A stretch of 64,000 bases of DNA from NCBI RefSeq assembly GCF_900142465.1, contig NZ_FRAX01000010.1, forward strand, positions 1-64,000, given 5' to 3'. Every line of letters starts with the position of its first letter. Positions within the stretch are counted from its first letter, which is position 1. Made by a program: the position numbers and the translations under genes. Positions 1-64,000 of this stretch are shown piece by piece. The DNA comes from Fibrobacter sp. UWH6 (GTDB lineage: Bacteria; Fibrobacterota; Fibrobacteria; Fibrobacterales; Fibrobacteraceae). The notes under the pieces were generated by a model that saw only the letters and a list, made by a program, of their open reading frames with translations, ran no database searches and was not told the origin of the DNA.

Positions 1-58
1 GCATGTATAAGACACGCCACCAGCGTTCGTTCTGAGCCAGGATCAAACTCTTCATTAA
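1..58 (-). rRNA. rrs: 16S ribosomal RNA, 5' end (partial)
   Basis: The reverse complement carries the universal bacterial 16S 5' sequence AGAGTTTGATCCTGGCTCAG followed by AACGAACGCTGGTGGCGTG. Only the first 58 or so bases lie in the window; the gene continues off the left edge. The exact mature 5' end is estimated by analogy with E. coli 16S. Confidence 0.97.
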
Positions 59-359
59 TTTTTTAAAGTCTTGGTCCCGTAATCACGTTCGTATTTGACT
101 AATTCCAAGAAATTTCTTGGGCCGTCACTAAGCACATCTCCGATTCCTTCAATCTTCTCAAAAACCTCTCGGGCTTTTGTTTTGTTCTTGTTTCGTTTCG
201 GCTTTCTCAGCCGTCCCTCTCAGGAACGACGCCAATTATAGAATTTTGCAGAAACTTTGCAAGGGCTGTTTTACAAAAAACCGCTGTTTTTTTGCTGTTT
301 TTTCCAAAAAACGGAAAAAACACGAGTCTTACTCCGACAATTCCCGACGATTTCACAAA
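59..359 (-). other. rRNA leader and upstream region, no gene
   Basis: This 300-base stretch holds the rRNA promoter (233-262) and a leader of about 170 bases between it and 16S. The leader has a short inverted repeat near 106-120 (CCAAGAAATTTCTTGG on either strand), which could form a hairpin. The remaining bases toward miaA are A/T-rich. Short open frames here have no recognisable protein features. Confidence 0.7.
233..262 (-). promoter_or_regulatory. rRNA operon promoter
   Basis: On the minus strand TTGCAA (262-257) is followed after 16 bases by TATAAT (240-235), with TTG directly after the -10. Read as TTG-N19-TATAATTG it has the same geometry as promoters of tRNA-Glu, deaD and trmA in this window. 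It lies about 175 bases ahead of 16S. Confidence 0.8.
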
Positions 360-1262
360 CTATTCACAACTATTTTGAAAGATACTTTGCAAAGTCATCA
401 TTTTTTCCGAATTTTCCATGTCAATCGGCACGCAATCCAGCTGCCAGCGGAACCAAGTAAGCTGCCTTTTGGCATAATTTCTGGTTTTCTGCTTCACATT
501 TTCTACGATTCTTGCCAAATCAGTATGACTTTTAGCCTCTAGAAGTTCCCTATACCCCAAACTTTGCCACGCCGGAGCGTCCAAAGGCACCGTTTTCGCC
601 AGTTCTCGGGCTTCATCCACCCAACCACCTTCAATCATCTGGTCTACGCGGCTATTTATTCGACGATACAGTTCATCTCGGTCACGCTGCAAAGAAAAAA
701 CGGATAACTTGCCGACCCCGCCTTCACGTTCCTTCTGGAATTCAGACAATTTACGACCCGTCGATTCAAAAACCTCCAGCACGCGGGTAATTCGCTGGAC
801 ATTTCCGGGCACCACCTTTTCCATGGCTTCGGGATCAACTTCACAGGCACGCTTATAGACAACATCTACCCCATCGCGCACAACCAATTCTTCAATTTTC
901 TGGCGCAGGGCCGGTTCAATTTCAGGAATCTTAGGCAAGCCTAGCATCAGACTTTGCAAATAAAGTCCGGTACCACCCACAAGGATGAAGTTCTTCTCGG
1001 GATTCTCAGCCACCAGATTTTTTACCAGGCTACAAAACGCGCCCGCAGAGAAGTTATCTGTAGGGGGCACGAAATCAACCAGGTGATGTCGCACGCGATT
1101 TAAACTTTGGATGTCAGGCTGAGCAGTCCCAATGGAAAACCCCTTATAAATTTGACGGGAATCCACACCGATAATTTCAGCGTTGTAATGTTCTGCAAGT
1201 TCCAGAGAAAAATTGGATTTACCAATTCCCGTGGCTCCAACCAAGGCAAATAGAATAGGCAT
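360..1262 (-). CDS. miaA: tRNA dimethylallyltransferase MiaA
   Basis: Transfers a dimethylallyl group to N6 of A37 in tRNAs reading UNN codons. The P-loop GATGIGKS is at residues 9-16, followed by the substrate-binding DSRQIYKG segment at about 34-41, GGTGLYLQ, and the C-terminal KRQLTWFR motif; 300 residues is normal for the family. An upstream in-frame ATG at 1388 would add 42 residues that overlap the divergent neighbour, so the ATG at 1262, directly before the P-loop strand, is preferred. The next gene starts divergently 30 bases away. Confidence 0.96.
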   Translation of the reverse strand: MPILFALVGATGIGKSNFSLELAEHYNAEIIGVDSRQIYKGFSIGTAQPDIQSLNRVRHHLVDFVPPTDNFSAGAFCSLVKNLVAENPEKNFILVGGTGLYLQSLMLGLPKIPEIEPALRQKIEELVVRDGVDVVYKRACEVDPEAMEKVVPGNVQRITRVLEVFESTGRKLSEFQKEREGGVGKLSVFSLQRDRDELYRRINSRVDQMIEGGWVDEARELAKTVPLDAPAWQSLGYRELLEAKSHTDLARIVENVKQKTRNYAKRQLTWFRWQLDCVPIDMENSEKMMTLQSIFQNSCE

Positions 1263-1292
1263 GGGTTCAATGTAGTTATATTTTACGGTAGA

Positions 1293-2417
1293 ATGAGAAA
1301 GTACAAACACATTATTGCCATTATCATTGTTCTTGCCGTACTGATCGTGGGCATCAAATTCGCACTCCCCAAAATTGCGGAACTGCAAAACGGAACAAAG
1401 GAAACGGCAACCCAGAACACCGATTCTACCGCCACCGAAGTTTCCGCTTCAAATGTTCCCGAAGAAGAGCCTCTCTCCTTTGAGGAAAAAATGCAGCAGG
1501 AACTGCAAACCTTAAAGGCGGAGTACAGCAAGCGTCGAAAGAGAAACATCTGGACTCTGGGCCGAGGCAAGACCATTATCGTCTACCTGCTCCAGGCCCA
1601 GCGTTTCATCAACAAGACTGGCGGCCAGATTCTTCGCATGGAAGAAATCCATGACGACAGAAGTTCTGCATTCCAGACCGCCCAAATCGACCTCATCAAA
1701 CCCACCGGCGACACACTTCTGCTGGAACTGCAGGTTTCCGAAAGCATCTTTAGGGACGACGCTTCCATGCTGGCTGTGGCATTCCAGGTTACAAGCCTCA
1801 CCCCCGAGTTGATTGTGGCTCTGAACAAGCTGGATTATCCATTCGACTTACTGATTCCGCCTTTCGGTATGAAAGACGGTTTCTATCCTGATTTAGACAA
1901 AGTAAAAAGAAAGGAACTTGTATTATGGCTGACTATGGAATCAACCAAGTTGAACAAGGTCCATAACAAGCTGCGCCCCCTACGTATTCATCATACCGAG
2001 GAACAAATCGAGATGGTGATTGACGATGCGAAAAAATTAATGCCTAACGCAGTAGGTATCGTCTCACGTTATGGAGAACAGGCTGTTGAACACAAGCAAC
2101 TTCTCCAGGCGATTCTTAAGCCGGCAGATAAAAACAACCTGTGGTTCCTCGACGCGACCATGAACAACTTATCCAAGGTTTCTGAAGCCTGCAAGGACCT
2201 GTCTATTTCCTGCAAGGCATCCAGCCCCTACAATCCCGACAACAGCGCTCTGGCAGACTATATGCGAAGCAAGATGCGGGAATCCACAAAGAAAGGCCTG
2301 GCGGTCATGATCCTCCCGTTAACATTGGATAACGTGAATAAGTTGAGCGACCTTTCTTCCAGGGCAAAAAATCAGGGCACCACCTTGGTCAATTTATCTA
2401 CATTTATGAAGTATTGA
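1293..2417 (+). CDS. divergent polysaccharide deacetylase (YibQ-like) membrane-anchored protein
   Basis: The N-terminus has one membrane segment (about residues 7-27) and a short low-complexity linker. The C-terminal two thirds resembles the divergent polysaccharide deacetylase family (YibQ/DUF610): DYPFDLLIPPFG-like strand, a segment around AVGIVSRYGEQAVEHKQLL in place of the usual N-H-G-S region, and LWFLDATMNNLSKVSEAC matching the FFLDS-T--S-A block. The usual catalytic histidine-rich motifs are not obvious, so activity on polysaccharide is doubtful. It lies 13 bases ahead of pdxJ and is probably cotranscribed with it. Confidence 0.6.
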   Translation: MRKYKHIIAIIIVLAVLIVGIKFALPKIAELQNGTKETATQNTDSTATEVSASNVPEEEPLSFEEKMQQELQTLKAEYSKRRKRNIWTLGRGKTIIVYLLQAQRFINKTGGQILRMEEIHDDRSSAFQTAQIDLIKPTGDTLLLELQVSESIFRDDASMLAVAFQVTSLTPELIVALNKLDYPFDLLIPPFGMKDGFYPDLDKVKRKELVLWLTMESTKLNKVHNKLRPLRIHHTEEQIEMVIDDAKKLMPNAVGIVSRYGEQAVEHKQLLQAILKPADKNNLWFLDATMNNLSKVSEACKDLSISCKASSPYNPDNSALADYMRSKMRESTKKGLAVMILPLTLDNVNKLSDLSSRAKNQGTTLVNLSTFMKY

Positions 2418-2430
2418 TAAGGAATCACGT

Positions 2431-3168
2431 ATGACAGTAAAGCTCGGTTTTAACGTAGACCATATTGCAACAATCCGCGAAGCCCGCAAGATCTGCGAAC
2501 CTGATCCGGTAGCGGCCGCAGTTATTGCCGAACTGGCAGGCGTCAGCGGCATCACCGCCCACCTCCGCGAAGACAAGCGCCACATTCAGGATCGCGACGT
2601 CCGCATGCTCCGTGGCACCGTCACCACCAAGATGAACTTGGAAATGGCCCCCACCCAGGAAATGGTCCAGGTGGCTATCAACAATCAGCCGGACACTGTT
2701 ACATTCGTTCCTGAGGTCCACACCGACTACGCCACAGAAGATGGTCTGAATGTTGCCGCCAAGGCTGCAGAATTGGCAAAGCCTGCCATGACACTCAAGA
2801 GCAACGATATTGCCGTAGGCGTGTTCATCGATCCCGAAACCGAACAAGTGAAGGCCGCCAAGAAGATTGGCGCAGACTTTGTCGAATTCAATACCGGCAA
2901 GTACGCAACCTCCTGCACTCTGGGAAGCCGCGAAGAAATTGAACGTGAAATTTCCGCCCTCGAAGACATGGCCGTCCTCGCCCGCAAGTACGGCCTCAGG
3001 GTAAAGGCCGGCCGCGGTCTGAACTACCGCAACATTTCCGCCATCGCCGCCATCGAAGGCATTGACGAAGTGGTCATTGGCCACAGCATCGTCAGCAAGG
3101 CCGTTATGGTAGGTATGGACCGTGCCATCAAGGACATGCTGGACTTAATCAAGGACGCTTCCAAATAA
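2431..3168 (+). CDS. pdxJ: pyridoxine 5'-phosphate synthase PdxJ
   Basis: Condenses 1-deoxyxylulose 5-phosphate with 3-amino-2-oxopropyl phosphate in vitamin B6 synthesis. The family signatures are clear: LGFNVDHIATIREAR at the start, GITAHLREDKRHIQDRDV at about 38-55, and GRGLNYRN plus IGHSIV near the C-terminus, together forming the TIM-barrel active site. 245 residues is full length. It converges with truA, leaving only 42 bases between the stops. Confidence 0.97.
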   Translation: MTVKLGFNVDHIATIREARKICEPDPVAAAVIAELAGVSGITAHLREDKRHIQDRDVRMLRGTVTTKMNLEMAPTQEMVQVAINNQPDTVTFVPEVHTDYATEDGLNVAAKAAELAKPAMTLKSNDIAVGVFIDPETEQVKAAKKIGADFVEFNTGKYATSCTLGSREEIEREISALEDMAVLARKYGLRVKAGRGLNYRNISAIAAIEGIDEVVIGHSIVSKAVMVGMDRAIKDMLDLIKDASK

Positions 3169-3210
3169 CAGGAAGCATTCCCTTTTGACGTCCAAAATAA
3201 AATTCTGAAA

Positions 3211-3963
3211 TCAATAGTCCTTGTATTCTACGTTCTCAAGGACCAAACCCTGAGGGGGAGCCCATGTGCGCTCTCCCTTAAAATTTTTATCGAAGATCTG
3301 GTTCACCGTACCCATAGGGAGCTTACCGCGACCTACATCGTACAAGGTCCCCACCATGGCGCGGACCTGCCTGTGCAAGAAACGGTTCCCTCGGATATGG
3401 AACATGCAGCTCCAGTCGTTCAACCGCTCCAGGCGGAATTCCGTCAGGATGCAGTCCGTCGGTTTTCCATCATTGCGGGGAATGCAAAAATCGATAAAGT
3501 CGTGATGACCGAGGAAAGACTTCGCCTCTTCTGCCATGGCATCGAGATCCAGATTTTGAGAGCCGCACTCCCACCCGAAGTCCCGGAGCAGGGCCACAGG
3601 TCGGGTGTACATGGTATACTGGTAATACCGGCACGTCGCGTCGAAACGGGCATGGAATTCCGGATCGCAAGGTTGCAAGTCGCGAATACGGACAAGACGT
3701 TTCGTCAAGCCGTTGATGGAATTCACCGTACGCACCAAATCCAGTTCGCCGTCATAATCAAAATGAACACACTGACCGCGGGCATGAACGCCAGTATCCG
3801 TACGACCGGAACCGGTAATGCGGATAGGAGAACGAAGCGCAATGGAAAAAGCCTCTTCCAGCGCAGACTGCACCGTTACAAATTTGGTCTTGCCACCTTC
3901 ATTCTGGGCCTGCCAGCCATGAAAGGCGCTACCCAGGTATTCACACCTGAAGCGATAACGCAT
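3211..3963 (-). CDS. truA: tRNA pseudouridine(38-40) synthase TruA
   Basis: Isomerises uridines 38-40 in the tRNA anticodon arm. The catalytic aspartate lies in SGRTDTGVHARGQ (about residues 51-63), and the C-terminal half has NRFLHRQVRAMVGTL, typical of TruA. 250 residues is normal length. Its ATG overlaps the TAA of the preceding gene by one base (TAATG), which suggests translational coupling to the membrane protein upstream. Confidence 0.96.
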   Translation of the reverse strand: MRYRFRCEYLGSAFHGWQAQNEGGKTKFVTVQSALEEAFSIALRSPIRITGSGRTDTGVHARGQCVHFDYDGELDLVRTVNSINGLTKRLVRIRDLQPCDPEFHARFDATCRYYQYTMYTRPVALLRDFGWECGSQNLDLDAMAEEAKSFLGHHDFIDFCIPRNDGKPTDCILTEFRLERLNDWSCMFHIRGNRFLHRQVRAMVGTLYDVGRGKLPMGTVNQIFDKNFKGERTWAPPQGLVLENVEYKDY

Positions 3964-4967
3964 TAGGCCTGGGCGTCCTTAATGACTGCTTCGACCTTTT
4001 CCTGAGGAATCTTCAACTGAGAAGCGATTGCAGAGGCGGGGAATCCACGGCGAGACAGCTGAAGGATTTTCAACTTTTCAGTAGCCTCGCGATCAAAGCG
4101 GGAAGTTTCCAGGGGGTTGCTCCCCTGCAAGTTGGGATCGCCTGTAGCATTGCGGCTCTGGGCACGCAACTTCATGGTGCGTTCACGAGAAAGCCCACGA
4201 GGAGTACGCAGCACGTCAGAAAGATTCTGCATGGCAGAAGTAATACGTTCCTTGGCCGTCGGGCGAAGGGTGGGCTTGGAACCCGGGAGTCCGGTCATAA
4301 TCTTGTTTTCGGGAACTCCATTTTCGTCTTCGAAGGCTATCTTCGGTTCTTCGCCAGAAGGGCTGGGAGCAGAAGCATTCAACTGCTGCTGGGCCAAGGT
4401 CTCACGCTTGTGAGCTGCGTATTCCTCGGCATCGGCAATAATGGAACGCTTCTTGGGGCGGGGACGGGGAGCCAAAGTAGTGGCATCATCCAGATCAGCC
4501 TTGACTTCCTTGAAACGTTCAGCCTTGATAGCCTCCATACGGCGAGTAATAATTTCCTGGCGACGGCGAAGTACAAACACAAGAATCACGGCGCAGGCGA
4601 TTACAGCCAGGACGCCTCCAATGATCCAGCCGATCACATCGGAAGACATACCGGCAATCTTGCCATCATCGGCAGGTTCTGCAACGGCCTCACCTTCGCC
4701 TCCCTCGGCAACAGGTTCTGCGGGAGTTTCACGCATGGCGGCCAGTTCGGTCCAGGCAGTTTCCAGCTGGGTACGGATCGTCATCTGGTCAGCCGGAGAA
4801 TTCTGGGCGTCCCAGAGAGCAATTTCAAGAGAATCAATCCTTGCGCGGGCCTTCAAATAGGCGTCGGAATCAAAAGACGACCTAGGACCCGAAAAGTCAA
4901 CAACTAGATATGCGGCCAGGCAACAGACCAGGACCAGCAATGCAATAGGTGCAGCAAACTTCTTCAT
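3963..4967 (-). CDS. membrane protein with C-terminal helix-turn-helix-like tail, unknown function
   Basis: Not recognised as a known family. It has a signal-anchor at about residues 4-24, a short predicted coiled coil, an acidic Glu/Ala-rich linker, a second membrane span (WIIGGVLAVIACAVILVFVL) near residue 113-132, then a basic cytoplasmic region of about 200 residues. The last 40 residues (LKILQLSRRGFPASAIASQL onward) look like a small helix-turn-helix of the kind that senses or binds DNA. It is the first gene of a two-gene unit with truA. A TAAATTTG element sits 5 bases before the ATG with no Shine-Dalgarno, so the mRNA may be leaderless. Confidence 0.75.
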   Translation of the reverse strand: MKKFAAPIALLVLVCCLAAYLVVDFSGPRSSFDSDAYLKARARIDSLEIALWDAQNSPADQMTIRTQLETAWTELAAMRETPAEPVAEGGEGEAVAEPADDGKIAGMSSDVIGWIIGGVLAVIACAVILVFVLRRRQEIITRRMEAIKAERFKEVKADLDDATTLAPRPRPKKRSIIADAEEYAAHKRETLAQQQLNASAPSPSGEEPKIAFEDENGVPENKIMTGLPGSKPTLRPTAKERITSAMQNLSDVLRTPRGLSRERTMKLRAQSRNATGDPNLQGSNPLETSRFDREATEKLKILQLSRRGFPASAIASQLKIPQEKVEAVIKDAQA

Positions 4968-4972
4968 GGGGC

Positions 4973-4980
4973 CAAATTTA
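4973..4980 (-). promoter_or_regulatory. putative -7/-10 element TAAATTTG (leaderless start)
   Basis: TAAATTTG on the minus strand ends 5 bases before the ATG at 4967. The surrounding sequence TTCTAAATTTGGCCCCATG is very close to the start of the radical SAM gene at 6721 (TTCTAAATTTAGACCTATG). Transcription would begin at or next to the start codon. No good -35 hexamer is present. Confidence 0.5.
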
Positions 4981-5037
4981 GAAAAAACCTCATTGAGAAT
5001 TTCGCAACACTTGTTTCAACCTAGAATAAAAAACATA

Positions 5038-5064
5038 TTGCACGCCTCAAAAAAACTTTATAAC
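5038..5064 (+). promoter_or_regulatory. promoter of candidate small RNA
   Basis: TTGCAC (5038-5043) and TATAAC (5059-5064) are separated by 15 bases, slightly short. The predicted start is near 5071, directly ahead of a structured region ending in a strong terminator. No protein-coding frame follows. Confidence 0.45.
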
Positions 5065-5070
5065 TTTAGG

Positions 5071-5145
5071 TTCAAGAACTCTTTGTTCTCCTCCTAACCC
5101 CCAAAAAAGGCATCTCGGCGTCAGCTGGGATGCCTTTGGTTTTTT
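5071..5145 (+). ncRNA. candidate trans-acting small RNA with anti-Shine-Dalgarno linker
   Basis: About 75 bases between a promoter and an intrinsic terminator, in a gap between two minus-strand genes. It has a 5-bp hairpin (5075-5079 with 5085-5089, loop TCTTT), an unpaired C-rich linker CTCCTCCTAACCCCC (5088-5102) complementary to a GGAGG Shine-Dalgarno, and a terminator hairpin (5107-5114 with 5129-5136) followed by a T-rich run. Hairpin, exposed CCUCC and terminator are hallmarks of regulatory sRNAs that block ribosome binding. It could instead be only a terminator, but no gene on this strand feeds into it. Confidence 0.5.
5107..5145 (+). terminator. intrinsic terminator of candidate sRNA
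   Basis: AAGGCATC (5107-5114) pairs perfectly with GATGCCTT (5129-5136); a TTTGGTTTTTT tract follows. Confidence 0.75.
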
Positions 5146-5201
5146 ATAAAAACGAACCAGGGGTAACGTCAAACGAAGAACCTCATACTTTAAAAGGGAA
5201 C

Positions 5202-5228
5202 GAAAAAAGGCTGGCCAGAGGCCAGCCT
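5202..5228 (-). terminator. terminator of the degenerate GGDEF gene
   Basis: AGGCTGGCC and GGCCAGCCT (5208-5216 and 5220-5228) form a perfect 9-bp stem with a 3-base loop. On the minus strand it is followed by six T residues. Confidence 0.85.
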
Positions 5229-5248
5229 ACCAAAACTCCTTATAAACG

Positions 5249-6643
5249 TTAGCGGTTAATCAATGCGTCCGCAATAGTCACGCGGTTTCCGCCAGCCTGC
5301 ATGGCGTGTCTCAAGGAAGCCTCGGCCATGTAAAGCAGGGATCCACCATCAGCCGCATGGGCGGGCATCACCGCAACACCCAGGCTCAACGGAGTGGCAA
5401 GCACACCAGCACCATAGGCAATCTGCAACTGGGAAATCTCGTGTCTGATTTTTTCCGCACGCTGACGTGTAATTTTCAAGTCAGCTCCCGGCAGGATGAT
5501 GCAGAACATCTCTCCGTCATAACGGCAGGGAATATCTTCTGTACGGATATAACCAGGCAAGCGCTGTCCAAGTTCCCAAAGGAGCTGTTCAACAGCATGG
5601 CGACCCTTAGTCTTCTGAATCTCGGCAATAGAATCGGGATACAGCATAATCAGGCCAATGGGAGTCTTGTGTCGAGTTGCAGCAGCAATTTCCCGAGCCA
5701 GGGATTCTTCCATATAACGTCTGTTAAACAAGCCAGTCAGATTATCCCTGATACTATGTTCCTTATAGCGGACATTCAAATTCTGGTTAGACACATAAAG
5801 ACCAAAAGTCGTCGCCACAAAGCTAACCTTGGCATGCCAATCATCCAGGGATTCATTGTCGGGCAAGGCATCTACCTGCAGAGAGAAAATGCCGAAATGT
5901 TCTTCCAATCCTTCAATAGGAGCGCAGAAAGAAATTCCCTGGGGACGGTGGTGAAGATGGGTACAACCACCAGACAAGTCATGCTTGGAATAATCACAAA
6001 CAACAATTTCACCAGAGTTATAGCTAGCACATTCACCAGGACGAATGGAAGCATCACTGATGACAGAAGGACCAAAGGAATACAGCTTGCGAAGGTCAGT
6101 CTGGGTACCTGCATACATATATAAGATACCAGAAGCCTTGGGGAACATGGCAGGCAACAACTTTTCAAGATTCGCCAGAACTTCACCGAAAGGTCTATCC
6201 TTCAGAATACTCTTGGCATAACGCTTCCAGACATCCAGGGGGAAATTCGCCCTCAGAGGAGCCCCAGCAATCTTTTCAAGAGCCTCCCTGGCGGAAACAG
6301 CGCCCTTGGGAAGGGGAATTTCATTTTTTGCCGTTACAGGCGGCGGCTCAGGAGCCTTTACCGCAGGTTTTTCTACCGGTTCTGCAGGCTTATTGGCCTG
6401 GATTCCAGTGACCAGATCTAGCTGAGAGGCCTTCAGAGATTCCAGATTTTCGTTAAACTCGGCCTCGGCAGTTTCCACCCTACGCTTGCAGAGAGTGTAA
6501 AGAACAAATCCGAGAACGGCACCCCAGGCGCCGATAAAGGCAAACTTTCCGCCCAGCGAAATAGTCGCTTCGGGAACGAAAAACGATACGCCCACCCCAG
6601 CTACAAAAGCTATGAGCCAAACAATGTAAGATACCATAGTCAT
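5249..6643 (-). CDS. membrane-anchored GAF-like/GGDEF-like protein with degenerate active site
   Basis: Two membrane segments at the N-terminus (about 5-22 and 33-50), a coiled linker with a Pro/Ala-rich stretch, a GAF-like sensory region at about 140-290, and a GGDEF-type domain starting at DNLTGLFNRRYMEE (about 305). The signature loop reads RYDGEMF instead of RYGGDEF, and the upstream metal-binding block reads IMLYPDSIAEIQ where active enzymes have LDIDHFK-like residues. Both metal-binding acidic positions are altered, so cyclic-di-GMP synthesis is unlikely. It may act as a nucleotide-binding or protein-interaction receptor. A perfect terminator follows. Confidence 0.85.
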   Translation of the reverse strand: MTMVSYIVWLIAFVAGVGVSFFVPEATISLGGKFAFIGAWGAVLGFVLYTLCKRRVETAEAEFNENLESLKASQLDLVTGIQANKPAEPVEKPAVKAPEPPPVTAKNEIPLPKGAVSAREALEKIAGAPLRANFPLDVWKRYAKSILKDRPFGEVLANLEKLLPAMFPKASGILYMYAGTQTDLRKLYSFGPSVISDASIRPGECASYNSGEIVVCDYSKHDLSGGCTHLHHRPQGISFCAPIEGLEEHFGIFSLQVDALPDNESLDDWHAKVSFVATTFGLYVSNQNLNVRYKEHSIRDNLTGLFNRRYMEESLAREIAAATRHKTPIGLIMLYPDSIAEIQKTKGRHAVEQLLWELGQRLPGYIRTEDIPCRYDGEMFCIILPGADLKITRQRAEKIRHEISQLQIAYGAGVLATPLSLGVAVMPAHAADGGSLLYMAEASLRHAMQAGGNRVTIADALINR

Positions 6644-6707
6644 ACGAAAAATTTACTTATTTAATTTCTACATGGCACCCCTATTCCGTTATAAAGCACT
6701 AATATTC

Positions 6708-6715
6708 TAAATTTA
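6708..6715 (+). promoter_or_regulatory. putative -7/-10 element TAAATTTA (leaderless start)
   Basis: TAAATTTA ends 5 bases before the ATG at 6721. There is no Shine-Dalgarno between them. The layout matches the start of the gene at 4967 almost base for base. Confidence 0.45.
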
Positions 6716-6720
6716 GACCT

Positions 6721-9306
6721 ATGACCATTCTCGAAAAAATCGCCCTAGCTCTCCCCGCTGTCGAATCCCCGGCCCGTTATATGGGTGGCGAAGCCAACAG
6801 CGTTGTCAAAGACCACAGCAAAATGCACTGCCGCATGGCCTTCGTGTTCCCCGACAAGTACGAAATCGGCATGAGCAATAACGGCATCCGCATCCTATAC
6901 CATATAATCAACAAGGAACCGGACCTGCTATGTGAAGTGAGCTTTGCCCCCTGGGAAGACATGGCTCGAGAAATGGAAAAGTACGACATTCCCCTGTACA
7001 GCTACGCCAGCTACACACCCGTAAAGGATTTCGAAGTCCTGGCCATGACCTTGCAGACGGAACTGAACTTCACAAACGTGCCCTACGTGCTGGAACTCTC
7101 CCGAGTTCCCGTATGGAGCAAGGATCGTCGAGAAGAGGATCCCATTGTTATCGCCGGCGGCCCCGCCATGGCCAACCCGGAACCCGTAGCGGATTTCTTT
7201 GACGCCTTCCAGATTGGCGACGGTGAAGAACTGATGGTCAAGTTCCTCCGTTGCGTCGGCGATGGCAGAAAGGCTGGCCTTTCCCGCAAGCAGATTCTCG
7301 AGAATTTATCAAAACTGGACGGCGTATACGTCCCCAGCCTCCGTCCCACCGTTACCAACGAATTTGGCGACATCGTTCCTGCAGAACCCGCCACCGGCCC
7401 CTACGAAAAGACCACCGGCGTTCGCCGCCAGTTCATTCCCGTAATGGACCGCAAGAACTACCCCATCAAGAACCTCATCGCCAACATGCAGCTGGTCCAC
7501 AACCGCTTCAGCGTAGAAGTCATGCGCGGTTGCGCCCAGGGTTGCCGTTTCTGCCAGGCAGGCATCTGGTACCGCCCCTGCCGCGAGCTGGATCCAGACG
7601 ACGTTCTTGAAATCGCCAAGGAAGGCATCAAGGCCACAGGCGAACGCGAACTGGGCCTGCTCTCCCTTTCTACCGCCGACTACAAGCCGGTGGAAGGCCT
7701 TACCGACTCTATCATCGACGATCCGTTCTTCGATACCGTAGACGTAAGCCTCCCCTCCATCCGCGTCAACGCCTTCGGCGAAACATTGGCTCAGAAAATT
7801 TCCGCATTGAAGGGCGGCCGTAGCGCCACCTTCGCCCCAGAAACTGGTTCTGAACGAATCCGCAAGATGATCAACAAGACCATCAGCGACCAGGACATGT
7901 ACAACGCCGCCGAACACGCCTTCAGCAGCGGATTCAACAAGATCAAGCTCTACACCATGATCGGCTTTCCCACCGAAAACCTGGAAGACATGGAAGCCTT
8001 CTGCGGCCTGATCGAGAACCTGGTAAAGATTGGCCGCAAGTATCTCCGCGGATGCCAGATTGCCGTTTCCATGGGCATCTTGATTCCCAAGTCCTTCACC
8101 GGCCTCCAGTGGGCTCCGTTTATGGACAAGGAAACCGCCCTAAAGCATATCCGTTTCGTTCGCGAAAGATTCTTTAGACACCCCAACGTGAAGGTGAACT
8201 GGGCTGGCTGGGAAATGAGCCACCTGGAAGCCGTATACAGCCGCGGTGACCGTCGTCTTGGCCCCGTGATTTATGCAGCCTACAAGAAAGGTCTAACCTT
8301 TGAAAGCGACGCCTATCGTTTCAACTACGACACTTGGCTCCAGGTCTGGGAAGAATGCGGCTACGACACCAGCTGGGTCTACCGCACCCGCGAAAAGGAA
8401 GAAGTCTTCCCCTGGGACGTCATCCATGCAGGAACCACCAAGCAGTACCTCCGCCGCGAATGGGAAAAGGCTTTCAAGGAAGATTCCGCTCCCGTTCCCA
8501 ACTGCAAGTGGGGCGACTGCCAGAAGTGCGGCATTCCTGGCTTCGGTGCAGAAATCCATCTGGCCAACGATCCGGTACGCCATAAGGCTCCCAGCCGCAC
8601 ACCCGAAGAAATCAAGAAGCTGGTGGCAGAACGCCGTCCCAGCCAGAAGGTCTGCTATAGCTACAAGATTACCTTCAAGAAGACTGGCATCAGCCGCTTC
8701 CTGCCACACCAGAACATGCTCAGCTTCTTCGAGCGAACCTTCCTTTGCGCAGGAATCCCCATCAAGTTCAGTGAAGGTTTCAGCCCCAAGCCCCGTATCA
8801 GTAACATGGGCGCCCTCCCCCTCGGCCTTGAAACCTACTGCGAAATCATCAGCGTGGAACTGCTACAACCGCTGGACATCAGCAAGGAAGGCCTGGAAAC
8901 AACCATGAAGCAGCTTTCCGCCCCCTTCCCCCGCGGCATGGAAATCGTGAACATCGAACCGCTACAGGGTAAGCTGAGCAAGAACATGCCCAAGGCCATG
9001 ATTTACAGCTTCACTCCGGACAACCTGGATCCGGAAACGGCAGCAAAAATCATGAAGTCCTTCGACGAGAAGTCCCTGCCAGTGGTCACCAACCACCGCG
9101 GTCAGGAAATCAACCTGAACGAACATATTCTCGGCATCCAGATTCAGGGCGGCAACATCATGACCAAGATCAAGTGTAATGAGATGGGCGGCACCGCCAG
9201 CCCCTATAACATCTACGCAGGTCTGCTTGGAAAAACCTACGATCCCAAGAAACTTGACGATGACACTCGCAGGTTCCTCATCAAGAAAATCGCCATGGAA
9301 TTCTAG
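6721..9306 (+). CDS. radical SAM protein, TIGR03960-type fused to DUF2344
   Basis: An 861-residue two-part protein. The N-terminal part matches the B12-binding-like radical SAM family (TIGR03960): RVPVWSKDRREEDP, then the [4Fe-4S] triad CAQGCRFC with Cys271, Cys275 and Cys278. After a Cys-containing linker (CKWGDCQKCGIPGFG, about 594-608), the C-terminal 220 residues match DUF2344/TIGR03936 (KTGISRFLPHQNML; FSEGFSPKPRISNMGALPLG). This fusion is widespread, often near rplU or ribonuclease G, and a role in RNA or ribosome modification is suspected but unproven. It stands alone here, followed by a terminator. Confidence 0.9.
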   Translation: MTILEKIALALPAVESPARYMGGEANSVVKDHSKMHCRMAFVFPDKYEIGMSNNGIRILYHIINKEPDLLCEVSFAPWEDMAREMEKYDIPLYSYASYTPVKDFEVLAMTLQTELNFTNVPYVLELSRVPVWSKDRREEDPIVIAGGPAMANPEPVADFFDAFQIGDGEELMVKFLRCVGDGRKAGLSRKQILENLSKLDGVYVPSLRPTVTNEFGDIVPAEPATGPYEKTTGVRRQFIPVMDRKNYPIKNLIANMQLVHNRFSVEVMRGCAQGCRFCQAGIWYRPCRELDPDDVLEIAKEGIKATGERELGLLSLSTADYKPVEGLTDSIIDDPFFDTVDVSLPSIRVNAFGETLAQKISALKGGRSATFAPETGSERIRKMINKTISDQDMYNAAEHAFSSGFNKIKLYTMIGFPTENLEDMEAFCGLIENLVKIGRKYLRGCQIAVSMGILIPKSFTGLQWAPFMDKETALKHIRFVRERFFRHPNVKVNWAGWEMSHLEAVYSRGDRRLGPVIYAAYKKGLTFESDAYRFNYDTWLQVWEECGYDTSWVYRTREKEEVFPWDVIHAGTTKQYLRREWEKAFKEDSAPVPNCKWGDCQKCGIPGFGAEIHLANDPVRHKAPSRTPEEIKKLVAERRPSQKVCYSYKITFKKTGISRFLPHQNMLSFFERTFLCAGIPIKFSEGFSPKPRISNMGALPLGLETYCEIISVELLQPLDISKEGLETTMKQLSAPFPRGMEIVNIEPLQGKLSKNMPKAMIYSFTPDNLDPETAAKIMKSFDEKSLPVVTNHRGQEINLNEHILGIQIQGGNIMTKIKCNEMGGTASPYNIYAGLLGKTYDPKKLDDDTRRFLIKKIAMEF

Positions 9307-9326
9307 GGAAACCTCCACGAAATTTA

Positions 9327-9356
9327 GCCGCTCCATTCGGGGCGGCATCTTATTTT
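9327..9356 (+). terminator. terminator of the radical SAM gene
   Basis: GCCGCTCC (9327-9334) pairs with GGGGCGGC (9339-9346), 8 bp with one G-T pair and an ATTC loop, followed by a short T-rich tract. Confidence 0.65.
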
Positions 9357-9386
9357 GCGGAACTTCACCTAGTCTGCATTAAGAAA

Positions 9387-9599
9387 TTATTCTGCGGGCA
9401 GGATAATTTCAATATGACTGGTACTCACATTCAAAAAGTGAGTACGGAACAAGTCCTTTTCAGTTCTGTCGCTGACCTTTACCTGGGTAACGGCGATAAA
9501 GTCCTTGTTTTCGCGAATATAATCTGTAAGGCGTTCGTCACGAAGAGTGTCGATTTCGCCAGTAATGATAAAACTATCGGTCCAAATCTTAACGAGCAT
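9387..9599 (-). CDS. small conserved-looking protein, unknown function
   Basis: A 70-residue acidic, beta-rich frame (MLVKIWTDSFIITGEIDTLR onward, ending IEIILPAE), soluble and without signal or membrane segment. I do not recognise the family with certainty. TATATTTG lies 4 bases before the ATG, giving another apparent leaderless start. The regular hydrophobic pattern and a promoter of its own favour a real gene. Confidence 0.65.
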   Translation of the reverse strand: MLVKIWTDSFIITGEIDTLRDERLTDYIRENKDFIAVTQVKVSDRTEKDLFRTHFLNVSTSHIEIILPAE

Positions 9600-9603
9600 A
9601 TAT

Positions 9604-9611
9604 CAAATATA
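9604..9611 (-). promoter_or_regulatory. -7/-10 element TATATTTG (leaderless start)
   Basis: TATATTTG (9611-9604 on the minus strand) matches TAnnTTTG exactly and is 4 bases from the ATG at 9599. Nineteen bases upstream is TTC, one base from the TTG seen in other promoters here. Confidence 0.5.
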
Positions 9612-9771
9612 AAGTTTTTCCACATTGGAAGAAGATTAAAAGCATTTTTTCGGAGCAAATTAGTGCCGTTTTACTTTTTGAAAGTATTTTAAATCGTGTC
9701 ACCCCCTCATTTCGGGGATTTAATTTGAATTTTAAACGGAAATCCGCATGATTTCAAAAGGAGTGTGTACC

Positions 9772-10578
9772 ATGGCAACTAAGAAAAAGCAACTCCAGCT
9801 CGTCCCCGGACAGATGATGTACTACAACAAGGCTTTTATGGATAGCAACATGGGCCGCCCCATCAGAATCCTGTCGGAATTCATGTGTCCGCAGCAGATT
9901 TTTGATCAGGAAGGCATCCAGAAAACCATCGTCTTCTTCGGTTCCGCACGAACCCTCCCCATGTCAGAAATCAAGAAGCGCCGCAAGAACTGCAAGAACA
10001 AGGCAGAACTGGCCCGTCTTAAATGTCTGGAACTCGTCGCCGAGTACTACGATGCCGCCCGTGAGCTAGGTGCAAAGCTTGGCAAGTGGGCAAACAAGCG
10101 CAACGAAGGATACGCCATCATGACCGGTGGCGGCCCCGGCATTATGGAAGCAGGAAACCGTGGAGCAAACGATGTGGGAACCCCCTCCGTCGGCCTCAAC
10201 ATCAAGCTGCCCTTCGAACAACATCCCAACGTCTACATCGACGACGAACTGAACTTCCAGTTCCGCTACTTCTTCATTAGAAAGTACTGGTTCCTCTGCA
10301 TGGCCCAGGCACTGGTGGTATTCCCCGGCGGCTTTGGTACGCTTGACGAGATGTTCGAAATGCTCACTCTCATCCAGACTCACAAGTACGCTCAGAGAAT
10401 GCCCGTTATCGTATACGGCGCCAAGTTCTGGAAAAAGGTCCTTAACTGGGAATACCTGGCAGAAACAGGTATGATCAACAAGGAAGACCTCAACCTGTTC
10501 CACTTCTGCGACTCCGTAGACGAAGCCTACAAAATCATTACCGAAACCTTGGAAAAAAGGGCCTCCGAAAAGAAATAA
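9772..10578 (+). CDS. LOG family (lysine-decarboxylase-like) nucleotide 5'-monophosphate phosphoribohydrolase
   Basis: A Rossmann-fold protein of the TIGR00730/LOG family, which splits purine-type ribonucleoside 5'-monophosphates into base and ribose 5-phosphate. Signatures are VFFGSARTLP (about 47), the GGGPGIMEAGNRGA block (about 112-125) and the diagnostic PGGFGTLDEMFE (about 176-187). It has an extended N-terminus, as in the larger bacterial LOG proteins. The ATG at 9772 is chosen because AAAGGAG lies 8 bases before it; the ATG at 9748 lacks a ribosome site. The physiological substrate is unknown. Confidence 0.9.
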   Translation: MATKKKQLQLVPGQMMYYNKAFMDSNMGRPIRILSEFMCPQQIFDQEGIQKTIVFFGSARTLPMSEIKKRRKNCKNKAELARLKCLELVAEYYDAARELGAKLGKWANKRNEGYAIMTGGGPGIMEAGNRGANDVGTPSVGLNIKLPFEQHPNVYIDDELNFQFRYFFIRKYWFLCMAQALVVFPGGFGTLDEMFEMLTLIQTHKYAQRMPVIVYGAKFWKKVLNWEYLAETGMINKEDLNLFHFCDSVDEAYKIITETLEKRASEKK

Positions 10579-10605
10579 TTTCAAACCAAATTTTTATGAA
10601 CAAAG

Positions 10606-10636
10606 GACTCCGCAAATGCGGGGTCTCTTTGTTTTT
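10606..10636 (+). terminator. terminator of the LOG-family gene
   Basis: GACTCCGCA (10606-10614) pairs with TGCGGGGTC (10617-10625), with one G-T pair, followed by TCTTTGTTTTT. Confidence 0.8.
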
Positions 10637-10653
10637 ACCCGACTCAAAAAAGC

Positions 10654-10661
10654 TATAATTG
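10654..10661 (+). promoter_or_regulatory. -10 element TATAATTG before the kinase gene (leaderless)
   Basis: TATAATTG ends 4 bases before the ATG at 10666. TTT lies 19 bases upstream in place of TTG. There is no room for a ribosome binding site, so the transcript would begin at or beside the start codon. Confidence 0.5.
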
Positions 10662-10665
10662 TAGC

Positions 10666-11763
10666 ATGCTTCGGAACATCATTGCAGAAACGTTAGACCG
10701 TGTTTCAAGAAACCTTGCGCTGCGTCCAAATTATACCATGGACGAATACCAGCGGTGGTTTGACCAGAATCCTGAATTTCTGCACAACGGTGCCGCCCAG
10801 AGGATCAAGCTCATTGAACCTCTGACTCTAGAAGGTACCAACAACCTGTACAGGGCGAACTTCTGGATAGAACACCCGGGAGATTCCACCCACTACGCCG
10901 AAAAGGAAATCGTTGTCAAGATTTGCAAATTCTGGGCTCCTCCCGGAAAGAACCGCCTGCACCGCCTCAACATGCTGCTGAGCGCATTCCAGGACGAAAT
11001 CAGAATTAACAACTTGATCCACGCCACCAATATCGAAGGCGTCGTTCAGAGCATGGGCGGTGGCATCGCTGGCCGCCATCCCTATCTCAAGATGGAATTC
11101 ATCAAGGGGTGCTCCCTGGACCGCACGTTCCGCACAGACCTTACCGATGATGAAGTTCTCCACCGGGTATCCCAGTTAGCCTACCTGGCCAACACCATCA
11201 GCCAGCTCCACTACTATCAAGTGGTCCATAAGGATCTCAAGCCCAAGAACCTTCTCCTGTGCCAAAACCCGCAACACAAGAACAACCACAAGATTCTTGT
11301 ATGCGACTTCGGTTACGCCCAGGCCAAAATGCGGGAAACCGTCACCGAATATGGTGGACAGATGACCCCCTGTTACAGCGCACCGGAACAGGCAATCATG
11401 GGAGAAAATCTTTCGGCATCCGTAGACTATTTCAGCTTCGGCATCATTGTCCACGAATACCTGACGGGCCGCAAACTCTTCCCCAAGTCCATGGACATCT
11501 TCGTGGAAGATGGGTACCGAGTCACAGACCGTTACCTGGAGCACCTGAAAACAGGCCGCGAAAACAGTTTTAACGACCCACGATTCCCAGAACTGTCTCA
11601 ATGGATCGAAAACCTCACCATATTCGACAGCTTTGAACGCATGCAGAATTGTCCGAACCTGTTCGATATTGCGCATAAACTCCGTGAAAGGGTAAATGCT
11701 CAGGGATACCGAGACGTAAACACAGACTTTTTGTGGAATCAATTGCGCGAATACAATCGTTAG
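10666..11763 (+). CDS. serine/threonine protein kinase
   Basis: A Hanks-type kinase catalytic domain. The lysine strand is EIVVKICKFW (about 81-90), the catalytic loop is VVHKDLKPKN (about 188-197), DFG appears as VCDFGYAQ (about 215-222), and SVDYFSFGIIVHEYLTGRKL forms the F-helix region. The glycine-rich loop is poor (EPLTLEGTNNLYRA), and the loop reads HKD rather than HRD, which predicts weaker dependence on activation-loop phosphorylation. No membrane segment or extra sensory domain is seen in 365 residues. The next gene starts 16 bases downstream and is a plausible partner or substrate. Confidence 0.88.
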   Translation: MLRNIIAETLDRVSRNLALRPNYTMDEYQRWFDQNPEFLHNGAAQRIKLIEPLTLEGTNNLYRANFWIEHPGDSTHYAEKEIVVKICKFWAPPGKNRLHRLNMLLSAFQDEIRINNLIHATNIEGVVQSMGGGIAGRHPYLKMEFIKGCSLDRTFRTDLTDDEVLHRVSQLAYLANTISQLHYYQVVHKDLKPKNLLLCQNPQHKNNHKILVCDFGYAQAKMRETVTEYGGQMTPCYSAPEQAIMGENLSASVDYFSFGIIVHEYLTGRKLFPKSMDIFVEDGYRVTDRYLEHLKTGRENSFNDPRFPELSQWIENLTIFDSFERMQNCPNLFDIAHKLRERVNAQGYRDVNTDFLWNQLREYNR

Positions 11764-11779
11764 ATTATATTTTGCTTAT

Positions 11780-13315
11780 ATGGCAAGTTTCCCAAATCGT
11801 GAAAGATCTGTATTTCTGCAAAACAAAACACCCCTAGCCCAAATCAAGCGACGGCTAAGGATATTTTTGAAATTTGCCAAGGATATTTTACAGCAGATGA
11901 AACCGTTACACTATGTAGCGCTCATCCTGGTTGTTTCGCTAGGTGTATTCAATGGAATCACCGGTGCATACCCATACATCAAGCAGCACCAAAGGGAAGG
12001 CAATATCGTCAAGACCTTTGATACCTGGTGGCATAACGCAGGCGCCCGTGAATTTAGATCCGTGGGCCTCGAACCCACAAAAGAATTAAAAGCCGAAGAA
12101 TTCCAGCGCTATCGCGAAAAATACCTTCAGCAGAACCCGTCCTACATTGTAGAAGAACGCGTTGCTGGAATGAAGAAGGAATATCGCGAATGGTGGGAAA
12201 ACAACGGAGGCCGCGAAGCCTACATCCAGGACCACGGTCACTATCCTAACGAAAGCGACTATCGAGCAAGTCTAGAGGAATGGATTAACAGCTTTACCGA
12301 TAGATACCTTCGTTACAGTCTCGCCTTCGCCCCGAAATACGAACAATACGAAAGAGTTCTTACCAGCTGGATTTTGATTCCTGGAGTATGCAGTTTCCTT
12401 TCGTTTGCCGGGCTGTTCATGTTCGCTATCGTGCGACTGGCTAGACGTTGGAGCCTATGGATCATCTGTCTGACGACAGCGGCAGTGACACTCACCGGCC
12501 CCATATTGGTAAGTGTACTGACAACCACGAGTTTCTTCGACCACTACTCCACAGAACGCTACATGGGCATGAGTCTCACCGTGGCATTCCTATTGGGAGC
12601 GACCGCCTTCGGAAACCGCAAGAACCAGGTCACCCCTCTAACAAGGAACATCTGTTTCTCGGGCGTAATACTGGACATGGCCATCAACTGGTTCCTCAAT
12701 CCGGGGATCTTTGGTGCGGTGGCCGCCCTTTCTCCCGTATGTTTTGGAATCGGCGCCTTCGCTGGCGTCCGAATCGAAACTCGCCTTAGGAGCCAAGCCG
12801 AAATCAACGCAGACCTTTTAAGGGAACGCCTTCTGGAAAAAGCCTCCCAGAATCCGATGGCCGAAAGAAAGGCCAAGACTAGAACCCTTATCGAAGATGG
12901 ATTTACAAGCGCCAAGAACTGCAGACCGGAACAAGCCCATCAGCAGCTACGTCTTGCATTGACACAACTTCTTCAGGAACACCCCGTGGATGCAGCCCTC
13001 GTAAAACAGACCGTCATCCGAATGACCGCCCCCGACCAATACCTTGATTTTTCAAGCAACCAATGGATGGAATGGGGCGAAATCGCCAAGGCTAAAAATG
13101 CACCGGACGCCGCCATCCTCCTTCTGAAAAAATGTCTCAGCAAGGAAAAGGATCCGAATTTTGCAAGACGTTCGCTGTTCACTCTGGGCGAGACCTGCGT
13201 CACCAATAAAATTGAAGTTCAGGAAGGCATCGGCTACCTTCAGAAAGTCATTGAAATGAATGAAAACGATATCCTGGCAAAGCAGGCCCGTAAAACGTTG
13301 GAAGCACTGAAATAA
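11780..13315 (+). CDS. multi-pass membrane protein with C-terminal TPR-like region, unknown function
   Basis: Not recognised as a named family. A basic N-terminus precedes one membrane segment (PLHYVALILVVSLGVFNGIT, about 42-61). A periplasmic-looking region of about 130 residues rich in charged helices follows, then four or five spans between about 195 and 335. The last 150 residues are cytoplasmic, with helical repeats resembling tetratricopeptide units (for example NFARRSLFTLGETCVTNKIE). It lies 16 bases after the kinase gene, so the pair is probably functionally linked. A -10-like TATATTTTG directly precedes the ATG, so independent transcription is also possible. Confidence 0.75.
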   Translation: MASFPNRERSVFLQNKTPLAQIKRRLRIFLKFAKDILQQMKPLHYVALILVVSLGVFNGITGAYPYIKQHQREGNIVKTFDTWWHNAGAREFRSVGLEPTKELKAEEFQRYREKYLQQNPSYIVEERVAGMKKEYREWWENNGGREAYIQDHGHYPNESDYRASLEEWINSFTDRYLRYSLAFAPKYEQYERVLTSWILIPGVCSFLSFAGLFMFAIVRLARRWSLWIICLTTAAVTLTGPILVSVLTTTSFFDHYSTERYMGMSLTVAFLLGATAFGNRKNQVTPLTRNICFSGVILDMAINWFLNPGIFGAVAALSPVCFGIGAFAGVRIETRLRSQAEINADLLRERLLEKASQNPMAERKAKTRTLIEDGFTSAKNCRPEQAHQQLRLALTQLLQEHPVDAALVKQTVIRMTAPDQYLDFSSNQWMEWGEIAKAKNAPDAAILLLKKCLSKEKDPNFARRSLFTLGETCVTNKIEVQEGIGYLQKVIEMNENDILAKQARKTLEALK

Positions 13316-13322
13316 GTTTTAA

Positions 13323-13350
13323 GTCTCGCCCCCGGGCGAGGCTTTTATTT
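13323..13350 (+). terminator. bidirectional terminator between convergent genes
   Basis: GTCTCGCCC (13323-13331) pairs with GGGCGAGGC (13334-13342), followed by TTTTATTTT on the plus strand. The convergent histidine kinase gene ends within the T-tract. Confidence 0.75.
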
Positions 13351-14547
13351 TACCGTCAGAGTTAAATCGCAAACGTAAGTATTCCCTTCGATCCAAGTTC
13401 CGTAGGAGTATTTACCAGAGAACAACAGCTCAAGGCGTTTTTCAAACGTTGCCAGACCGAGTCCACTTGCACCAGGTTTCGGCTTACGGGGGAAGTTGCT
13501 GTTTACCGATTTGAAATGAATCTTGCCATCTTTCTGACTGATGCGAATATGAGCAAAGCTTTTCCCATCAGGGTTTACACAATGCTTCATTGCATTTTCA
13601 ACAAGAGGCATCATCAAAAGAGGAGGAATCTGACAATGAGGGTTCTCCAGATCCGTCTCAAAGACATACTCAAAACTTTTAGGAAGACGAAGTTTTTCAA
13701 GTTCTCCGTACTTCTGTAGCAAATCAACATCATCCTTGATATCGATAAACTTGTCAGACGTCTGATAAAGCATTACGCGTAAAAGTTTACTCAGCTTTTC
13801 CATGCTGCTTTCTGCCAATTTCGGTTCAATCCTGATTAGGCTAGTAATATTGTTCAGCGTGTTAAACAGAAAATGGGGACTCAGTTGGCTCTTCAAAAAA
13901 TCAAGTTCATACTCCAGCGCCACTTTCTTCTTTTCGCGAATAATAAAGGCTCGTATAAGCTGACGACTAAATACAGAGATAATGATACACAGGAAGCTAA
14001 TGGTGCTTAAGATAATCATGAACGAAACAAGAGTCCAGACAGAAAAATGATCTCTAACCGTTCTGAAACAATAAGACCCGAAAAATTCAGCAACGCCACC
14101 ACTAGATTCCGACATTGTCAGGAACGAATATAGTTCACGACAAAACAGCACAATGACAAACAGAATTGAATCACAGACAAAATAGCGAACATATTTTTTC
14201 TTGAAAAAGAATTTGGGAACAAGGATTCTCTGATTCAGGAAAAAGATCAGCATCGTAGACAACAAGGGCAGATAATAACGGCCCAACGCACCCATGGTAA
14301 CGTCATCCCCAACAGATCCGCTAGGATCCAACAGGATAATCAAAGGGAAAAAAAGAATAAAGCTCCAAACAAGAACCATCAACAGCGTTGCCGGCACAGG
14401 AAAAAAGCTTTTCGATTCATCATCTCCCAATATGGCAATCAATTCCCGTTCGCCGCGGTCAAACTGATCTTCCTGTAAGGAGGAAAGACGCTCGTGAATA
14501 ACCTGCCAGAAGTCTTTTAAACGTTTTTTTGTGCTTTCAATTGACAT
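13345..14547 (-). CDS. LytS-type sensor histidine kinase (His_kinase family)
   Basis: Four membrane segments occupy about residues 40-200 (for example VSFMIILSTISFLCIIISVF). A coiled linker then leads to the His_kinase domain with the phosphoacceptor in LKSQLSPHFLFNTLNNI, followed by a HATPase region with PLVENAMKHCV and GLGLATFEKRLELLF. This architecture belongs to the LytS/YehU class, which normally signals to a LytTR response regulator. No such regulator is next to it. The ATG at 14547 is chosen because AAAGAGGAC precedes it; an upstream ATG at 14580 lacks a ribosome site. It is divergent from a sigma factor gene across a region with repeated 9-mers. Confidence 0.88.
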   Translation of the reverse strand: MSIESTKKRLKDFWQVIHERLSSLQEDQFDRGERELIAILGDDESKSFFPVPATLLMVLVWSFILFFPLIILLDPSGSVGDDVTMGALGRYYLPLLSTMLIFFLNQRILVPKFFFKKKYVRYFVCDSILFVIVLFCRELYSFLTMSESSGGVAEFFGSYCFRTVRDHFSVWTLVSFMIILSTISFLCIIISVFSRQLIRAFIIREKKKVALEYELDFLKSQLSPHFLFNTLNNITSLIRIEPKLAESSMEKLSKLLRVMLYQTSDKFIDIKDDVDLLQKYGELEKLRLPKSFEYVFETDLENPHCQIPPLLMMPLVENAMKHCVNPDGKSFAHIRISQKDGKIHFKSVNSNFPRKPKPGASGLGLATFEKRLELLFSGKYSYGTWIEGNTYVCDLTLTVK

Positions 14548-14603
14548 TTTGTCCTCTTTAGAACAACAAAAATAGGTCATTTTAAGCGTAATTTGGGCAC
14601 TTC

Positions 14604-14687
14604 ATGACAAAAGTATGACAAAACTACGGAAAAAATGACAAAATCTGTGAAAAACTTTTGCAAACCCTACACCAATCTATGACACTT
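14604..14687. promoter_or_regulatory. phased ATGACAAAA direct repeats, candidate operator
   Basis: Three perfect ATGACAAAA copies start at 14604, 14615 and 14635, 11 and 20 bases apart (one and two helical turns). A degenerate fourth copy (ATGACACTT) starts at 14679, where a -33/-35 element would sit for the promoter at 14705. Short phased direct repeats between a LytS-type kinase gene and a sigma gene look like a transcription factor array. Confidence 0.5.
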
Positions 14688-14704
14688 CAACTAGAACATA
14701 GAGG

Positions 14705-14712
14705 TATCTTTG
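14705..14712 (+). promoter_or_regulatory. putative promoter element TATCTTTG for the sigma factor gene
   Basis: TATCTTTG matches the TAnnTTTG element exactly. No TTG lies 19 bases upstream; the degenerate ATGACACTT is there instead, which would fit an activator-dependent promoter. The predicted start is about 30 bases ahead of the ATG, and the leader contains AAGAGG. Confidence 0.5.
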
Positions 14713-14749
14713 TAAACGTAAGAAACAATACAACAAACAAGAGGCTGAT

Positions 14750-15607
14750 ATGAATACAAATACACGTACAAGAAGCGAGAAGGACGCATACTTCCGTTAT
14801 CTCGACGAGATTTCCAAATATCCGCTGCTTACCAAGGAACAGGAATACATTTTACTCCGTAAGATCCAGCAGCAGGGTAGCCGTTCTGCAATGGAAATGC
14901 TGGTCAATTCCAATCTCCGATTCGTTGTAAACATCGCCAATCTGTATAAGGGTCAGGGCGTTGACGTAATCGAACTGATTAACGAAGGTAATATGGGTTT
15001 GATGCACGCCGCCAAGCGTTTTGACCTTAGCACCAATCTTAAGTTTATCAGTTATGCCGTATGGTGGGTTCGTCAGAACATTGTACGCCACATCGCAGAA
15101 AACGGCCGCATCGTTCGCATCAGCGCTGAAAAGGAACTGGTAATTCGTAAGTTTTCAAAGCACGGAGGCACCCTCCGTCAGAATATCGGTGGAACACTAT
15201 CCATTGACCCCAAGAGTCTTGAAGGTGTTTCCAAGTACAAGGCAGACTCTATTGAAAAGATCTTGATGATGGCTCAGCGTTCCTCCTCTCTCGACGCCCC
15301 CTTGAGCACCAATCAGGAACTCACCTTAGGCGACACCTTGTCTGATTCAGAAAACAAGGCTGACAACCTGGCCGCATATAGCTTTGTCAAGAAGCATATG
15401 GACAAGGCCATGAAGGACAACCTTTCCGAAGAAGAAATGCGAGTGATCAAGCTCTGCTTCGGCTTCGATCGGGACATCGAATACACCCTCAAGGATATCG
15501 GTCCCATGGTTGGTCTTTCTAAAGAAAGAGTTCGCCAGATCAAGAAGGCCGCCCTGGACAAGCTCCGCGGAGATTACAGGACTCACGACCTTCACGGCGC
15601 AGCCTAG
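14750..15607 (+). CDS. sigma-70 family RNA polymerase sigma factor (short, primary-type)
   Basis: Directs core RNA polymerase to promoters. The 285 residues contain region 1.2 (DAYFRYLDEISKYPLLTKEQ), region 2 (NLRFVVNIANLYKGQGVDVI; FISYAVWWVRQNIVRHIAEN, regions 2.3-2.4), a region 3 linker and region 4 (TLKDIGPMVGLSKERVRQIK). Region 1.1 and the large non-conserved insert of E. coli RpoD are absent, as in the short primary sigma of Bacteroidetes, which reads TAnnTTTG promoters; that element recurs in this window. It may be the housekeeping sigma or a close group 2 relative. AAGAGG lies ahead of the ATG. Confidence 0.9.
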   Translation: MNTNTRTRSEKDAYFRYLDEISKYPLLTKEQEYILLRKIQQQGSRSAMEMLVNSNLRFVVNIANLYKGQGVDVIELINEGNMGLMHAAKRFDLSTNLKFISYAVWWVRQNIVRHIAENGRIVRISAEKELVIRKFSKHGGTLRQNIGGTLSIDPKSLEGVSKYKADSIEKILMMAQRSSSLDAPLSTNQELTLGDTLSDSENKADNLAAYSFVKKHMDKAMKDNLSEEEMRVIKLCFGFDRDIEYTLKDIGPMVGLSKERVRQIKKAALDKLRGDYRTHDLHGAA

Positions 15608-15660
15608 TGAAACGCCACTTTTCTTACTGAAGTTTTTTCATCTCTCTCTCCTTAAATTAA

Positions 15661-15687
15661 AAACCGGCCTTACGGGGCCGGTTTTTC
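15661..15687 (+). terminator. terminator of the sigma factor gene
   Basis: AAACCGGCC (15661-15669) pairs perfectly with GGCCGGTTT (15676-15684), followed by further T residues. Confidence 0.85.
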
Positions 15688-15711
15688 CGTTTTTCATACA
15701 ACGACTTTCCT

Positions 15712-17541
15712 ATGAAATTGTATTTTTTCGGTATGAAATTCTATATGCCGAACTTTCGCAATTTTTTCGTAGCTTCCCTTTCTGCACTTGCTCTTGCCAA
15801 CGCAGCAGGTGACAAGCAGACACCCCCGGGTGATTTCTATGACGAAGTTTCCCGACTGAACAAGGTTCTTTCTGAAGTCAACCGCAAGTATGTCGAAGAC
15901 GTGAACCCCACGGAACTGACGGACGCCGCCCTGGGTGGCATCCGCAACATCCTGGACCCCCATACTACGGTATTCAGCCCCAAGGACTACGAAAGCCTCA
16001 AGGTATCCATGGAAGGCAAGTTCGGCGGCGTAGGTATTACTATCAGCCTCCGCGACAACATTCTGACCGTGATTTCTCCGCTGTCTGGCACCCCGGCATT
16101 CCGTCTGGGCATCCGCGCAGGCGACCGCATCCGCAAAATTGACGGCAAGGACACCAAGGGTCTGACCCTGGATGACGCCGTCAGCAAGCTCCGCGGCAAG
16201 ATCGGTACCGATGTGACCGTCTCTATTGAACGTGAAGGCGTTCCCGACCTGATGGATTTCACCATTACCCGTGCAGAAATCATTGTGCATGCAGTGCCCC
16301 ATTACGGCATGGTGACCAAGGATATCGGCTATATCAAGTTGGCAACCTTTAGCGACAAGACCACCAGCGACGTGGAAAACGCCCTCCGCAGCCTGCAGAA
16401 ACAGGGCATGAAGAAGGTGATTCTCGACATGCGCTACAACCCCGGTGGACTTTTGAACCAGGCTATCGAAATTAGCGAACTGTTCCTAAAGCAGGGCAAT
16501 GTCATCGTAAGTACCCGCGGCCGTACCCAGCGTACCGAAAGCCGTGCCCGCAAAGACGGTATCATAAAGCAGGACATTCCCATGGTGGTCCTGGTAAACC
16601 AGGGTTCCGCCAGCGCAGCAGAAATTGTTTCTGGCGCACTGCAGGACTGGGACCGCGCTCTCATTATCGGTAAGACCTCCTTCGGTAAGGGTTCCGTACA
16701 GACCATCTTCCCGCTGGATAACCAGGGCAACGCCCTGAAGCTGACCACCGCATTCTACTACCTGCCTTTCGGACGTTGCATCAACAAGCCCGAAAACGGG
16801 ATCAAGGGTCTGAAGTTGCAGGAAGCCGAATACGACGCCGAAGAATCCGGCGACGAGGCAAAGGTTGATTCCCTGAAAAAGGATACCGTAGCCCAGGATA
16901 CCTTCTACACCAACAACGGCCGTATGATGTTCGGCAGCGGCGGCATCACTCCTGACGTTGAAGTTGAACTGGACCCCATGCCCTGGGTTGTTCAGGTTCA
17001 GGAAAGAATGTCTATGTACTTCAAGTTTGCTGTAAAGGCTCGCCCGGACCTGGAAAAGTCTGGCGCAAAGATCAGTGCAGAATGGGAAGTACCCGACAGC
17101 CTGTACCTGCAGTTCAAGGACTACTGCATGAAGGATACCAACTTCACGAAAATCAAGTCTAACGCACTTGTTGGCGTCGACCAGTTGGAAAAGAGCATTA
17201 TCCGTGAACAGAACTACATGGGCGATTCCTCCAAGACCGTAACCGATTCCGTCTTGGCAGCCCGTCTGGCAGAAATGCGCACAGCCCTGGAAAACAACAG
17301 GAATGCCCAGTTCGACGAAAACAAGGATTATATCAAGGACGGCATCAAGCGTGAACTTCTGACTTCCTTCATTAACGATTCTGTAAGTACCGCATTCTCC
17401 CTGAAGCGCGACAAGCAGCTGAACGAAGCCATCAAGTATCTGAGCGACATGAGCCTTTACAACAAGGCTATCGCTCCGGCAAAAAAACAGCCCGCCAAGA
17501 AGCCCACCGCCGAAAAGGCCAAGGACTCCAAGAAGAAATAA
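15712..17541 (+). CDS. C-terminal processing peptidase (S41A, CtpA/Prc family)
   Basis: A periplasmic serine protease that degrades or trims proteins from their C-termini. After a signal peptide (core FFVASLSALALANAAG, about 18-33) come a PDZ domain (about 100-180: GGVGITISLRDN; IRAGDRIRKIDG) and the S41 catalytic core with Ser301 in GSASAAEI and Lys326 in TSFGKGSVQ. A long C-terminal helical region ends in Lys/Ala-rich repeats. 609 residues is toward the long Prc type. The start is uncertain: ATGs at 15712, 15733 and 15745 all precede the signal sequence and none has a clear ribosome site. An MlaE permease gene follows 9 bases downstream. Confidence 0.92.
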   Translation: MKLYFFGMKFYMPNFRNFFVASLSALALANAAGDKQTPPGDFYDEVSRLNKVLSEVNRKYVEDVNPTELTDAALGGIRNILDPHTTVFSPKDYESLKVSMEGKFGGVGITISLRDNILTVISPLSGTPAFRLGIRAGDRIRKIDGKDTKGLTLDDAVSKLRGKIGTDVTVSIEREGVPDLMDFTITRAEIIVHAVPHYGMVTKDIGYIKLATFSDKTTSDVENALRSLQKQGMKKVILDMRYNPGGLLNQAIEISELFLKQGNVIVSTRGRTQRTESRARKDGIIKQDIPMVVLVNQGSASAAEIVSGALQDWDRALIIGKTSFGKGSVQTIFPLDNQGNALKLTTAFYYLPFGRCINKPENGIKGLKLQEAEYDAEESGDEAKVDSLKKDTVAQDTFYTNNGRMMFGSGGITPDVEVELDPMPWVVQVQERMSMYFKFAVKARPDLEKSGAKISAEWEVPDSLYLQFKDYCMKDTNFTKIKSNALVGVDQLEKSIIREQNYMGDSSKTVTDSVLAARLAEMRTALENNRNAQFDENKDYIKDGIKRELLTSFINDSVSTAFSLKRDKQLNEAIKYLSDMSLYNKAIAPAKKQPAKKPTAEKAKDSKKK

Positions 17542-17550
17542 GGACTGACC

Positions 17551-18336
17551 TTGATAAAGACAATGGACAGAGCCGCAGAAAGTCTGGGCAAATTCATCCG
17601 GAAATTTCTGTACACCGCCGTCGGTTATCTGCACTTCGTGTGGCAGATGTTTAAGAGTGTGCCTGGAGCCTTCAGCAACTTGCACACAACCGTAGAACAG
17701 ATGCAGCATGTGGGTGTCACCAGTATCCCTGTGGTGGTGGCAGCCTCCCTTGCGACAGGAGCCATCATGTCTTGGCAGCTGGCTTACCAGTTCGCCGATA
17801 TGATACCCCTGATGTTTGTGGGCATGGCCGTGGGAAAATCCGTGATGGTCGAGTTGTGTCCCATTCTTACAGCCATGGTGCTGGCAGGCCGAATCGGAGC
17901 CTCCATGTGTTCTGAGCTTGGCACTATGGCGGTCACGGAACAGCTTGATGCATACAAAGTATTAGGTCTCAGTCCCTATAAGTTCTTGCTGGCCCCCCGC
18001 CTGATTGCAACAGTCATCATGTTACCCACCCTGACGGTGTTGAGTATTTTTATCGGCATTATCGGCGGATACGAAGTCGCTCACCTGTACAAGGAAGTTT
18101 CTTTTTCCGTATTCTTCTACGGTGTTAGAATGTTCTACCAGGATTGGGACCTGATCGTGGGCTTGATCAAGGCCACTCTCTACGGATTCTTTATATCCAG
18201 TTACGCATGCTATTTCGGCTTTACCACCCATAGCGGCGCCGAAGGCGTAGGCAAGGCAACAAAGGCCACCGTGGTGGCAGGCATGACCAGTATTCTTATT
18301 GGTGGTTACGTGCTTTCACAGCTGTTGCTCCTGTAA
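17551..18336 (+). CDS. mlaE: MlaE-family ABC transporter permease
   Basis: Permease of the phospholipid/ABC transport system that moves lipids between inner and outer membranes. MlaE family blocks are clear: QMQHVGVTSIPVVVAASLAT, VLAGRIGASMCSELGTMAVT, EQLDAYKVLG and LAPRLIATVIMLPTLTVLS, across five or six membrane spans in 261 residues. No MlaF ATPase or MlaD gene is adjacent, so partners must be elsewhere. The TTG at 17551 is taken as the start because AAGGA lies 6 bases before it; the ATG at 17563 is too far from a ribosome site. Confidence 0.9.
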   Translation: MIKTMDRAAESLGKFIRKFLYTAVGYLHFVWQMFKSVPGAFSNLHTTVEQMQHVGVTSIPVVVAASLATGAIMSWQLAYQFADMIPLMFVGMAVGKSVMVELCPILTAMVLAGRIGASMCSELGTMAVTEQLDAYKVLGLSPYKFLLAPRLIATVIMLPTLTVLSIFIGIIGGYEVAHLYKEVSFSVFFYGVRMFYQDWDLIVGLIKATLYGFFISSYACYFGFTTHSGAEGVGKATKATVVAGMTSILIGGYVLSQLLLL

Positions 18337-18342
18337 AAATCA

Positions 18343-18669
18343 ATGGCCGCATTTGAACAAAGACGACGGAAGAATGGAGTCTGCAAGAATGGTCCTGCAG
18401 ACATTAGCGTTCTTCTGAAAATGGTTCTGGACAAGAGCAATATCACCGAAGATATGACCTTCAAGACACTGTCGGAAGGGTTCGAGAAAGTGGTCGGAAC
18501 ATTGCTTTTACCCCACGTAAAAATTGACCGTTTTAACAAGGGAATTTTGGTGCTAAAATGCGCCAACTCAGCCTGGAAACACGAGCTGTTCCTGCAAAAA
18601 AAAGCTATTATTGACAAGTGTAATTTACTGTTGGGCAAGCCTGCAGTGCGGGATGTCCGACTGATTTAG
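18343..18669 (+). CDS. dciA: DciA-like protein (DUF721)
   Basis: A DUF721/DciA protein, the ancestral bacterial factor that interacts with and loads the DnaB helicase. The 108 residues include ISVLLKMVLDKSNITED, a basic beta region FNKGILVLKCANSAWKHELF (the DUF721 signature W-EL) and LGKPAVRDVRLI at the end. DciA genes often lie beside gyrB or recF, and here gyrB begins just downstream, supporting the call. Translation of gyrB may be coupled to it. Confidence 0.85.
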   Translation: MAAFEQRRRKNGVCKNGPADISVLLKMVLDKSNITEDMTFKTLSEGFEKVVGTLLLPHVKIDRFNKGILVLKCANSAWKHELFLQKKAIIDKCNLLLGKPAVRDVRLI

Positions 18670-18682
18670 CCAGGTGGCTGAA

Positions 18683-20710
18683 ATGCCATCTGCAAACGAG
18701 AAAAAGATGGCAGAAAATTTGGAAAATACAGAGAACGACGTTAAGGTCGATTCCATTGAAACAGTCAATCAGAACGTTTCTACCGAAGACCTGAAGAAGG
18801 CCGAAGAAGATTATAGCGGCTCCAACATTACCGTGTTGGAAGGTCTCGAAGCGGTGCGCGTGCGCCCGGCAATGTACATCGGTTCTACCGATATTCGCGG
18901 TTTGCATCACCTGGTGTGGGAAGTGGTGGACAACTCCGTGGACGAATCCCTGGCCGGATTCTGTAACCATATCGAAATTGCAATCCTTCCGGGTAACGGA
19001 ATCCGCGTGACCGACAACGGCCGTGGCATTCCCACCGACATCCACCCCAAGGAAAAGGTGGGTACACTGGAAGTGGTGATGACCAAGCTCCATGCCGGTG
19101 GTAAGTTCGACAGCAATTCCTATAAGGTTTCTGCAGGTCTCCATGGCGTGGGTGTCAGCTGCGTTAACGCCCTTTCTACCAAGCTTGTGGCTACCGTTCG
19201 CCGTAAGGGCAAGGTAGTGACCCAGACCTTTAGCAAGGGTATTCCTTGCGGACCCCAGCAGGAAATCGGAACCTGCGCCGAAAACGAAACCGGAACCACC
19301 ATCGAGTTCTATCCGGACGATACCATTTTCAGCGAAACCGTTTACGTTTACGACACCCTGGCTACCCGCTTCCGCGAACTGGCATTCTTGATGAGCGGCC
19401 TGCGCCTGACCTTGACCGACGAACGTACCGAAGAAAAGGTGAGTGAAACCTTCTGCTATCCGGGTGGCGTTTCTGAATTCGTGCGCTATGTGGATGAACA
19501 CCGCACTCCGCTGTTCCAGGCCCCGATTCACCTGGTGCTCCCCGATGGCCAGTATCCTCTGGAAGTGGCCATGTGGTACAACGACGGCTATCAGGAAAAC
19601 TTCTTTAGCTTCGTGAACAACGTGAACACCTACGATGGCGGTACCCACGTTACCGGTTTCAAGACCGCACTGACCCGCGTCATCAACAAGTTTGCCGCCG
19701 AAATGCCCAAGGGCAAGAAGGACATCCAGATTACCTCTGACGATATCCGCGAAGGTCTTACCGCCGTTATCGCCATCAAGGTTTCTCAGCCTCAGTTCGA
19801 AGGCCAGACCAAGCGTAAGCTGGGCAACTCCGAAATCACCAGCTATGTGGCAAGTGCATTCGGTGCCAAGCTGGAAGAATACTTCCAGGAAAATCCGGCT
19901 GCCGTGAGAGTCATTCTGGACAAGGTCTACAACGCAGCCCAGGCACGCGAAGCCGCCCATAAGGCTCGTAACCTGGCCCGCCGCAAGAACGTTCTTGAAA
20001 GTGGCGGACTTCCGGGTAAGCTGGCCGACTGCAGTAGCCGCGATCCCAAGGAATGCGAAATGTTCATTGTGGAAGGAGACTCTGCAGGTGGTTCTGCAAA
20101 GCAGGGCCGCAAGCGCGAATTCCAGGCCATCCTCCCCCTCCGCGGTAAGATCCTGAACGTAGAAAAGGCAAGCCTCCACCGCGTGCTGGACACCGAAGAA
20201 ATCCAGAACCTGGTGAACGCCATCGGTTGCGGCCTCGGTTCTGAATGCAAGCTGGAAAAGCTCCGCTACCACAAGATCGTGATCATGACCGATGCTGATG
20301 TGGACGGCTCCCATATTCAGACTTTGCTGCTGACTTTCTTCTTCCGCTATATGCGTCCCCTTATCGACAACGGCCACGTGTTCCTGGCCATGCCTCCTCT
20401 GTACAAGCTGAAGGTGGGCCTCAAGGAGCAGTACCTGTTCGACGAAAACGCCAAGGAAGAAGCCATGGCCAAGCTGGAAGACAAGAAGAATGTCACCATC
20501 ACCCGATTCAAAGGTCTTGGCGAAATGTCTGCTGAACAGCTTTTCGAAACCACCATGGATCCCGAAAAGCGCCTGCTGAAGCAGTGCTATGTGGAAGACG
20601 CCGTTGTGGCCGACCAGATCTTTAGCATGCTCATGGGCGAAGACGTGGAACCCCGCCGTAAGTTTATTGAAAATAATGCCTACAAGGTTCTTGACGAACT
20701 GGATGTTTAA
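18683..20710 (+). CDS. gyrB: DNA gyrase subunit B
   Basis: ATPase subunit of type II topoisomerase that introduces negative supercoils. The GHKL ATPase domain is clear (LEAVRVRPAMYIGSTDIRGL; EVVDNSVDE; GLHGVGVSCVNALS), followed by the transducer and the TOPRIM domain (EGDSAGGSAKQGRKREFQAI; DADVDGSHI) and the C-terminal RFKGLGEMSAEQL. The total is about 675 residues with an acidic extension of 40 residues ahead of the ATPase domain. Possible starts are GTG 18674, ATG 18683 and ATG 18710; 18683 is chosen because an AGG is 8 bases upstream, but this is not certain. A prenyl synthase gene follows after 2 bases. Confidence 0.97.
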   Translation: MPSANEKKMAENLENTENDVKVDSIETVNQNVSTEDLKKAEEDYSGSNITVLEGLEAVRVRPAMYIGSTDIRGLHHLVWEVVDNSVDESLAGFCNHIEIAILPGNGIRVTDNGRGIPTDIHPKEKVGTLEVVMTKLHAGGKFDSNSYKVSAGLHGVGVSCVNALSTKLVATVRRKGKVVTQTFSKGIPCGPQQEIGTCAENETGTTIEFYPDDTIFSETVYVYDTLATRFRELAFLMSGLRLTLTDERTEEKVSETFCYPGGVSEFVRYVDEHRTPLFQAPIHLVLPDGQYPLEVAMWYNDGYQENFFSFVNNVNTYDGGTHVTGFKTALTRVINKFAAEMPKGKKDIQITSDDIREGLTAVIAIKVSQPQFEGQTKRKLGNSEITSYVASAFGAKLEEYFQENPAAVRVILDKVYNAAQAREAAHKARNLARRKNVLESGGLPGKLADCSSRDPKECEMFIVEGDSAGGSAKQGRKREFQAILPLRGKILNVEKASLHRVLDTEEIQNLVNAIGCGLGSECKLEKLRYHKIVIMTDADVDGSHIQTLLLTFFFRYMRPLIDNGHVFLAMPPLYKLKVGLKEQYLFDENAKEEAMAKLEDKKNVTITRFKGLGEMSAEQLFETTMDPEKRLLKQCYVEDAVVADQIFSMLMGEDVEPRRKFIENNAYKVLDELDV

Positions 20711-20712
20711 TC

Positions 20713-21732
20713 ATGAATTCCAAGGATTCCCTTCAAAGTAAAGCTGATTTTCAGACCGTTCTAAACCAAGCCCGTGACCTCGTAAAGGACCAGCTCCAGC
20801 TGACGGAAGAGGTCATCATGGACGTGGCAAGGAAAGCCCCCGCAGGCATTTCTGAACGTTTGGTATCTCTGTTCCAGCGCAAGGGCAAACGCATTCGTTC
20901 TACCCTGCTTTGCCTGATTGCCCAGAGCGGCAGCGTAAAGCCCAACGCCGACCGCGTTGCACACGCTTGCGCAGGCATTGAATTGCTGCACCTGGCAAGC
21001 CTGGTCCACGACGATATTATCGACGGAACAGACATCCGCCGCGGTCAGAAGACAGCCCACAAGGAATGGGGAACTCAGGTTGCCGTTCTCATTGGCGACT
21101 ACGTTCTTTCCCAGGCCATGCGTTGCGTCATCAACGAAGAATCCCGAGACGTGCCCGTGATTCTTTCTAACGCAGCCGACAAGCTGATTGCAGGTGAAAT
21201 TCTCGAGCTGGACTATTCCGGCAATACCCACCTGTCCTTTGAAAAGTATGACGAAATCATCGATGGCAAGACCGCTGCCCTGATTGACGCAGCAGCCCGT
21301 ATTGGCGGCATCCTGGCCGGCTTCGATGCAGAAAACGCAGACAAGTGCGCCCAGATGGGTAGCCATTTCGGCATCGCCTTCCAGATCGTGGATGACTTGC
21401 TGGACTACGGCTTTGGCAGCCAGAACCTGGACAAGGCCAAGTTCACCGACCTTGGCAACGGCCTGATTACCCTGCCCCTGCTGTACTACTTTGACGGATG
21501 CTCCGCAGCCGACCGCAACGAGATGGAAAGTCTCATCGCCAAGGCTTCCGAGGCTGGCGTTCCCGAAAAGATTATCGCCAAGCTGAACGAAAAGGAAGCA
21601 TTCAAGAAGGCCAAGGTCTGCGCTCAGGACCACCTGGAAAAGGCTCTTGAAATTGCAAACCAGCTTCCGGCAAGCAATTTCACCGACGAAATCGTTGCCA
21701 TGTTCGCCTCCATGAGCGATCGCGGAAACTGA
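20713..21732 (+). CDS. polyprenyl (all-trans) diphosphate synthase
   Basis: Builds the isoprenoid side chain of respiratory quinones or related lipids by adding isopentenyl diphosphate units. Both aspartate-rich motifs are present: LVHDDIIDGTDIRRG (first, about 97-111) and FQIVDDLLDYG (second, about 222-232), with GKRIRSTL and the GKTAAL block between. 339 residues fits octaprenyl/nonaprenyl-type enzymes (IspB-like). Chain length cannot be read with certainty. It starts 2 bases after gyrB, so the two are cotranscribed. Confidence 0.93.
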   Translation: MNSKDSLQSKADFQTVLNQARDLVKDQLQLTEEVIMDVARKAPAGISERLVSLFQRKGKRIRSTLLCLIAQSGSVKPNADRVAHACAGIELLHLASLVHDDIIDGTDIRRGQKTAHKEWGTQVAVLIGDYVLSQAMRCVINEESRDVPVILSNAADKLIAGEILELDYSGNTHLSFEKYDEIIDGKTAALIDAAARIGGILAGFDAENADKCAQMGSHFGIAFQIVDDLLDYGFGSQNLDKAKFTDLGNGLITLPLLYYFDGCSAADRNEMESLIAKASEAGVPEKIIAKLNEKEAFKKAKVCAQDHLEKALEIANQLPASNFTDEIVAMFASMSDRGN

Positions 21733-21762
21733 CTCTGCGGCAAGGCAATTCTCTATCAAACA

Positions 21763-21796
21763 AAAAAAACGACCGTTGTAGCGGACGTTTTTTTAT
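21763..21796. terminator. bidirectional terminator between prenyl synthase and corA
   Basis: A stem around 21765-21773 and 21781-21790 (AAAACG/CGTTTT plus CCG/CGG with one mismatch) is flanked by A- and T-tracts, suiting both convergent genes. Confidence 0.7.
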
Positions 21797-21828
21797 TTCC
21801 CAGCTAGCGCTTGGGATTATGCGGTTCC

Positions 21829-22764
21829 CTATTTTTTTCTTGTCCAGATGGCCATGAACACAAGCACAGACAGGAAGCACATGGCAATGATAATCCAGAA
21901 TGCCAGGTCGCTACCTCCGGTGGCATCGCCGTTCATGCCGAAGGGCAGGCGCACGTTCATGCCGAACAAGCTGGCGAAGAACGTCGGGAGGGAAATAGAA
22001 ATGGTCACGATGGTCAGGTTCTTCATCAGCGTGTTCACGTTGTTGCTGATGACGCTAGCGCGGGCATCCATCATGGACGTCAAAATGTTGGCGTAGATGT
22101 TTGCCTGCTGCAGGCTCTGGCCGTTTTCAATCTGGATGTCTTCCAGCAATTCACGTTCGGCTTCGGTCCAGTTGAGGCTGCGGCCCATCTGGAGCTTGCG
22201 GAGCAGGGTATCGTTACTGTTCAGGGCGCTGACGTAGTAGATCAAGCCCTTGTTCAGGCTGAACATGGAAAGCAGGTACTTGTTTTCCATGGCGGTACGG
22301 AGCTTCTGTTCCAGTTCGTCGTTGATGCGATTGATGATCTTCAAGTGTTCGTTGAAGTGGTAAATCGCATAGCTAAGAACCTTAAGCACGAAAGTGTTCA
22401 GGCTGTCGATCTTGGAAAAACGCTTTTCGTCGGTAATGGGAATGTCGGAGTCCGTCAGGAGCAACACCCAGTCCTTGAAAATGAAGATACCGAAAGATTC
22501 TACGCGGAACTGGAAATTATCGGCCGCAGAATAGTTCTTGGGCTTCTTAAACACGATGGTGGTAAAGTCATCATCGTATTCTATACGGGAAAGTTCGTCG
22601 GAGTCGAATGCAGACGCAATGGTATGTTCCGTGATTTCGTATTCCTTAACCAGCACGCTTCGCTGTTCCTGGCTAAGAGAACCCATCATGACGATGTCTG
22701 CCACTTCTTCGTTCGGGGCACTAGCGAGGCGCCCTGATTCGATTTTATAGTACTTCTTGAGCAT
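21829..22764 (-). CDS. corA: CorA-family magnesium/cobalt transporter
   Basis: A pentameric inner-membrane divalent cation channel. The protein has a large cytoplasmic N-terminal domain, a long helix rich in charged residues, then two C-terminal spans. The GMN selectivity motif follows the first span (FASLFGMNVRLPFGMN), and the second span is AFWIIIAMCFLSVLVFMAIW. 311 residues from the ATG at 22764, which has GGGGG 5 bases upstream; the upstream frame to 22830 lacks a start context and would overlap nothing useful. Confidence 0.92.
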   Translation of the reverse strand: MLKKYYKIESGRLASAPNEEVADIVMMGSLSQEQRSVLVKEYEITEHTIASAFDSDELSRIEYDDDFTTIVFKKPKNYSAADNFQFRVESFGIFIFKDWVLLLTDSDIPITDEKRFSKIDSLNTFVLKVLSYAIYHFNEHLKIINRINDELEQKLRTAMENKYLLSMFSLNKGLIYYVSALNSNDTLLRKLQMGRSLNWTEAERELLEDIQIENGQSLQQANIYANILTSMMDARASVISNNVNTLMKNLTIVTISISLPTFFASLFGMNVRLPFGMNGDATGGSDLAFWIIIAMCFLSVLVFMAIWTRKK

Positions 22765-22812
22765 AGCGCCCCCTTGATCGAACGGACCCAAAAATAGAAA
22801 AATATGTAAAAG

Positions 22813-22846
22813 CAAAAAGGCCCGGAGCAAGTCCGAGCCTAAAAAA
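22813..22846 (-). terminator. terminator of secDF
   Basis: AGGCTCGGA pairs with TCCGGGCCT on the minus strand (22840-22832 with 22826-22818, one G-T pair), followed by TTTTTG. Confidence 0.8.
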
Positions 22847-22887
22847 TCTGATTTTTTTACCAGGCCTTTACAAAGCCTAAGCTGCTA

Positions 22888-25518
22888 TTACACACCGGTC
22901 TTGAAGCGCTTGGAGTACCAGAGCACGAAGGGAGAGCAAATGCAGACAGAGGAGTAGGTACCGATGAAGATACCGAAGACCATCACCATACCGAAGTCGC
23001 GGATGGAGGAACCGCCCATGATAGCGAGAACCAAGCAGACGAAGAGGGTGGTGAGAGAGGTAATCACGGTACGGCTGAAGCACTGGTTGATAGAGCTGTT
23101 GAGAGTCTTGTCGAAGCCAGTGAGGCCATGGATGGCGGCGTTTTCACGAACACGGTCGAACACCACGATGGTATCGTTAACGGAGTAACCGATCATGGTG
23201 AGGAGAGATGCGATGAGAGCACCGTCGAAGGAAAGGCCGAAGAGGGAGATGAAGCCCAAGGTAATGAGGGAGTCGTGGACGAGGCCGACCACAGCACCGA
23301 TACCGAAGCCAAGACCCAGCTTACCGAAGCGGAACCACACATAGAGACCGATGGCGATCCATGCGAGGATGATGGCCATGATAGCGTCGTTACGAAGTTC
23401 CTTACCGATGGTAGGACCAACGTTGTCCTTAGCCACAATTTCAACCTTCTGGTTTGCAGCTTCGAAGGCCTGAGCCATCTTGACTTCAAACTGAGCGTCT
23501 TCAGAAGCGCGCATGCTGATCTGGTAGGAGTTAGCGGAGGTACCACCCAGAGAGCGAACCTTTGCACCCTTGATACCAGCATCGGCGAGAGCCTTGTTCA
23601 GGTCGCCTTCATGCTTATCGGCATCCTGATACTGGACGGTATAAACCTGACCACCAGTGAAGTCGATGCTGAAGTCGAAGCCCTTAACAGCGATAGAGGC
23701 GATACTGACCACGATCATGATGATGGAGACCAGCTTGAACTTACCGCGGTTGGGAACAACAGGCAGGTTAGCGTTGTTGAGGAACTTGAAGCCGCCACCG
23801 ATAGAGAGGGTGGTTGCGTCCTGCTTAGCAAGCTTCCAGTCGAACACGGCGCGGGTAACAGTAAGAGCGCAGAAGAGAGAAGTAATAATACCGATCATCA
23901 AGGTAAGACCGAAACCCTTCACGGAACCGGTACCGATCTTGTAAAGGATCAAGGCGGTAAGCACGGTGGTCAGGTTGGAGTCGAAAATGGCGCTGAATGC
24001 ACGTTCGTAACCCTTGGCGACAGCGGCGCGGGCAGTGAGGCCGCCCTTGATTTCTTCGCGGATACGTTCGTAAATAATGACGTTTGCGTCGAGAGACATA
24101 CCAAGCACCAGGATGAAGCCAGCGATGCCCGGGAGAGTCAGGGTAGCGTTAAACACAGACATAACGGCTGCGGTAACCAAAGTATTGATGATCATACCCA
24201 GGCTTGCGATGAAACCACCGAGGCGGTAGTAGCCGATCATGAACACGAGGCAGAGGATAAGGCCGACAGCGCCAGAACCGAAGCCCTGAACGATGTTTTC
24301 TTCACCGAGGGTAGCACCGACGCTACGAGATTCGATGATGTTCATGGGAGCCTTGAGAGCACCGGCACGGAGCACGACAGACAGACGGTTTGCTTCAGCC
24401 ATGTCGTCGAGGCCAGTAATCTGAGCTTCGCCATTGGGGATACGGTCGCGGATCACCGGAGCGGAAATCACCTGGTTGTCGAGAACGATAGCCATCTGCT
24501 TGCCGATGTTTGCAGCAGTTACAGCGGAGAACTTCTTGGGGCCGATGCCACCGAACTTGAGGCTAACGGCAACTTCGCCGGCGCTGACACCATCGCTAAC
24601 GCGGTGCGGCTGAGCGTCAACAACATCGTCACCGGACATTTCGGCGCGACGCTTCAGGAGGTAAAGACGCTTGGCCTTGATCTGGGAGCCGCGCTGGACA
24701 GGTTCCAGACCGCTACCGAAGGCAAAGTTCACGTCACGGGGAATCAGCTTCTGAACGCCTTCAGTAGCGAGAAGCTTCTTGACCTTTTCAACACTTTCTT
24801 CGGCGATGAAACCACCGTTGCCGAAGTTCATGTAGTAAGCGGAAAGAGCAGTGCCGACTTCGCTTGCCGGTTCAGCCTTGGCAGTTTCTGCAGTTTCTGC
24901 TGCGGGAGCGGCTTCAGCAACCTGAGTGTTACCGAGAAGTTCGTCATCGGAGAGAGCCTTGGTGGTGTCCTTAGCGGAATCCTTGGCTGCGGCGGCGGTA
25001 GTGTCGACGGTTGCGGCAGAGTCTGCAGCGATGTCAGTAGTCTGACGGGTCAGGTACTGGTCGATGAGCAGAACGACCTGCTGGAACTTTTCAGCTTCGG
25101 CCAGAATCTTGAATTCCAGCTTTGCGGTGGAACCCACGAGAGCCTTAGCGGTGGAGTCATCCACACCTGCCAGTTCAACCACGATACGGTCGTCGCCGCT
25201 GGGAGAAATCTGAGGTTCAGAAAGACCGTACTGGTCAACGCGGTTACGAATGATTTCCAGGGACTGTTCCTGAACGTCCTTGATATCTTCGTTCTTGATA
25301 CCGGACTTCTCGATTTCGAGAGTAATGGCGGTACCACCAGCGAGGTCCAAACCGAAGTTGATGGACTTTGCACCCAGCTTCGGATTTTCCTTAAGGAAGG
25401 TCTTTTTCTCATCACCCGACTTGGAGTGAACCTGAATAGAAGGCCATACAGTGTAGGCCGAAAGAATAATGACGAGGAGAATGATGAATTCTCGCATGCC
25501 GAATTTGTTCTTGTTCAT
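22888..25518 (-). CDS. secDF: fused protein translocase subunit SecDF
   Basis: A proton-driven accessory of the Sec translocon that pulls exported proteins to the periplasmic side. SecD comes first (NFGLDLAGGTAITLEIE at about 54-70, a large periplasmic region including an Ala/Thr-rich insert, then GLTLMIGIITS near the end of its spans). SecF follows from about residue 590 (GFDFSIDFTGGQVYTVQY; GYSVNDTIVVFDRVREN). Twelve spans are expected. SecD-SecF fusion is common in Bacteroidetes and relatives. The gene stands alone with its own terminator. Confidence 0.96.
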   Translation of the reverse strand: MNKNKFGMREFIILLVIILSAYTVWPSIQVHSKSGDEKKTFLKENPKLGAKSINFGLDLAGGTAITLEIEKSGIKNEDIKDVQEQSLEIIRNRVDQYGLSEPQISPSGDDRIVVELAGVDDSTAKALVGSTAKLEFKILAEAEKFQQVVLLIDQYLTRQTTDIAADSAATVDTTAAAAKDSAKDTTKALSDDELLGNTQVAEAAPAAETAETAKAEPASEVGTALSAYYMNFGNGGFIAEESVEKVKKLLATEGVQKLIPRDVNFAFGSGLEPVQRGSQIKAKRLYLLKRRAEMSGDDVVDAQPHRVSDGVSAGEVAVSLKFGGIGPKKFSAVTAANIGKQMAIVLDNQVISAPVIRDRIPNGEAQITGLDDMAEANRLSVVLRAGALKAPMNIIESRSVGATLGEENIVQGFGSGAVGLILCLVFMIGYYRLGGFIASLGMIINTLVTAAVMSVFNATLTLPGIAGFILVLGMSLDANVIIYERIREEIKGGLTARAAVAKGYERAFSAIFDSNLTTVLTALILYKIGTGSVKGFGLTLMIGIITSLFCALTVTRAVFDWKLAKQDATTLSIGGGFKFLNNANLPVVPNRGKFKLVSIIMIVVSIASIAVKGFDFSIDFTGGQVYTVQYQDADKHEGDLNKALADAGIKGAKVRSLGGTSANSYQISMRASEDAQFEVKMAQAFEAANQKVEIVAKDNVGPTIGKELRNDAIMAIILAWIAIGLYVWFRFGKLGLGFGIGAVVGLVHDSLITLGFISLFGLSFDGALIASLLTMIGYSVNDTIVVFDRVRENAAIHGLTGFDKTLNSSINQCFSRTVITSLTTLFVCLVLAIMGGSSIRDFGMVMVFGIFIGTYSSVCICSPFVLWYSKRFKTGV

Positions 25519-25547
25519 TTGTAATCCCTTAATAAGGTACTAAACGC

Positions 25548-26873
25548 TTAGTTGGGCGCAAAGATAGCAAAACTCGGGGAAGAACCGTCCTGGGCTCCGT
25601 AGACTTTCAGCTCCAAAACGTTCTTTTTCCCATTTTCTTCATAAAATCTGCGGATCTCGAATGCATTTTCCCCTATTTTTATAGAAAAATCGCCTTTTCT
25701 GAGGGCAACGTTCGATTTTCGGAGTTCGATCAGCTCTTTTATATATGGGTAAGCAGGATGTTTCCGCAAACTTTCAAGGGAATCCCAGGGGATGGTCCGC
25801 CTATTGTCGGGGTCCTTACCGCCCTTAAGACCCAATTCCTCACCATAATATATACAGGGGGCTCCCGGCATAAAGAATAGCAGGGTCAGGGCCAAGCGCA
25901 CCCGTGCCCCGTCGGAACAAGGCAGGGACTGCAAACGGATCGTATCGTGACTCCCCAGCAAGTTCATGGGAATGTCGCCGGCAGGAGTCTCCCCCTCATC
26001 GCTCCCGTACCATCGGGTTTTGGGGAAGGCCTCTTCCAGACGTCGGCAGAACTCCTCGGTACTGATGGGATTTTCGTCAAAGAGGTAAGCCAGCACCGCC
26101 TTACGGAACATATAGTTCATGACGCCGTCAAACTGGTCGCCCATCAGCCAGCGGGAAGGCTCATCCCAGATTTCGCCTACGATATAGGCCTCGGGATTGA
26201 TTGCCTTGATGCGGCGACGGAATTCCTGCCAGAAACTGTCGTCATTGATTTCGTTAGGCACATCCAGGCGCCACCCGTCGATTCCTCGTTTCATCCAGAA
26301 CTCGCCTACGCTCATCAGGTATTCGCGGACCTCGGGATTGTCGGTATTGAACTTCGGCAGGGCCGGAAAATTCCACCAGCATTCGTAATTGGCTTTTTTT
26401 GAGTAAGCCTTCAGGGGCCATTTCTTTATATGGAACCAGTCCACATAAGGGGAATTGCGCCCCAATTCCAGCAGACTGTTAAACTGGAAAAAACCGCGGG
26501 AACAGTGATTGAACACGCCATCCAGAATTACACGAAGTCCTAGCTTGTGGGCCTTGGCGACAAGACGGTCGAAATCCTTAAGAGTCCCGAGCACCGGATC
26601 AATTTCAAAATAATCCACCGTATGGTAACGATGATTCGAATTGCTCTTGAATATGGGACAAAGGTAAATCGCATTGAAGCCCATGTCGGCGATATACTTC
26701 AGGCGGTCTTCAATACCGGCCAGATTGCCACCGAACATATTTTCGCGGGTAGGCCTGGCGTTCCAATCTACGAACTTGCCGGCAGCCTTGTAGCGTTCGG
26801 AACGACAGAATCGATCCGGGAAAATCTGGTAAAATATCGAATCTTTCACCCAAGCGGGAGCAAAATCTTTCAT
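25548..26873 (-). CDS. GH13 alpha-amylase-family glycoside hydrolase (neopullulanase/cyclomaltodextrinase-like)
   Basis: Cytoplasmic by sequence (no signal peptide) and likely cleaves maltodextrin or glycogen fragments. GH13 regions are complete: region I VILDGVFNHC, region II GWRLDVPNE (nucleophile Asp), region III YIVGEIWDE (acid/base Glu), region IV LLGSHDTIR. The order IFYQIFPDRF...NPGG-like start and the EP-less region II fit GH13_20 relatives. 441 residues, shorter than those with an N-terminal domain. Translation is assumed to start at the ATG at 26873, just before PAWVKDSIFYQIFPDRF; the frame extends upstream only through heptamer repeats. It pairs with the glucanotransferase gene upstream. 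Confidence 0.9.
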   Translation of the reverse strand: MKDFAPAWVKDSIFYQIFPDRFCRSERYKAAGKFVDWNARPTRENMFGGNLAGIEDRLKYIADMGFNAIYLCPIFKSNSNHRYHTVDYFEIDPVLGTLKDFDRLVAKAHKLGLRVILDGVFNHCSRGFFQFNSLLELGRNSPYVDWFHIKKWPLKAYSKKANYECWWNFPALPKFNTDNPEVREYLMSVGEFWMKRGIDGWRLDVPNEINDDSFWQEFRRRIKAINPEAYIVGEIWDEPSRWLMGDQFDGVMNYMFRKAVLAYLFDENPISTEEFCRRLEEAFPKTRWYGSDEGETPAGDIPMNLLGSHDTIRLQSLPCSDGARVRLALTLLFFMPGAPCIYYGEELGLKGGKDPDNRRTIPWDSLESLRKHPAYPYIKELIELRKSNVALRKGDFSIKIGENAFEIRRFYEENGKKNVLELKVYGAQDGSSPSFAIFAPN

Positions 26874-26876
26874 AGC

Positions 26877-26911
26877 AGTGAAGAGTGAACAGTGAATAGT
26901 GAAGAGTGAAC
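26877..26911. repeat. heptanucleotide tandem repeat (AGTGAAN)x5
   Basis: Five perfect units in register: AGTGAAG, AGTGAAC, AGTGAAT, AGTGAAG, AGTGAAC. On the minus strand they read NTTCACT and end 3 bases before the amylase start codon, so they form its 5' untranslated region. Resembles the short tandemly repeated repetitive (STRR) heptamers known in cyanobacteria. Confidence 0.9.
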
Positions 26912-27012
26912 AATTATGAGTTGATAAATTAGGCGTCTCCGGCACGATTATCAACCTCAAAGGAGCCGCAGGCTCCGACCTCATACCTGATACCTCATAC
27001 CTCATTATATCT
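26912..27012 (+). repeat. dispersed repeat copy A with GGAGCC hairpin and CCTCATA heptamers
   Basis: Contains TATGAGTTG, then a block around GGCACGATTATC, a perfect 6-bp hairpin GGAGCC-GCA-GGCTCC (26962-26976), and four heptamers CCTCATA/CCTGATA/CCTCATA/CCTCATT (26979-27006). The 20 bases at 26959-26978 are identical to 59974-59993. Its right edge supplies a TATAAT on the minus strand that could serve the amylase gene. Confidence 0.8.
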
Positions 27013-27013
27013 A

Positions 27014-27050
27014 ATAAAAAAACGGCCCCAAAGCACAGCTTTGAGAACCA
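27014..27050 (-). terminator. terminator of malQ
   Basis: GCTTTG/CAAAGC core with flanking GG/CC pairs (27024-27034 with 27038-27049), followed by seven T residues on the minus strand. Confidence 0.7.
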
Positions 27051-27156
27051 TTTTTCAGACTTTTCGGTGGAGTTCCAAGGTTAATGAACACTTAGGACTT
27101 TAGTCCTTAGTGAGAATTATCCACTCTGTGGACGTAGCAGAGCCCCTTGCGTCTCA
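27051..27156 (-). other. malQ 3' region with hairpin
   Basis: About 100 bases between the malQ stop and its terminator. CACTTAGGACT (27088-27098) pairs with AGTCCTTAGTG (27101-27111) with one T-T mismatch. No gene seen. Confidence 0.5.
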
Positions 27157-29130
27157 TTAGAACTTCCACAAGGGTCTGCGCTTACGTACATCTACCAGCT
27201 TGCGGATGTCGGAACTGAGGGATGCGTAATCCAACAATTCGTCTACAGAGCAAGGCAGACGATAGCACCAGTTTGCACCACCCACGGTACCCGGCACATT
27301 GACGCGTTCCTTTTCAGGATCCACCTGAGAAAGGCTTGCAGAAAGGGCGAAGTAATCCTGAGCAGGGAGAATGCAGAACAAGCTATTGGAGCTGAACACA
27401 TGGGTCAGAATGGTACGTGCGACCGTAGGAGTAATTTCCTGGGGCGCGCTGCCCGGCAAATGAGCATGAGACCAGTAAAGACCGCGGTCGAAATCCGGCT
27501 CCTTCCACAGGCCGCGAAGGCTGGAGGTATCGTGGCAGCTGGTGGTGCAAACGGAAAGGCGGGGATATTCATCCATATCGTAGTAGGGAGAATAAGGCAC
27601 ATTCCAATTACGGGCCCAGCGTTCGATACGCAGAGAAAGGATATTTAACTTGTTCAAAACCGTCGGCACGCAAGACGGGACTGCACCAAGGTCTTCGGCG
27701 CAGACCAGCATGTCGGTTTCCTTGGCAAGCACAGAGAGCAGCTTGGTAGCATTCTGTTCCCACAAGCCGTTCTGGGAATCTTCGTTGCGCTTAAGAATTT
27801 CGCGAAGCTTCTGCTGTTCGTTTTCGGGCAAGGTAAACAAAACCGGCTGATTGTACCAGTACCAGTAGGGGTAGAAGGTATTCTCGTCGCCAGAGGGAAT
27901 GAATACTCTATTCCAGTAAACCTTCAACAGTTTGTCCTTCACTTCCTGAGGTTCACCCATAGAAAGGATTGCCTTTTCGGAAGAGAATTCCGGCTTCAGC
28001 ACCAGACGGTCGAATTCCCCTTCCAACGGCTGGAAGCAGACCGGAGCAAGGCGATCCGTATCATCGCCCAGGAAACCGCGAAGCTGGTCAATGGAGTAGT
28101 TAGGACGGCGCAGGTATTCCAGCGTAGCCTGGCAGAAACCGGCACTCTGAAGTTCGTTCAAGGTCAGCGGGATACAGGGGTTGAAACGACCCATGATGCC
28201 AGTCACTTCGCACTGGGGAATAGACCAAATACGGAAGAAGCCCAGAACGTGGTCGATGCGGTAGGCATGATAGAACTTGCTAGCCTGGGCCAGACGACGA
28301 CGCCACCAGTCAAAGTTATCCTGTTCGATTACGTCCCAACGGTAAGTGGGGAATCCCCAGTTCTGGCCACTGTAGCTGAACATGTCAGGAGGAGCACCGG
28401 CACGATCATCCAGTGAGAAGAAACGGCGTTCAGACCAGACGTCTGCACTGTCTTCGTTAATCAAGATAGGAATGTCGCCCTTCAGGCGAAGACCCATATT
28501 GGAAACTTCGGTAACGGCAGCGTTAAACTGCATTTCGGCGACACACTGCATCCAGGCCTGGAACAGGCAGTCCTTAATGAACTTCTTCCAAAGCTTTTCA
28601 ATATCCTTATCGGTAGGATTGCGATATTCCGCCCAATCCTTCCAGCTGGATTCGCCATTCTGGGCCTTCAGGGTAGCATACACGCAGTAAGGCTTAGCCC
28701 AGCTGTTGGAATCAATCCAGCGAGTCAGAACCTTGTCCTTCTTCAGGTAATCGTAACGATTGTCAAAAATCTTTCTGAGGATGGAACGCTTCCAGGTAGA
28801 AATCTTGTAGTAGTCAATCTTACCTTCAGCATCGAACTTGGCCTTGGCCTCATGAATTTCCTCTTCGTATTCAGAGGATCCGTCCACGGCCTGCACATTG
28901 ATGAACACCGGGTTCAGGGCAAAGGCACTGCGGGCGCTATAGGGGCTGGATTCAGCACCAGTATCGTTCACCGGCAGAAGCTGAATAATGTTGAAGTCAC
29001 AGACCTGAGCCCAGCGAGCAAAGGGAATCAGATCCAGGTATTCGCCGATACCGATGCTCTGCTTGCTATAAAGGCTGAAGAGGGGAACGGCCACGCCGCT
29101 CTGGAAATAAGAAAGGTCACCATATCTCAT
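27157..29130 (-). CDS. malQ: 4-alpha-glucanotransferase (GH77)
   Basis: Disproportionating enzyme that transfers maltodextrin units in glycogen and maltose metabolism. GH77 blocks are present: GVAVPLFSLYSKQSIGIGEY at the start, LLPVNDTGAESSPYSARSAF, the nucleophile region AYRIDHVLGFFRIW (about 287-300), and the acid/base region VCAEDLGAVPSCV (about 478-490). 657 residues without a starch-binding extension. It shares strand and direction with the amylase gene but has its own terminator; both flanks carry heptamer repeats. Confidence 0.94.
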   Translation of the reverse strand: MRYGDLSYFQSGVAVPLFSLYSKQSIGIGEYLDLIPFARWAQVCDFNIIQLLPVNDTGAESSPYSARSAFALNPVFINVQAVDGSSEYEEEIHEAKAKFDAEGKIDYYKISTWKRSILRKIFDNRYDYLKKDKVLTRWIDSNSWAKPYCVYATLKAQNGESSWKDWAEYRNPTDKDIEKLWKKFIKDCLFQAWMQCVAEMQFNAAVTEVSNMGLRLKGDIPILINEDSADVWSERRFFSLDDRAGAPPDMFSYSGQNWGFPTYRWDVIEQDNFDWWRRRLAQASKFYHAYRIDHVLGFFRIWSIPQCEVTGIMGRFNPCIPLTLNELQSAGFCQATLEYLRRPNYSIDQLRGFLGDDTDRLAPVCFQPLEGEFDRLVLKPEFSSEKAILSMGEPQEVKDKLLKVYWNRVFIPSGDENTFYPYWYWYNQPVLFTLPENEQQKLREILKRNEDSQNGLWEQNATKLLSVLAKETDMLVCAEDLGAVPSCVPTVLNKLNILSLRIERWARNWNVPYSPYYDMDEYPRLSVCTTSCHDTSSLRGLWKEPDFDRGLYWSHAHLPGSAPQEITPTVARTILTHVFSSNSLFCILPAQDYFALSASLSQVDPEKERVNVPGTVGGANWCYRLPCSVDELLDYASLSSDIRKLVDVRKRRPLWKF

Positions 29131-29181
29131 GAGTTAAAATTTAAAAACAAAAGGCAGAAGTTTAAAGGTAAAAGGATAATT

Positions 29182-29294
29182 AGGTATGAGGTTCGAGGCA
29201 TGAGGACTGCCCTTTGAGCTAAATAATCGCGACGACACCTCCATACTTTACAACTCATAATTCATATCTCACAACTCATATCTCATAACTATAT
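29182..29294 (-). repeat. dispersed repeat copy B with heptamer arrays
   Basis: Four units AGGTATG/AGGTTCG/AGGCATG/AGGACTG (29182-29209), a core whose reverse complement GTCGTCGCGATTATTT matches the cores of the copies at 26.9 and 59.9 kb, then six units ACTCATA/ATTCATA/TCTCACA/ACTCATA/TCTCATA/ACTATAT (29253-29294). It lacks the intact GGAGCC hairpin. It lies in the malQ upstream region. Confidence 0.75.
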
Positions 29295-29301
29295 TTACAG
29301 T

Positions 29302-29499
29302 ATGAGTTATGAATGCCGAAATCTTAGAGGAACATTTTGCGTCAAGCGGAACAAGGAATGCGATCCCGGGGCACCGGGTTGCGTCTTGCGAGGACGTTTC
29401 GTTTTCCCCTTTAGCGAATCCGCACAGGGCAGAGGCAGCGCCCAACCCGCCAACAAGGAACAGCGCCTATTTCTAGAAAAGGAATACGAGAAAAAATAA
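29302..29499 (+). CDS. small cysteine-containing protein, unknown function
   Basis: 65 residues with four cysteines (positions 5, 13, 20 and 27) in the first half, including CVKRNKECDPGAPGCVLRGR, which could bind a metal or form disulfides. The rest is charged and ends in Lys/Glu-rich sequence. No signal peptide is seen. A terminator-like hairpin follows at once, which supports a real gene. The start codon lies in the edge of the heptamer repeat. Family not recognised. Confidence 0.55.
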   Translation: MSYECRNLRGTFCVKRNKECDPGAPGCVLRGRFVFPFSESAQGRGSAQPANKEQRLFLEKEYEKK

Positions 29500-29502
29500 A
29501 AG

Positions 29503-29535
29503 AAGCCCTCGTCTGCGAAACGAGGACTTTTAATT
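29503..29535. terminator. bidirectional terminator after the small Cys protein
   Basis: CCTCGT (29507-29512) pairs with ACGAGG (29520-29525), extended by AAG/CTT around a mismatch, with TTTTAATTT on the plus side and T-rich sequence on the minus side toward which the alkylation repair gene also ends. Confidence 0.65.
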
Positions 29536-29576
29536 TAAACAAACTAACTTTTTGTTTTTGCTAACCCGATTAGGGA

Positions 29577-30239
29577 TTAGATCATTCTCAAGATTTCCTG
29601 GGTGGTCTGTTCAGCAAAAGTATTGTCCTGAACAAAGCGACGAACTTCCTGAGGATTGATGCGGGCATATTCAGACAATGCGCGACCGATTCCATTACGG
29701 ATATAATAGTCGTCGTCCTTAGCGCAGGTCAGGCAGAACTTACGGAGCAAAGGCCAATCAGTGCGGTCTTTGTACTGAATCTGGAAAATGATTGCACTAC
29801 GGCGAACCCACACATTGGGATCACGGATCCAGGAAGCGATTTTGGTACGGAGAGCCGGCAGACGGAGAGCCAGGTCACCCAGCACGCATGCGGCCAAGGT
29901 GTCCACGGTATCACGCCAGGCACGAGTCTTGATCAGCTTCTTCAGGAACGACAAATGCTGGCCACCCAGAAGTCCGCGATGACGGAACAGGTAGTCGCAA
30001 GCGGCGTACTGAATTTCACGATAAGGCTGCGTCCACATGTCTTCGACTCTAGCAACAAGTTCATCGCCATCCTTCGGCGGATTCTTGTCAAAAAGGGGAT
30101 AAGTCACTTCACGGCGGGGAACCAGACGAATTCCGAGGAAGTCGAACTGTTCGCGAGCCTTCTTAGACATTTCATGCGCTTCTTCTTCATTAGAGATAGC
30201 GCGGAGAGCAAGTAAGATATCTTGTGTAAAACGAAGCAT
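29577..30239 (-). CDS. DNA alkylation repair protein, AlkD-like HEAT repeat
   Basis: Resembles AlkD-type glycosylases, all-helical HEAT-repeat proteins that excise bulky alkylated bases without flipping them. Signatures: REIQYAACDYLFRH, TRAWRDTVDTLAA (the W-D-VD active-site helix; an Arg sits between W and D as in the family), WIRDPNVWVRRSAIIFQIQY, and DDYYIRNGIGRALSEYARIN. 220 residues is normal. TATTTTTG is 7 bases before the ATG, so it may also be leaderless. Confidence 0.85.
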   Translation of the reverse strand: MLRFTQDILLALRAISNEEEAHEMSKKAREQFDFLGIRLVPRREVTYPLFDKNPPKDGDELVARVEDMWTQPYREIQYAACDYLFRHRGLLGGQHLSFLKKLIKTRAWRDTVDTLAACVLGDLALRLPALRTKIASWIRDPNVWVRRSAIIFQIQYKDRTDWPLLRKFCLTCAKDDDYYIRNGIGRALSEYARINPQEVRRFVQDNTFAEQTTQEILRMI

Positions 30240-30528
30240 TGTAGGCCAAAAATAGTCCCAAAAAAAATAAATTTCTAGACCTTGACAAACACTTTTTTCA
30301 TTTTTTTTTAAATTTTAACAGAATTTTTACATCAAAAAAGTTTAAAAATACTCTTGACAAATCAAAAAGTTTCCAAAGACCTATTTTTGAACCCGCAAAC
30401 GTACATAAAACACCTACAAAAATACAGATAAAGTTCGCAGGGGCAAAAAAAAACATTTCAACACTAGATTTGGTTGGACAGCCCAAAAAAAGAACATCAT
30501 ATTGTAAAATTAAAACATTAAGAAGTAT
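30240..30528. other. very A/T-rich intergenic region
   Basis: Nearly 290 bases between divergent genes, dominated by A- and T-tracts. It contains two TTGACAAA sequences (30282 and 30354 region) that could be -35 elements and a TATTTTTG on the plus strand at 30382-30389. No single convincing promoter was found. Such A-tract DNA is the usual target of AT-hook proteins, one of which is encoded next door. Confidence 0.5.
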
Positions 30529-31197
30529 ATGAGTGAAATAGCAGACGTCAAGGAAGAAATGCTCCCCATCATCGAAGTTCCGCCGGAACTCAGGGGACTC
30601 TCCGACGAAGAAATAATCAAGCGTTCCGAAAAGGAACTGCGCGAAGTTTCCGGAAAACGCAAAAAAGGGGAACGTCGCCCCGGCAAGCGAGAACGAATCG
30701 CCGCCAAGGAGAGAAAATCCCACGAAGAGGCAGCAGCCCTTTTTAGAAGTTCGGTCGAAACGCTCCCTCCGCAAAAAAGCGAAATTTTCTGCAACGCATT
30801 TACCGAAAAAAGCCCCAGCTGTACAAAGATCGAACCGGAACAGCGACACCCCGGCACAACGAACTTTCTTATGACGGCCAAGAAAACTTTCCCCTCCGGG
30901 AACGAAAAATCCGCCACGACCAAAACCTTCTTGGGCCAGACTCCCAGTTCCGGCCGCGTGCTGAAGGCATCCTTCGGAGCAAAGGTCGGAGAAAAGCCCA
31001 AGGCCGTCATCGTCTCCGCAGCTGAACTGGCACTCCAGAAAGCCGAAGAACGGGCAAAGAAAATCCGCGAGGCCCTTTTCGCCAAGCGCACAACCGCTTC
31101 TGCAATTCAGACAGACGGACCCGCCGCCCAACCGGAGGGTCAACCGGTCAAACGCCCCAGAGGGCGACCCCGCAAAAATCCCCTGCCTGAGGCCTAG
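30529..31197 (+). CDS. AT-hook protein, disordered and basic
   Basis: 222 residues, highly charged and without predicted globular core. It carries an acidic N-terminus, a Lys/Arg-rich stretch (KRKKGERRPGKRERIAAKER, about 47-66), a low-complexity middle, a helix rich in Ala/Glu/Lys (about 168-190), and near the end a canonical AT-hook core PRGRPRK. AT-hooks bind the minor groove of A/T-rich DNA. The A/T-rich region upstream may be an autoregulatory target. The functional class (nucleoid protein or regulator) is inference. Confidence 0.75.
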   Translation: MSEIADVKEEMLPIIEVPPELRGLSDEEIIKRSEKELREVSGKRKKGERRPGKRERIAAKERKSHEEAAALFRSSVETLPPQKSEIFCNAFTEKSPSCTKIEPEQRHPGTTNFLMTAKKTFPSGNEKSATTKTFLGQTPSSGRVLKASFGAKVGEKPKAVIVSAAELALQKAEERAKKIREALFAKRTTASAIQTDGPAAQPEGQPVKRPRGRPRKNPLPEA

Positions 31198-31203
31198 ACA
31201 ATC

Positions 31204-31238
31204 AAAGACCGCCACTCATACGAGCCGCGGTCTTTTTT
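31204..31238 (+). terminator. terminator of the AT-hook gene
   Basis: AAAGACCGC (31204-31212) pairs perfectly with GCGGTCTTT (31227-31235), followed by further T residues. Confidence 0.85.
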
Positions 31239-31313
31239 ATGCATTCCTTTTTAAAGTCTGCGGTTCCACACCTGACGTCCATCCCTATATTTTTATATCA
31301 ATAGTTTTTATAT

Positions 31314-31342
31314 AAAAAAAAGACCTCTCTTCCGAGAGATCT
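31314..31342 (-). terminator. terminator of tRNA-Cys
   Basis: AGACCTCTC (31321-31329) and GAGAGATCT (31334-31342) pair with one G-T, loop TTCC; eight T residues follow on the minus strand. Confidence 0.85.
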
Positions 31343-31356
31343 TTCTTTACTTTTAG

Positions 31357-31429
31357 AGGCAACGATCAGACTCGAACTGATGAATAAGAGTTTTGCAGAC
31401 TCGCCCCTTACCAACTTGGGTACGTCGCC
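31357..31429 (-). tRNA. tRNA-Cys (anticodon GCA)
   Basis: Cloverleaf on the minus strand: acceptor GGCGACG with CGTTGCC, D arm CCC/GGG, anticodon loop CTGCAAA giving GCA, T arm ATCAG-TTCGAGT-CTGAT, discriminator T as expected for cysteine. 73 bases; CCA is not encoded. Promoter TTGAAA-N17-TATATT is 12 bases upstream of the tRNA. Confidence 0.95.
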
Positions 31430-31441
31430 AAAGTGAACCGC

Positions 31442-31470
31442 AATATAGATAAAAAAACAAAACCTTTCAA
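31442..31470 (-). promoter_or_regulatory. promoter of tRNA-Cys
   Basis: TTGAAA (31470-31465) and TATATT (31447-31442) with a 17-base spacer; the -10 is followed by GCGG. Confidence 0.75.
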
Positions 31471-31512
31471 GGGGTATTCTCTAATTTTTTTGATTTTTTT
31501 ATTTTTTGCGCC

Positions 31513-32046
31513 ATGAACAAAGCCACCCTGAAAGTCCGCGCCGCGTCATGGCTAGCCGCCCTGTGGATCCGCAGCCTCCGCATCCGTCTGCGAACCCCAG
31601 CAGATTTCGGCCCTGGCGTTCTGGGACTCTGGCACCAGGATTTGCTCGCCAGCACCGCCGCTTTCAAGGATCGGGGCGTTCACGTCTTGGTCTCCCAATC
31701 CGACGACGGGGCTTTCTTCGCCGAAACCGCACGACGTCTCGGCTACAAAGTCACCCGAGGCTCCGACACCCGAGGCGCCACCAACGTGCGGCACCTATTG
31801 GATTCCATGAAACAGGGCGGCTTCACCGGCATGGCATTGGACGGCCCCAAAGGCCCCGCCCACAAGGTCAAGTCCGGCTCCATCTGGCTCTCTAAGGTTA
31901 GCGGCACCCCTCTTTGGCATATTCAACCCCATTACGGGGCTCATTTTATGTTAAAAACATGGGATAATTTCATCCTCCCGCTGCCGTTGTCATCAATTGA
32001 CATCGAAATTAAGTATCTTTGTACCGAAAAAAATCCGACCAAGTAA
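31513..32046 (+). CDS. DUF374 lysophospholipid acyltransferase-family protein
   Basis: Member of the DUF374 branch of membrane-associated acyltransferases, thought to act in lipid A or phospholipid synthesis. Family marks are LGLWHQDLLAS (the H-D pair of the HX4D motif is compressed), VLVSQSDDGAFFAETARRLG, TRGSDTRGATNVRHLL and MALDGPKGPAHKV. 177 residues is slightly shorter than usual, and no N-terminal membrane anchor is clear. The ATG follows directly after a TATTTTTTG element, so it may be leaderless. Confidence 0.85.
   Translation: MNKATLKVRAASWLAALWIRSLRIRLRTPADFGPGVLGLWHQDLLASTAAFKDRGVHVLVSQSDDGAFFAETARRLGYKVTRGSDTRGATNVRHLLDSMKQGGFTGMALDGPKGPAHKVKSGSIWLSKVSGTPLWHIQPHYGAHFMLKTWDNFILPLPLSSIDIEIKYLCTEKNPTK
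32014..32021 (+). promoter_or_regulatory. putative promoter element TATCTTTG for the exonuclease gene
   Basis: Exact TAnnTTTG match inside the 3' end of the preceding gene. A TTGACA is only 11 bases upstream, too close for a standard -35, so this call is tentative. Confidence 0.35.
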
Positions 32047-32071
32047 TTTTTAAAGGAAAATAGGTAAAAAA

Positions 32072-32719
32072 GTGATTTTAATGCCGCCTAAATTTGTTGC
32101 GTTTGACTTGGAAACAACTGGCCTTAACAACCAGAAAGATGAAATTATCGAAATCGGTGCCGTAAAGTTCACGGTCACGGTAGAAAAGGGACGCGTCGTC
32201 CCCAAGCTGGAAAAGGAATTCGAGACTTTCGTCAAGCCCAATATGCTGATTCCCGCCGAAGCCTCCAACGTGAACCACATTTACGACAAGGACGTCCAGG
32301 ACGCCCCGGCCGTTGGCGAAGCCATCAAGAAGTTCACCGCCTTCTGCGGACAGTCTTCCATCCTTATCGCCCATAACGCAAACTTCGACGCCAGTTTCCT
32401 CCGCGTGGCTTACCAGAAGAACCCCCAGATTATTCCGGGCAACCCCATCGTCGATAGCTTGGCCATCTCCAAGGCAATCCTCCCCGAAAGCCCCTCCCAC
32501 AAGTTGGGCATTCTGGCCGCCGGTTTCCAGCGCCGCGACGAAATCAACATGAAGATCGAATCCGACAAGATGCACCGCGCCGTTTACGACTGCCTGATGC
32601 TCATGGAAGTCTTCGTGGCCCTGCTCCGCCGCCGTTTCAAGGAAAAGGACTGGGAAATGGCCACCATCCTGAAGAACATCGAAAAGTACAAGGGCGTACC
32701 CCAGTTCCTGAACAAGTAG
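32072..32719 (+). CDS. DnaQ-like 3'-5' exonuclease (DEDDh)
   Basis: An exonuclease of the DNA polymerase III epsilon superfamily. All four catalytic positions are visible: FDLETTGL (Asp and Glu, about 11-18), IAHNANFD (Asp, about 102-109), and HRAVYDC with the His and Asp of the DEDDh type (about 170-176). 215 residues, a single domain with a short basic tail. It could be the proofreading subunit or a general exonuclease. A GTG start at 32072 has TAGGT 7 bases upstream; an ATG at 32081 is the alternative. Confidence 0.88.
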   Translation: MILMPPKFVAFDLETTGLNNQKDEIIEIGAVKFTVTVEKGRVVPKLEKEFETFVKPNMLIPAEASNVNHIYDKDVQDAPAVGEAIKKFTAFCGQSSILIAHNANFDASFLRVAYQKNPQIIPGNPIVDSLAISKAILPESPSHKLGILAAGFQRRDEINMKIESDKMHRAVYDCLMLMEVFVALLRRRFKEKDWEMATILKNIEKYKGVPQFLNK

Positions 32720-32764
32720 GGAACTAGCAAAGCAGTCCGCCTTACGGGCAACTAGGCTGACTTT

Positions 32765-32804
32765 AAAAAAGAAGCTGGATAGTCGAACTATCCAGCTTCT
32801 TTTT
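32765..32804 (+). terminator. terminator of the exonuclease gene
   Basis: GAAGCTGGATAG (32771-32782) and CTATCCAGCTTC (32788-32799) form a perfect 12-bp stem, followed by TTTTT. Confidence 0.92.
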
Positions 32805-33000
32805 CACAATATCCACAAGCAGGCTCGAAAACAACAACCCTGCGGAGCCCTTGATCTATAAGGGATGAACGCCGGCACCAGGTCCGACATTCAATTCTAT
32901 CAACAGATTGTTAACAATCGTCTAAATACAGAAAAGACCACCTAACAGATTATTCATCCATTAGGCGGACTTAAAAGTCTAAACTCTACAAGAAATAGAA
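32805..33000. other. convergent intergenic region with palindrome and rpmB terminator
   Basis: Between the terminator of the exonuclease gene and the rpmB stop. It holds a perfect 14-bp palindrome GATTGTTAACAATC (32906-32919) and the rpmB terminator (32930-32972). No gene seen. Confidence 0.55.
32930..32972 (-). terminator. terminator of rpmB
   Basis: GTCCGCCTAA pairs with TTAGGTGGTC on the minus strand (32970-32961 with 32945-32936), with G-T pairs, followed by TTTTC. Confidence 0.7.
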
Positions 33001-33222
33001 TTAGATGCCGAGTTCGCGAGCAACAGCCAGGATACCGCGCTTATTGATAGTGCGGAGACCAGCGTTGGAAACGCGGAGAGAAACCCAGCGGTCTTCTTCA
33101 GCAATGTAGAAACGCTTGGTCTGAAGGTTCGGCAGCTGCTTCATCAACTTCTTGCGGTTAGAGTGGGAAACCATGTTGCCCACGAGACCGGCTTTGCCGG
33201 TAACTTCACAAATGCGGCTCAT
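33001..33222 (-). CDS. rpmB: 50S ribosomal protein L28
   Basis: 73 residues matching bL28: [40 protein letters not shown] and [18 protein letters not shown]. The frame is complete and the length is typical. It is monocistronic here, with a clear promoter (TTGACG-N17-TACAAT) and its own terminator; GGAG lies ahead of the ATG. Confidence 0.97.
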
Positions 33223-33252
33223 AAAAAACTCCGTTGTTTATAACAGAAGCCA

Positions 33253-33281
33253 ATTGTAGAAAATAATTGGGATTCCGTCAA
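33253..33281 (-). promoter_or_regulatory. promoter of rpmB
   Basis: TTGACG (33281-33276) and TACAAT (33258-33253), 17-base spacer, with TGG directly after the -10. Confidence 0.8.
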
Positions 33282-33301
33282 GGTTAATTTTATCATCTTC
33301 G

Positions 33302-34234
33302 TTAATCTTGTAGCGCCTTAGGCAAGTTGAATTTGGTAGATTCCACCAATTTCACGAAATTCTCGATTTCGACGCCACTAAATTTTTCCTTAATCCAGTC
33401 CACCACTTCCTGAACCAGCACTTCGGGAGCGCTGGCACCGCTGGAAATACCCACGGATTCAACGCCATCGAACCATTCCAGCTCCAGGTCGTTTACAGAG
33501 GCAATCAGATGGCTCTTGATTCCCTGTTCCAAACCCAGTTCCATCAGACGGCTAGAATTGGAGGAATTCTTGGCGCCAACCACCAAAAGCATATCTACTT
33601 TCTGGCACAGGTCAAGCACAGCGGCCTGACGATTGCCGGTCGCATAGCAGAGGTCACCAGCGTCCGGGCCGATAATTTCCGGGAAACGGGTCTTGAGGGC
33701 CTTGATAATTTCGCGGGTTTCGGCAACAGACAGGGTCGTCTGGGTAATGTAGGCCAATTCCTTATTTTCGGGAACATCCACCGTCGCCACGTCAGCCTCG
33801 TTACGGACCAGCGTAATGGCACCTTCCGGCAGCTGCCCCAAAGTACCGATCACTTCGGCATGACCCGCATGACCGATCATGATAATATGACGGCCTGCAG
33901 AGAAATGACGCTTGGCACTCAGGTGGACCTTGAGAACCAGAGGGCACGTGGCATCCAGCACCTGAAGTTCACGCTTTTCGGCATCGGCGTAAATTTCTTC
34001 GGCAACACCATGGGCAGAAAAGATCACCACGGAACCTGCCGGCACTTCATCCAGCTCATCTACAAAAACAACACCCTTGGACTTGAGGGTATCCACCACG
34101 AACTTGTTGTGCACGATTTCGTGACGCACATAGATAGGCGTACCAAATTTTTCAATAGCCTTTTCCACCACATGGATGGCGCGGTCAACGCCGGCGCAGA
34201 AGCCTCTGGGAGTTGCGAGAATCACTTTTTTCAT
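33302..34234 (-). CDS. ispH: 4-hydroxy-3-methylbut-2-enyl diphosphate reductase IspH
   Basis: Last step of the MEP isoprenoid pathway, forming IPP and DMAPP with an iron-sulfur cluster. Three cluster cysteines lie in TPRGFCAGVDRAI (about residue 13), VLDATCPLVLKVH (about 96) and LCYATGNRQ (about 197). The substrate histidines SAHGVAEE and IGHAGHAEV and the SSGASAPE block are also clear. 310 residues is full length. First position in the strand order is waaA upstream, 12 bases away. Confidence 0.97.
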   Translation of the reverse strand: MKKVILATPRGFCAGVDRAIHVVEKAIEKFGTPIYVRHEIVHNKFVVDTLKSKGVVFVDELDEVPAGSVVIFSAHGVAEEIYADAEKRELQVLDATCPLVLKVHLSAKRHFSAGRHIIMIGHAGHAEVIGTLGQLPEGAITLVRNEADVATVDVPENKELAYITQTTLSVAETREIIKALKTRFPEIIGPDAGDLCYATGNRQAAVLDLCQKVDMLLVVGAKNSSNSSRLMELGLEQGIKSHLIASVNDLELEWFDGVESVGISSGASAPEVLVQEVVDWIKEKFSGVEIENFVKLVESTKFNLPKALQD

Positions 34235-34246
34235 GATGCAGGTTCC

Positions 34247-35485
34247 TTATACGGTCGCCAAAAGGAACTTCAGCAACCGTTCATAAGAATTTAGAATTTT
34301 TTCCCGTTCCTCTTGAAGACAGGCCTGAGCAACTGCGGGGTCAAGAGCCACATTCCACCAATCCGAGCCCACATCCCCCGCACAAGAAATCCGAGCCACC
34401 ACGCCACGGGACACTAAATCAGAAACAGCCTCTTCCGCGCCTTTTGAAAACGGACCTACAAAAGTTTTGACACCCTCTCTCAGCGGTTCCCAAAAATCAT
34501 GAATACCAGGATTCGCCACGAACGAGCCGCCCACCACGGCCACCCCACATGACCGGAGGATTTCAGGAACTAGGCCGAATCGGTTCACGATGGTGACGGA
34601 ACCTTTCTGGACCGCAGGCCAATCAAGCGCTATCTTTTTTTGGGAAAGGAGGAATTCGCGGAAAAGTTCCGCTTCTTCGAGACGTCGGGGAGCGAGAACA
34701 ACAGACTTACCTGCAGACGCCGCAGCAGAAACCAGCGCACCGAAAGCGGCAAGTTCTTCCTTATGAAAAGAAACCAAGGCGACGTCAATTAAGGGATTGT
34801 CTTTTGGAGCCGCAAATTCACCAGCAGACGATTTCGGGGCGGTTACGTCGCGGGTCCAGTCCAGCAATTTCCAGTTTCCACCGTCAGATTGCAGAGTCAC
34901 AAAGCCAAGGTCATCGAGGCTCACACCGGGCGCCAGCTTACGGACCCGCCCAGAAACAAGAGCCACCGCCGGCTTTTTGCAATGGCGGTTCATCGCCTCC
35001 ACATAGCCAGGCCACAGTTCGTTTTCGCCAAGCACAAGAGCCGCTGGATTCACTTCCTTCAAGAATCGCTCCAGGGTATCGGGCAAATCTGCAGGCGACA
35101 TGGCGACACGACAAACACCTGCAGCCTTATTCCGCAAAGTTTCTAGTGCCTCCGCCTTTTGAGTCGTCAGCAAAATCTCAGGGCATTCACCGTCACAGGA
35201 AGGCCAGTCCGCCTTCAGGGCCCGAGCCACCGAAAGCAACATCTTGCACTCTCCGAGACTCGCTCCGTGAAGCCAAAGACGTTTTGAAATTTTCGGACGT
35301 TCGTACTGCGAGCCGCTCGTTGGCGAAGCCAGGTTCTTCGGACTTTCGCACCAGGGGCCGTCCAACCGCTCCCGCAATTTGTACTTGCGGTCTAACGCAG
35401 GAACACAGGTGCCCCCGCGGGCAACCAGGCGCAGACAAACTCGGGCAAACCACAAAGCAATTCGGGCCGTCAAGGAAAACTTCAT
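34247..35485 (-). CDS. waaA: 3-deoxy-D-manno-octulosonic acid transferase
   Basis: Adds Kdo to lipid A at the inner membrane, marking an LPS-producing envelope. The N-terminal half shows KRLWLHGASLGECKMLLSVA, the typical WxHxxSxGE block with the catalytic Glu, and the C-terminal GT-B half has VVGGSFVANPGIHDFWEPLR, which aligns with the GGSF---GGHN-lEPa motif of the family. 413 residues from the ATG at 35485. The start lies 4 bases after the methyltransferase stop, so the two are coupled. Confidence 0.92.
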   Translation of the reverse strand: MKFSLTARIALWFARVCLRLVARGGTCVPALDRKYKLRERLDGPWCESPKNLASPTSGSQYERPKISKRLWLHGASLGECKMLLSVARALKADWPSCDGECPEILLTTQKAEALETLRNKAAGVCRVAMSPADLPDTLERFLKEVNPAALVLGENELWPGYVEAMNRHCKKPAVALVSGRVRKLAPGVSLDDLGFVTLQSDGGNWKLLDWTRDVTAPKSSAGEFAAPKDNPLIDVALVSFHKEELAAFGALVSAAASAGKSVVLAPRRLEEAELFREFLLSQKKIALDWPAVQKGSVTIVNRFGLVPEILRSCGVAVVGGSFVANPGIHDFWEPLREGVKTFVGPFSKGAEEAVSDLVSRGVVARISCAGDVGSDWWNVALDPAVAQACLQEEREKILNSYERLLKFLLATV

Positions 35486-35489
35486 CCGA

Positions 35490-36134
35490 CTACCCCAGGA
35501 ACTTGCGTCCAACAACGACCGCAATCATCACCAGCAGCCAGAGCCACGTAGACGTATCCGCCTTAAAGGCCGCCGCAAAAGAACGACGGGCAGGGGACTT
35601 CGCGGAACGTTCAGCCGAACCCGTTGCGGAACCTTCGCGAGCAGTCGCAGGCTGTCCGCCAACTGAAGGTCCCACACCCGAACCACTTAACCGCGGGAAA
35701 AAGGCAGGCGTCTCTGCGGCCCAGGTTCGCCATTCTTCGCCGAACCGATTTTCCAGGTAGCGGTCTTCCATCCGCGATAACAAATATTCAAAAGCAAAAA
35801 GTGCCACCACAAAAGCCAAGGCCACCAGGGCGAATCCAAAATGCAACACCACGAAAGCGTAACCGACCCCGGCGTTAGACAAGTACAGCGGGTGGCGAAT
35901 GCGGGAGTACACGCCTTCCGTTACAAGTCGGTCCGCATCGTGAGAAAATCCGCGGGTATGTTCCCCGATGATGCGGCGGGCCTGCACACGCAAGAGCACG
36001 AAGGCAATCAAGCAAAGGGTTGGCAGCGGCAACATATCAAACCAATCGTCCGATATGGGCATTCCCGGCAAGGCCAGCATGGTTCCCGCCATGGCCCCAA
36101 GAATCCAGCCGCGATAGGCATAAAGAATTTTCAT
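35490..36134 (-). CDS. isoprenylcysteine/phospholipid methyltransferase-family membrane protein
   Basis: A small integral-membrane methyltransferase. The ICMT/PEMT signature is present: VTEGVYSRIRHPLYLSN (about 91-107) binds S-adenosylmethionine, and MEDRYLENRFGEEWRTWAAE (about 142-161) completes it. Four spans precede and surround these motifs. The last 65 residues are an unusual Ala/Gly/Ser-rich tail ending in a further hydrophobic segment. Substrate unknown. Its start overlaps the ABC transporter stop by 4 bases. Confidence 0.85.
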   Translation of the reverse strand: MKILYAYRGWILGAMAGTMLALPGMPISDDWFDMLPLPTLCLIAFVLLRVQARRIIGEHTRGFSHDADRLVTEGVYSRIRHPLYLSNAGVGYAFVVLHFGFALVALAFVVALFAFEYLLSRMEDRYLENRFGEEWRTWAAETPAFFPRLSGSGVGPSVGGQPATAREGSATGSAERSAKSPARRSFAAAFKADTSTWLWLLVMIAVVVGRKFLG

Positions 36135-37810
36135 CGTTCCCCCGCGCCATCAAAGTTCACGATACTGAAGCGGCCTTCCATTTCGGGAGAAAGTACGTCG
36201 TGACTTACGATCACCACCCACTTGTCAAGAGCGGCAGCCGCCTGCAGGAACGCAGCCAACAACGGCTCCCGATCCGCCAAGGCGATGGACGCAAAAGGTT
36301 CATCCAGAAGGACCGTATCGCAGTCCGAAACGAGAGCCCACAGCAAGGCCACGCGGGAACGCTCGCCGCCTGAAAGCCCCTGCTTTTCTACCAGCGGAAG
36401 GATCCCGAAATTTTCCGCGAAAGCGAAAAGTTCGCGGCAGCCCGCAACGCTAAACCCACAACCCGCAGCGGTTGCAGACGAACCTTCCGCAGCGGCGCCC
36501 CCAACAGAGCCCGCGGCCCCCTGCTTCAAACTTTCCAAAATTCCGCGGAGCAAGCGTCGGGGAGGCAACTCCAAATCCTGAGCCACAAAAAATACGGCAT
36601 TTGCGGCAACCGGCAACGACGAACAAATCCCGTCTGCGGCACCTTCAGCATCCCAGCTTTCCAGGCCCGCAAGCAACCGCAAGAGCGTCGACTTCCCTAT
36701 CCCATTTTTTCCACGGACAAGAACCGGCTTCGAACGGGACCATTCCAGATTCAAGCCCGCAAAAACCGGACGTTCCGAACCAGCGTACTTAAACGAACCA
36801 TTCTTCACGAACAGCCCGTCAGGGCTATAACCATTTGCGGAACCCGCCCCACGTCCACCAAAATCAGAACTCCTGATTTCGGCCTTTTCAAATTCTTCCA
36901 GGATTTTCAAGGCGCTTACCGCAGACCGGAATTGGGGCAGCACCCGGGCGCATTCCTTTACAGGCTTGTAACTGAGCAAGACCGCCGAGCAGAACAGCAC
37001 CAAACCGGAGCCATTCATCCACCCGCAGCGAATCAGCACCGCGCAAAAACCCAGGACCAGGACCATGGCCACCACCGACACCGATTCCGCCACCAGCGAA
37101 AGTCCATTTTTCCGCAGGCCCGCAGCCAGTCCGTCATTTCGCAAATGGCGGTTCTGCTGCAAAAGTTCGTCAGACAAAAGCGTACGCTCCCGGCGGGAAC
37201 TCCACTGCAAAAAGAGGCGGCGGGCAAGAGTCAGGTCGCCCCGGAACCGCGAACGGTCGCGAAGCAGATTTTCCTCCACAGGCCCAAGCTTATGAAGTTT
37301 CCGCTGAAGGGCGCCCACCACCGGAACCACCACCGCGAAAAGGAACAAGGTCAGCGGCCAGGAAATGTACAGCAACACCGGCAAGAACACCGCCAGCTGC
37401 AACACCGCCTGAGCCCCCTGAAAAAGAACCGCCCCATTATTCTGAAGAACCAGCGTCGACTCATAAGCGGATTCCACCAAGAGGTTTCCGGCAGAGGTAT
37501 GGAAATTCCGCGGATGGAGCAAGCGCAAACGGTGAAGGAACCAGCCCATGATACGAGCGCCCGCCGCAAAAACCCAGCTCTCGGAAACTCGGATTTTCAA
37601 GGTCAGGAATATCAGGCGTAAAAAAGTCAGACCCAACATCAGGCCCACCCATCCATAAAGGGGCATGGGGCCCTCCCCCGAGAGGATATCCATAAAGGCA
37701 CGGATCCCCCAGAGGACGGCAGCGTCGGCACCGCTGGCAAGCAAGGCCACCGGCAAAAACTTCAAAATACCCCTAAAAAGAGACTTTTTTAACCAATTTT
37801 TCAAAAACAC
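36131..37810 (-). CDS. ABC transporter, fused permease and ATPase (CydC-like exporter type)
   Basis: A half-size exporter with six membrane spans in the first 300 residues and a C-terminal ATPase. Walker A is RGKNGIGKSTLL, the Q-loop is FFVAQDLELP, the signature is LSGGERSRVALLWAL, Walker B is TVLLDEPFASI, and the H-loop is VIVSHD, so it should be active. Domain order and size resemble CydC/CydD or lipid exporters. It is the first gene of a four-gene unit with the methyltransferase, waaA and ispH, so an envelope lipid role is plausible but unproven. The GTG at 37810 is the longest start and lacks a ribosome site. Confidence 0.85.
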   Translation of the reverse strand: MFLKNWLKKSLFRGILKFLPVALLASGADAAVLWGIRAFMDILSGEGPMPLYGWVGLMLGLTFLRLIFLTLKIRVSESWVFAAGARIMGWFLHRLRLLHPRNFHTSAGNLLVESAYESTLVLQNNGAVLFQGAQAVLQLAVFLPVLLYISWPLTLFLFAVVVPVVGALQRKLHKLGPVEENLLRDRSRFRGDLTLARRLFLQWSSRRERTLLSDELLQQNRHLRNDGLAAGLRKNGLSLVAESVSVVAMVLVLGFCAVLIRCGWMNGSGLVLFCSAVLLSYKPVKECARVLPQFRSAVSALKILEEFEKAEIRSSDFGGRGAGSANGYSPDGLFVKNGSFKYAGSERPVFAGLNLEWSRSKPVLVRGKNGIGKSTLLRLLAGLESWDAEGAADGICSSLPVAANAVFFVAQDLELPPRRLLRGILESLKQGAAGSVGGAAAEGSSATAAGCGFSVAGCRELFAFAENFGILPLVEKQGLSGGERSRVALLWALVSDCDTVLLDEPFASIALADREPLLAAFLQAAAALDKWVVIVSHDVLSPEMEGRFSIVNFDGAGER

Positions 37811-37842
37811 AGAGAAAAATTAACTTTTTTTGCCTTACACCC

Positions 37843-37873
37843 TTTACAAGATTAAAAATCTAACCTATATTTG
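37843..37873 (+). promoter_or_regulatory. promoter of the first tRNA-Glu
   Basis: TTTACA (37843-37848) and TATATTTG (37866-37873), 17-base spacer to TATATT. The stretch CCTATATTTGG is identical ahead of the second tRNA-Glu. Confidence 0.75.
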
Positions 37874-37885
37874 GCCTACCTAAAC

Positions 37886-37958
37886 GCCTCCATCGTCTAG
37901 TGGCCCAGGACTCGGGATTTTCATTCCCGCAACAGCGGTTCGAAACCGCTTGGAGGTA
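37886..37958 (+). tRNA. tRNA-Glu (anticodon TTC), copy 1
   Basis: Acceptor GCCTCCA pairs with TGGAGGT (G1-U72 wobble), anticodon loop TTTTCAT gives TTC, T arm GCGGT-TCGAA-ACCGC, discriminator A. 73 bases, no encoded CCA. Sequence is identical to the copy at 42521. Confidence 0.95.
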
Positions 37959-37962
37959 TAAG

Positions 37963-37997
37963 AGAAGCTCAACCGAAAGGCTGGGCTTTTCTTATTT
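37963..37997 (+). terminator. terminator of tRNA-Glu copy 1
   Basis: AAGCTCAACC (37965-37974) pairs with GGCTGGGCTT (37979-37988), one mismatch and one wobble, loop GAAA, then T-rich sequence. Confidence 0.75.
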
Positions 37998-38024
37998 TAC
38001 AACCGCCCTTAGTTTTATAACCGC

Positions 38025-38053
38025 AAAAAAGGGCCCGCCTTACGGCGAGCCCA
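38025..38053 (-). terminator. terminator of the dicarboxylate carrier gene
   Basis: GGGCTCGCC pairs with GGCGGGCCC on the minus strand (38052-38044 with 38039-38031), one G-T, followed by six T residues. Confidence 0.85.
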
Positions 38054-38103
38054 GAGTACACGAAGATCTTTCCCGCGAAAAATTCGCGCGACACCTCCCA
38101 TAA

Positions 38104-39474
38104 TTAGAAGAACACCTTCACAATCAAAGAACCCACAATAGTGGAAACGATAACGCTGGTCATGCCCGGCAGCATAAAGCTGTGGTTCAACAGGTACTTA
38201 CCGATTACCGTAGTGCCGGAACGGTCGAAGTTCACGGTGGCAATGTCGGAAGGATAGTTGGGAATGAAGAAGTAGCCGTATACGCTGGGGAGCACGCCCA
38301 AGAGCACCGCACCTTCGATACCCAGACTGTACGCCAGCGGAAGCATGGCCACCACCACAGCACCCTGAGAGTTGATCAGCACAGACACCGCAAAGAAGGC
38401 CAGGGCTATCGCCCAGGGATAATGCTGAACAATATCCTTCAGGCCGCCCTGCATCACGTCCATGTAGTTGGCGAAGTAAGTATCAGCCAGCCAGGCGATA
38501 CCGTAGATAGCCACCACAGCCACCATGCCAGACTGCCAAACGGCACCAGCCACAGCCTTCTTGGGTTCAGCCTTACAGAAGATAATCATGAAGGCGGCTG
38601 CAGAAATCATCACAATCTGAATGATCAAGTTCATGCCCATGGGCTTCACCTGAGCCACACCATCCACAACCTTGCCGGTGGGGAAAGCGGGACGAATGTC
38701 ATGGCCCGCAATCTGGAACACAGAGAACATCACAATCACAGCCAAAGCAGCCAGGAAGATAAACACGGAACGTTTTGCTTCCTTGGAAACAGCCTTGTCC
38801 AGCACAGAAGCGGTATTGCCGTACATGTATTCACGCTGCTGAGGGTCTTTCAGCTTAGCCTGGAAAACCGGATCCTTGTCCAGATCGAGACCGCGCTTGT
38901 AGCTTACGGCAGCAGCAGCCATCAAACCGCAAAGGCAAGCAGGAATGGTTACCGCAATCACCTGCAAGTTGTTGATTTCAAAACCGTTGGCGTTGGAAAT
39001 CACCACGAAAGAAGCCACGGCGGCCGCAATGGGAGAGCAAGTAATACCCACCTGGGATGCCACAGAAGCAACAGCGCAGGGACGTTCCGGACGGATACCC
39101 TTCTTCAGGGAAATATCGCAGATAATGGGCATGAGGGTGTAAACCACATGGCCGGTACCCACGAGAACCGTGAGGAAGAAAGTGCAAAGCGGAGCCAGGA
39201 AGATAATCTGGTTAGGGTGTTTACGCAGAAGTCTTTCCGCTAACTGGATTAACCAATCCATACCGCCCGCAGCCTGCATAATACCGGCGCAGGTCACAGC
39301 CGCGATAATGATGTAGATAACATCGGTAGGCGGCTTACCCGGCTGCATACCAAAGCCCAGCACCAAGATGGCAAGGCCAATACCAGAAATTGCACCCAAG
39401 GCAAGGCTACCATAACGTGAACCCACGTAAAGAGCAGCCAGCACAATCAAGAGCTGAATAATCATTACAGCCAT
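38104..39474 (-). CDS. anaerobic C4-dicarboxylate transporter, DcuA/DcuB family
   Basis: An inner-membrane carrier that exchanges fumarate, aspartate or malate for succinate in anaerobes. The family blocks TPTDVIYIIIAAVTCAGIMQAA, VLVGTGHVVYTLMPIICDIS, RPERPCAVASVASQVGITCSPIAAA and the late GYFFIPNYPSDIATVNFDRSGTTVIGKYLLNHSF are characteristic (quoted here in segments; each is recognisable). 456 residues with about 12 spans. DcuA and DcuB cannot be separated by eye. Fits a succinate-producing metabolism. Confidence 0.9.
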   Translation of the reverse strand: MAVMIIQLLIVLAALYVGSRYGSLALGAISGIGLAILVLGFGMQPGKPPTDVIYIIIAAVTCAGIMQAAGGMDWLIQLAERLLRKHPNQIIFLAPLCTFFLTVLVGTGHVVYTLMPIICDISLKKGIRPERPCAVASVASQVGITCSPIAAAVASFVVISNANGFEINNLQVIAVTIPACLCGLMAAAAVSYKRGLDLDKDPVFQAKLKDPQQREYMYGNTASVLDKAVSKEAKRSVFIFLAALAVIVMFSVFQIAGHDIRPAFPTGKVVDGVAQVKPMGMNLIIQIVMISAAAFMIIFCKAEPKKAVAGAVWQSGMVAVVAIYGIAWLADTYFANYMDVMQGGLKDIVQHYPWAIALAFFAVSVLINSQGAVVVAMLPLAYSLGIEGAVLLGVLPSVYGYFFIPNYPSDIATVNFDRSGTTVIGKYLLNHSFMLPGMTSVIVSTIVGSLIVKVFF

Positions 39475-39600
39475 AATCCCTCCGCTTTTTCAAAAGCAAC
39501 CAGAAAAAAAGTTATCAGTACGATAACATTTTTCTATTGAAATTACTCTAAAGTTTTGAAAAAAGAACGGGGAGCGCCAAATAAATTATCAAAAAGAAAA

Positions 39601-42351
39601 TCAAGCCTTTTTGTACATATTCAGCGTTTTCTTTAGCAAGGGAATATCGATGGGTTTGGCCAAGTGACCGTTCATGCCGGCGTCCCTGGACTTTTTCACA
39701 TCTTCTGCAAATGCATTGGCAGACAAGGCCACAATGGGAATTTCAGCACCTTCCTTCTTAGCAGAAAGACGGATTTTCCTGGCAGCCCCAAAACCATCCA
39801 GCACAGGCATCATCAAGTCCATCAGAATCAAGTCCAGTTCGTTCTGGCCAGCGCTTTCAAAGACCCGCACCGCTTCTTCGCCATCTCTAGCGCTAGTCAC
39901 CACCACGCCCATGTCTTCCAGGATTCGGCGGGCAATTTCCAGATTCAAGTCGTTGTCTTCCACCAGCAAGACCTTCATACCATCCAAGGATTCGCTTTCC
40001 GCACCTTCAGTGAGGCAAACACGAGAACTCTGATCAATCTTGAAGGGAATCGTCACAGCAACGTGAGTTCCAACGCCCTCTGTACTACGGACCGTAACCC
40101 GGCCATTCATCTTTTCCACAAGAGCCTTTACAATCGCCATGCCCATACCGGAGCCCCGATAAGTGCTTCGGGCATCATTACGTTCCTGGGTAAAGGGTTC
40201 AAACATCCGTTCAAGGAATTCCTTACTCATACCGATACCCGAATCCACCACGTGGAAACAGTAGGTCAAAACATCCGACGTCTCATTCACGATTTCGGAA
40301 TAACAGTCTACGGAACCGCCCTTCTTGTTAAACTTAATGGCATTGGTCAAAATGTTCAGGAATACCTGACGGACATGGAGCGGGCTCCCCAGCAAATGGG
40401 GACATTTTACACTCAACACACCATCATATCTAACGACAACATCATTTTCATCAGCACGGAGATTGGCAATAGAACGAACTTCACCAAGAACCTGCTGAAG
40501 ATCAAAAGGCTCTTCCAACAGTTGAGTTTCGGCGTCATCGAACTCGCACATATCCAGCACATCGTTCAACAACGACAGCAAATGATTGGCGGCGTTCTTC
40601 GCCTTCCTGCGGCCTTCCGCCCGCTCTTCCGGACTTTGTTCCTTACGGTCAGCAACTTCAAGCAGACCGATAATTCCATTCAAAGGCGTGCGGATATCAT
40701 GAGACATCCTGGCCAGGAACTTGGACTTGACCTCACTTCCCCGCTCCGCTTTTCGGAGGGCGTCCTTCAGCTGAACCTTGTAAGCTTCTTCCCTAGCCAC
40801 TTCTTCGTTAATGGAACGAACAACCCACAGAACATGGGAGCACCGACCATTCTTGTCTCGGCTGATGACAACAAATAGACCTTCACACCAACCCGCATTC
40901 AAGCCCTTAAAATGGATACCAATGGAATCGCGGTTAGCTAGGCGGCCAGCCAAGGTATGAATGTTCGTAAAGTCGAGAAATTCCTGGACCTGTTCCGGCG
41001 CCACTGTCGTCTGGCAAATGGCCCTGAACTTTTCCATGGACTCACCCATCTGACCGATGACGTTGGAAATATAATCTCGGGTAGAATCGCCCAGTTCGCG
41101 GAAATGCCCCGTAGAAAGGTCAATATCATAGGCACAGAAGTAAACCTTGGCCAAGGTACTGATAATGGAATTACGGAAAATTTCGGTATCCAACAATTTG
41201 TCCACGTTCTGGAAACCCGCAATAATCTCGGAGGATCCCTCGATTTTTACGTACTTGTACTGGAAGTAATGAATATCTCCATTTTCAACCACGCGGTAGG
41301 TGCCCACATAGTTTTCATGATCCTTGAGATAGGCAAGGACCTTCTCCTTTTCCATGGCCTTGTACATCATTTCGCGATCTTCCGAGAAGACGCGGTCTTC
41401 AATGTAGTGAGCCCACATGGCATCATACGGGAACTTGTTTTCAGCCCCAAGGTCGCTACGGACCATGAAGCCGTCCTGCTTGACAATGGAGATCTCATCT
41501 TTGTCAGGATTCCAAAGGTACACATAACGGAAATCCTGGCTTAAGGCAGTAACGAAGTTCAGCTGACGTTCCTGAGCCAGTTTCTCTTGAGAAAGATCGA
41601 CTCCATAGATAACCGCTTCCAGATGACCGTTGATGGGGTTCATCATATAGCGGACGCAAGCACGGTACGGAATAATTTCATCGTCCCTAAAACATTCCAT
41701 CTCCCGTTCGAAGGACATCTTGCCCTCTTCATAATGCCGGATCAAGGAAGCACAAGCAAAATCCTTGAGGTAAGCTATACGGGAAACCTGCTTGGGGATA
41801 TTACAGGAAAGTATTTCCACAATGGAATCTACTGTCGTGGATTCCTGACGCGAAGCCATCCAGGACTTAAGCCCCTCGATGTAACCGTCCTCGCCATCTA
41901 CCCCCAGGACCGCATTGCCGGTAAGGTCCAAATGAAAAACCACATCGGTATTGGGAATGGAATCCTTCAGCAATTTAAGCTGATCTACATACTGTTTTTC
42001 GGTACGGCGAATGGAGGTTACGTCAGCAACATACTCAACAAAAACCTTCCGGCCATCCAGCTCCTTGTATTCAACCTTGGTATTATAAACTCGGTCACCA
42101 AGATTCACATCGGCATTTAGGGAATCGCGTTTTTCTGACTTGCGGAGGGGGCAAAAAGGGCACTGACTATCCAGGCCCATCATATACTTGAAACAAGGCA
42201 CCCCCTTATAGGGAGTTTCACCCTGTTTTGCATAATCTCGGGCCATCTTATTCGCATAAACCACAGAAAACGATTCTGCATCGCAAACCAGGACCAGACG
42301 ATCAGAGCCGTCCAAAACAGTTTCAAGCAATTCAACACAGCTAGACATCAA
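39601..42351 (-). CDS. hybrid sensor histidine kinase / response regulator
   Basis: 916 residues and apparently soluble. An N-terminal PAS-like domain (about 1-110, with Cys-rich YKGVPCFKYMMGL and CPFCPL) and further PAS-like regions up to about 540 precede the HisKA H-box SHDIRTPLNGIIGLLEVA. The HATPase has an N-box NAIKFNKKGG, G1 HVVDSGIGMS and G2 YRGSGMGMAIVKAL. The C-terminal receiver (about 795-912) has LLVEDNDLN, the phosphoacceptor in LILMDLMMPVLDG and the conserved Lys in LAKPID. All phosphotransfer residues are present, but no separate output gene is adjacent. Confidence 0.92.
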   Translation of the reverse strand: MMSSCVELLETVLDGSDRLVLVCDAESFSVVYANKMARDYAKQGETPYKGVPCFKYMMGLDSQCPFCPLRKSEKRDSLNADVNLGDRVYNTKVEYKELDGRKVFVEYVADVTSIRRTEKQYVDQLKLLKDSIPNTDVVFHLDLTGNAVLGVDGEDGYIEGLKSWMASRQESTTVDSIVEILSCNIPKQVSRIAYLKDFACASLIRHYEEGKMSFEREMECFRDDEIIPYRACVRYMMNPINGHLEAVIYGVDLSQEKLAQERQLNFVTALSQDFRYVYLWNPDKDEISIVKQDGFMVRSDLGAENKFPYDAMWAHYIEDRVFSEDREMMYKAMEKEKVLAYLKDHENYVGTYRVVENGDIHYFQYKYVKIEGSSEIIAGFQNVDKLLDTEIFRNSIISTLAKVYFCAYDIDLSTGHFRELGDSTRDYISNVIGQMGESMEKFRAICQTTVAPEQVQEFLDFTNIHTLAGRLANRDSIGIHFKGLNAGWCEGLFVVISRDKNGRCSHVLWVVRSINEEVAREEAYKVQLKDALRKAERGSEVKSKFLARMSHDIRTPLNGIIGLLEVADRKEQSPEERAEGRRKAKNAANHLLSLLNDVLDMCEFDDAETQLLEEPFDLQQVLGEVRSIANLRADENDVVVRYDGVLSVKCPHLLGSPLHVRQVFLNILTNAIKFNKKGGSVDCYSEIVNETSDVLTYCFHVVDSGIGMSKEFLERMFEPFTQERNDARSTYRGSGMGMAIVKALVEKMNGRVTVRSTEGVGTHVAVTIPFKIDQSSRVCLTEGAESESLDGMKVLLVEDNDLNLEIARRILEDMGVVVTSARDGEEAVRVFESAGQNELDLILMDLMMPVLDGFGAARKIRLSAKKEGAEIPIVALSANAFAEDVKKSRDAGMNGHLAKPIDIPLLKKTLNMYKKA

Positions 42352-42477
42352 TCACATCCGCCTTAATCAGCCTCACAAAAGGCCCAAAATACTACGAAAA
42401 TCTTACGAAGCGCAAATATAATACAATGTGAGGCAAAACGGTAAATTTGTACGAAAAAAAAATTTTATGCAACACCC

Positions 42478-42507
42478 TTGACTAATTCAGATACTTTCCT
42501 ATATTTG
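42478..42507 (+). promoter_or_regulatory. promoter of the second tRNA-Glu
   Basis: TTG (42478-42480), 19 bases, then TATATTTG (42500-42507): an exact TTG-N19-TAnnTTTG match. It also reads TTGACT-N16-TATATT. Confidence 0.8.
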
Positions 42508-42520
42508 GTCGCACCTAAAC

Positions 42521-42593
42521 GCCTCCATCGTCTAGTGGCCCAGGACTCGGGATTTTCATTCCCGCAACAGCGGTTCGAAACCGCTTGGAGGTA
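42521..42593 (+). tRNA. tRNA-Glu (anticodon TTC), copy 2
   Basis: Identical over all 73 bases to the tRNA at 37886, with the same upstream CCTATATTTGG and CCTAAAC, but a different terminator. CCA is not encoded. Confidence 0.95.
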
Positions 42594-42596
42594 TAC

Positions 42597-42628
42597 AAAA
42601 AACACCGCTCACTTGAGTGGTGTTTTTT
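42597..42628 (+). terminator. terminator of tRNA-Glu copy 2
   Basis: AAACACCGCTCA (42600-42611) pairs with TGAGTGGTGTTT (42614-42625), one G-T pair, in a T-tract. Confidence 0.85.
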
Positions 42629-42777
42629 GTATACCCCCCCCGTTCCACGGGAACTACGGTTGGAAATTCATTTTTTTTCAAAAATAAACCGTACCAGTAA
42701 TCAAAAATCAAGCTCCACAACAACAATCATACGGTCTAATTCAGGAAAGACATCTTCTTCAACCGTAATTTCCCAAC

Positions 42778-42815
42778 AAAAAAAGAAAGAACCCCACCGG
42801 ATTCTTTCTTTTTTC
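42778..42815 (-). terminator. terminator of rubrerythrin
   Basis: A stem of AAGAAAGAA with TTCTTTCTT closed by CC/GG pairs around a CACC loop; T-rich on the minus strand. Confidence 0.7.
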
Positions 42816-42830
42816 TGCGACGCTCGGCTC

Positions 42831-43370
42831 TTAATAGTTCTCAGCGTTGACTTCGAAGTAGGACTGGGGGTGAGCGCAAGTGGGGCAGACTTCGGGAGCC
42901 TTGGTACCCACGACAATATGACCGCAGTTGCGGCATTCCCAAACCTTGACTTCGCTCTTTTCGAACACGGCGGAAGTTTCCACATTCTTGAGAAGTGCGC
43001 GGTAGCGTTCTTCATGATGCTTTTCAATAGCTGCTACCAGGCGGAACTTCTTTGCAAGGGCGGCGAAACCTTCAGCTTCAGCAGTCTTTGCGAATTCTTC
43101 GTACATGTCGGTCCATTCGTAGTTTTCACCGTCGGCAGCAGCCTTCAGGTTTTCTGCGGTGTCACCGATGCCGCCCAATTCCTTGAACCACATCTTGGCA
43201 TGTTCCTTTTCGTTTTCTGCAGTCTTCAGGAACAGCGCTGCGATCTGTTCGAAACCATCCTTCTTTGCGCGGGATGCAAAGTAAGTGTACTTGTTACGAG
43301 CCTGGGATTCGCCTGCAAATGCAGCTTCGAGGTTCTTTTCGGTCTGGGTACCAGCGTACTTATTAGCCAT
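42831..43370 (-). CDS. rubrerythrin
   Basis: A non-haem diiron peroxidase that protects anaerobes from peroxide. The diiron ligands lie in [18 protein letters not shown] and [13 protein letters not shown] in the first helical pair and TAEAEGF and [13 protein letters not shown] in the second. A C-terminal rubredoxin-type Fe(Cys)4 site follows: CRNCG and [12 protein letters not shown]. 179 residues is typical. A strong ribosome site (AAGGAG) precedes the ATG. The upstream AACATTGTATATTGTT is roughly palindromic and might be a peroxide or iron regulator site, which is uncertain. Confidence 0.95.
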
Positions 43371-43509
43371 CGTGTCTCCTTGAATTGAGGTTAAAACGTT
43401 ACTGAAACAATATACAATGTTTTTTTTAGAAAGAACAGTTCGCCTACGGCTCTCGCGAAGTCAAGCGAACCCTCTTAATCGAGGGCTCGACTCCCGATCG
43501 TCTATAGAA

Positions 43510-43541
43510 TAAAAGACGCCCCACCTGGGGGCGTCTTTTAT
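43510..43541 (-). terminator. terminator of tRNA-Ser
   Basis: AAAAGACGCCCC (43511-43522) pairs perfectly with GGGGCGTCTTTT (about 43528-43539) around a short loop. Confidence 0.85.
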
Positions 43542-43545
43542 TCAA

Positions 43546-43630
43546 AGGAGAGAGAGGGATTCGAACCCTCGGTCCTGTTACAGACTCCGGTTTTCGAGGC
43601 CGGCTCAATCGACCACTCTGACATCTCTCC
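43546..43630 (-). tRNA. tRNA-Ser (anticodon CGA)
   Basis: Class II tRNA of 85 bases with a long variable arm. Acceptor GGAGAGA pairs with TCTCTCC, the anticodon stem is CCGGC/ACCGG with loop CTCGAAA giving CGA, and the T arm is GAGGG-TTCGAAT-CCCTC. The discriminator is T where most bacterial tRNA-Ser have G. No CCA encoded. Confidence 0.93.
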
Positions 43631-43747
43631 GACGTAAGGCGCAATGTAGTATAATTTCTCTGCTTTGTCTATTAAGGCTCCTTTACAGGTGGCCGTTTTT
43701 AGCGGCGGTCCATTCAACCCTTAGTGCAGGTCCAATTAGCTACATCA

Positions 43748-44638
43748 TCAGCCGTTGGCCAGAGCTTCCTCCACTTCCTTTCGCAAGGGGATCGAGGGTA
43801 CGGCACCGGGGCGGCTTACTGCAATGGCGGAAGCGCGGGCGCTCACGCGGAGAGCCTGAGCAATGGGCATGCCTTCTGCGAGACCTGCCAGGAAATAGCC
43901 GGTAAAAGTATCGCCTGCAGCGGTAGTATCCACTGCCTTCACGGGGAAGATGGGCTGGAACACCTTTTCTTCGCCGTCGCTATATACCGCGCCGTCCTTG
44001 CCCAAGGTAAGCACAATGCGGGCCTTGGGGAAACGCTTGCGCATTTCAGCCAGAATTTCATCCGGGTCCGTCTTGCCGGTCACCTGATTGCCTTCCACCT
44101 CGTTCAGCAAGAAGATGCTGATCTTGGTCATATCCACCGCATCCAGCTTTTCGTTGAATGGGGACGGATTCAAGGCGATCTGCATTCCCTTTTCGTAAGC
44201 CTTGTCCACGATGTAGGGCAAAAGGTTCACTTCGTTCTGCAGCAACAGAATGTCGCCGGCAGCAAAGTGGCCGAGAACGCCATCCACATATTCCTGAGTC
44301 AGACGCTGGTTTGCACCACCATACAGCAAGATACTGTTCTGGGCGTTCTTGTCAATCTGGATGATGGTATGGCCAGTTTGATCATCGACTTTAGCAATGA
44401 ATTCCCCGTGAACACCATACTCTTTACAAGCGTCCAGGAAGGGCTGACCATCTTCACCAATCATACCGCCCTGATAAACTTCAACGCCAGCCTTAGCAAG
44501 AGCAACAGACTGATTCATACCCTTGCCGCCCAAGTAATGCTTGACGGCTCCGGTAGCTTCAGTTTCGCCCGGCAAGATAATGTGGTCCACGCTATAGACG
44601 TGGTCAAGGTTCATGGATCCGATATTTAGAACTTTCAT
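43748..44638 (-). CDS. rbsK: ribokinase
   Basis: Phosphorylates ribose at O5 for entry to the pentose phosphate pathway. PfkB family motifs are clear: the N-terminal GGKGMNQSVALAKAG (about 38-52), and the C-terminal DTTAAGDTFTGYFLAGL (about 244-260) with the catalytic Asp in AAGD. 296 residues. Last gene of the rbsDACBK operon, 9 bases after the binding protein gene. Confidence 0.96.
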   Translation of the reverse strand: MKVLNIGSMNLDHVYSVDHIILPGETEATGAVKHYLGGKGMNQSVALAKAGVEVYQGGMIGEDGQPFLDACKEYGVHGEFIAKVDDQTGHTIIQIDKNAQNSILLYGGANQRLTQEYVDGVLGHFAAGDILLLQNEVNLLPYIVDKAYEKGMQIALNPSPFNEKLDAVDMTKISIFLLNEVEGNQVTGKTDPDEILAEMRKRFPKARIVLTLGKDGAVYSDGEEKVFQPIFPVKAVDTTAAGDTFTGYFLAGLAEGMPIAQALRVSARASAIAVSRPGAVPSIPLRKEVEEALANG

Positions 44639-44647
44639 GATACCTTC

Positions 44648-46423
44648 CTACTTACCTGCATTTTCAGCAGTGACCAAAGTGACCTTCACCGGGATGTTCT
44701 TTTCTACAACCTTGCCGTTGGCGATGTCCATGGCAGTACGGACAGCAGTTTCGCCAATCAGTGCGGGCTGCTGAGCGATGGTTGCAGCCATACGGCCAGC
44801 CTTAATGGCTTCAACAGCGTCGTCGGTTGCATCAAAGCCAACGACCATCACCTTCTTGCCTGCACCGCTGCTAGCTTCTACGGCACCCAGAGCCATTTCG
44901 TCGTTAGCGGCAAAGACTGCAGCAATCTTGCCATTAGCCTGGAGCATATTTTCCATGACGCTCATGCCTTCGGTACGGTTGAAGTTTGCGGTCTGAGAGG
45001 CAGCCACTTTAAGTTTCTTATCGGCAATGTTGTGGAAACCCTTACCGCGATCGATAGCGGCAGAGGAACCCAGAGTACCCTGAAGTTCAGCGGTAATAAC
45101 GCCTTCACCCAGCTTGTCTACGATGTACTGGGTAGCCAATTCTGCACCGGCAACGTTATCGGATGCAATCTGGCAATCCACTTCCACACCGTTGATGGCG
45201 CGGTCCACGCTAATGACCTTTACACCCTTGGACTTGGCCACCTTTACGGCACCGGTCAGAGCATCGGAATCCACAGCGTTCACGATAAGGATGCTAACGT
45301 TCTTGCTGATCAAATCTTCAATGTCGCTAACCTGCTTGGAAACATTGTCACCAGCGTCAACCACAGTGAGGGCAAGCTTCAATTCAGCAGCAGTCTTCTT
45401 GGCTCCTTCAACCAGAGTAACGAAGAAGGGATTGTTCAGAGTAGAAACAGACAGACCGATGGTACCGCTGAAGCTGGGCTTATCAGCATTCAACTTGTCT
45501 GCATTTTCAGCAGTAACCAAGGTGACCTTCACCGGAATGTTCTTTTCGATGGACTTGCCATTGTTCAGATCCACTGCAGCGCGAACAGCAGTTTCACCAA
45601 TCAGGCCAGGCTGCTGAGCGATGGTTGCAGCCATGCGGCCAGCCTTGATAGCTTCTACAGCATCGTCAGTTGCATCAAAGCCAACCACCATCACCTTCTT
45701 GCCTGCACCGCTGCTAGCTTCAACAGCACCCAGAGCCATTTCGTCATTGGCAGCGAATACGGCAGCAATGTTGCCGTTGGCCTGGAGCATATTTTCCATA
45801 ACGCTCATGCCTTCGGTACGGTTAAAGTTTGCAGTCTGGGATGCGACCACATTCAACTTTGCATCGGCAATGTTGTGGAAACCCTTACCGCGATCAATAG
45901 CAGCGGAAGAACCCATGGTGCCCTGCAGTTCTGCAGTCACAACACCTTCGCCAAGCTTGTCTACGATATATTGGGTTGCAAGTTCAGCACCGGCAACGTT
46001 ATCAGAAGCAATCTGGCAATCCACTTCCACGCCGTTGATGGCACGGTCAACGCTAATGACCTTCACGCCCTTGGACTTGGCTGCCTTTACAGCACCAGTC
46101 AAGGCGTCGGAATCCACAGCGTTCACAATCAGGATGCTGACATTCTTACTGACCAAGTCTTCGATGTCGCTCACCTGCTTAGAAACATTATCACCAGCAT
46201 CCACCACAGTAATGTTGACATTCAGTTCCACGGCAGCCTTCTTGGCGCCTTCCACAAGAGTCACGAAGAAAGGATTGTTCAGAGTAGAAACAGACAAGCC
46301 GATTGCGCCCTTGGAATCAACCTTCTGGGCAGTAGTCTTTTCTTCACCGTCAATGACAATAGAACATGCGGCCATCATCACAGACACAAAAGAAGCGAAA
46401 AGTAAAGCAAAAATTCTTTTCAT
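44648..46423 (-). CDS. rbsB: double ribose-binding lipoprotein: two tandem RbsB modules
   Basis: Periplasmic substrate-binding protein of the ribose ABC importer in an unusual form. A lipoprotein signal peptide ends in the lipobox MAAC (Cys20). Residues 41-310 form one complete type I periplasmic-binding module (IGLSVSTLNNPFF start; SDNVAGAELATQYI; ANDEMALGAVEA), and residues 322-591 form a second complete module. The repeat unit is 281 residues. By hand alignment the two modules differ at about 22 of 270 positions (about 92% identical), mostly near the second helix and the C-terminus. A 12-residue linker joins them. Normal RbsB is about 300 residues. All pocket residues I can align are the same in both, so both should bind the same sugar. 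Confidence 0.95.
   Translation of the reverse strand: MKRIFALLFASFVSVMMAACSIVIDGEEKTTAQKVDSKGAIGLSVSTLNNPFFVTLVEGAKKAAVELNVNITVVDAGDNVSKQVSDIEDLVSKNVSILIVNAVDSDALTGAVKAAKSKGVKVISVDRAINGVEVDCQIASDNVAGAELATQYIVDKLGEGVVTAELQGTMGSSAAIDRGKGFHNIADAKLNVVASQTANFNRTEGMSVMENMLQANGNIAAVFAANDEMALGAVEASSGAGKKVMVVGFDATDDAVEAIKAGRMAATIAQQPGLIGETAVRAAVDLNNGKSIEKNIPVKVTLVTAENADKLNADKPSFSGTIGLSVSTLNNPFFVTLVEGAKKTAAELKLALTVVDAGDNVSKQVSDIEDLISKNVSILIVNAVDSDALTGAVKVAKSKGVKVISVDRAINGVEVDCQIASDNVAGAELATQYIVDKLGEGVITAELQGTLGSSAAIDRGKGFHNIADKKLKVAASQTANFNRTEGMSVMENMLQANGKIAAVFAANDEMALGAVEASSGAGKKVMVVGFDATDDAVEAIKAGRMAATIAQQPALIGETAVRTAMDIANGKVVEKNIPVKVTLVTAENAGK
44650..45460 (-). repeat. RbsB module 2 (coding repeat)
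   Basis: DNA for residues 322-591, an in-frame near-copy of 45493-46303. Differences are scattered, many at third codon positions. Confidence 0.85.
45493..46303 (-). repeat. RbsB module 1 (coding repeat)
   Basis: DNA for residues 41-310, the first copy of the tandem duplication. Confidence 0.85.
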
Positions 46424-46436
46424 GATTCAAATCTCC

Positions 46437-47411
46437 TTATCTCTTACGATCAGCAAGCACAGCAACCAAGATCACTACAGCCTTGATCACGTTCTGATAG
46501 TAGGAAGTGACACCCAAGATGTTCAAACCGTTGTTCAAAACAGCAATGATCAGAACACCTGCAATTGTACCGGTAATTCTTCCGCGGCCGCCATTCATAC
46601 TGGTACCGCCAAGGGCAACAGCAGCGATGGCATCCAGTTCATAACCGCTACCCATAATGGGCTGTGCGGAGTCCACACGGCTAATCATGATCAGACCGGC
46701 CAATGCGCTGAGGAAACCGGAAATACCATAGACACTCATCTTCACGCGATCGATGTTCACGCCAGAAAGTGCGGCGCACTTGGCGTTAGAACCGGTAGCG
46801 TAAAGGCGGCGACCGAAAGTGGTATGCTTCAGCAAGAAATAGAAGATTCCAAAGGAGGCCAACAGGATCAAGATAGGAATAGGAATTTTAATAGCCGGCA
46901 AGAAATCGCAGACCACATTACCCTTACCCAGAGCCTTGAACAAAAGGCTATCACCAGAACTTTCTGCCAGGCGGGAAATGGGCTTACCATCGGTAAGGAT
47001 CATGGCGAGGCCACGATAAGCCGTCATGGTAATAAGGGTTGCAATGAACGGTTGCAAACGACCCTTGGTCACCAAAAGACCACTAATCAAGCCGAGAGCC
47101 ACACCCACCAGCAATGCTACGGGAACCGCAACAATGACAGGTACGCCATGGCCAATCATTTCGGCACAGACAATGGCGCTCAAGGCAAAGGTAGAACCCA
47201 CAGAAAGGTCGATACCTCCACTGAGAATGACACAGGTCATACCGAAGGCAATCAAGCCGTTAAAGGAAGCCTGACGCAACAAGTTCAGGAAGTTACCCGG
47301 CTGGCGGAATTCCGGACTAATGGCACTAATGACCACCACCAGAATAGCTAGCGCAATAAAAACGCCATATTCCGATAAAAAAGCACCTAGATTCTTATTT
47401 TCCTTTTTCAT
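46437..47411 (-). CDS. rbsC: ribose ABC transporter permease
   Basis: RbsC family permease that forms the membrane channel of the importer. Blocks include FNGLIAFGMTCVILSGGIDL, SVGSTFALSA, ITMTAYRGLAMILTDGKPIS and GSGYELDAIAAVALGGTSMN, over 8-10 spans in 324 residues. Its start overlaps the end of rbsA by one base. No fusion or duplication is seen here, unlike the adjacent binding protein. Confidence 0.95.
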   Translation of the reverse strand: MKKENKNLGAFLSEYGVFIALAILVVVISAISPEFRQPGNFLNLLRQASFNGLIAFGMTCVILSGGIDLSVGSTFALSAIVCAEMIGHGVPVIVAVPVALLVGVALGLISGLLVTKGRLQPFIATLITMTAYRGLAMILTDGKPISRLAESSGDSLLFKALGKGNVVCDFLPAIKIPIPILILLASFGIFYFLLKHTTFGRRLYATGSNAKCAALSGVNIDRVKMSVYGISGFLSALAGLIMISRVDSAQPIMGSGYELDAIAAVALGGTSMNGGRGRITGTIAGVLIIAVLNNGLNILGVTSYYQNVIKAVVILVAVLADRKR

Positions 47412-48895
47412 TAGATTTTACCTCCTGTAGCAAGAGTCATAATTTTTTCCTGATCCGCATCGGCACCATTAATAATGCCAGTCACATGTCCTTCGTGAAC
47501 CACCATAATGCGGTCACTCATGCCCAGAACTTCGGGCAATTCAGAGGACACCATGATAACGGCGACGCCCTTGGCGGCCATATCATTGATTACGTTGTAA
47601 ATTTCCTTCTTGGCGCCGATATCCACGCCGCGAGTGGGTTCATCCAGAATGAGAATCTTGGGGTCCGTATAAATCCACTTGGCAAGAACCACCTTCTGCT
47701 GGTTACCACCGCTCAAGTTACCGCACTCATGCTGAGGGCCGAAACAGCGGATGCGGAATTCCTCGATACCGCGCTTCACAAGGCTGGACTGCTTGGCAGC
47801 ATCCAGAACACCCTTCTTGGAAACGATTCCCAAGTTGGTCAGTTCGATGTTTTCAGCAATGCTCTTTTCCAGCAGCAGGCCTTCGGTCTTACGGTCTTCA
47901 GTAATAAAGCCGATACCCGCTTCAATAGCCTGACGCGGATTGCGAATGAATACTTCCTTACCGTTGATAAAGACCTTGCCTGCTACCGTAGGCATATTGC
48001 CGAAAACGGCATGCATAATCTCGGTACGGCCAGCACCCATAAGGCCCGACACGCCAAGCACTTCGCCGGCACGGACATTAAAGCTTACGTCGCGGAACAG
48101 CTTTTCATGAGTAAGGCCTTCCACGCGGAGCACTTCACCGCCGATGGCGTTATCGCGCTTGGGGAAACGTTCACCGATTTCACGGCCGATCATCATCTTC
48201 ACCACGTCATCCATGGTGATATCCTTGATGTACTTGGTATCGATATAGGTACCATCGCGGAGGATGGTGATACGGTCGCACAATTCAAAGATTTCTTCCA
48301 TGCGGTGAGAAACGTAGACGATAGAGACGCCCTTCTTGCGCAGGGAATTGATGACCTCAAACAGGACTTCAGTTTCGCTCTGGGTCAATGCGGCGGTAGG
48401 TTCATCCATAATCAGGACCTTGGCGTCCACCATAAGGGCCTTACAGATTTCCACCATCTGCTGCTGGCCCACAGACAAGTCGCTCATGACCGCATCCACG
48501 GGAATATGGACACCCATGCGGTCCATGATTTCCTGGGCCTTAGCGCGCATGGCCTTCTTGTCGCAGACACCAAAGCGCTTGGTAATTTCGCGACCCATGA
48601 ACAGGTTTTCTTCAACCGTCAGGTCAAACAGAACGTTCAATTCCTGATAAATAAAAACGATACCCGCCTCTTCGGCTTCCTTGGGACTGTGGTAGGTCAC
48701 TTCCTTGCCATCCACAATCACGGTACCGGAATCGCGGGTATACACGCCCGTCAGGATCTTCATCAAGGTCGACTTTCCGGCCCCGTTTTCACCCATCAAG
48801 GCGTGGATTTCACCGTCTTTCAGGAAGAAGCCGGCATCCTTCAATACCTGGTTGCTTCCAAAAGACTTGTTAATGCCTTTCATTTCAACATGCAT
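47411..48895 (-). CDS. rbsA: ribose ABC transporter ATPase
   Basis: Double ATPase of the carbohydrate importer. The N-terminal domain is canonical (Walker A GENGAGKSTLMK, signature LSVGQQQMVEICKAL, Walker B VLIMDEPTAAL). The C-terminal domain has the degenerate P-loop GLMGAGRTEIMHAVFG with a normal signature LSGGNQQKVVLAKWI and Walker B ILILDEPTRGVD, as in E. coli RbsA. 494 residues. Overlaps rbsC by one base. Confidence 0.96.
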   Translation of the reverse strand: MHVEMKGINKSFGSNQVLKDAGFFLKDGEIHALMGENGAGKSTLMKILTGVYTRDSGTVIVDGKEVTYHSPKEAEEAGIVFIYQELNVLFDLTVEENLFMGREITKRFGVCDKKAMRAKAQEIMDRMGVHIPVDAVMSDLSVGQQQMVEICKALMVDAKVLIMDEPTAALTQSETEVLFEVINSLRKKGVSIVYVSHRMEEIFELCDRITILRDGTYIDTKYIKDITMDDVVKMMIGREIGERFPKRDNAIGGEVLRVEGLTHEKLFRDVSFNVRAGEVLGVSGLMGAGRTEIMHAVFGNMPTVAGKVFINGKEVFIRNPRQAIEAGIGFITEDRKTEGLLLEKSIAENIELTNLGIVSKKGVLDAAKQSSLVKRGIEEFRIRCFGPQHECGNLSGGNQQKVVLAKWIYTDPKILILDEPTRGVDIGAKKEIYNVINDMAAKGVAVIMVSSELPEVLGMSDRIMVVHEGHVTGIINGADADQEKIMTLATGGKI

Positions 48896-48915
48896 AGAGT
48901 ATTACGATCCTCCTA

Positions 48916-49314
48916 TCAGGCGAAAATGCACCCGGATTGCAAAATTATGTTGGCATAAGGAGTAGTTTCCCCAGTTCTAATTACAGCCTTGCAAGTCTGG
49001 GTGCGTGCCTTCAGTTCCGTATGAGGTACATATTCCACTTCAACACCCTTTAACAGTTGCAGCACCAGACCCTCAACCTGGGGATTCTGGGTCTTGATTT
49101 CTTCGGCCAAGACAATCTTTTCCACCTTCATATCCTTCACCACTTCGGTCAAGGTCTGCATAAAGGTGGGGATTCCGAACGCAAGCGCAAGGTCGATGCG
49201 CTCCGTTTCGTCGGGAATGGGCAGGCCACAGTCGCCAATGCAAATGCAGTCCGTATGGCCCAAATACCCTAAAACTCGGGAAATTTCACTGTTTAAAATT
49301 CCATTTCGCTTCAT
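48916..49314 (-). CDS. rbsD: D-ribose pyranase
   Basis: Interconverts the beta-pyranose and beta-furanose forms of ribose for ribokinase. MKRNGILNSEISRVLGYLGH, CGLPIPDETERIDLALAFG and the C-terminal TGETTPYANIILQSG are typical of RbsD. 132 residues. First gene of rbsDACBK. AAGGGA precedes the ATG. No rbsR gene is in the window. Confidence 0.96.
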   Translation of the reverse strand: MKRNGILNSEISRVLGYLGHTDCICIGDCGLPIPDETERIDLALAFGIPTFMQTLTEVVKDMKVEKIVLAEEIKTQNPQVEGLVLQLLKGVEVEYVPHTELKARTQTCKAVIRTGETTPYANIILQSGCIFA

Positions 49315-49358
49315 TAATTGATCCCTTCTTTCCTTTTACGTTTTGTTTCTAACTTATT

Positions 49359-49387
49359 TTAATATTACACAAAGGGGCAGAAAGCAA
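49359..49387 (-). promoter_or_regulatory. probable promoter of rbsDACBK
   Basis: TTGCTT (49387-49382) and TATTAA (49364-49359) with a 17-base spacer, about 40 bases ahead of rbsD. Confidence 0.5.
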
Positions 49388-49396
49388 GACCCGAAT

Positions 49397-49415
49397 ATAT
49401 TCCATATTGGAATAT
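49397..49415. promoter_or_regulatory. palindromic operator candidate between rbsD and the helicase gene
   Basis: ATATTCCA-TAT-TGGAATAT, a perfect 8-bp inverted repeat with a 3-base centre, lies between the rbs promoter and the divergent deaD promoter. Typical size and symmetry for a dimeric repressor. Confidence 0.6.
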
Positions 49416-49430
49416 GTGCTTTTTATAACC

Positions 49431-49461
49431 TTTGATTTTCCGATACACATTTCTACCTTTG
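49431..49461 (+). promoter_or_regulatory. promoter of the DEAD-box helicase gene
   Basis: TTTG (49431-49434), 19 bases, TACCTTTG (49454-49461): an exact match to the Bacteroidetes-type consensus. It predicts a 5' leader of about 138 bases. Confidence 0.7.
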
Positions 49462-49474
49462 TGCCCACATTTGA

Positions 49475-49505
49475 GTTAGGTGACCTAACGAACTTCAGGT
49501 TTTTT
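49475..49505 (+). promoter_or_regulatory. leader hairpin of the helicase mRNA
   Basis: GTTAGG-TGA-CCTAAC (49475-49489) is a perfect 6-bp hairpin in the predicted 5' leader, followed by a T-run (AGGTTTTTTGAG). It could act as an attenuator or cold-responsive structure. Confidence 0.4.
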
Positions 49506-49605
49506 GAGTGCGAGTGCACTTCGGGGCTTATTTTAAACGCTTTACAGCGACGAGATGACGCGGCATGGGCCGCAGATGAAGTTTACGGGTCCCCGAAGGT
49601 GATTT

Positions 49606-52026
49606 ATGAAGAATCCTGAAAAGCAGGGTGCGGAAGATCGCATCCCCGAAGAAACTATTGACTCCAAATCCAAGATTGCCCGCGAAGCCGATGCCTTTTT
49701 GGCATCCATTGCTGGTGGGGCCGACGAAGACGAAGCTGACGAAGCCGCTTTTTTGGCATTGAATCCCGATGGAATCGTCATCGATGATGATTGCAACATC
49801 GTAAAGGCTGGCGCAGAAGCCAAGGCAAATGTTGGTGAATCTATTGAATTCGTCGACGAAGAACAGCAAACTACGGAACAAGAGCAAGAAGAAAACATCG
49901 AAACCGTCGAAGAATCCGCAGACGAAAATGATTCCGCAGACAAAAACGATTCCACAGAGGACGAAGACGAAGAACTGAGCGACGAAACCGAAGGTGACGA
50001 AGCACTGGTCACTTTCGAGGACCTGGACTTGGCTCCCGCCGTTCTGGACGCCATCAAGGCCATGAACTATGTGACCCCCTCCCCCATTCAGGTGAAGGCT
50101 ATTCCCGCACTGCTTCAGGGCGGAAACCTCCTGGGTACGGCACAGACAGGTACCGGTAAGACAGCCGCCTTCTCCCTGCCCCTGCTTTCCCGCCTGGAAT
50201 TCAACGGTCACGAAACCTCTATGCTGGTGCTGACTCCTACCCGCGAATTGGCCATCCAGGTCGCCGAAGCCATCCAGCAGTATTCCGTAAACCTGCCCAA
50301 GGTCCATGTGGTTCCCGTTTACGGTGGTCAGGATATCGCCGTGCAGATCCGCGCCCTCAAGCGCCAGGCCAACATCATCGTTGCCACTCCGGGTCGTCTT
50401 ATTGACCATATCAAGCGCGGCACCATCACCCTGGGCGGCGTGAAGGCTATCGTCCTGGACGAAGCTGACGAAATGCTGGACATGGGTTTCGAAGAAGATG
50501 TCGAAACCATCCTGAAGGAAATTCCCGCAAGCGCACAGCGCGCCCTCTTTAGCGCCACCATGCCCAAGAAGGTGAAGGCCATTATCGACAAGTACCTGGG
50601 CGAATACGATGAGGCTTGCATCGAAAGCAAGACCACCACCGTTGAAAACATCCGCCAGCGTTACCTGATGGTAAAGAACGAGCACAAGGTCGAAGCCTTG
50701 GCCCGCGTCCTGGAAGGCGAAGAATTTGACGGCGTGCTGATCTTTGTGCGCACCAAGCAGAACACCACCGAAGTGGCCGAAAAGCTGGAAAGCCGCGGCT
50801 TTACCGTCGCCCCGCTGAATGGCGACTTGGCCCAGTCCATGCGCGAACGCACCATCAACCGTTTAAAGATGGGCAAGCTGGATATCGTGGTGGCTACCGA
50901 CGTGGCCGCCCGCGGTATCGACGTGGACCGCATTTCCCTGGTGGTGAACTACGACATTCCTTTCGACACGGAATCCTACGTACACCGCATTGGACGTACA
51001 GGTCGAGCAGGCCGTAGCGGCGACGCCATCCTCTTCATCACTCCCCGCGAAAAGCGCATGCTGAAGATTATCGAACGGGCCACCCGCCAGCCCATCGACG
51101 TGATGGAAATGCCCACCGGCGAAATCATCAGCCAGAAGCGCGTGGCCGCCTTCAAGGAAAAGGTGAACAGCGTCTTGAGCTACGGCGAACTGGACAAGTT
51201 CAAGACTTTGGTCCAGGAAATGGTAGCAGCCGGCTGCAATAAGACCAACGGCGTTGAAAACGAAGATGGATCCGTTACCGAAATCACCGCCGAAGACGTA
51301 GCCGCCGCCATCATCAAGATGTACCAGAAGAAGCAGCCCCTGTTCCCGGAATTGCAGCCCCTGGACGCTCCCCGCGAAGCACGCCGTGAAAAGGCCCGCC
51401 GCGAACGTGACGACTTTGGCGTAGGCATGAACGGCGAAGAAAAGCAGCGCCTGCGCAAGGAACGTAAGGAAGGCAATAACGGCGTTGAAGAAGGTTACCT
51501 GCGTTACTACATGGGCGTGGGCCGCATCGACCACGTTACCCCCCGCGACATCGTAGGCGCCATCGCCGGCGAAGCAAACATCAGCAGCTCCATCATCGGC
51601 CGCATCAAGCTCTTCGACAAGTTCAGCACCGTTGAACTGCCCGAAGACACTAGCCAGGAAGTTCTTGACATTCTGGCAGGCATCACCATCCGCGGAAACG
51701 ACGCCCGCTTCCGTCTGATGACAGACGAACCTCCTACCGGCCCCGCTCCGGGAACTCGCCCCCGCGAAGGACGCAGCTTCCACCGTGAAGGCCGCGGCGG
51801 TTTTGGCCGAGGCAATCGTGAAGAACGCCGTGGCGGATTCCGCAAGGAACGTGAAGGTCGCGGTTTCGGTGTCGATCACGGCGAACGCGGAGACCGCAAG
51901 TTTGCAGGCAACCGCGAAGAACGCCGTCGTGAAAAGTTCGGCGAAAAGCCTTTCCGCAAGGACCATGACGAACGCGACTTCGGCGACAAGCCCTTCCGCA
52001 AGACCCGCCGCTTCGGAAGACATTAA
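49606..52026 (+). CDS. deaD: DEAD-box ATP-dependent RNA helicase (DeaD/CsdA type)
   Basis: Unwinds RNA in ribosome assembly and mRNA decay. After an acidic, Asp/Glu-rich extension of about 130 residues, helicase motifs follow in order: Q-motif SPIQVKAIPALLQ, AQTGTGKTAAF, PTRELAIQV, TPGRLIDHI, VLDEADEMLDMGF, FSATMP, HRIGRTGRAGRSGDAI. A DbpA-like RNA-binding domain is at about 620-710 (RYYMGVGRIDHVTPRDIVGA), and the tail is an Arg/Gly/Glu-rich low-complexity region. 806 residues is long because of both extensions. A long leader and a strong terminator frame the gene. Confidence 0.95.
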   Translation: MKNPEKQGAEDRIPEETIDSKSKIAREADAFLASIAGGADEDEADEAAFLALNPDGIVIDDDCNIVKAGAEAKANVGESIEFVDEEQQTTEQEQEENIETVEESADENDSADKNDSTEDEDEELSDETEGDEALVTFEDLDLAPAVLDAIKAMNYVTPSPIQVKAIPALLQGGNLLGTAQTGTGKTAAFSLPLLSRLEFNGHETSMLVLTPTRELAIQVAEAIQQYSVNLPKVHVVPVYGGQDIAVQIRALKRQANIIVATPGRLIDHIKRGTITLGGVKAIVLDEADEMLDMGFEEDVETILKEIPASAQRALFSATMPKKVKAIIDKYLGEYDEACIESKTTTVENIRQRYLMVKNEHKVEALARVLEGEEFDGVLIFVRTKQNTTEVAEKLESRGFTVAPLNGDLAQSMRERTINRLKMGKLDIVVATDVAARGIDVDRISLVVNYDIPFDTESYVHRIGRTGRAGRSGDAILFITPREKRMLKIIERATRQPIDVMEMPTGEIISQKRVAAFKEKVNSVLSYGELDKFKTLVQEMVAAGCNKTNGVENEDGSVTEITAEDVAAAIIKMYQKKQPLFPELQPLDAPREARREKARRERDDFGVGMNGEEKQRLRKERKEGNNGVEEGYLRYYMGVGRIDHVTPRDIVGAIAGEANISSSIIGRIKLFDKFSTVELPEDTSQEVLDILAGITIRGNDARFRLMTDEPPTGPAPGTRPREGRSFHREGRGGFGRGNREERRGGFRKEREGRGFGVDHGERGDRKFAGNREERRREKFGEKPFRKDHDERDFGDKPFRKTRRFGRH

Positions 52027-52057
52027 TACGGCAAGTTCGCAATCAACCAACGCGATT

Positions 52058-52087
52058 TTAAACGGCTCGCTAAATGCGAGCCGTTTT
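52058..52087 (+). terminator. terminator of deaD
   Basis: AAACGGCTCGC (52060-52070) pairs perfectly with GCGAGCCGTTT (52076-52086), loop TAAAT. Confidence 0.9.
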
Positions 52088-52145
52088 CGTTTGCATAAAC
52101 CATTCTGTAAAAATTTTAGCGGAACATTTTTCTTATACTTTCGCC

Positions 52146-52925
52146 ATGACTTCCACCATCGTTACATTGCTCGCCATCATTTTGCTTTTGGCCTTCGTAT
52201 TTTTCAAGACAAAGGCAGCCAAGCCTAAACCAGGGCAGTTCCATAATGATGGTCGCCGCAAGACTTTCAAGGACTTCCAGAAGGAACAGTTGGAAAATGA
52301 TCCCGACGGAGTCTACGGCGAAGCGGCCACTTTCAAGACACTGACCAGCATTTGCAACGACGACGGACGCAAATTCGTGCTGATGAAAAACCTGTACATT
52401 CCAAGCCACGGCGGTACCACCGAAATCGACGCCCTGCTCTTGCACCAGTCCGGCATCTACGTGCTAGAAACCAAGAACATCTCCGGTGAAATTACCGGCA
52501 CTCTGGAAGAGGAACGTTGGCACCAGCGCCTGAACGCCCGCACCACCCACACCTTCCACAACCCCATCCAGCAAAACGCCGGACACATCCGCGCCCTCCG
52601 ACATTTTCTGAAAGAGAACTTTTCCAAAAGCGATCTGAACGTTGACGAGCTTCCCGTCTTTTCAGCCATCGTCTTCAGCGACCGCTGCGTTCTCAAGGGA
52701 ATCCCAACCTCCCCAAAGGTTAGCGGTTCTTCACTAGACGTAAACTGGATCATCCTCCATATTTTTCAATTGCAAAAAAAGCTGTCTAACATCATAAAGA
52801 ACCAAAAGACAATTCTCGAAACAGAACAGCTTGAAAGCCTATACTGGAAACTGAAACCCTGCGCCATGGCAAACGAAAAGACCAAGGCAGAACACAGGGC
52901 CTACATCCAGTCAAAACACCGCTAA
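52146..52925 (+). CDS. NERD-domain (nuclease-related) membrane-anchored protein
   Basis: One N-terminal membrane segment (STIVTLLAIILLLAFVFF), then a NERD domain: GVYGEAATFKTL, GGTTEIDALLLHQSGIYVLE with the D-xxx-ExK arrangement of nuclease folds, and an aromatic-rich C-terminal half. NERD is related to restriction-endonuclease-like folds, and the biological role is unknown. The ATG at 52146 is chosen because TATACTTT is 4 bases upstream, with no ribosome site (leaderless type); the longer frame from 52074 overlaps the deaD terminator. An M16 peptidase gene follows 5 bases downstream. Confidence 0.82.
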   Translation: MTSTIVTLLAIILLLAFVFFKTKAAKPKPGQFHNDGRRKTFKDFQKEQLENDPDGVYGEAATFKTLTSICNDDGRKFVLMKNLYIPSHGGTTEIDALLLHQSGIYVLETKNISGEITGTLEEERWHQRLNARTTHTFHNPIQQNAGHIRALRHFLKENFSKSDLNVDELPVFSAIVFSDRCVLKGIPTSPKVSGSSLDVNWIILHIFQLQKKLSNIIKNQKTILETEQLESLYWKLKPCAMANEKTKAEHRAYIQSKHR

Positions 52926-52930
52926 TTTAT

Positions 52931-54202
52931 ATGAAGCAGATTATCAAAGAGACAAAGCTTTCTAACGGCGTTGTGGTCATGACCGACTACATGCCCCATG
53001 CCTATTCCGTAACCGTTGGCGCCTGGTTCCCCCGGGGCAGCCGACACGAAGCCAAGGGCGAATTTGGTTTGAGTCATTTTTATGAACATCTGGTTTTTAA
53101 GGGTACCGAAAATCGTACCGCCCTTGAAATCGCCCGTGCCATCGAAGACCGCGGCGGAAATCTGGAAGCCTACACCACTCGCCAGGAAACCGGCTTTTAC
53201 GCCAACGTAGAAAGTGGCGACTTGGCTCTCGCCATCGACGTCATCGCCGACATGCTCATGAATCCCCGCTTCGAAAAGAAGGAAATGGAAAAGGAACGGA
53301 AAGTCATCATCGAGGAAGTCCACAGCTACGATGACATTCCCGAAGAACTTGTAGGCGACGTTTTTAATGCCATCCATTTTAAGGGTTGCGGTATCGCCCA
53401 CTCCATTACCGGCACCGTCAAGGAAGTCAAGGAACTGACCCACAAGCAGATGCTGGCTTATCGCGACCAAGTCATTAATGAATTGCCCATTTACGTCTGC
53501 GCCGCAGGCAAGGTGAACCACGACGCATTAGTGGAACTCTGCCTGCAGAAATTCGCCCGCAAGAAATCCGGCGGGATCGCACCCGCCAACATCTACAAAT
53601 CCAACCAGAGCGTAAAGGTGGTGCAGAAGCAGGACATCACCCAGTCCAATCTTTTCTGGGGCATGAGTTTCGACAAGAGCCGCATGGACGAAAAGGGTCG
53701 CTGCGCCCTTTCCATTTTTAATGTGGCCATGGGCGCAGGCATGGCCAGCAGACTTTTCCAGAAGATCCGCGAAGACAAGGGCCTTGCCTATTCCGTCTAT
53801 TCCACCGCCGACATCTACCGCGACTGCGTGGACTGGGGAGTGGCCCTGGCAACAGAACCAAAGCAGTTGAAATTGGCCCTGGAATTGAGCGTCAAGGAAA
53901 CGAAAAAATTCCTAAAGCAAGGCTTCATGAAAGACGAACTGGAACGGACAAAAGCCAACATTTTGGGCGGCATGCACTTGGGTGCAGACAATCCCGAAAA
54001 GCGAGCCATCCGCATGGCGGAACAGATTCTGCACCTGGGCGAATTCCACACCATGGAACACTCCGAAAAGATCATCCGGGATTTGACCGCCGAAGATGTG
54101 ACGGGCCTCACAAACGACCTGTTCGCAAACGCCAAATACTCCGCCGCCGTGGTCGAACCCAAGAGCAAGAAGAAGTCAGAAATCACAACAGATTTTTTCT
54201 AG
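52931..54202 (+). CDS. M16-family zinc metallopeptidase
   Basis: A pitrilysin/processing-peptidase-like protein. The inverted zinc motif HxxEH is HFYEH with His49, Glu52 and His53, and a conserved glutamate follows in EERKVIIEEVHSYDD-like sequence (about 118-130). The second domain starts at about 220, as in the usual two-domain arrangement. No signal peptide, so cytoplasmic. 423 residues. It lies 5 bases after the NERD gene; substrate unknown. Confidence 0.93.
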   Translation: MKQIIKETKLSNGVVVMTDYMPHAYSVTVGAWFPRGSRHEAKGEFGLSHFYEHLVFKGTENRTALEIARAIEDRGGNLEAYTTRQETGFYANVESGDLALAIDVIADMLMNPRFEKKEMEKERKVIIEEVHSYDDIPEELVGDVFNAIHFKGCGIAHSITGTVKEVKELTHKQMLAYRDQVINELPIYVCAAGKVNHDALVELCLQKFARKKSGGIAPANIYKSNQSVKVVQKQDITQSNLFWGMSFDKSRMDEKGRCALSIFNVAMGAGMASRLFQKIREDKGLAYSVYSTADIYRDCVDWGVALATEPKQLKLALELSVKETKKFLKQGFMKDELERTKANILGGMHLGADNPEKRAIRMAEQILHLGEFHTMEHSEKIIRDLTAEDVTGLTNDLFANAKYSAAVVEPKSKKKSEITTDFF

Positions 54203-54241
54203 GCCCTCAAAACGCCCCACAAGAATCTATATTAAAAATGT

Positions 54242-55393
54242 ATGGATTCAACCCTGTCGTGCATATATGTGGTTAACATCTTCGGTGCAGTACTTCTGGC
54301 CGTTGTTGCCGCAGGTAACGTCTGGAAGCTTCCCCGCAAGAATCTGGAGAACACGTCTCTCCTGGTCATGCTGATCCTCGGATTCCTGAATTGCCTTATC
54401 GACCCCATTGTTTTCACATCGGAAGGTCGCCCCGGAGCCCTCGCAAAATTCATCAACATCTATGGCAACGGTTGGCTCTACGGATCCAACATGTATTGCT
54501 CTACCCTGTGGTTCGTCTTCCTTTCGCAACACATTTGTGGAGGCGTATCAAGGATTCACTCCAAGATTCTGAAAACCGTCGTGGGGCTTGGAACGTTGGG
54601 CGTACTCATCAACTTTTTCTGCCCGTTCATTTTTTCCATCGATGGCAACAACCACTACCACAGAATGTGGGGCTATTGGATTTACACCGTTATCGACTAC
54701 GGCATCACCATGGACAGCATCGTGGTCTACTTCTGGAGCCGCAGGCGTAACGGTATCCTGAAGTACTTCCCCATCTGGGTGTATTTCTTCCCGCTGATGA
54801 TTGGCACTTTTGCCCAGACCCTGTTCTACGGCATTTCCACCATTTCGGCAGGCTTGGCCGTTTCTATTGCCGGCATCTTCTCTAGCCTGCAGAACGAACT
54901 CATCTTCCGCGACCGACTGACGGGCCTATACAACCGCGTGTACCTGGACCGCCACATGAACGTCTTCTCACGAAAACGTAGAACCGTCATGACCGGTCTG
55001 ATGCTGGACCTGAACTCCTTCAAGAAGATCAACGACGACTTCGGCCATTCCGTTGGCGACCGCGCCCTGATCGCCATGGCCGACATCCTCCAGAGGACCA
55101 TCCACGACGAAGGGGTCGCCATCCGCTATGCCGGCGACGAATTTATCGTGCTGTTGAACACGGCGGACCAAGAAAAGGCAGACGGCCTCATCCGCGAAAT
55201 CCATTACCGCATCGAAAAGTTCAACAACAATTCCAAGGCCCCCTTCAAACTCTCCACCTCCATCGGAAAGGGACTGCTCGATCTGAAAAAGGGAACGATG
55301 GACGAGTTCATCAACACCATCGACCGAGAGATGTACGAAAACAAGAAGGCCTATTATGCGGTTCACTCAGAAAATGACCGCAGACTGAGATAG
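54242..55393 (+). CDS. membrane diguanylate cyclase (GGDEF)
   Basis: Six or seven membrane spans (about residues 5-225) are followed directly by a GGDEF domain starting at RDRLTGLYNR. The metal-binding LDLNSFKKINDDFGHSVGD and the active-site AGDEF (residues 297-301) are intact, so it should make cyclic-di-GMP. No allosteric RxxD inhibitory site is obvious. Contrast with the degenerate GGDEF protein at 5.2-6.6 kb. Single gene with its own -10-like element. Confidence 0.9.
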   Translation: MDSTLSCIYVVNIFGAVLLAVVAAGNVWKLPRKNLENTSLLVMLILGFLNCLIDPIVFTSEGRPGALAKFINIYGNGWLYGSNMYCSTLWFVFLSQHICGGVSRIHSKILKTVVGLGTLGVLINFFCPFIFSIDGNNHYHRMWGYWIYTVIDYGITMDSIVVYFWSRRRNGILKYFPIWVYFFPLMIGTFAQTLFYGISTISAGLAVSIAGIFSSLQNELIFRDRLTGLYNRVYLDRHMNVFSRKRRTVMTGLMLDLNSFKKINDDFGHSVGDRALIAMADILQRTIHDEGVAIRYAGDEFIVLLNTADQEKADGLIREIHYRIEKFNNNSKAPFKLSTSIGKGLLDLKKGTMDEFINTIDREMYENKKAYYAVHSENDRRLR

Positions 55394-55418
55394 TACATTA
55401 AGAAAGAACGTCTGCCAG

Positions 55419-55480
55419 GTACTTCAGACAAAGTACGTTCATTCAAAGTACGTCCGCCGTGTGCGCCAGACAAAGTACGG
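55419..55480 (+). repeat. short CAAAGTACG direct repeats
   Basis: CAAAGTACG occurs at 55429, 55444 and 55471; the first and third lie in CAGACAAAGTACG. GTACTT-CAGACA-AAGTAC (55419-55436) is also a perfect hairpin. It sits between the converging diguanylate cyclase and rplT genes. Confidence 0.7.
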
Positions 55481-55500
55481 CCCGGCCGGGGCAGACTACA

Positions 55501-55533
55501 CAAAAAAATACCCCACTCCGGAGAGCGGGGTAA
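55501..55533 (-). terminator. terminator of infC-rpmI-rplT
   Basis: TACCCCGCTC pairs with GAGTGGGGTA on the minus strand (55532-55523 with 55518-55509), one mismatch, followed by seven T residues. Confidence 0.85.
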
Positions 55534-55579
55534 ATTTCTCGCTAGATGATGCTAGAGCGAATTTAGACTTGCGTCTAAA

Positions 55580-55930
55580 TTATGCAGCCTTAACAGCGTC
55601 CACGACCTTGGCGAAGGATGCAGGATCTGCAACTGCCATATCAGCGAGAACCTTACGGTTCATCTTGATGTTAGCCTTGGAGAGCTTGTAAATGAACTGG
55701 CTATAGCTGATGCCGTATTCACGAACTGCAGCGTTCAGACGAGTGATCCACAGAGAGCGGAAGTCACCCTTCTTGTCGCGGCGGTGTGCGTAGGCATACT
55801 GACCGGCGTGAGCAACTGCGTCAATAGCAAGGCGAATGTTGGACTTGCGACGACCGTAGAAGCCCTTAGCGGCTTTGAGGATATTTTTGCGGCGTTCGCG
55901 GGAAGGAACTCTGGATTTTGCGCGGGGCAT
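55580..55930 (-). CDS. rplT: 50S ribosomal protein L20
   Basis: 116 residues matching bL20: [60 protein letters not shown] and the C-terminal helical region. Last gene of infC-rpmI-rplT, 11 bases after rpmI. A hairpin (GTCTAAAT with ATTTAGAC) lies just after the stop, and the operon terminator follows at 55501. Confidence 0.98.
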
Positions 55931-55941
55931 TCTTACACTCC

Positions 55942-56139
55942 TTATGCTACTACAAGCAGACGCTTGACGTGATACATGTCGACCTTCTTAATGAGAGCGC
56001 CCTTACGCAGGTTACGCTTACGCTTAGTGGTCATCTTGGTTTGAATGTGGCGCATACCAGCGCGCTTGAACTTGACGTGGCCGGAGCCGGTCAGGCGGAA
56101 GCGCTTCTTGGAACCGCTGTGAGTTTTCATCTTAGGCAT
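55942..56139 (-). CDS. rpmI: 50S ribosomal protein L35
   Basis: 65 residues matching bL35: [40 protein letters not shown] and [20 protein letters not shown]. Middle gene of the operon. Confidence 0.98.
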
Positions 56140-56162
56140 TTTTACCTCGTTAGGTTATTAAG

Positions 56163-56783
56163 TTAAGCCTCACCTGCTGCCATGGGCTCGGTTACGGGCT
56201 TCGGTGCATCCTGCTGCTTTTTGGCGGCAGCGGCACCACGCTTAGGACCATAGATAGAAAGCATAGTATTGCCTTCGACTCTAGAGTCCATTTCAAGGTC
56301 GCCAAAGGCGGCCAAGTCTTCTTTTGCACGTTCCATGAGACGCTTGCCATAATCCATATGGGCCATTTCGCGACCGCGGAACTGCATGATAAGCTTCACC
56401 TTCATGCCATCCTGAAGGAATTCACCTGCCTGCTTGATGCGGTACTGGTAGTCGTTTTCGGCGGTCTTGGGGTGCATCTTGATTTCTTTCAGCTTCACCA
56501 CATGCTGCTTGGCCTTGGCGGCCTTAGCCTTCTTGACCTGCTCGAACTTGTACTTACCGTAGTTGATGATCTTGCATACGGGGGGCTTAGCATTGGGAGA
56601 CACTTCCACCAGGTCCAGACCGGCGTCCTTAGCCATCTGCAAAGCCTTGTGGGTTTCGATGATGATGGCTTCGCCTTCTTCCTTCACAAGACGGATGGGG
56701 GAAATACGGATGTCTTCGTTGATGCGGGTGCCGTCGCTCTGACGGTTGGGCATCTGACGGCCACGGGGGGGTTGTAAAGCCAA
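56163..56783 (-). CDS. infC: translation initiation factor IF-3
   Basis: Binds the 30S subunit and checks start codon pairing. N-terminal domain (RINEDIRISPIRLVKEEGEA), linker helix (KYKFEQVKKAKAAKAKQHVV), and C-terminal domain (KMHPKTAENDYQYRIKQAGE; KVKLIMQFRGREMAHMDYGK) are complete. The frame opens at a TTG (56783) with GAGGT 8 bases upstream, while the first ATG (56753) has no ribosome site. A non-ATG start would fit known infC autoregulation by IF-3. First gene of the operon. Confidence 0.96.
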   Translation of the reverse strand: MALQPPRGRQMPNRQSDGTRINEDIRISPIRLVKEEGEAIIIETHKALQMAKDAGLDLVEVSPNAKPPVCKIINYGKYKFEQVKKAKAAKAKQHVVKLKEIKMHPKTAENDYQYRIKQAGEFLQDGMKVKLIMQFRGREMAHMDYGKRLMERAKEDLAAFGDLEMDSRVEGNTMLSIYGPKRGAAAAKKQQDAPKPVTEPMAAGEA

Positions 56784-56820
56784 GTTAAGCTACCTCAGGT
56801 AAATTGTTTAAGTGGCGTAA

Positions 56821-56848
56821 ATTTAACATTTTTTTTGAAAAATTACAA
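56821..56848 (-). promoter_or_regulatory. promoter of infC-rpmI-rplT
   Basis: TTGTAA (56848-56843) and TTAAAT (56826-56821) with a 16-base spacer; the -10 region also reads TAAATTTA. Confidence 0.55.
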
Positions 56849-56866
56849 TACTTTTTTATTTACCCC

Positions 56867-56896
56867 TTTAAAATCGGGTGTTTTTTTGTATAATTG
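56867..56896 (+). promoter_or_regulatory. promoter of tRNA-Gly
   Basis: TTTAAA (56867-56872), 16 bases, TATAATTG (56889-56896), the same -10 form as the rRNA promoter. Confidence 0.75.
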
Positions 56897-56906
56897 AGCA
56901 CAAATT

Positions 56907-56978
56907 GCGGCGGTAGCTCAATGGTAGAGCTTTAGCCTTCCAAGCTAATGGTTGCCGGTTCGATCCCGGTCCGCCGCT
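56907..56978 (+). tRNA. tRNA-Gly (anticodon TCC)
   Basis: Acceptor GCGGCGG with CCGCCGC, D arm GCTC/GAGC, anticodon loop CTTCCAA giving TCC, T arm GCCGG-TTCGATC-CCGGT, discriminator T. 72 bases, no encoded CCA. Confidence 0.96.
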
Positions 56979-56982
56979 TTTA

Positions 56983-57017
56983 CAAAAAGGCCCCTTCCTC
57001 TGGAAGGGACCTTTTTT
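56983..57017 (+). terminator. terminator of tRNA-Gly
   Basis: AAAAAGGCCCCTTCC (56984-56998) pairs with GGAAGGGACCTTTTT (57002-57016), one mismatch, TCT loop. Confidence 0.85.
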
Positions 57018-57106
57018 AGCACCCTCCCCCAACCCCCTCCTCAAAGGAGGGGGACTTTTTTGCTGGACGAACCCGATCTTAGCACCCTCCCCCAACCCCC
57101 TCCTCG
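57014..57106. repeat. C-rich direct repeat pair
   Basis: TTAGCACCCTCCCCCAACCC followed by CCTCCTC occurs twice, at about 57015-57041 and 57080-57106. After the first copy, AAAGGAGGGGG pairs back with CCCCCTCCT, making a hairpin. The minus strand carries runs of five, five and three G residues per copy, which might fold as G-quadruplexes. Confidence 0.75.
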
Positions 57107-57350
57107 ATGGATGTTTTGGGTCCATTTGGCGATGGTTACTAACCAGACCCTCTAGTCATCGGCGTTTAGTTAGTAAAAATTACTTTGTCCACAACCATTT
57201 TACTAACCAAATTCCATTTTTCAGGGAGCTTGGTTAGTAAAGGTATCTCTTTATCTGGATCTTTTCCATAAAAACTACTATCCAATCCAGCATTTACCCG
57301 AAGATTAGCTAGTAACCGGAAGCAAGAAACATTTTCAAACGTCCAAAATA
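57107..57350. other. non-coding region with TTACTAACCA-type inverted repeats
   Basis: Holds TGGTTA-C-TAACCA (57133-57145), GTTAGTAAAA (57169), and a perfect 12-bp inverted repeat TTTACTAACCAA (57199-57210) with TTGGTTAGTAAA (57230-57241). A short minus-strand frame (57166-57411) reads plausibly at its C-terminus but runs through the trmA promoter and has no start signal; it may be a gene remnant. No gene is called. Confidence 0.55.
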
Positions 57351-57380
57351 TTGTAATCCAACGCCGTTTTTCTACATTTG
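57351..57380 (+). promoter_or_regulatory. promoter of the RNA methyltransferase gene
   Basis: TTG (57351-57353), 19 bases, TACATTTG (57373-57380): exact TTG-N19-TAnnTTTG. Confidence 0.7.
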
Positions 57381-57413
57381 CACTTGTAAAATTTTGCCGC
57401 CACGGAGGCACCT

Positions 57414-58574
57414 ATGTTTTTTGAGCAGGCTATTGCAAACTGCGTCCCCAATTACACCCGCGAAGCCGATTCCGCCCACGGCGAATCTTTGGCCATGTTC
57501 GACTACAAGGACGAACTGAAAATCAAGAATCAGGCCATCAAGGAATTCTGGGACGTGAACCGTCTGGCAGGCAATCCGCAGAACGTCATCGCAAGCCCCA
57601 TGCCCCGCGGTTACCGCACCACCAGTAAGCGACGCGTGGCCATGGTCCCGGGCAACCTGCAGTTCGACCGCCAGGAATCCATGCTGGAACCGGAAGAACA
57701 CAACAAGATTTACGACCTGCTTTTCGAAAAGCTGATCACTCCGGCTTACAAGCCCCTGGCCTATGCCTTGAACTGGATTATCATCCGTGGTACTTACCGC
57801 TACCGCGTGGTCATTTTTAACATCAAGAAAATCGACGCCACCATCGTCCGCAAACTGAAGCAGATTTCCGAAGTGCTGCAGAAGAGCGAACTGAATGTAA
57901 CCGCCGCCCACGCCTATGTAGACACCACGGAATCCGACTACTATCTGGAAGCCAAGCGCCCCACGGAAGGTCTGAATTTCAAGCAGCTTTACGGACCCCG
58001 CGAGCTGGCTCTGAACCTAGGTCATTTCAGCCTGAAGTACCCTGTCACCGGATTCAGCCAGATTAACGAAAGCCAGATCCACAACTTGATCAAGGCCGCC
58101 AGCCGAATGCTGAGCCTTACCAAGGAAGACAAGTTCCTGGATTTGTACTGCGGCTACGGTCTGTTCAGTTTCGCCCTGGGCGAAGCCGCCAAGTCTGTGC
58201 TGGGCGTCGAATGGGAAGGTCCTTCCATCGAAACCGCCAAGGCCAGCGCCCGCTACCTGAAGAAGAACTACAAGTTTATCGCAGGCAAGATCGACGAAGA
58301 TTTCGTGCAGTTGCGCCTGCCCCGCGTTGTGCCCGGTGAACCGGAAAAGATTCTGCTGGACCCGCCCCGCAAGGGTTGCGAACCGGGCGTCATTCACGCT
58401 CTCGCCATGCGTAAGCCCATCCGCGTGTGCCACGTTTTCTGCGGCACCGACGAAATCCCCGCCGCCCTCAAGGAATGGGAACGTTACGGCTACCGCGTCC
58501 GCGAAGTGCAGCCCCTGGACTTGTTCCCGGGAACTCCCCATCTCGAAACTATCGTGATGCTGGAGAAGAAGTAG
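57414..58574 (+). CDS. class I RNA 5-methyluridine methyltransferase (TrmA/RlmD family)
   Basis: SAM-dependent enzyme that methylates C5 of uridine in tRNA or rRNA. Family blocks: SLKYPVTGFSQINESQ (Q of the FxQ motif), SAM site FLDLYCGYGLFSFALGEAA, LLDPPRKGCEPGVI, and the C-terminal LDLFPGTPHLETIVMLEK. The nucleophile region reads VCHVFCGTDEIP instead of the usual SCNP, so the catalytic Cys is probably the one in VFCG; this is a notable variation. There is no N-terminal TRAM domain or iron-sulfur cysteine cluster, so it is nearer TrmA than RlmD in form. Ribosome site GGAGG precedes the ATG. Confidence 0.85.
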   Translation: MFFEQAIANCVPNYTREADSAHGESLAMFDYKDELKIKNQAIKEFWDVNRLAGNPQNVIASPMPRGYRTTSKRRVAMVPGNLQFDRQESMLEPEEHNKIYDLLFEKLITPAYKPLAYALNWIIIRGTYRYRVVIFNIKKIDATIVRKLKQISEVLQKSELNVTAAHAYVDTTESDYYLEAKRPTEGLNFKQLYGPRELALNLGHFSLKYPVTGFSQINESQIHNLIKAASRMLSLTKEDKFLDLYCGYGLFSFALGEAAKSVLGVEWEGPSIETAKASARYLKKNYKFIAGKIDEDFVQLRLPRVVPGEPEKILLDPPRKGCEPGVIHALAMRKPIRVCHVFCGTDEIPAALKEWERYGYRVREVQPLDLFPGTPHLETIVMLEKK

Positions 58575-58629
58575 TTAGTGGTTAGTAGGAAGTAGACAGT
58601 AGACGGTTGACGGTGGGTTGTGGGCTGTT
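58574..58629. repeat. degenerate heptanucleotide tandem repeat
   Basis: Eight units in exact 7-base register: GTTAGTG, GTTAGTA, GGAAGTA, GACAGTA, GACGGTT, GACGGTG, GGTTGTG, GGCTGTT. It begins in the stop codon of the methyltransferase gene. Confidence 0.8.
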
Positions 58630-58671
58630 GCTGACGGTTCAGTTGAACAATAAAAAAGTGATGCGCGAAAA

Positions 58672-59889
58672 ATGACGGATAATGAACAGAAACCAGCTCT
58701 TTGGACGCGCCCATTTGTAACGTGTTCCGCAGCCAACTTTCTTCTATTCTTCAGCTTTTACCAGCTGTTGCCGGTTCTGCCGTTGTACATCTTTGAAAAA
58801 TTCCAGACGGACAATTCTACCGCAGGAATCATCATTTCGCTGTACACTATCGGCGCCCTCTGCTGTAGGCCCTTCGCGGGCTTCCTGGTAGATAGCCTCA
58901 ATCGCAAGCCGCTGTATTTCTGGACTTTCTTTGCATTCACCTTGTGCTTTGTGGGCTACTGGGCTCTGGGACTTTTGCCCCTGCTTGCAGTGGTCCGTTT
59001 CATGCACGGCGTGTTCTTCGGAATTTCTACCACGGCAAGTAACACCGTCGCCATTGACGCACTTCCTAGCAGCCGCCGCGGTGAAGGCATCGGCTACTTC
59101 GGCATTAGCGTGAACCTGGCTTTTGCCACAGGTCCCATGACCGGCATGTTCCTTTACGAAGGTCTCGGAAGCAACGTGGTTTTCGCCATTTCAGTGGCCC
59201 TTTGCGTAATAGGCCTCATCCTGGTAAAGACGCTTCCCGTAAAGCCTCGCCCCAAGGTAAAACGTCCGCCCCTTTCCCTGGACCGCTTTTTCTTGACCCG
59301 CGCCTTTCCTCAATTCCTGAATTTCATTTTCGTAGGATTCGCCTACGGTCCCGTCACCAACTACATCGCTCTTTATGCAAAGGAACAAGGCATCGGCGGA
59401 AGCGGCTGGTTCTACGCCCTGATTGCAGCCGGCCTCATTATAAACCGCGTTCTTACCGGTCGCCTGATTGACAAAGGATGGCTTACCCGCCTGGTGGGCA
59501 TGGGCATGACCTTGAACGTGGCGGCCTACTTACTGCTTTCCTTCTGCGGCACCTTGGGACCAATGATTCCCGGTGGAACGACCTTGCTGTTCTTTGCATC
59601 GGCCTTGATGATTGGTACAAGCCTGGGACTTATTTTTCCGGGATATCAGACTATGTGCGTCAACCTGGCAAGACACGATCAACGAGGTACAGCCAATAGC
59701 ACATACCTGAGCGCCTGGGATATTGGAATCGGGGCAGGCATTCTAACAGGTGGATCCATGGCACAGCATTTCGGGATGCACCAGCAAGTATTCCTGGCAT
59801 GCAGCGCCGCGCTAATCGTCGCCGACATCATGTACCTAAGCTACACCAGCAAATACTACACAAGGGAAATGAGCAAGGAGAAAGGTTAA
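58672..59889 (+). CDS. major facilitator superfamily transporter
   Basis: About 12 membrane spans in 405 residues. The MFS-type loop between spans 2 and 3 reads CRPFAGFLVDSLNRKPLYFW, and FHGVFFGISTTASNTVAIDA-like and RRGEGIGYFGISVNLAFATG segments follow (the latter is common in drug/sugar efflux members). Substrate cannot be told. Charged residues are few in the spans. Heptamer repeats separate it from the methyltransferase gene. Confidence 0.9.
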   Translation: MTDNEQKPALWTRPFVTCSAANFLLFFSFYQLLPVLPLYIFEKFQTDNSTAGIIISLYTIGALCCRPFAGFLVDSLNRKPLYFWTFFAFTLCFVGYWALGLLPLLAVVRFMHGVFFGISTTASNTVAIDALPSSRRGEGIGYFGISVNLAFATGPMTGMFLYEGLGSNVVFAISVALCVIGLILVKTLPVKPRPKVKRPPLSLDRFFLTRAFPQFLNFIFVGFAYGPVTNYIALYAKEQGIGGSGWFYALIAAGLIINRVLTGRLIDKGWLTRLVGMGMTLNVAAYLLLSFCGTLGPMIPGGTTLLFFASALMIGTSLGLIFPGYQTMCVNLARHDQRGTANSTYLSAWDIGIGAGILTGGSMAQHFGMHQQVFLACSAALIVADIMYLSYTSKYYTREMSKEKG

Positions 59890-59892
59890 AGG

Positions 59893-60058
59893 GAGATATG
59901 AGTTGTGTGTTAAAGTAAGGCGACTCTGGCGCGATTATCTGGCTCATCGCTCAAGGCTCAAAACTCTCCGCTGAAAGGAGCCGCAGGCTCCGAGCTCACA
60001 CCTCGTACCTCATACCTATTTTTTCATATCTTATATCTCATAATCTGATATCTATAGT
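59893..60058 (+). repeat. dispersed repeat copy C with GGAGCC hairpin and heptamers
   Basis: TATGAGTTG (59897 on), core GGCGACTCTGGCGCGATTATC, hairpin GGAGCC-GCA-GGCTCC (59977-59991), then about nine heptamers of CCTCATA/TCTCATA type (59994-60057). Parallels copy A (26.9 kb) and reversed copy B (29.2 kb). It occupies the whole gap to the MBL-fold gene. Confidence 0.8.
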
Positions 60059-60071
60059 CTAGGGTTCTTTT

Positions 60072-60986
60072 ATGAAAAATCGTCTTTTAAAAATTTCCTT
60101 GTCGGCGCTCGCCTTGGCTTTTGCATTCACCGCTTGCAACAAGCAGGAAGTGAAGTCTGAAAACACTTCCGAAGTCAAAGCAACAGAATCCGCAGAAACT
60201 TCCGTAGCAAAAGAAAACACAACGGCCCCGGAAGCTCGTGCCGTGACCAAGACCATCACATTGGCAGACGGCTCCACAGTCACCTGGATCCAGGACAACG
60301 CAGGCGAAAAGCTGAACCCTCGCGACCTGTTCAGCGATGCCAGCGATTCTCTCTACAACAGTTTGAATCTCCCTAACGGCATTCCCGCCACGGTTAGCAC
60401 TTACCTCCTGAAGTCCCAAGGGAAATACGTCCTCTTCGACGCAGGTCTGGGAGCATTCGGCGGACAGATGCTGAACCACTTGCAAGAACTGAACATCAGC
60501 CCCGATTCCATCACCAAGATTTACCTGACCCACTTGCACGTGGACCACATCAACGGTCTCGTGAACAAGACCGACACCGGTTTTGAAAAAGTCTTCAAGA
60601 ACGCCGCCGTCTATGTGGGCCAAGTTGAAAAGGACGCCTGGTTCAACGACATCAAGGACAACGGTCTTGCCGTCGGCATTCTGAACACATACAGCGACAG
60701 CCTCAAGCTCTTCGCCTTTGGCGACACTCTGCCCCACAACGTCATCGCCATGGACGCCGTGGGTCACACGCCCGGCCACACCGTTTTCCAGAAATCCGAC
60801 TTGCTGATTATCGGTGACCTGATGCACGGTTACGCTTTGCAGAAGGACCATCCCGAAATCAATTCCAATTACGACATGGACAAGGAAAAGTCCATCGAAG
60901 CCCGCAAGCGAATTCTCGCCTACGCCAAGCAGAACAACCTGACCATGGCCGGCATGCACCTTCCCCCGCCGGGATTTGCAAAGTAA
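60072..60986 (+). CDS. MBL-fold (metallo-beta-lactamase-like) hydrolase, lipoprotein
   Basis: A lipoprotein signal peptide ends in FTAC (Cys at about 21) and is followed by a Ser/Glu/Thr-rich linker. The MBL fold has the metal motif HLHVDH (His154, His156, Asp158, His159), then GHTPGHTVF and IIGDLMHG with the later metal ligands. This subgroup contains lactonases and quorum-quenching enzymes as well as others, so the substrate is open. 304 residues. It starts a short run with the NUDIX and RmlD-like genes, 8 and then overlapping bases apart. Confidence 0.88.
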   Translation: MKNRLLKISLSALALAFAFTACNKQEVKSENTSEVKATESAETSVAKENTTAPEARAVTKTITLADGSTVTWIQDNAGEKLNPRDLFSDASDSLYNSLNLPNGIPATVSTYLLKSQGKYVLFDAGLGAFGGQMLNHLQELNISPDSITKIYLTHLHVDHINGLVNKTDTGFEKVFKNAAVYVGQVEKDAWFNDIKDNGLAVGILNTYSDSLKLFAFGDTLPHNVIAMDAVGHTPGHTVFQKSDLLIIGDLMHGYALQKDHPEINSNYDMDKEKSIEARKRILAYAKQNNLTMAGMHLPPPGFAK

Positions 60987-60994
60987 GGTTCACG

Positions 60995-61549
60995 ATGAAA
61001 CCCTGGAAACTTCTTGATACGGAATACCTGGTAAACGCACCCTGGCTAAAAGTGGCCAAGGAAAAATGCGAACTGCCTAACGGAAAAGTCATCGACGATT
61101 TCTACACATTGTGGCAGCCCGATTGGGTTTTGATTCTGGCACGTACCGCAGACGGTAAGTGGGTCATGACAGAACAGTACCGCCACGGCACAGGAAAAAT
61201 CGCATTGGAATTTCCTGCGGGAATCATCGACAAGAATGAAACTCCCGAAGAAGCCGCCCTCCGCGAGCTGCAGGAAGAATGCGGTTACGGAGTCACCAGC
61301 GCAGCTAATAAGCAAGTGCCTTTATACCTGGGTTCATATCCGGTGAACCCGGATCGTCACCGTGGAAAGTTCCATGTGGTATTCATCGACGGCGTAATCC
61401 GAGCAGGCGAAACCCACTTCGACGAAACCGAAGAAATAGAATCCTCCGAATTTTCTGACGAAGAACTGCAGGCCAAAATGCTTGACGAAACATTCAATCA
61501 CCCGCTGCAGATGGCGGGTTACCTCAAGTGGAAACTGAGCCAGAAGTGA
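60995..61549 (+). CDS. NUDIX hydrolase (ADP-sugar pyrophosphatase-like)
   Basis: Hydrolyses nucleoside diphosphates linked to another group. The Nudix box is complete: GIIDKNETPEEAALRELQEE followed by CGYG. The preceding TEQYRHGTGKIALEFPAG resembles ADP-ribose pyrophosphatases. 184 residues. Its TGA overlaps the likely GTG of the next gene (GTGA). Confidence 0.93.
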   Translation: MKPWKLLDTEYLVNAPWLKVAKEKCELPNGKVIDDFYTLWQPDWVLILARTADGKWVMTEQYRHGTGKIALEFPAGIIDKNETPEEAALRELQEECGYGVTSAANKQVPLYLGSYPVNPDRHRGKFHVVFIDGVIRAGETHFDETEEIESSEFSDEELQAKMLDETFNHPLQMAGYLKWKLSQK

Positions 61550-62649
61550 TCGAACTCGCCTCACGAAAACTGCAGTTACCCATTCTCGTTCTCGGTTTGA
61601 ACGGTGTTCCGGGCTACGCCCTTTTCAGGCACTTCAACAAACTTTTTGGCGGTACCGACGAAAGCGACGGCACCAGCGGAACAATCCATCCGGCCCCCCG
61701 TCACCCTGATGCAGCGGCACCACTAATCGGCATCCGGCCCATCAAGCATCCCTGCGTTTTTGGATCCGATGTAGTAGCCATCGACGCCGAAGATACCGCA
61801 AGCCTCACCCGCCTTTTCGAAAAGCATCAGTTCAAGACGGTCATTGACGCCAGTGGAAACTGCGCCCTAAAGGCCTGCGAATGCGACACCCCCCGAAGCC
61901 ATCTGCTGAACTGCGAACAGGGTGTAGATGCCGCCCAGCTGGCCGCCGATTACAACTGCACCTTCGTAAGAATTTCAACGGACATGGTCTGGAGTGGCAG
62001 CGAAGAAACTGCCCAACTCCGCCCCTACAAAGACGACGCGCCCAAGGATCCTATCCACAATTACGGCAAACACCAGCTGGAAGCAGAAATCGAAATCCAG
62101 CGGATCAAGCCCGATGCCGTAATGCTTCGCGTGCCACTGCCTATGGATTACGCCCCCGGCGGTTGCGCTGGAGCCATCGACTGGATCAGCTACCGTTTTA
62201 GACCGGGTCGCCCTGCCACCCTCTATACCGACGAATACCGCAGACCCATCTACGGAAACGACATGTGTCGCGTGGTGCAGTACATTCTGGAACACGAATT
62301 CCCTGCAGGGATTTACAACTGTGGCGGCCCCCGCCGAGTCACCCTTTATAACGCAGGCCAGTTGGTCAACGCCATCGGAGGTTACCCCGAAGAACTGCTT
62401 CATGGTTGTCCCCGAATTGATGCAGGACCCATGCCCCCGCGCGTAGGCGACCTGGACATCGACAGCAGCAAACTTTACAGTCTTCTTCCAGAAGGCTTTA
62501 TCCGCCCCTGGCCTTTTGACGACGCCATAGTTCCCACAGGCAGGGATTGGCACAAGACTTTTGGCAGAAACTGCCCCGACAAGCACCGAGTCGGCAGCGA
62601 AGAAGCCATTTATAGACTTTTGGTCATTGGTGAAAAATTGGACTTTTAG
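61546..62649 (+). CDS. RmlD-like NAD(P)-binding sugar-nucleotide reductase, degenerate catalytic Lys
   Basis: Rossmann-fold protein of the dTDP-4-dehydrorhamnose reductase / MAT2B group. The nucleotide loop is LGLNGVPGYALF, and VRISTDMVWSG and LRVPLPMDYAP are typical of the group. The catalytic YxxxK should lie at YGKHQ; Tyr173 is present but the lysine position is Gln177. The protein may therefore bind rather than reduce its ligand. 367 residues from the GTG at 61546, which overlaps the preceding stop; a GTG at 61528 is an alternative. Confidence 0.75.
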   Translation: MIELASRKLQLPILVLGLNGVPGYALFRHFNKLFGGTDESDGTSGTIHPAPRHPDAAAPLIGIRPIKHPCVFGSDVVAIDAEDTASLTRLFEKHQFKTVIDASGNCALKACECDTPRSHLLNCEQGVDAAQLAADYNCTFVRISTDMVWSGSEETAQLRPYKDDAPKDPIHNYGKHQLEAEIEIQRIKPDAVMLRVPLPMDYAPGGCAGAIDWISYRFRPGRPATLYTDEYRRPIYGNDMCRVVQYILEHEFPAGIYNCGGPRRVTLYNAGQLVNAIGGYPEELLHGCPRIDAGPMPPRVGDLDIDSSKLYSLLPEGFIRPWPFDDAIVPTGRDWHKTFGRNCPDKHRVGSEEAIYRLLVIGEKLDF

Positions 62650-62698
62650 GGCATTTTTCGTCAAAAATCAGTTTTTTCGTGCTTTCTAAACCAGTTTG

Positions 62699-62727
62699 TT
62701 TGTTTTTGTTTATATTTCCCTTATAAG
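62699..62727 (+). promoter_or_regulatory. putative promoter of the STAS/peptide-export unit
   Basis: TTTGTT (62699-62704) and TATAAG (62722-62727) with a 17-base spacer, in a T-rich stretch. Start expected about 40 bases before the STAS gene. Confidence 0.45.
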
Positions 62728-62775
62728 ACTTCCTGTACCAATACAGTGAAATCAACATTAAGAAGGATGCAAACA

Positions 62776-63072
62776 ATGGTTATTAATAAGATTCAAAAAG
62801 AAGACTCAATCGTTCTTGCACCGGAAGGATTCCTGGATACCGCAAACGCCCCCGCTTTTGAAACCGAAATGGAAGCCGCTTCCAACGAAACCAAGAATCT
62901 CATTGTGGATTTTGCCAAAGTCGAATACATTTCCTCTTCCGGTCTCCGCGTCCTGCTCAAGATTCAGAAAAAGATGAATGGTTGCGGCAGCCAGAAACTC
63001 ATCAATGTCAGCGACAACGTTAAGGAAGTGTTTGAACTGACCGGTTTCGTCGACATCCTGGACATTGCCTAA
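62776..63072 (+). CDS. STAS-domain anti-sigma factor antagonist
   Basis: SpoIIAA/RsbV-type switch protein of 98 residues. The phosphorylatable serine region is YISSSGLRVLLKI (Ser53-55), and the closing FELTGFVDILDIA is typical. It would bind the ATPase encoded next and be released by phosphorylation. The ATG at 62776 is chosen because AAGGA lies 8 bases upstream; earlier GTG/ATG codons are too close to the ribosome site. First gene of a unit with an ATPase, a secreted peptide and an exporter subunit. Confidence 0.92.
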   Translation: MVINKIQKEDSIVLAPEGFLDTANAPAFETEMEAASNETKNLIVDFAKVEYISSSGLRVLLKIQKKMNGCGSQKLINVSDNVKEVFELTGFVDILDIA

Positions 63073-63109
63073 AGAAAGCTATATCATATAGTCTGAAGGA
63101 AGGCTCAAC

Positions 63110-63511
63110 ATGGCTAGCGAGAAAAAAACGTTTCCTGTTCAAAAGGAAAGTCTTTCTGACGTCCAGGAATTCGTATCCCTTTGGGCAGAAAACAATGACA
63201 TAGGAATGAAGATTTCTACAAAGCTCTCCATTTGTGCAGACGAAGTTGTGAGCAACGTCGTTTTCTATAGCGGCGCAACAGAGCTGGAAATCACTTGCAG
63301 CAAGGAAAATGGCATGGTAACCATGTCTCTCCGCGACAACGGCAAGGCCTTTAATCCTCTTACCGAGGTAAAGGAACCTGACACAACAGCCAGCGCCGAA
63401 GAACGGGAAATTGGAGGCCTTGGAATTTTCATGGTTAAGAAGATGATGAATTCCGTTTCTTACGAAAGGGTTCAGGAGTCAAACGTCTTGACCATGACAA
63501 TCGCCATTTAA
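63110..63511 (+). CDS. RsbW-type ATP-binding anti-sigma regulator
   Basis: HATPase_c protein of the RsbW/SpoIIAB class, 133 residues. The N-box is ADEVVSNVVFYSG, G1 is LRDNGKAFNP, and G2 is GGLGIFMVKKMM. Such proteins hold a sigma factor or another target and phosphorylate their STAS partner. AAGGAAGG precedes the ATG. No sigma factor gene is in the part of the locus seen here, so the target is unknown. Confidence 0.92.
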   Translation: MASEKKTFPVQKESLSDVQEFVSLWAENNDIGMKISTKLSICADEVVSNVVFYSGATELEITCSKENGMVTMSLRDNGKAFNPLTEVKEPDTTASAEEREIGGLGIFMVKKMMNSVSYERVQESNVLTMTIAI

Positions 63512-63541
63512 TACAATAGCCAACGTATAAGGAGAAATATT

Positions 63542-63718
63542 ATGAGCACCAACGAAAAAATCAATCAGGAAATCTCCGAAGACGAACTGGATCAGGTTTC
63601 CGGAGGCAACGCAGCAAACACCATCGGCGCAGGAACATTCGTTGATGACGCCGTAAAGGCAGCCAAGGCAGCCATTGACCAGCTAAAGAAAAGCCTTCCT
63701 GGAATTGACAGATTCTAA
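63542..63718 (+). CDS. double-glycine leader peptide, putative secreted peptide precursor
   Basis: 58 residues, ribosome site AAGGAG 7 bases before the ATG. The N-terminal 22 residues MSTNEKINQEISEDELDQVS end in GG and match double-glycine leaders of secreted peptides (ELxxVSGG). The remaining 36 residues (NAANTIGAGTFVDDAVKAAK, then AAIDQLKKSLPGIDRF) have no cysteine and can form an amphipathic helix. The absence of Cys and scarcity of Ser/Thr argue against lanthipeptide-type modification. The stop is followed directly by the exporter gene ATG. Confidence 0.82.
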   Translation: MSTNEKINQEISEDELDQVSGGNAANTIGAGTFVDDAVKAAKAAIDQLKKSLPGIDRF

Positions 63719-64000
63719 ATGTCTCTTTTTAGAAAAACAGCTCTAGAAAAAATATCCTCCCCCGAACAGCTAGACAAGATGATCGTGGCAATTTCGCCAT
63801 CATCCTGGATAGCGATCGTGGGCGGTTTTGTTATTGTATTCTGCGTGGCCCTCTGGTCATTTTTAGGAACGCTCCCCCAAAGCATTACTGCCGAGGGAGT
63901 CTTTCTTGATTCCGACGAATCTACCCTGGTCTGCTTTATTCCCGTAAACGAAAGCTACGACATCAAGGCCGGTCAAAAGGCGATCATTTCCACCCAGTTA
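63719..64000 (+). CDS. HlyD/NHLM-type secretion protein (partial)
   Basis: The first 94 residues of a membrane fusion protein. The start, FRKTALEKISSPEQLDKMIV then a proline-tryptophan turn and a membrane span (AIVGGFVIVFCVALWSFLG), closely resembles the NHLM bacteriocin system secretion protein (HlyD family, TIGR03794). LPQSITAEGVF and IPVNESYDIKAGQKA begin the lipoyl/beta-barrel part. The gene continues off the window. Its position after a GG-leader peptide supports a peptide exporter; a peptidase-ABC transporter is expected next. Confidence 0.85.
   Translation, partial: MSLFRKTALEKISSPEQLDKMIVAISPSSWIAIVGGFVIVFCVALWSFLGTLPQSITAEGVFLDSDESTLVCFIPVNESYDIKAGQKAIISTQL

Follow-up and report, generated by a model that had tools for sequence, protein, structure and literature searches.

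A two-module ribose-binding lipoprotein in Fibrobacter and its one- to three-module relatives in gut bacteria

Why do some importers have more than one binding domain? GlnPQ gives no clean answer, since its domains differ in specificity and are fused to the permease. A gene of Fibrobacter sp. UWH6 raises the question for a sugar: what is gained, if anything, when a ribose-binding protein carries the same module twice behind one lipid anchor? The window analyzed here is the whole stretch of 64,000 nucleotides from contig NZ_FRAX01000010.1, and all coordinates without a prefix refer to it.

The gene, rbsB, lies at 44648 to 46423 on the minus strand and encodes 591 amino acids; we identified it from its open reading frame, the alignment of its modules, and its Pfam and NCBIfam matches. 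It begins with a signal peptide and lipobox (residues 1 to 20, VMMAAC, with the cysteine at position 20; 46364 to 46423), assigned from the sequence, the alignment, and the leaders of its relatives. Alignment and Pfam then place an RbsB module at residues 41 to 310 (45494 to 46303), an 11-residue linker at 311 to 321 (45461 to 45493), and a second module at 322 to 591 (44651 to 45460), all on the minus strand. The usual RbsB architecture is a single module per polypeptide, whereas this one has two. The initial annotation had proposed two full modules with a repeat unit of 281 residues and about 92% identity, and a gap-free alignment at an offset of 281 residues bore this out (248 of 270 residues, 91.9%). 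Its single lipobox was likewise confirmed, as no second signal peptide or lipobox was present in the sequence ahead of module 2. At the DNA level, the modules are 84.7% identical. Among the 270 codons compared, 164 were identical, 84 differed synonymously, and 22 nonsynonymously, giving a dN of 0.046 to 0.049, a dS of 0.68 to 0.79, and a dN/dS of ~0.06. Close behind the lipid-anchored cysteine, residues 22 to 27 (46343 to 46360) fit the motif I[TVS]IDGE, which is conserved in nearly all close relatives, single- and multi-module alike, and is absent from Bacillus-type RbsB.

The rbsB gene belongs to a compact minus-strand operon of five genes, rbsD-rbsA-rbsC-rbsB-rbsK, in which it comes fourth. 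The first gene, rbsD (48916 to 49314), encodes a D-ribose pyranase and scored above the cutoff of its NCBIfam equivalog. It is followed by an rbsA-like ATPase with two ABC domains (47411 to 48895; Pfam and NCBIfam), 77 to 87% identical to the products of close Bacillota operons, and by an rbsC-like permease of the BPD_transp_2 family (46437 to 47411; Pfam and NCBIfam), 67 to 77% identical to those of most close Bacillota operons. The last gene (43748 to 44638) encodes an rbsK-like PfkB kinase, a probable ribokinase. For RbsA, RbsC, and RbsK, ribose models were the best NCBIfam matches but fell under their cutoffs. No rbsR-type repressor adjoined the operon among the open reading frames examined; a hybrid histidine kinase with a receiver domain is encoded nearby (39601 to 42351, minus strand). 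The sole other clear match in the genome, on a different contig, joins a Peripla_BP_4 domain to an AraC-type helix-turn-helix, so the two-module protein appears to be the only RbsB of this genome. The fusion (L002:1267-2940; G000 C2:298827-299582 and flanks) has 558 amino acids with the helix-turn-helix at its C terminus and is possibly a sugar-responsive regulator. A similar-looking 542-amino-acid frame (L007) occurs in another Fibrobacter genome, G009.

We next consider whether both modules could bind ribose. The rbsB reading frame has two matches to Pfam Peripla_BP_4 (E 1.2e-114) and exceeds the cutoff of the NCBIfam RbsB equivalog NF007936 over two stretches (556 bits versus 337), a score that is the sum over the two modules. 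By alignment, each module has S9, N13, F15, F16, N64, D89, R90, S103, and N105 of Escherichia coli RbsB and also R141, F164, N190, F214, D215, and Q235. Eleven of these (S9, N13, F15, F16, N64, S103, N105, F164, N190, F214, and Q235) we take to be ribose-pocket positions (2DRI). Asp89, Arg90, Arg141, and Asp215 are ribose contacts of RbsB (PMC12980723). With NF007936 above its cutoff and the pocket complete in both modules, the ribose-binding identity given in the initial annotation very probably holds. The same residues occupy the 15 checked pocket positions in nearly every module of doubles and triples. An AlphaFold model, built on 16 sequences, predicted two separate folds joined by an unstructured linker, with no fixed mutual arrangement (pTM 0.48), and its best PDB matches were RbsB structures. 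The 11-residue linker would thus be short and flexible, with low confidence at residues 314 to 319.

Close relatives of the gene are rare in Fibrobacter. Only 3 of 37 genomes of the genus carry the gene or a close relative: the one studied here, G025 with a double, and G009 with a single. In a scan of GTDB contigs, the closest records were Fibrobacter from horse feces (L008 and L009); the modules of L009 equal those of G025, and the two are probably the same genome. Besides the genome studied here, Fibrobacter counts two doubles and one single. The next relatives were Lachnospiraceae, Oscillospiraceae, and one Phascolarctobacterium, mostly from herbivore guts. By profile domain count, the search for double RbsB in related genomes recovered 19 complete Bacillota doubles (L010-L018, L021, L022, L024-L030, and L034) and 3 complete triples (L019, L020, and L023), numbers that are not frequencies, since the ranking favors long matches. 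Most of the relatives are metagenome bins. Contig ends cut several further arrays, and singles were found in related and more distant Bacillota. Broad sampling of the families of two hosts found close relatives in 6 genomes out of 298 and in 12 out of 397, a few of them multi-module. The D-A-C-B-K gene order was uniform across the close group, doubles and triples included, unlike a Bacillus-like outgroup that has a kinase-family gene upstream. Linkers measured 14 to 28 residues in the Bacillota relatives versus 11 here. We also considered doubling as a general habit of Peripla_BP_4 proteins, which was unsupported: among ~98 matches in 60 Clostridia genomes, a double match per open reading frame (E 1e-30) occurred only in this rbsB family. 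In the double RbsB of the Phascolarctobacterium bin (L027:4983-6761), a diderm genus of Bacillota, the aligned position lacks the lipobox cysteine, and this protein may be soluble or differently anchored.

A tree of RbsA plus RbsC, in which row L060 has an artifactually long branch and was left out of interpretation, placed the Fibrobacter sequences as one group (100) within a 15-row group (99) that is otherwise Bacillota, with Phascolarctobacterium as nearest neighbor (92, not starred). This nesting, the RbsA identity, and the rarity of the operon in the genus together support its arrival in Fibrobacter from a Bacillota gut bacterium, and its horizontal acquisition is almost certain. The base composition of the operon showed no striking difference from its surroundings. 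A complete sugar-uptake operon has thus very probably crossed between phyla in the animal gut and brought a lipoprotein gene of Bacillota origin into a diderm host. Cys20 (46361 to 46366 together with residue 21) is followed by Ser in this protein, by Ala in the other Fibrobacter proteins, and in Bacillota mostly by Arg. A lipoprotein with Ser at this +2 position is directed to the outer membrane in E. coli; sorting in Fibrobacter may differ.

How did the modules stay so alike? The initial annotation had suggested dating the duplication by an alignment of the two halves. The alignment was made, and the age does not follow from it, because the high identity reflects purifying selection and gene conversion. 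A recent local duplication was rejected by the dS between the modules and by the presence of the double in many Bacillota relatives. In a tree of modules, most clustered with others of their host lineage, and clustering by position was limited to close relatives. First modules as one clade against later modules were rejected (AU p 4e-6), and with them a single duplication followed by independent divergence. A comparison of two Fibrobacter genomes (L003 and L008) gave 71 sites that track module position, all outside module nucleotides 262 to 503. All 10 species-type sites, at which the two modules within each genome agree and the genomes disagree, are consecutive two-by-two informative sites at module nucleotides 330 to 444. 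We read this stretch as a clear gene-conversion tract. The array thus evolves in concert and changes size, and intragenic recombination that alters module number while keeping the modules alike would be the best explanation. The family is a clear bacterial example of modules within a single reading frame that evolve in concert. A VGNG motif is conserved at the linker end in most Bacillota doubles, which favors one old origin followed by homogenization over repeated duplication. The first third of the G009 single (L004) is most like module 1 and its last 40% most like module 2. Recombination that deleted one module's length in frame would leave such a chimera, although a collapse in draft assembly could mimic it. 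In one triple (L020:4998-7637), modules 2 and 3 are 97% identical in DNA and share a 470-bp exact repeat, which suggests that the array expanded or underwent conversion recently, or else that its assembly is uncertain.

Taken together, we consider it likely that rbsB encodes a single-anchored series of two nearly identical ribose traps, both functional, which serve a CUT2 importer and dock in turn. Each module would bind one ribose and close independently of the other, and the modules would alternate in docking on the one RbsA/RbsC translocator. Such serial traps on one lipoprotein would let one anchor and one translation start supply two, or in relatives three, capture sites near the permease. 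We infer that a higher local ligand capacity per anchor, as the initial annotation proposed, would be the best-supported function; by analogy with GlnPQ, independent trapping with docking in turn is the most likely mode of action. A broader reading is more tentative, and we hold it at somewhat worse than even chances: gut Bacillota and the recipient Fibrobacter would keep expandable homo-tandem arrays on one lipid anchor, homogenized by conversion, whose length, as a trait that can evolve, tunes ribose capture like a rheostat.

The arrays might also be kept without any transport gain. The tandem would then be a by-product of unequal crossing-over. Each mRNA would yield more binding units, tethering as such would bring no advantage, and copy number would drift between one and three. 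Relatives do vary over that range. All multi-module rows of the RbsA plus RbsC tree fall in one 38-row group (97), yet 10 of the 38 are single and ~3 to 4 state changes are needed within it; the chimeric single of G009 points to contraction; and most differences between positions are at sites that are also the most variable among single-module orthologs. Against this, the multi-module state is clustered on the tree (8 changes versus a shuffled mean of 24.9), both modules are under strong purifying selection, and a stronger ribosome site would suffice for ordinary dosage. We therefore regard drift or dosage as unlikely, though a serious competitor to serial trapping.

Much less probable is a division of labor in which, as in GlnPQ, the modules would differ in the sugar they bind, in affinity, or in docking. 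Over the last 15 module residues, the difference between positions, relative to the mean, is 1.93 versus 0.48 to 0.57 between orthologs, and module column 263 is Val in 13 of 13 first modules compared and mostly Ile in the last. However, the two modules have the same pocket residues, conversion has repeatedly erased differences, and the position-specific difference adjoins the linker or the C terminus. Since the excess is confined to those 15 residues beside the linker, specialization seems unlikely. Module residues 16 to 30 also diverge and were considered as a sign of specialization; this zone is variable in single-module orthologs as well, and the pocket is unchanged. Finally, an assembly artifact can practically be dismissed, for although the genome is a draft of 50 contigs and contig ends interrupt the array in some relatives, the modules differ by 15% in DNA, the longest exact repeat within rbsB (35 bp) leaves them easily separable by an assembler, and the same architecture and operon recur in many independent assemblies, so that misassembly or collapse is very unlikely.

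Returning to two ribose traps in series, we compared the protein with known systems. The initial annotation knew of no described double RbsB. The open-access papers that we searched likewise describe no tandem RbsB and no other sugar-binding lipoprotein of CUT2 type in tandem form, yet many such genes lie in public genome bins. Relative to RbsB of E. coli, Thermoanaerobacter, and Bacillus (RbsABC, CUT2), each module has the same pocket and the operon the same rbs gene set; those proteins have one module, whereas there are two here, and up to three in relatives, per anchor. OpuA has one binding domain fused to each permease subunit, and the rbsB tandem, unlike it, is in-line. The two share the feature of more than one substrate-binding domain per translocator (PMC11065425). 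In GlnPQ of Lactococcus, tandem domains separated by a 14-amino-acid linker act almost independently and compete for docking without cooperativity (PMC8025302). The likeness to GlnPQ lies in two substrate-binding domains, a short linker, and, by analogy, probably independent traps that compete for docking. Unlike GlnPQ, in which domains of differing specificity for amino acids are fused to the permease, the rbsB tandem is a separate lipoprotein, beside a permease encoded by its own gene, with the same sugar pocket twice and modules homogenized by conversion. Natural ribose traps of one, two, and three modules with a like permease thus make the effect of tethered copy number measurable alone. 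Tandem substrate-binding domains were already known from amino-acid importers; the homo-tandem RbsB lipoprotein departs from a familiar sugar importer in an unusual but understandable way.
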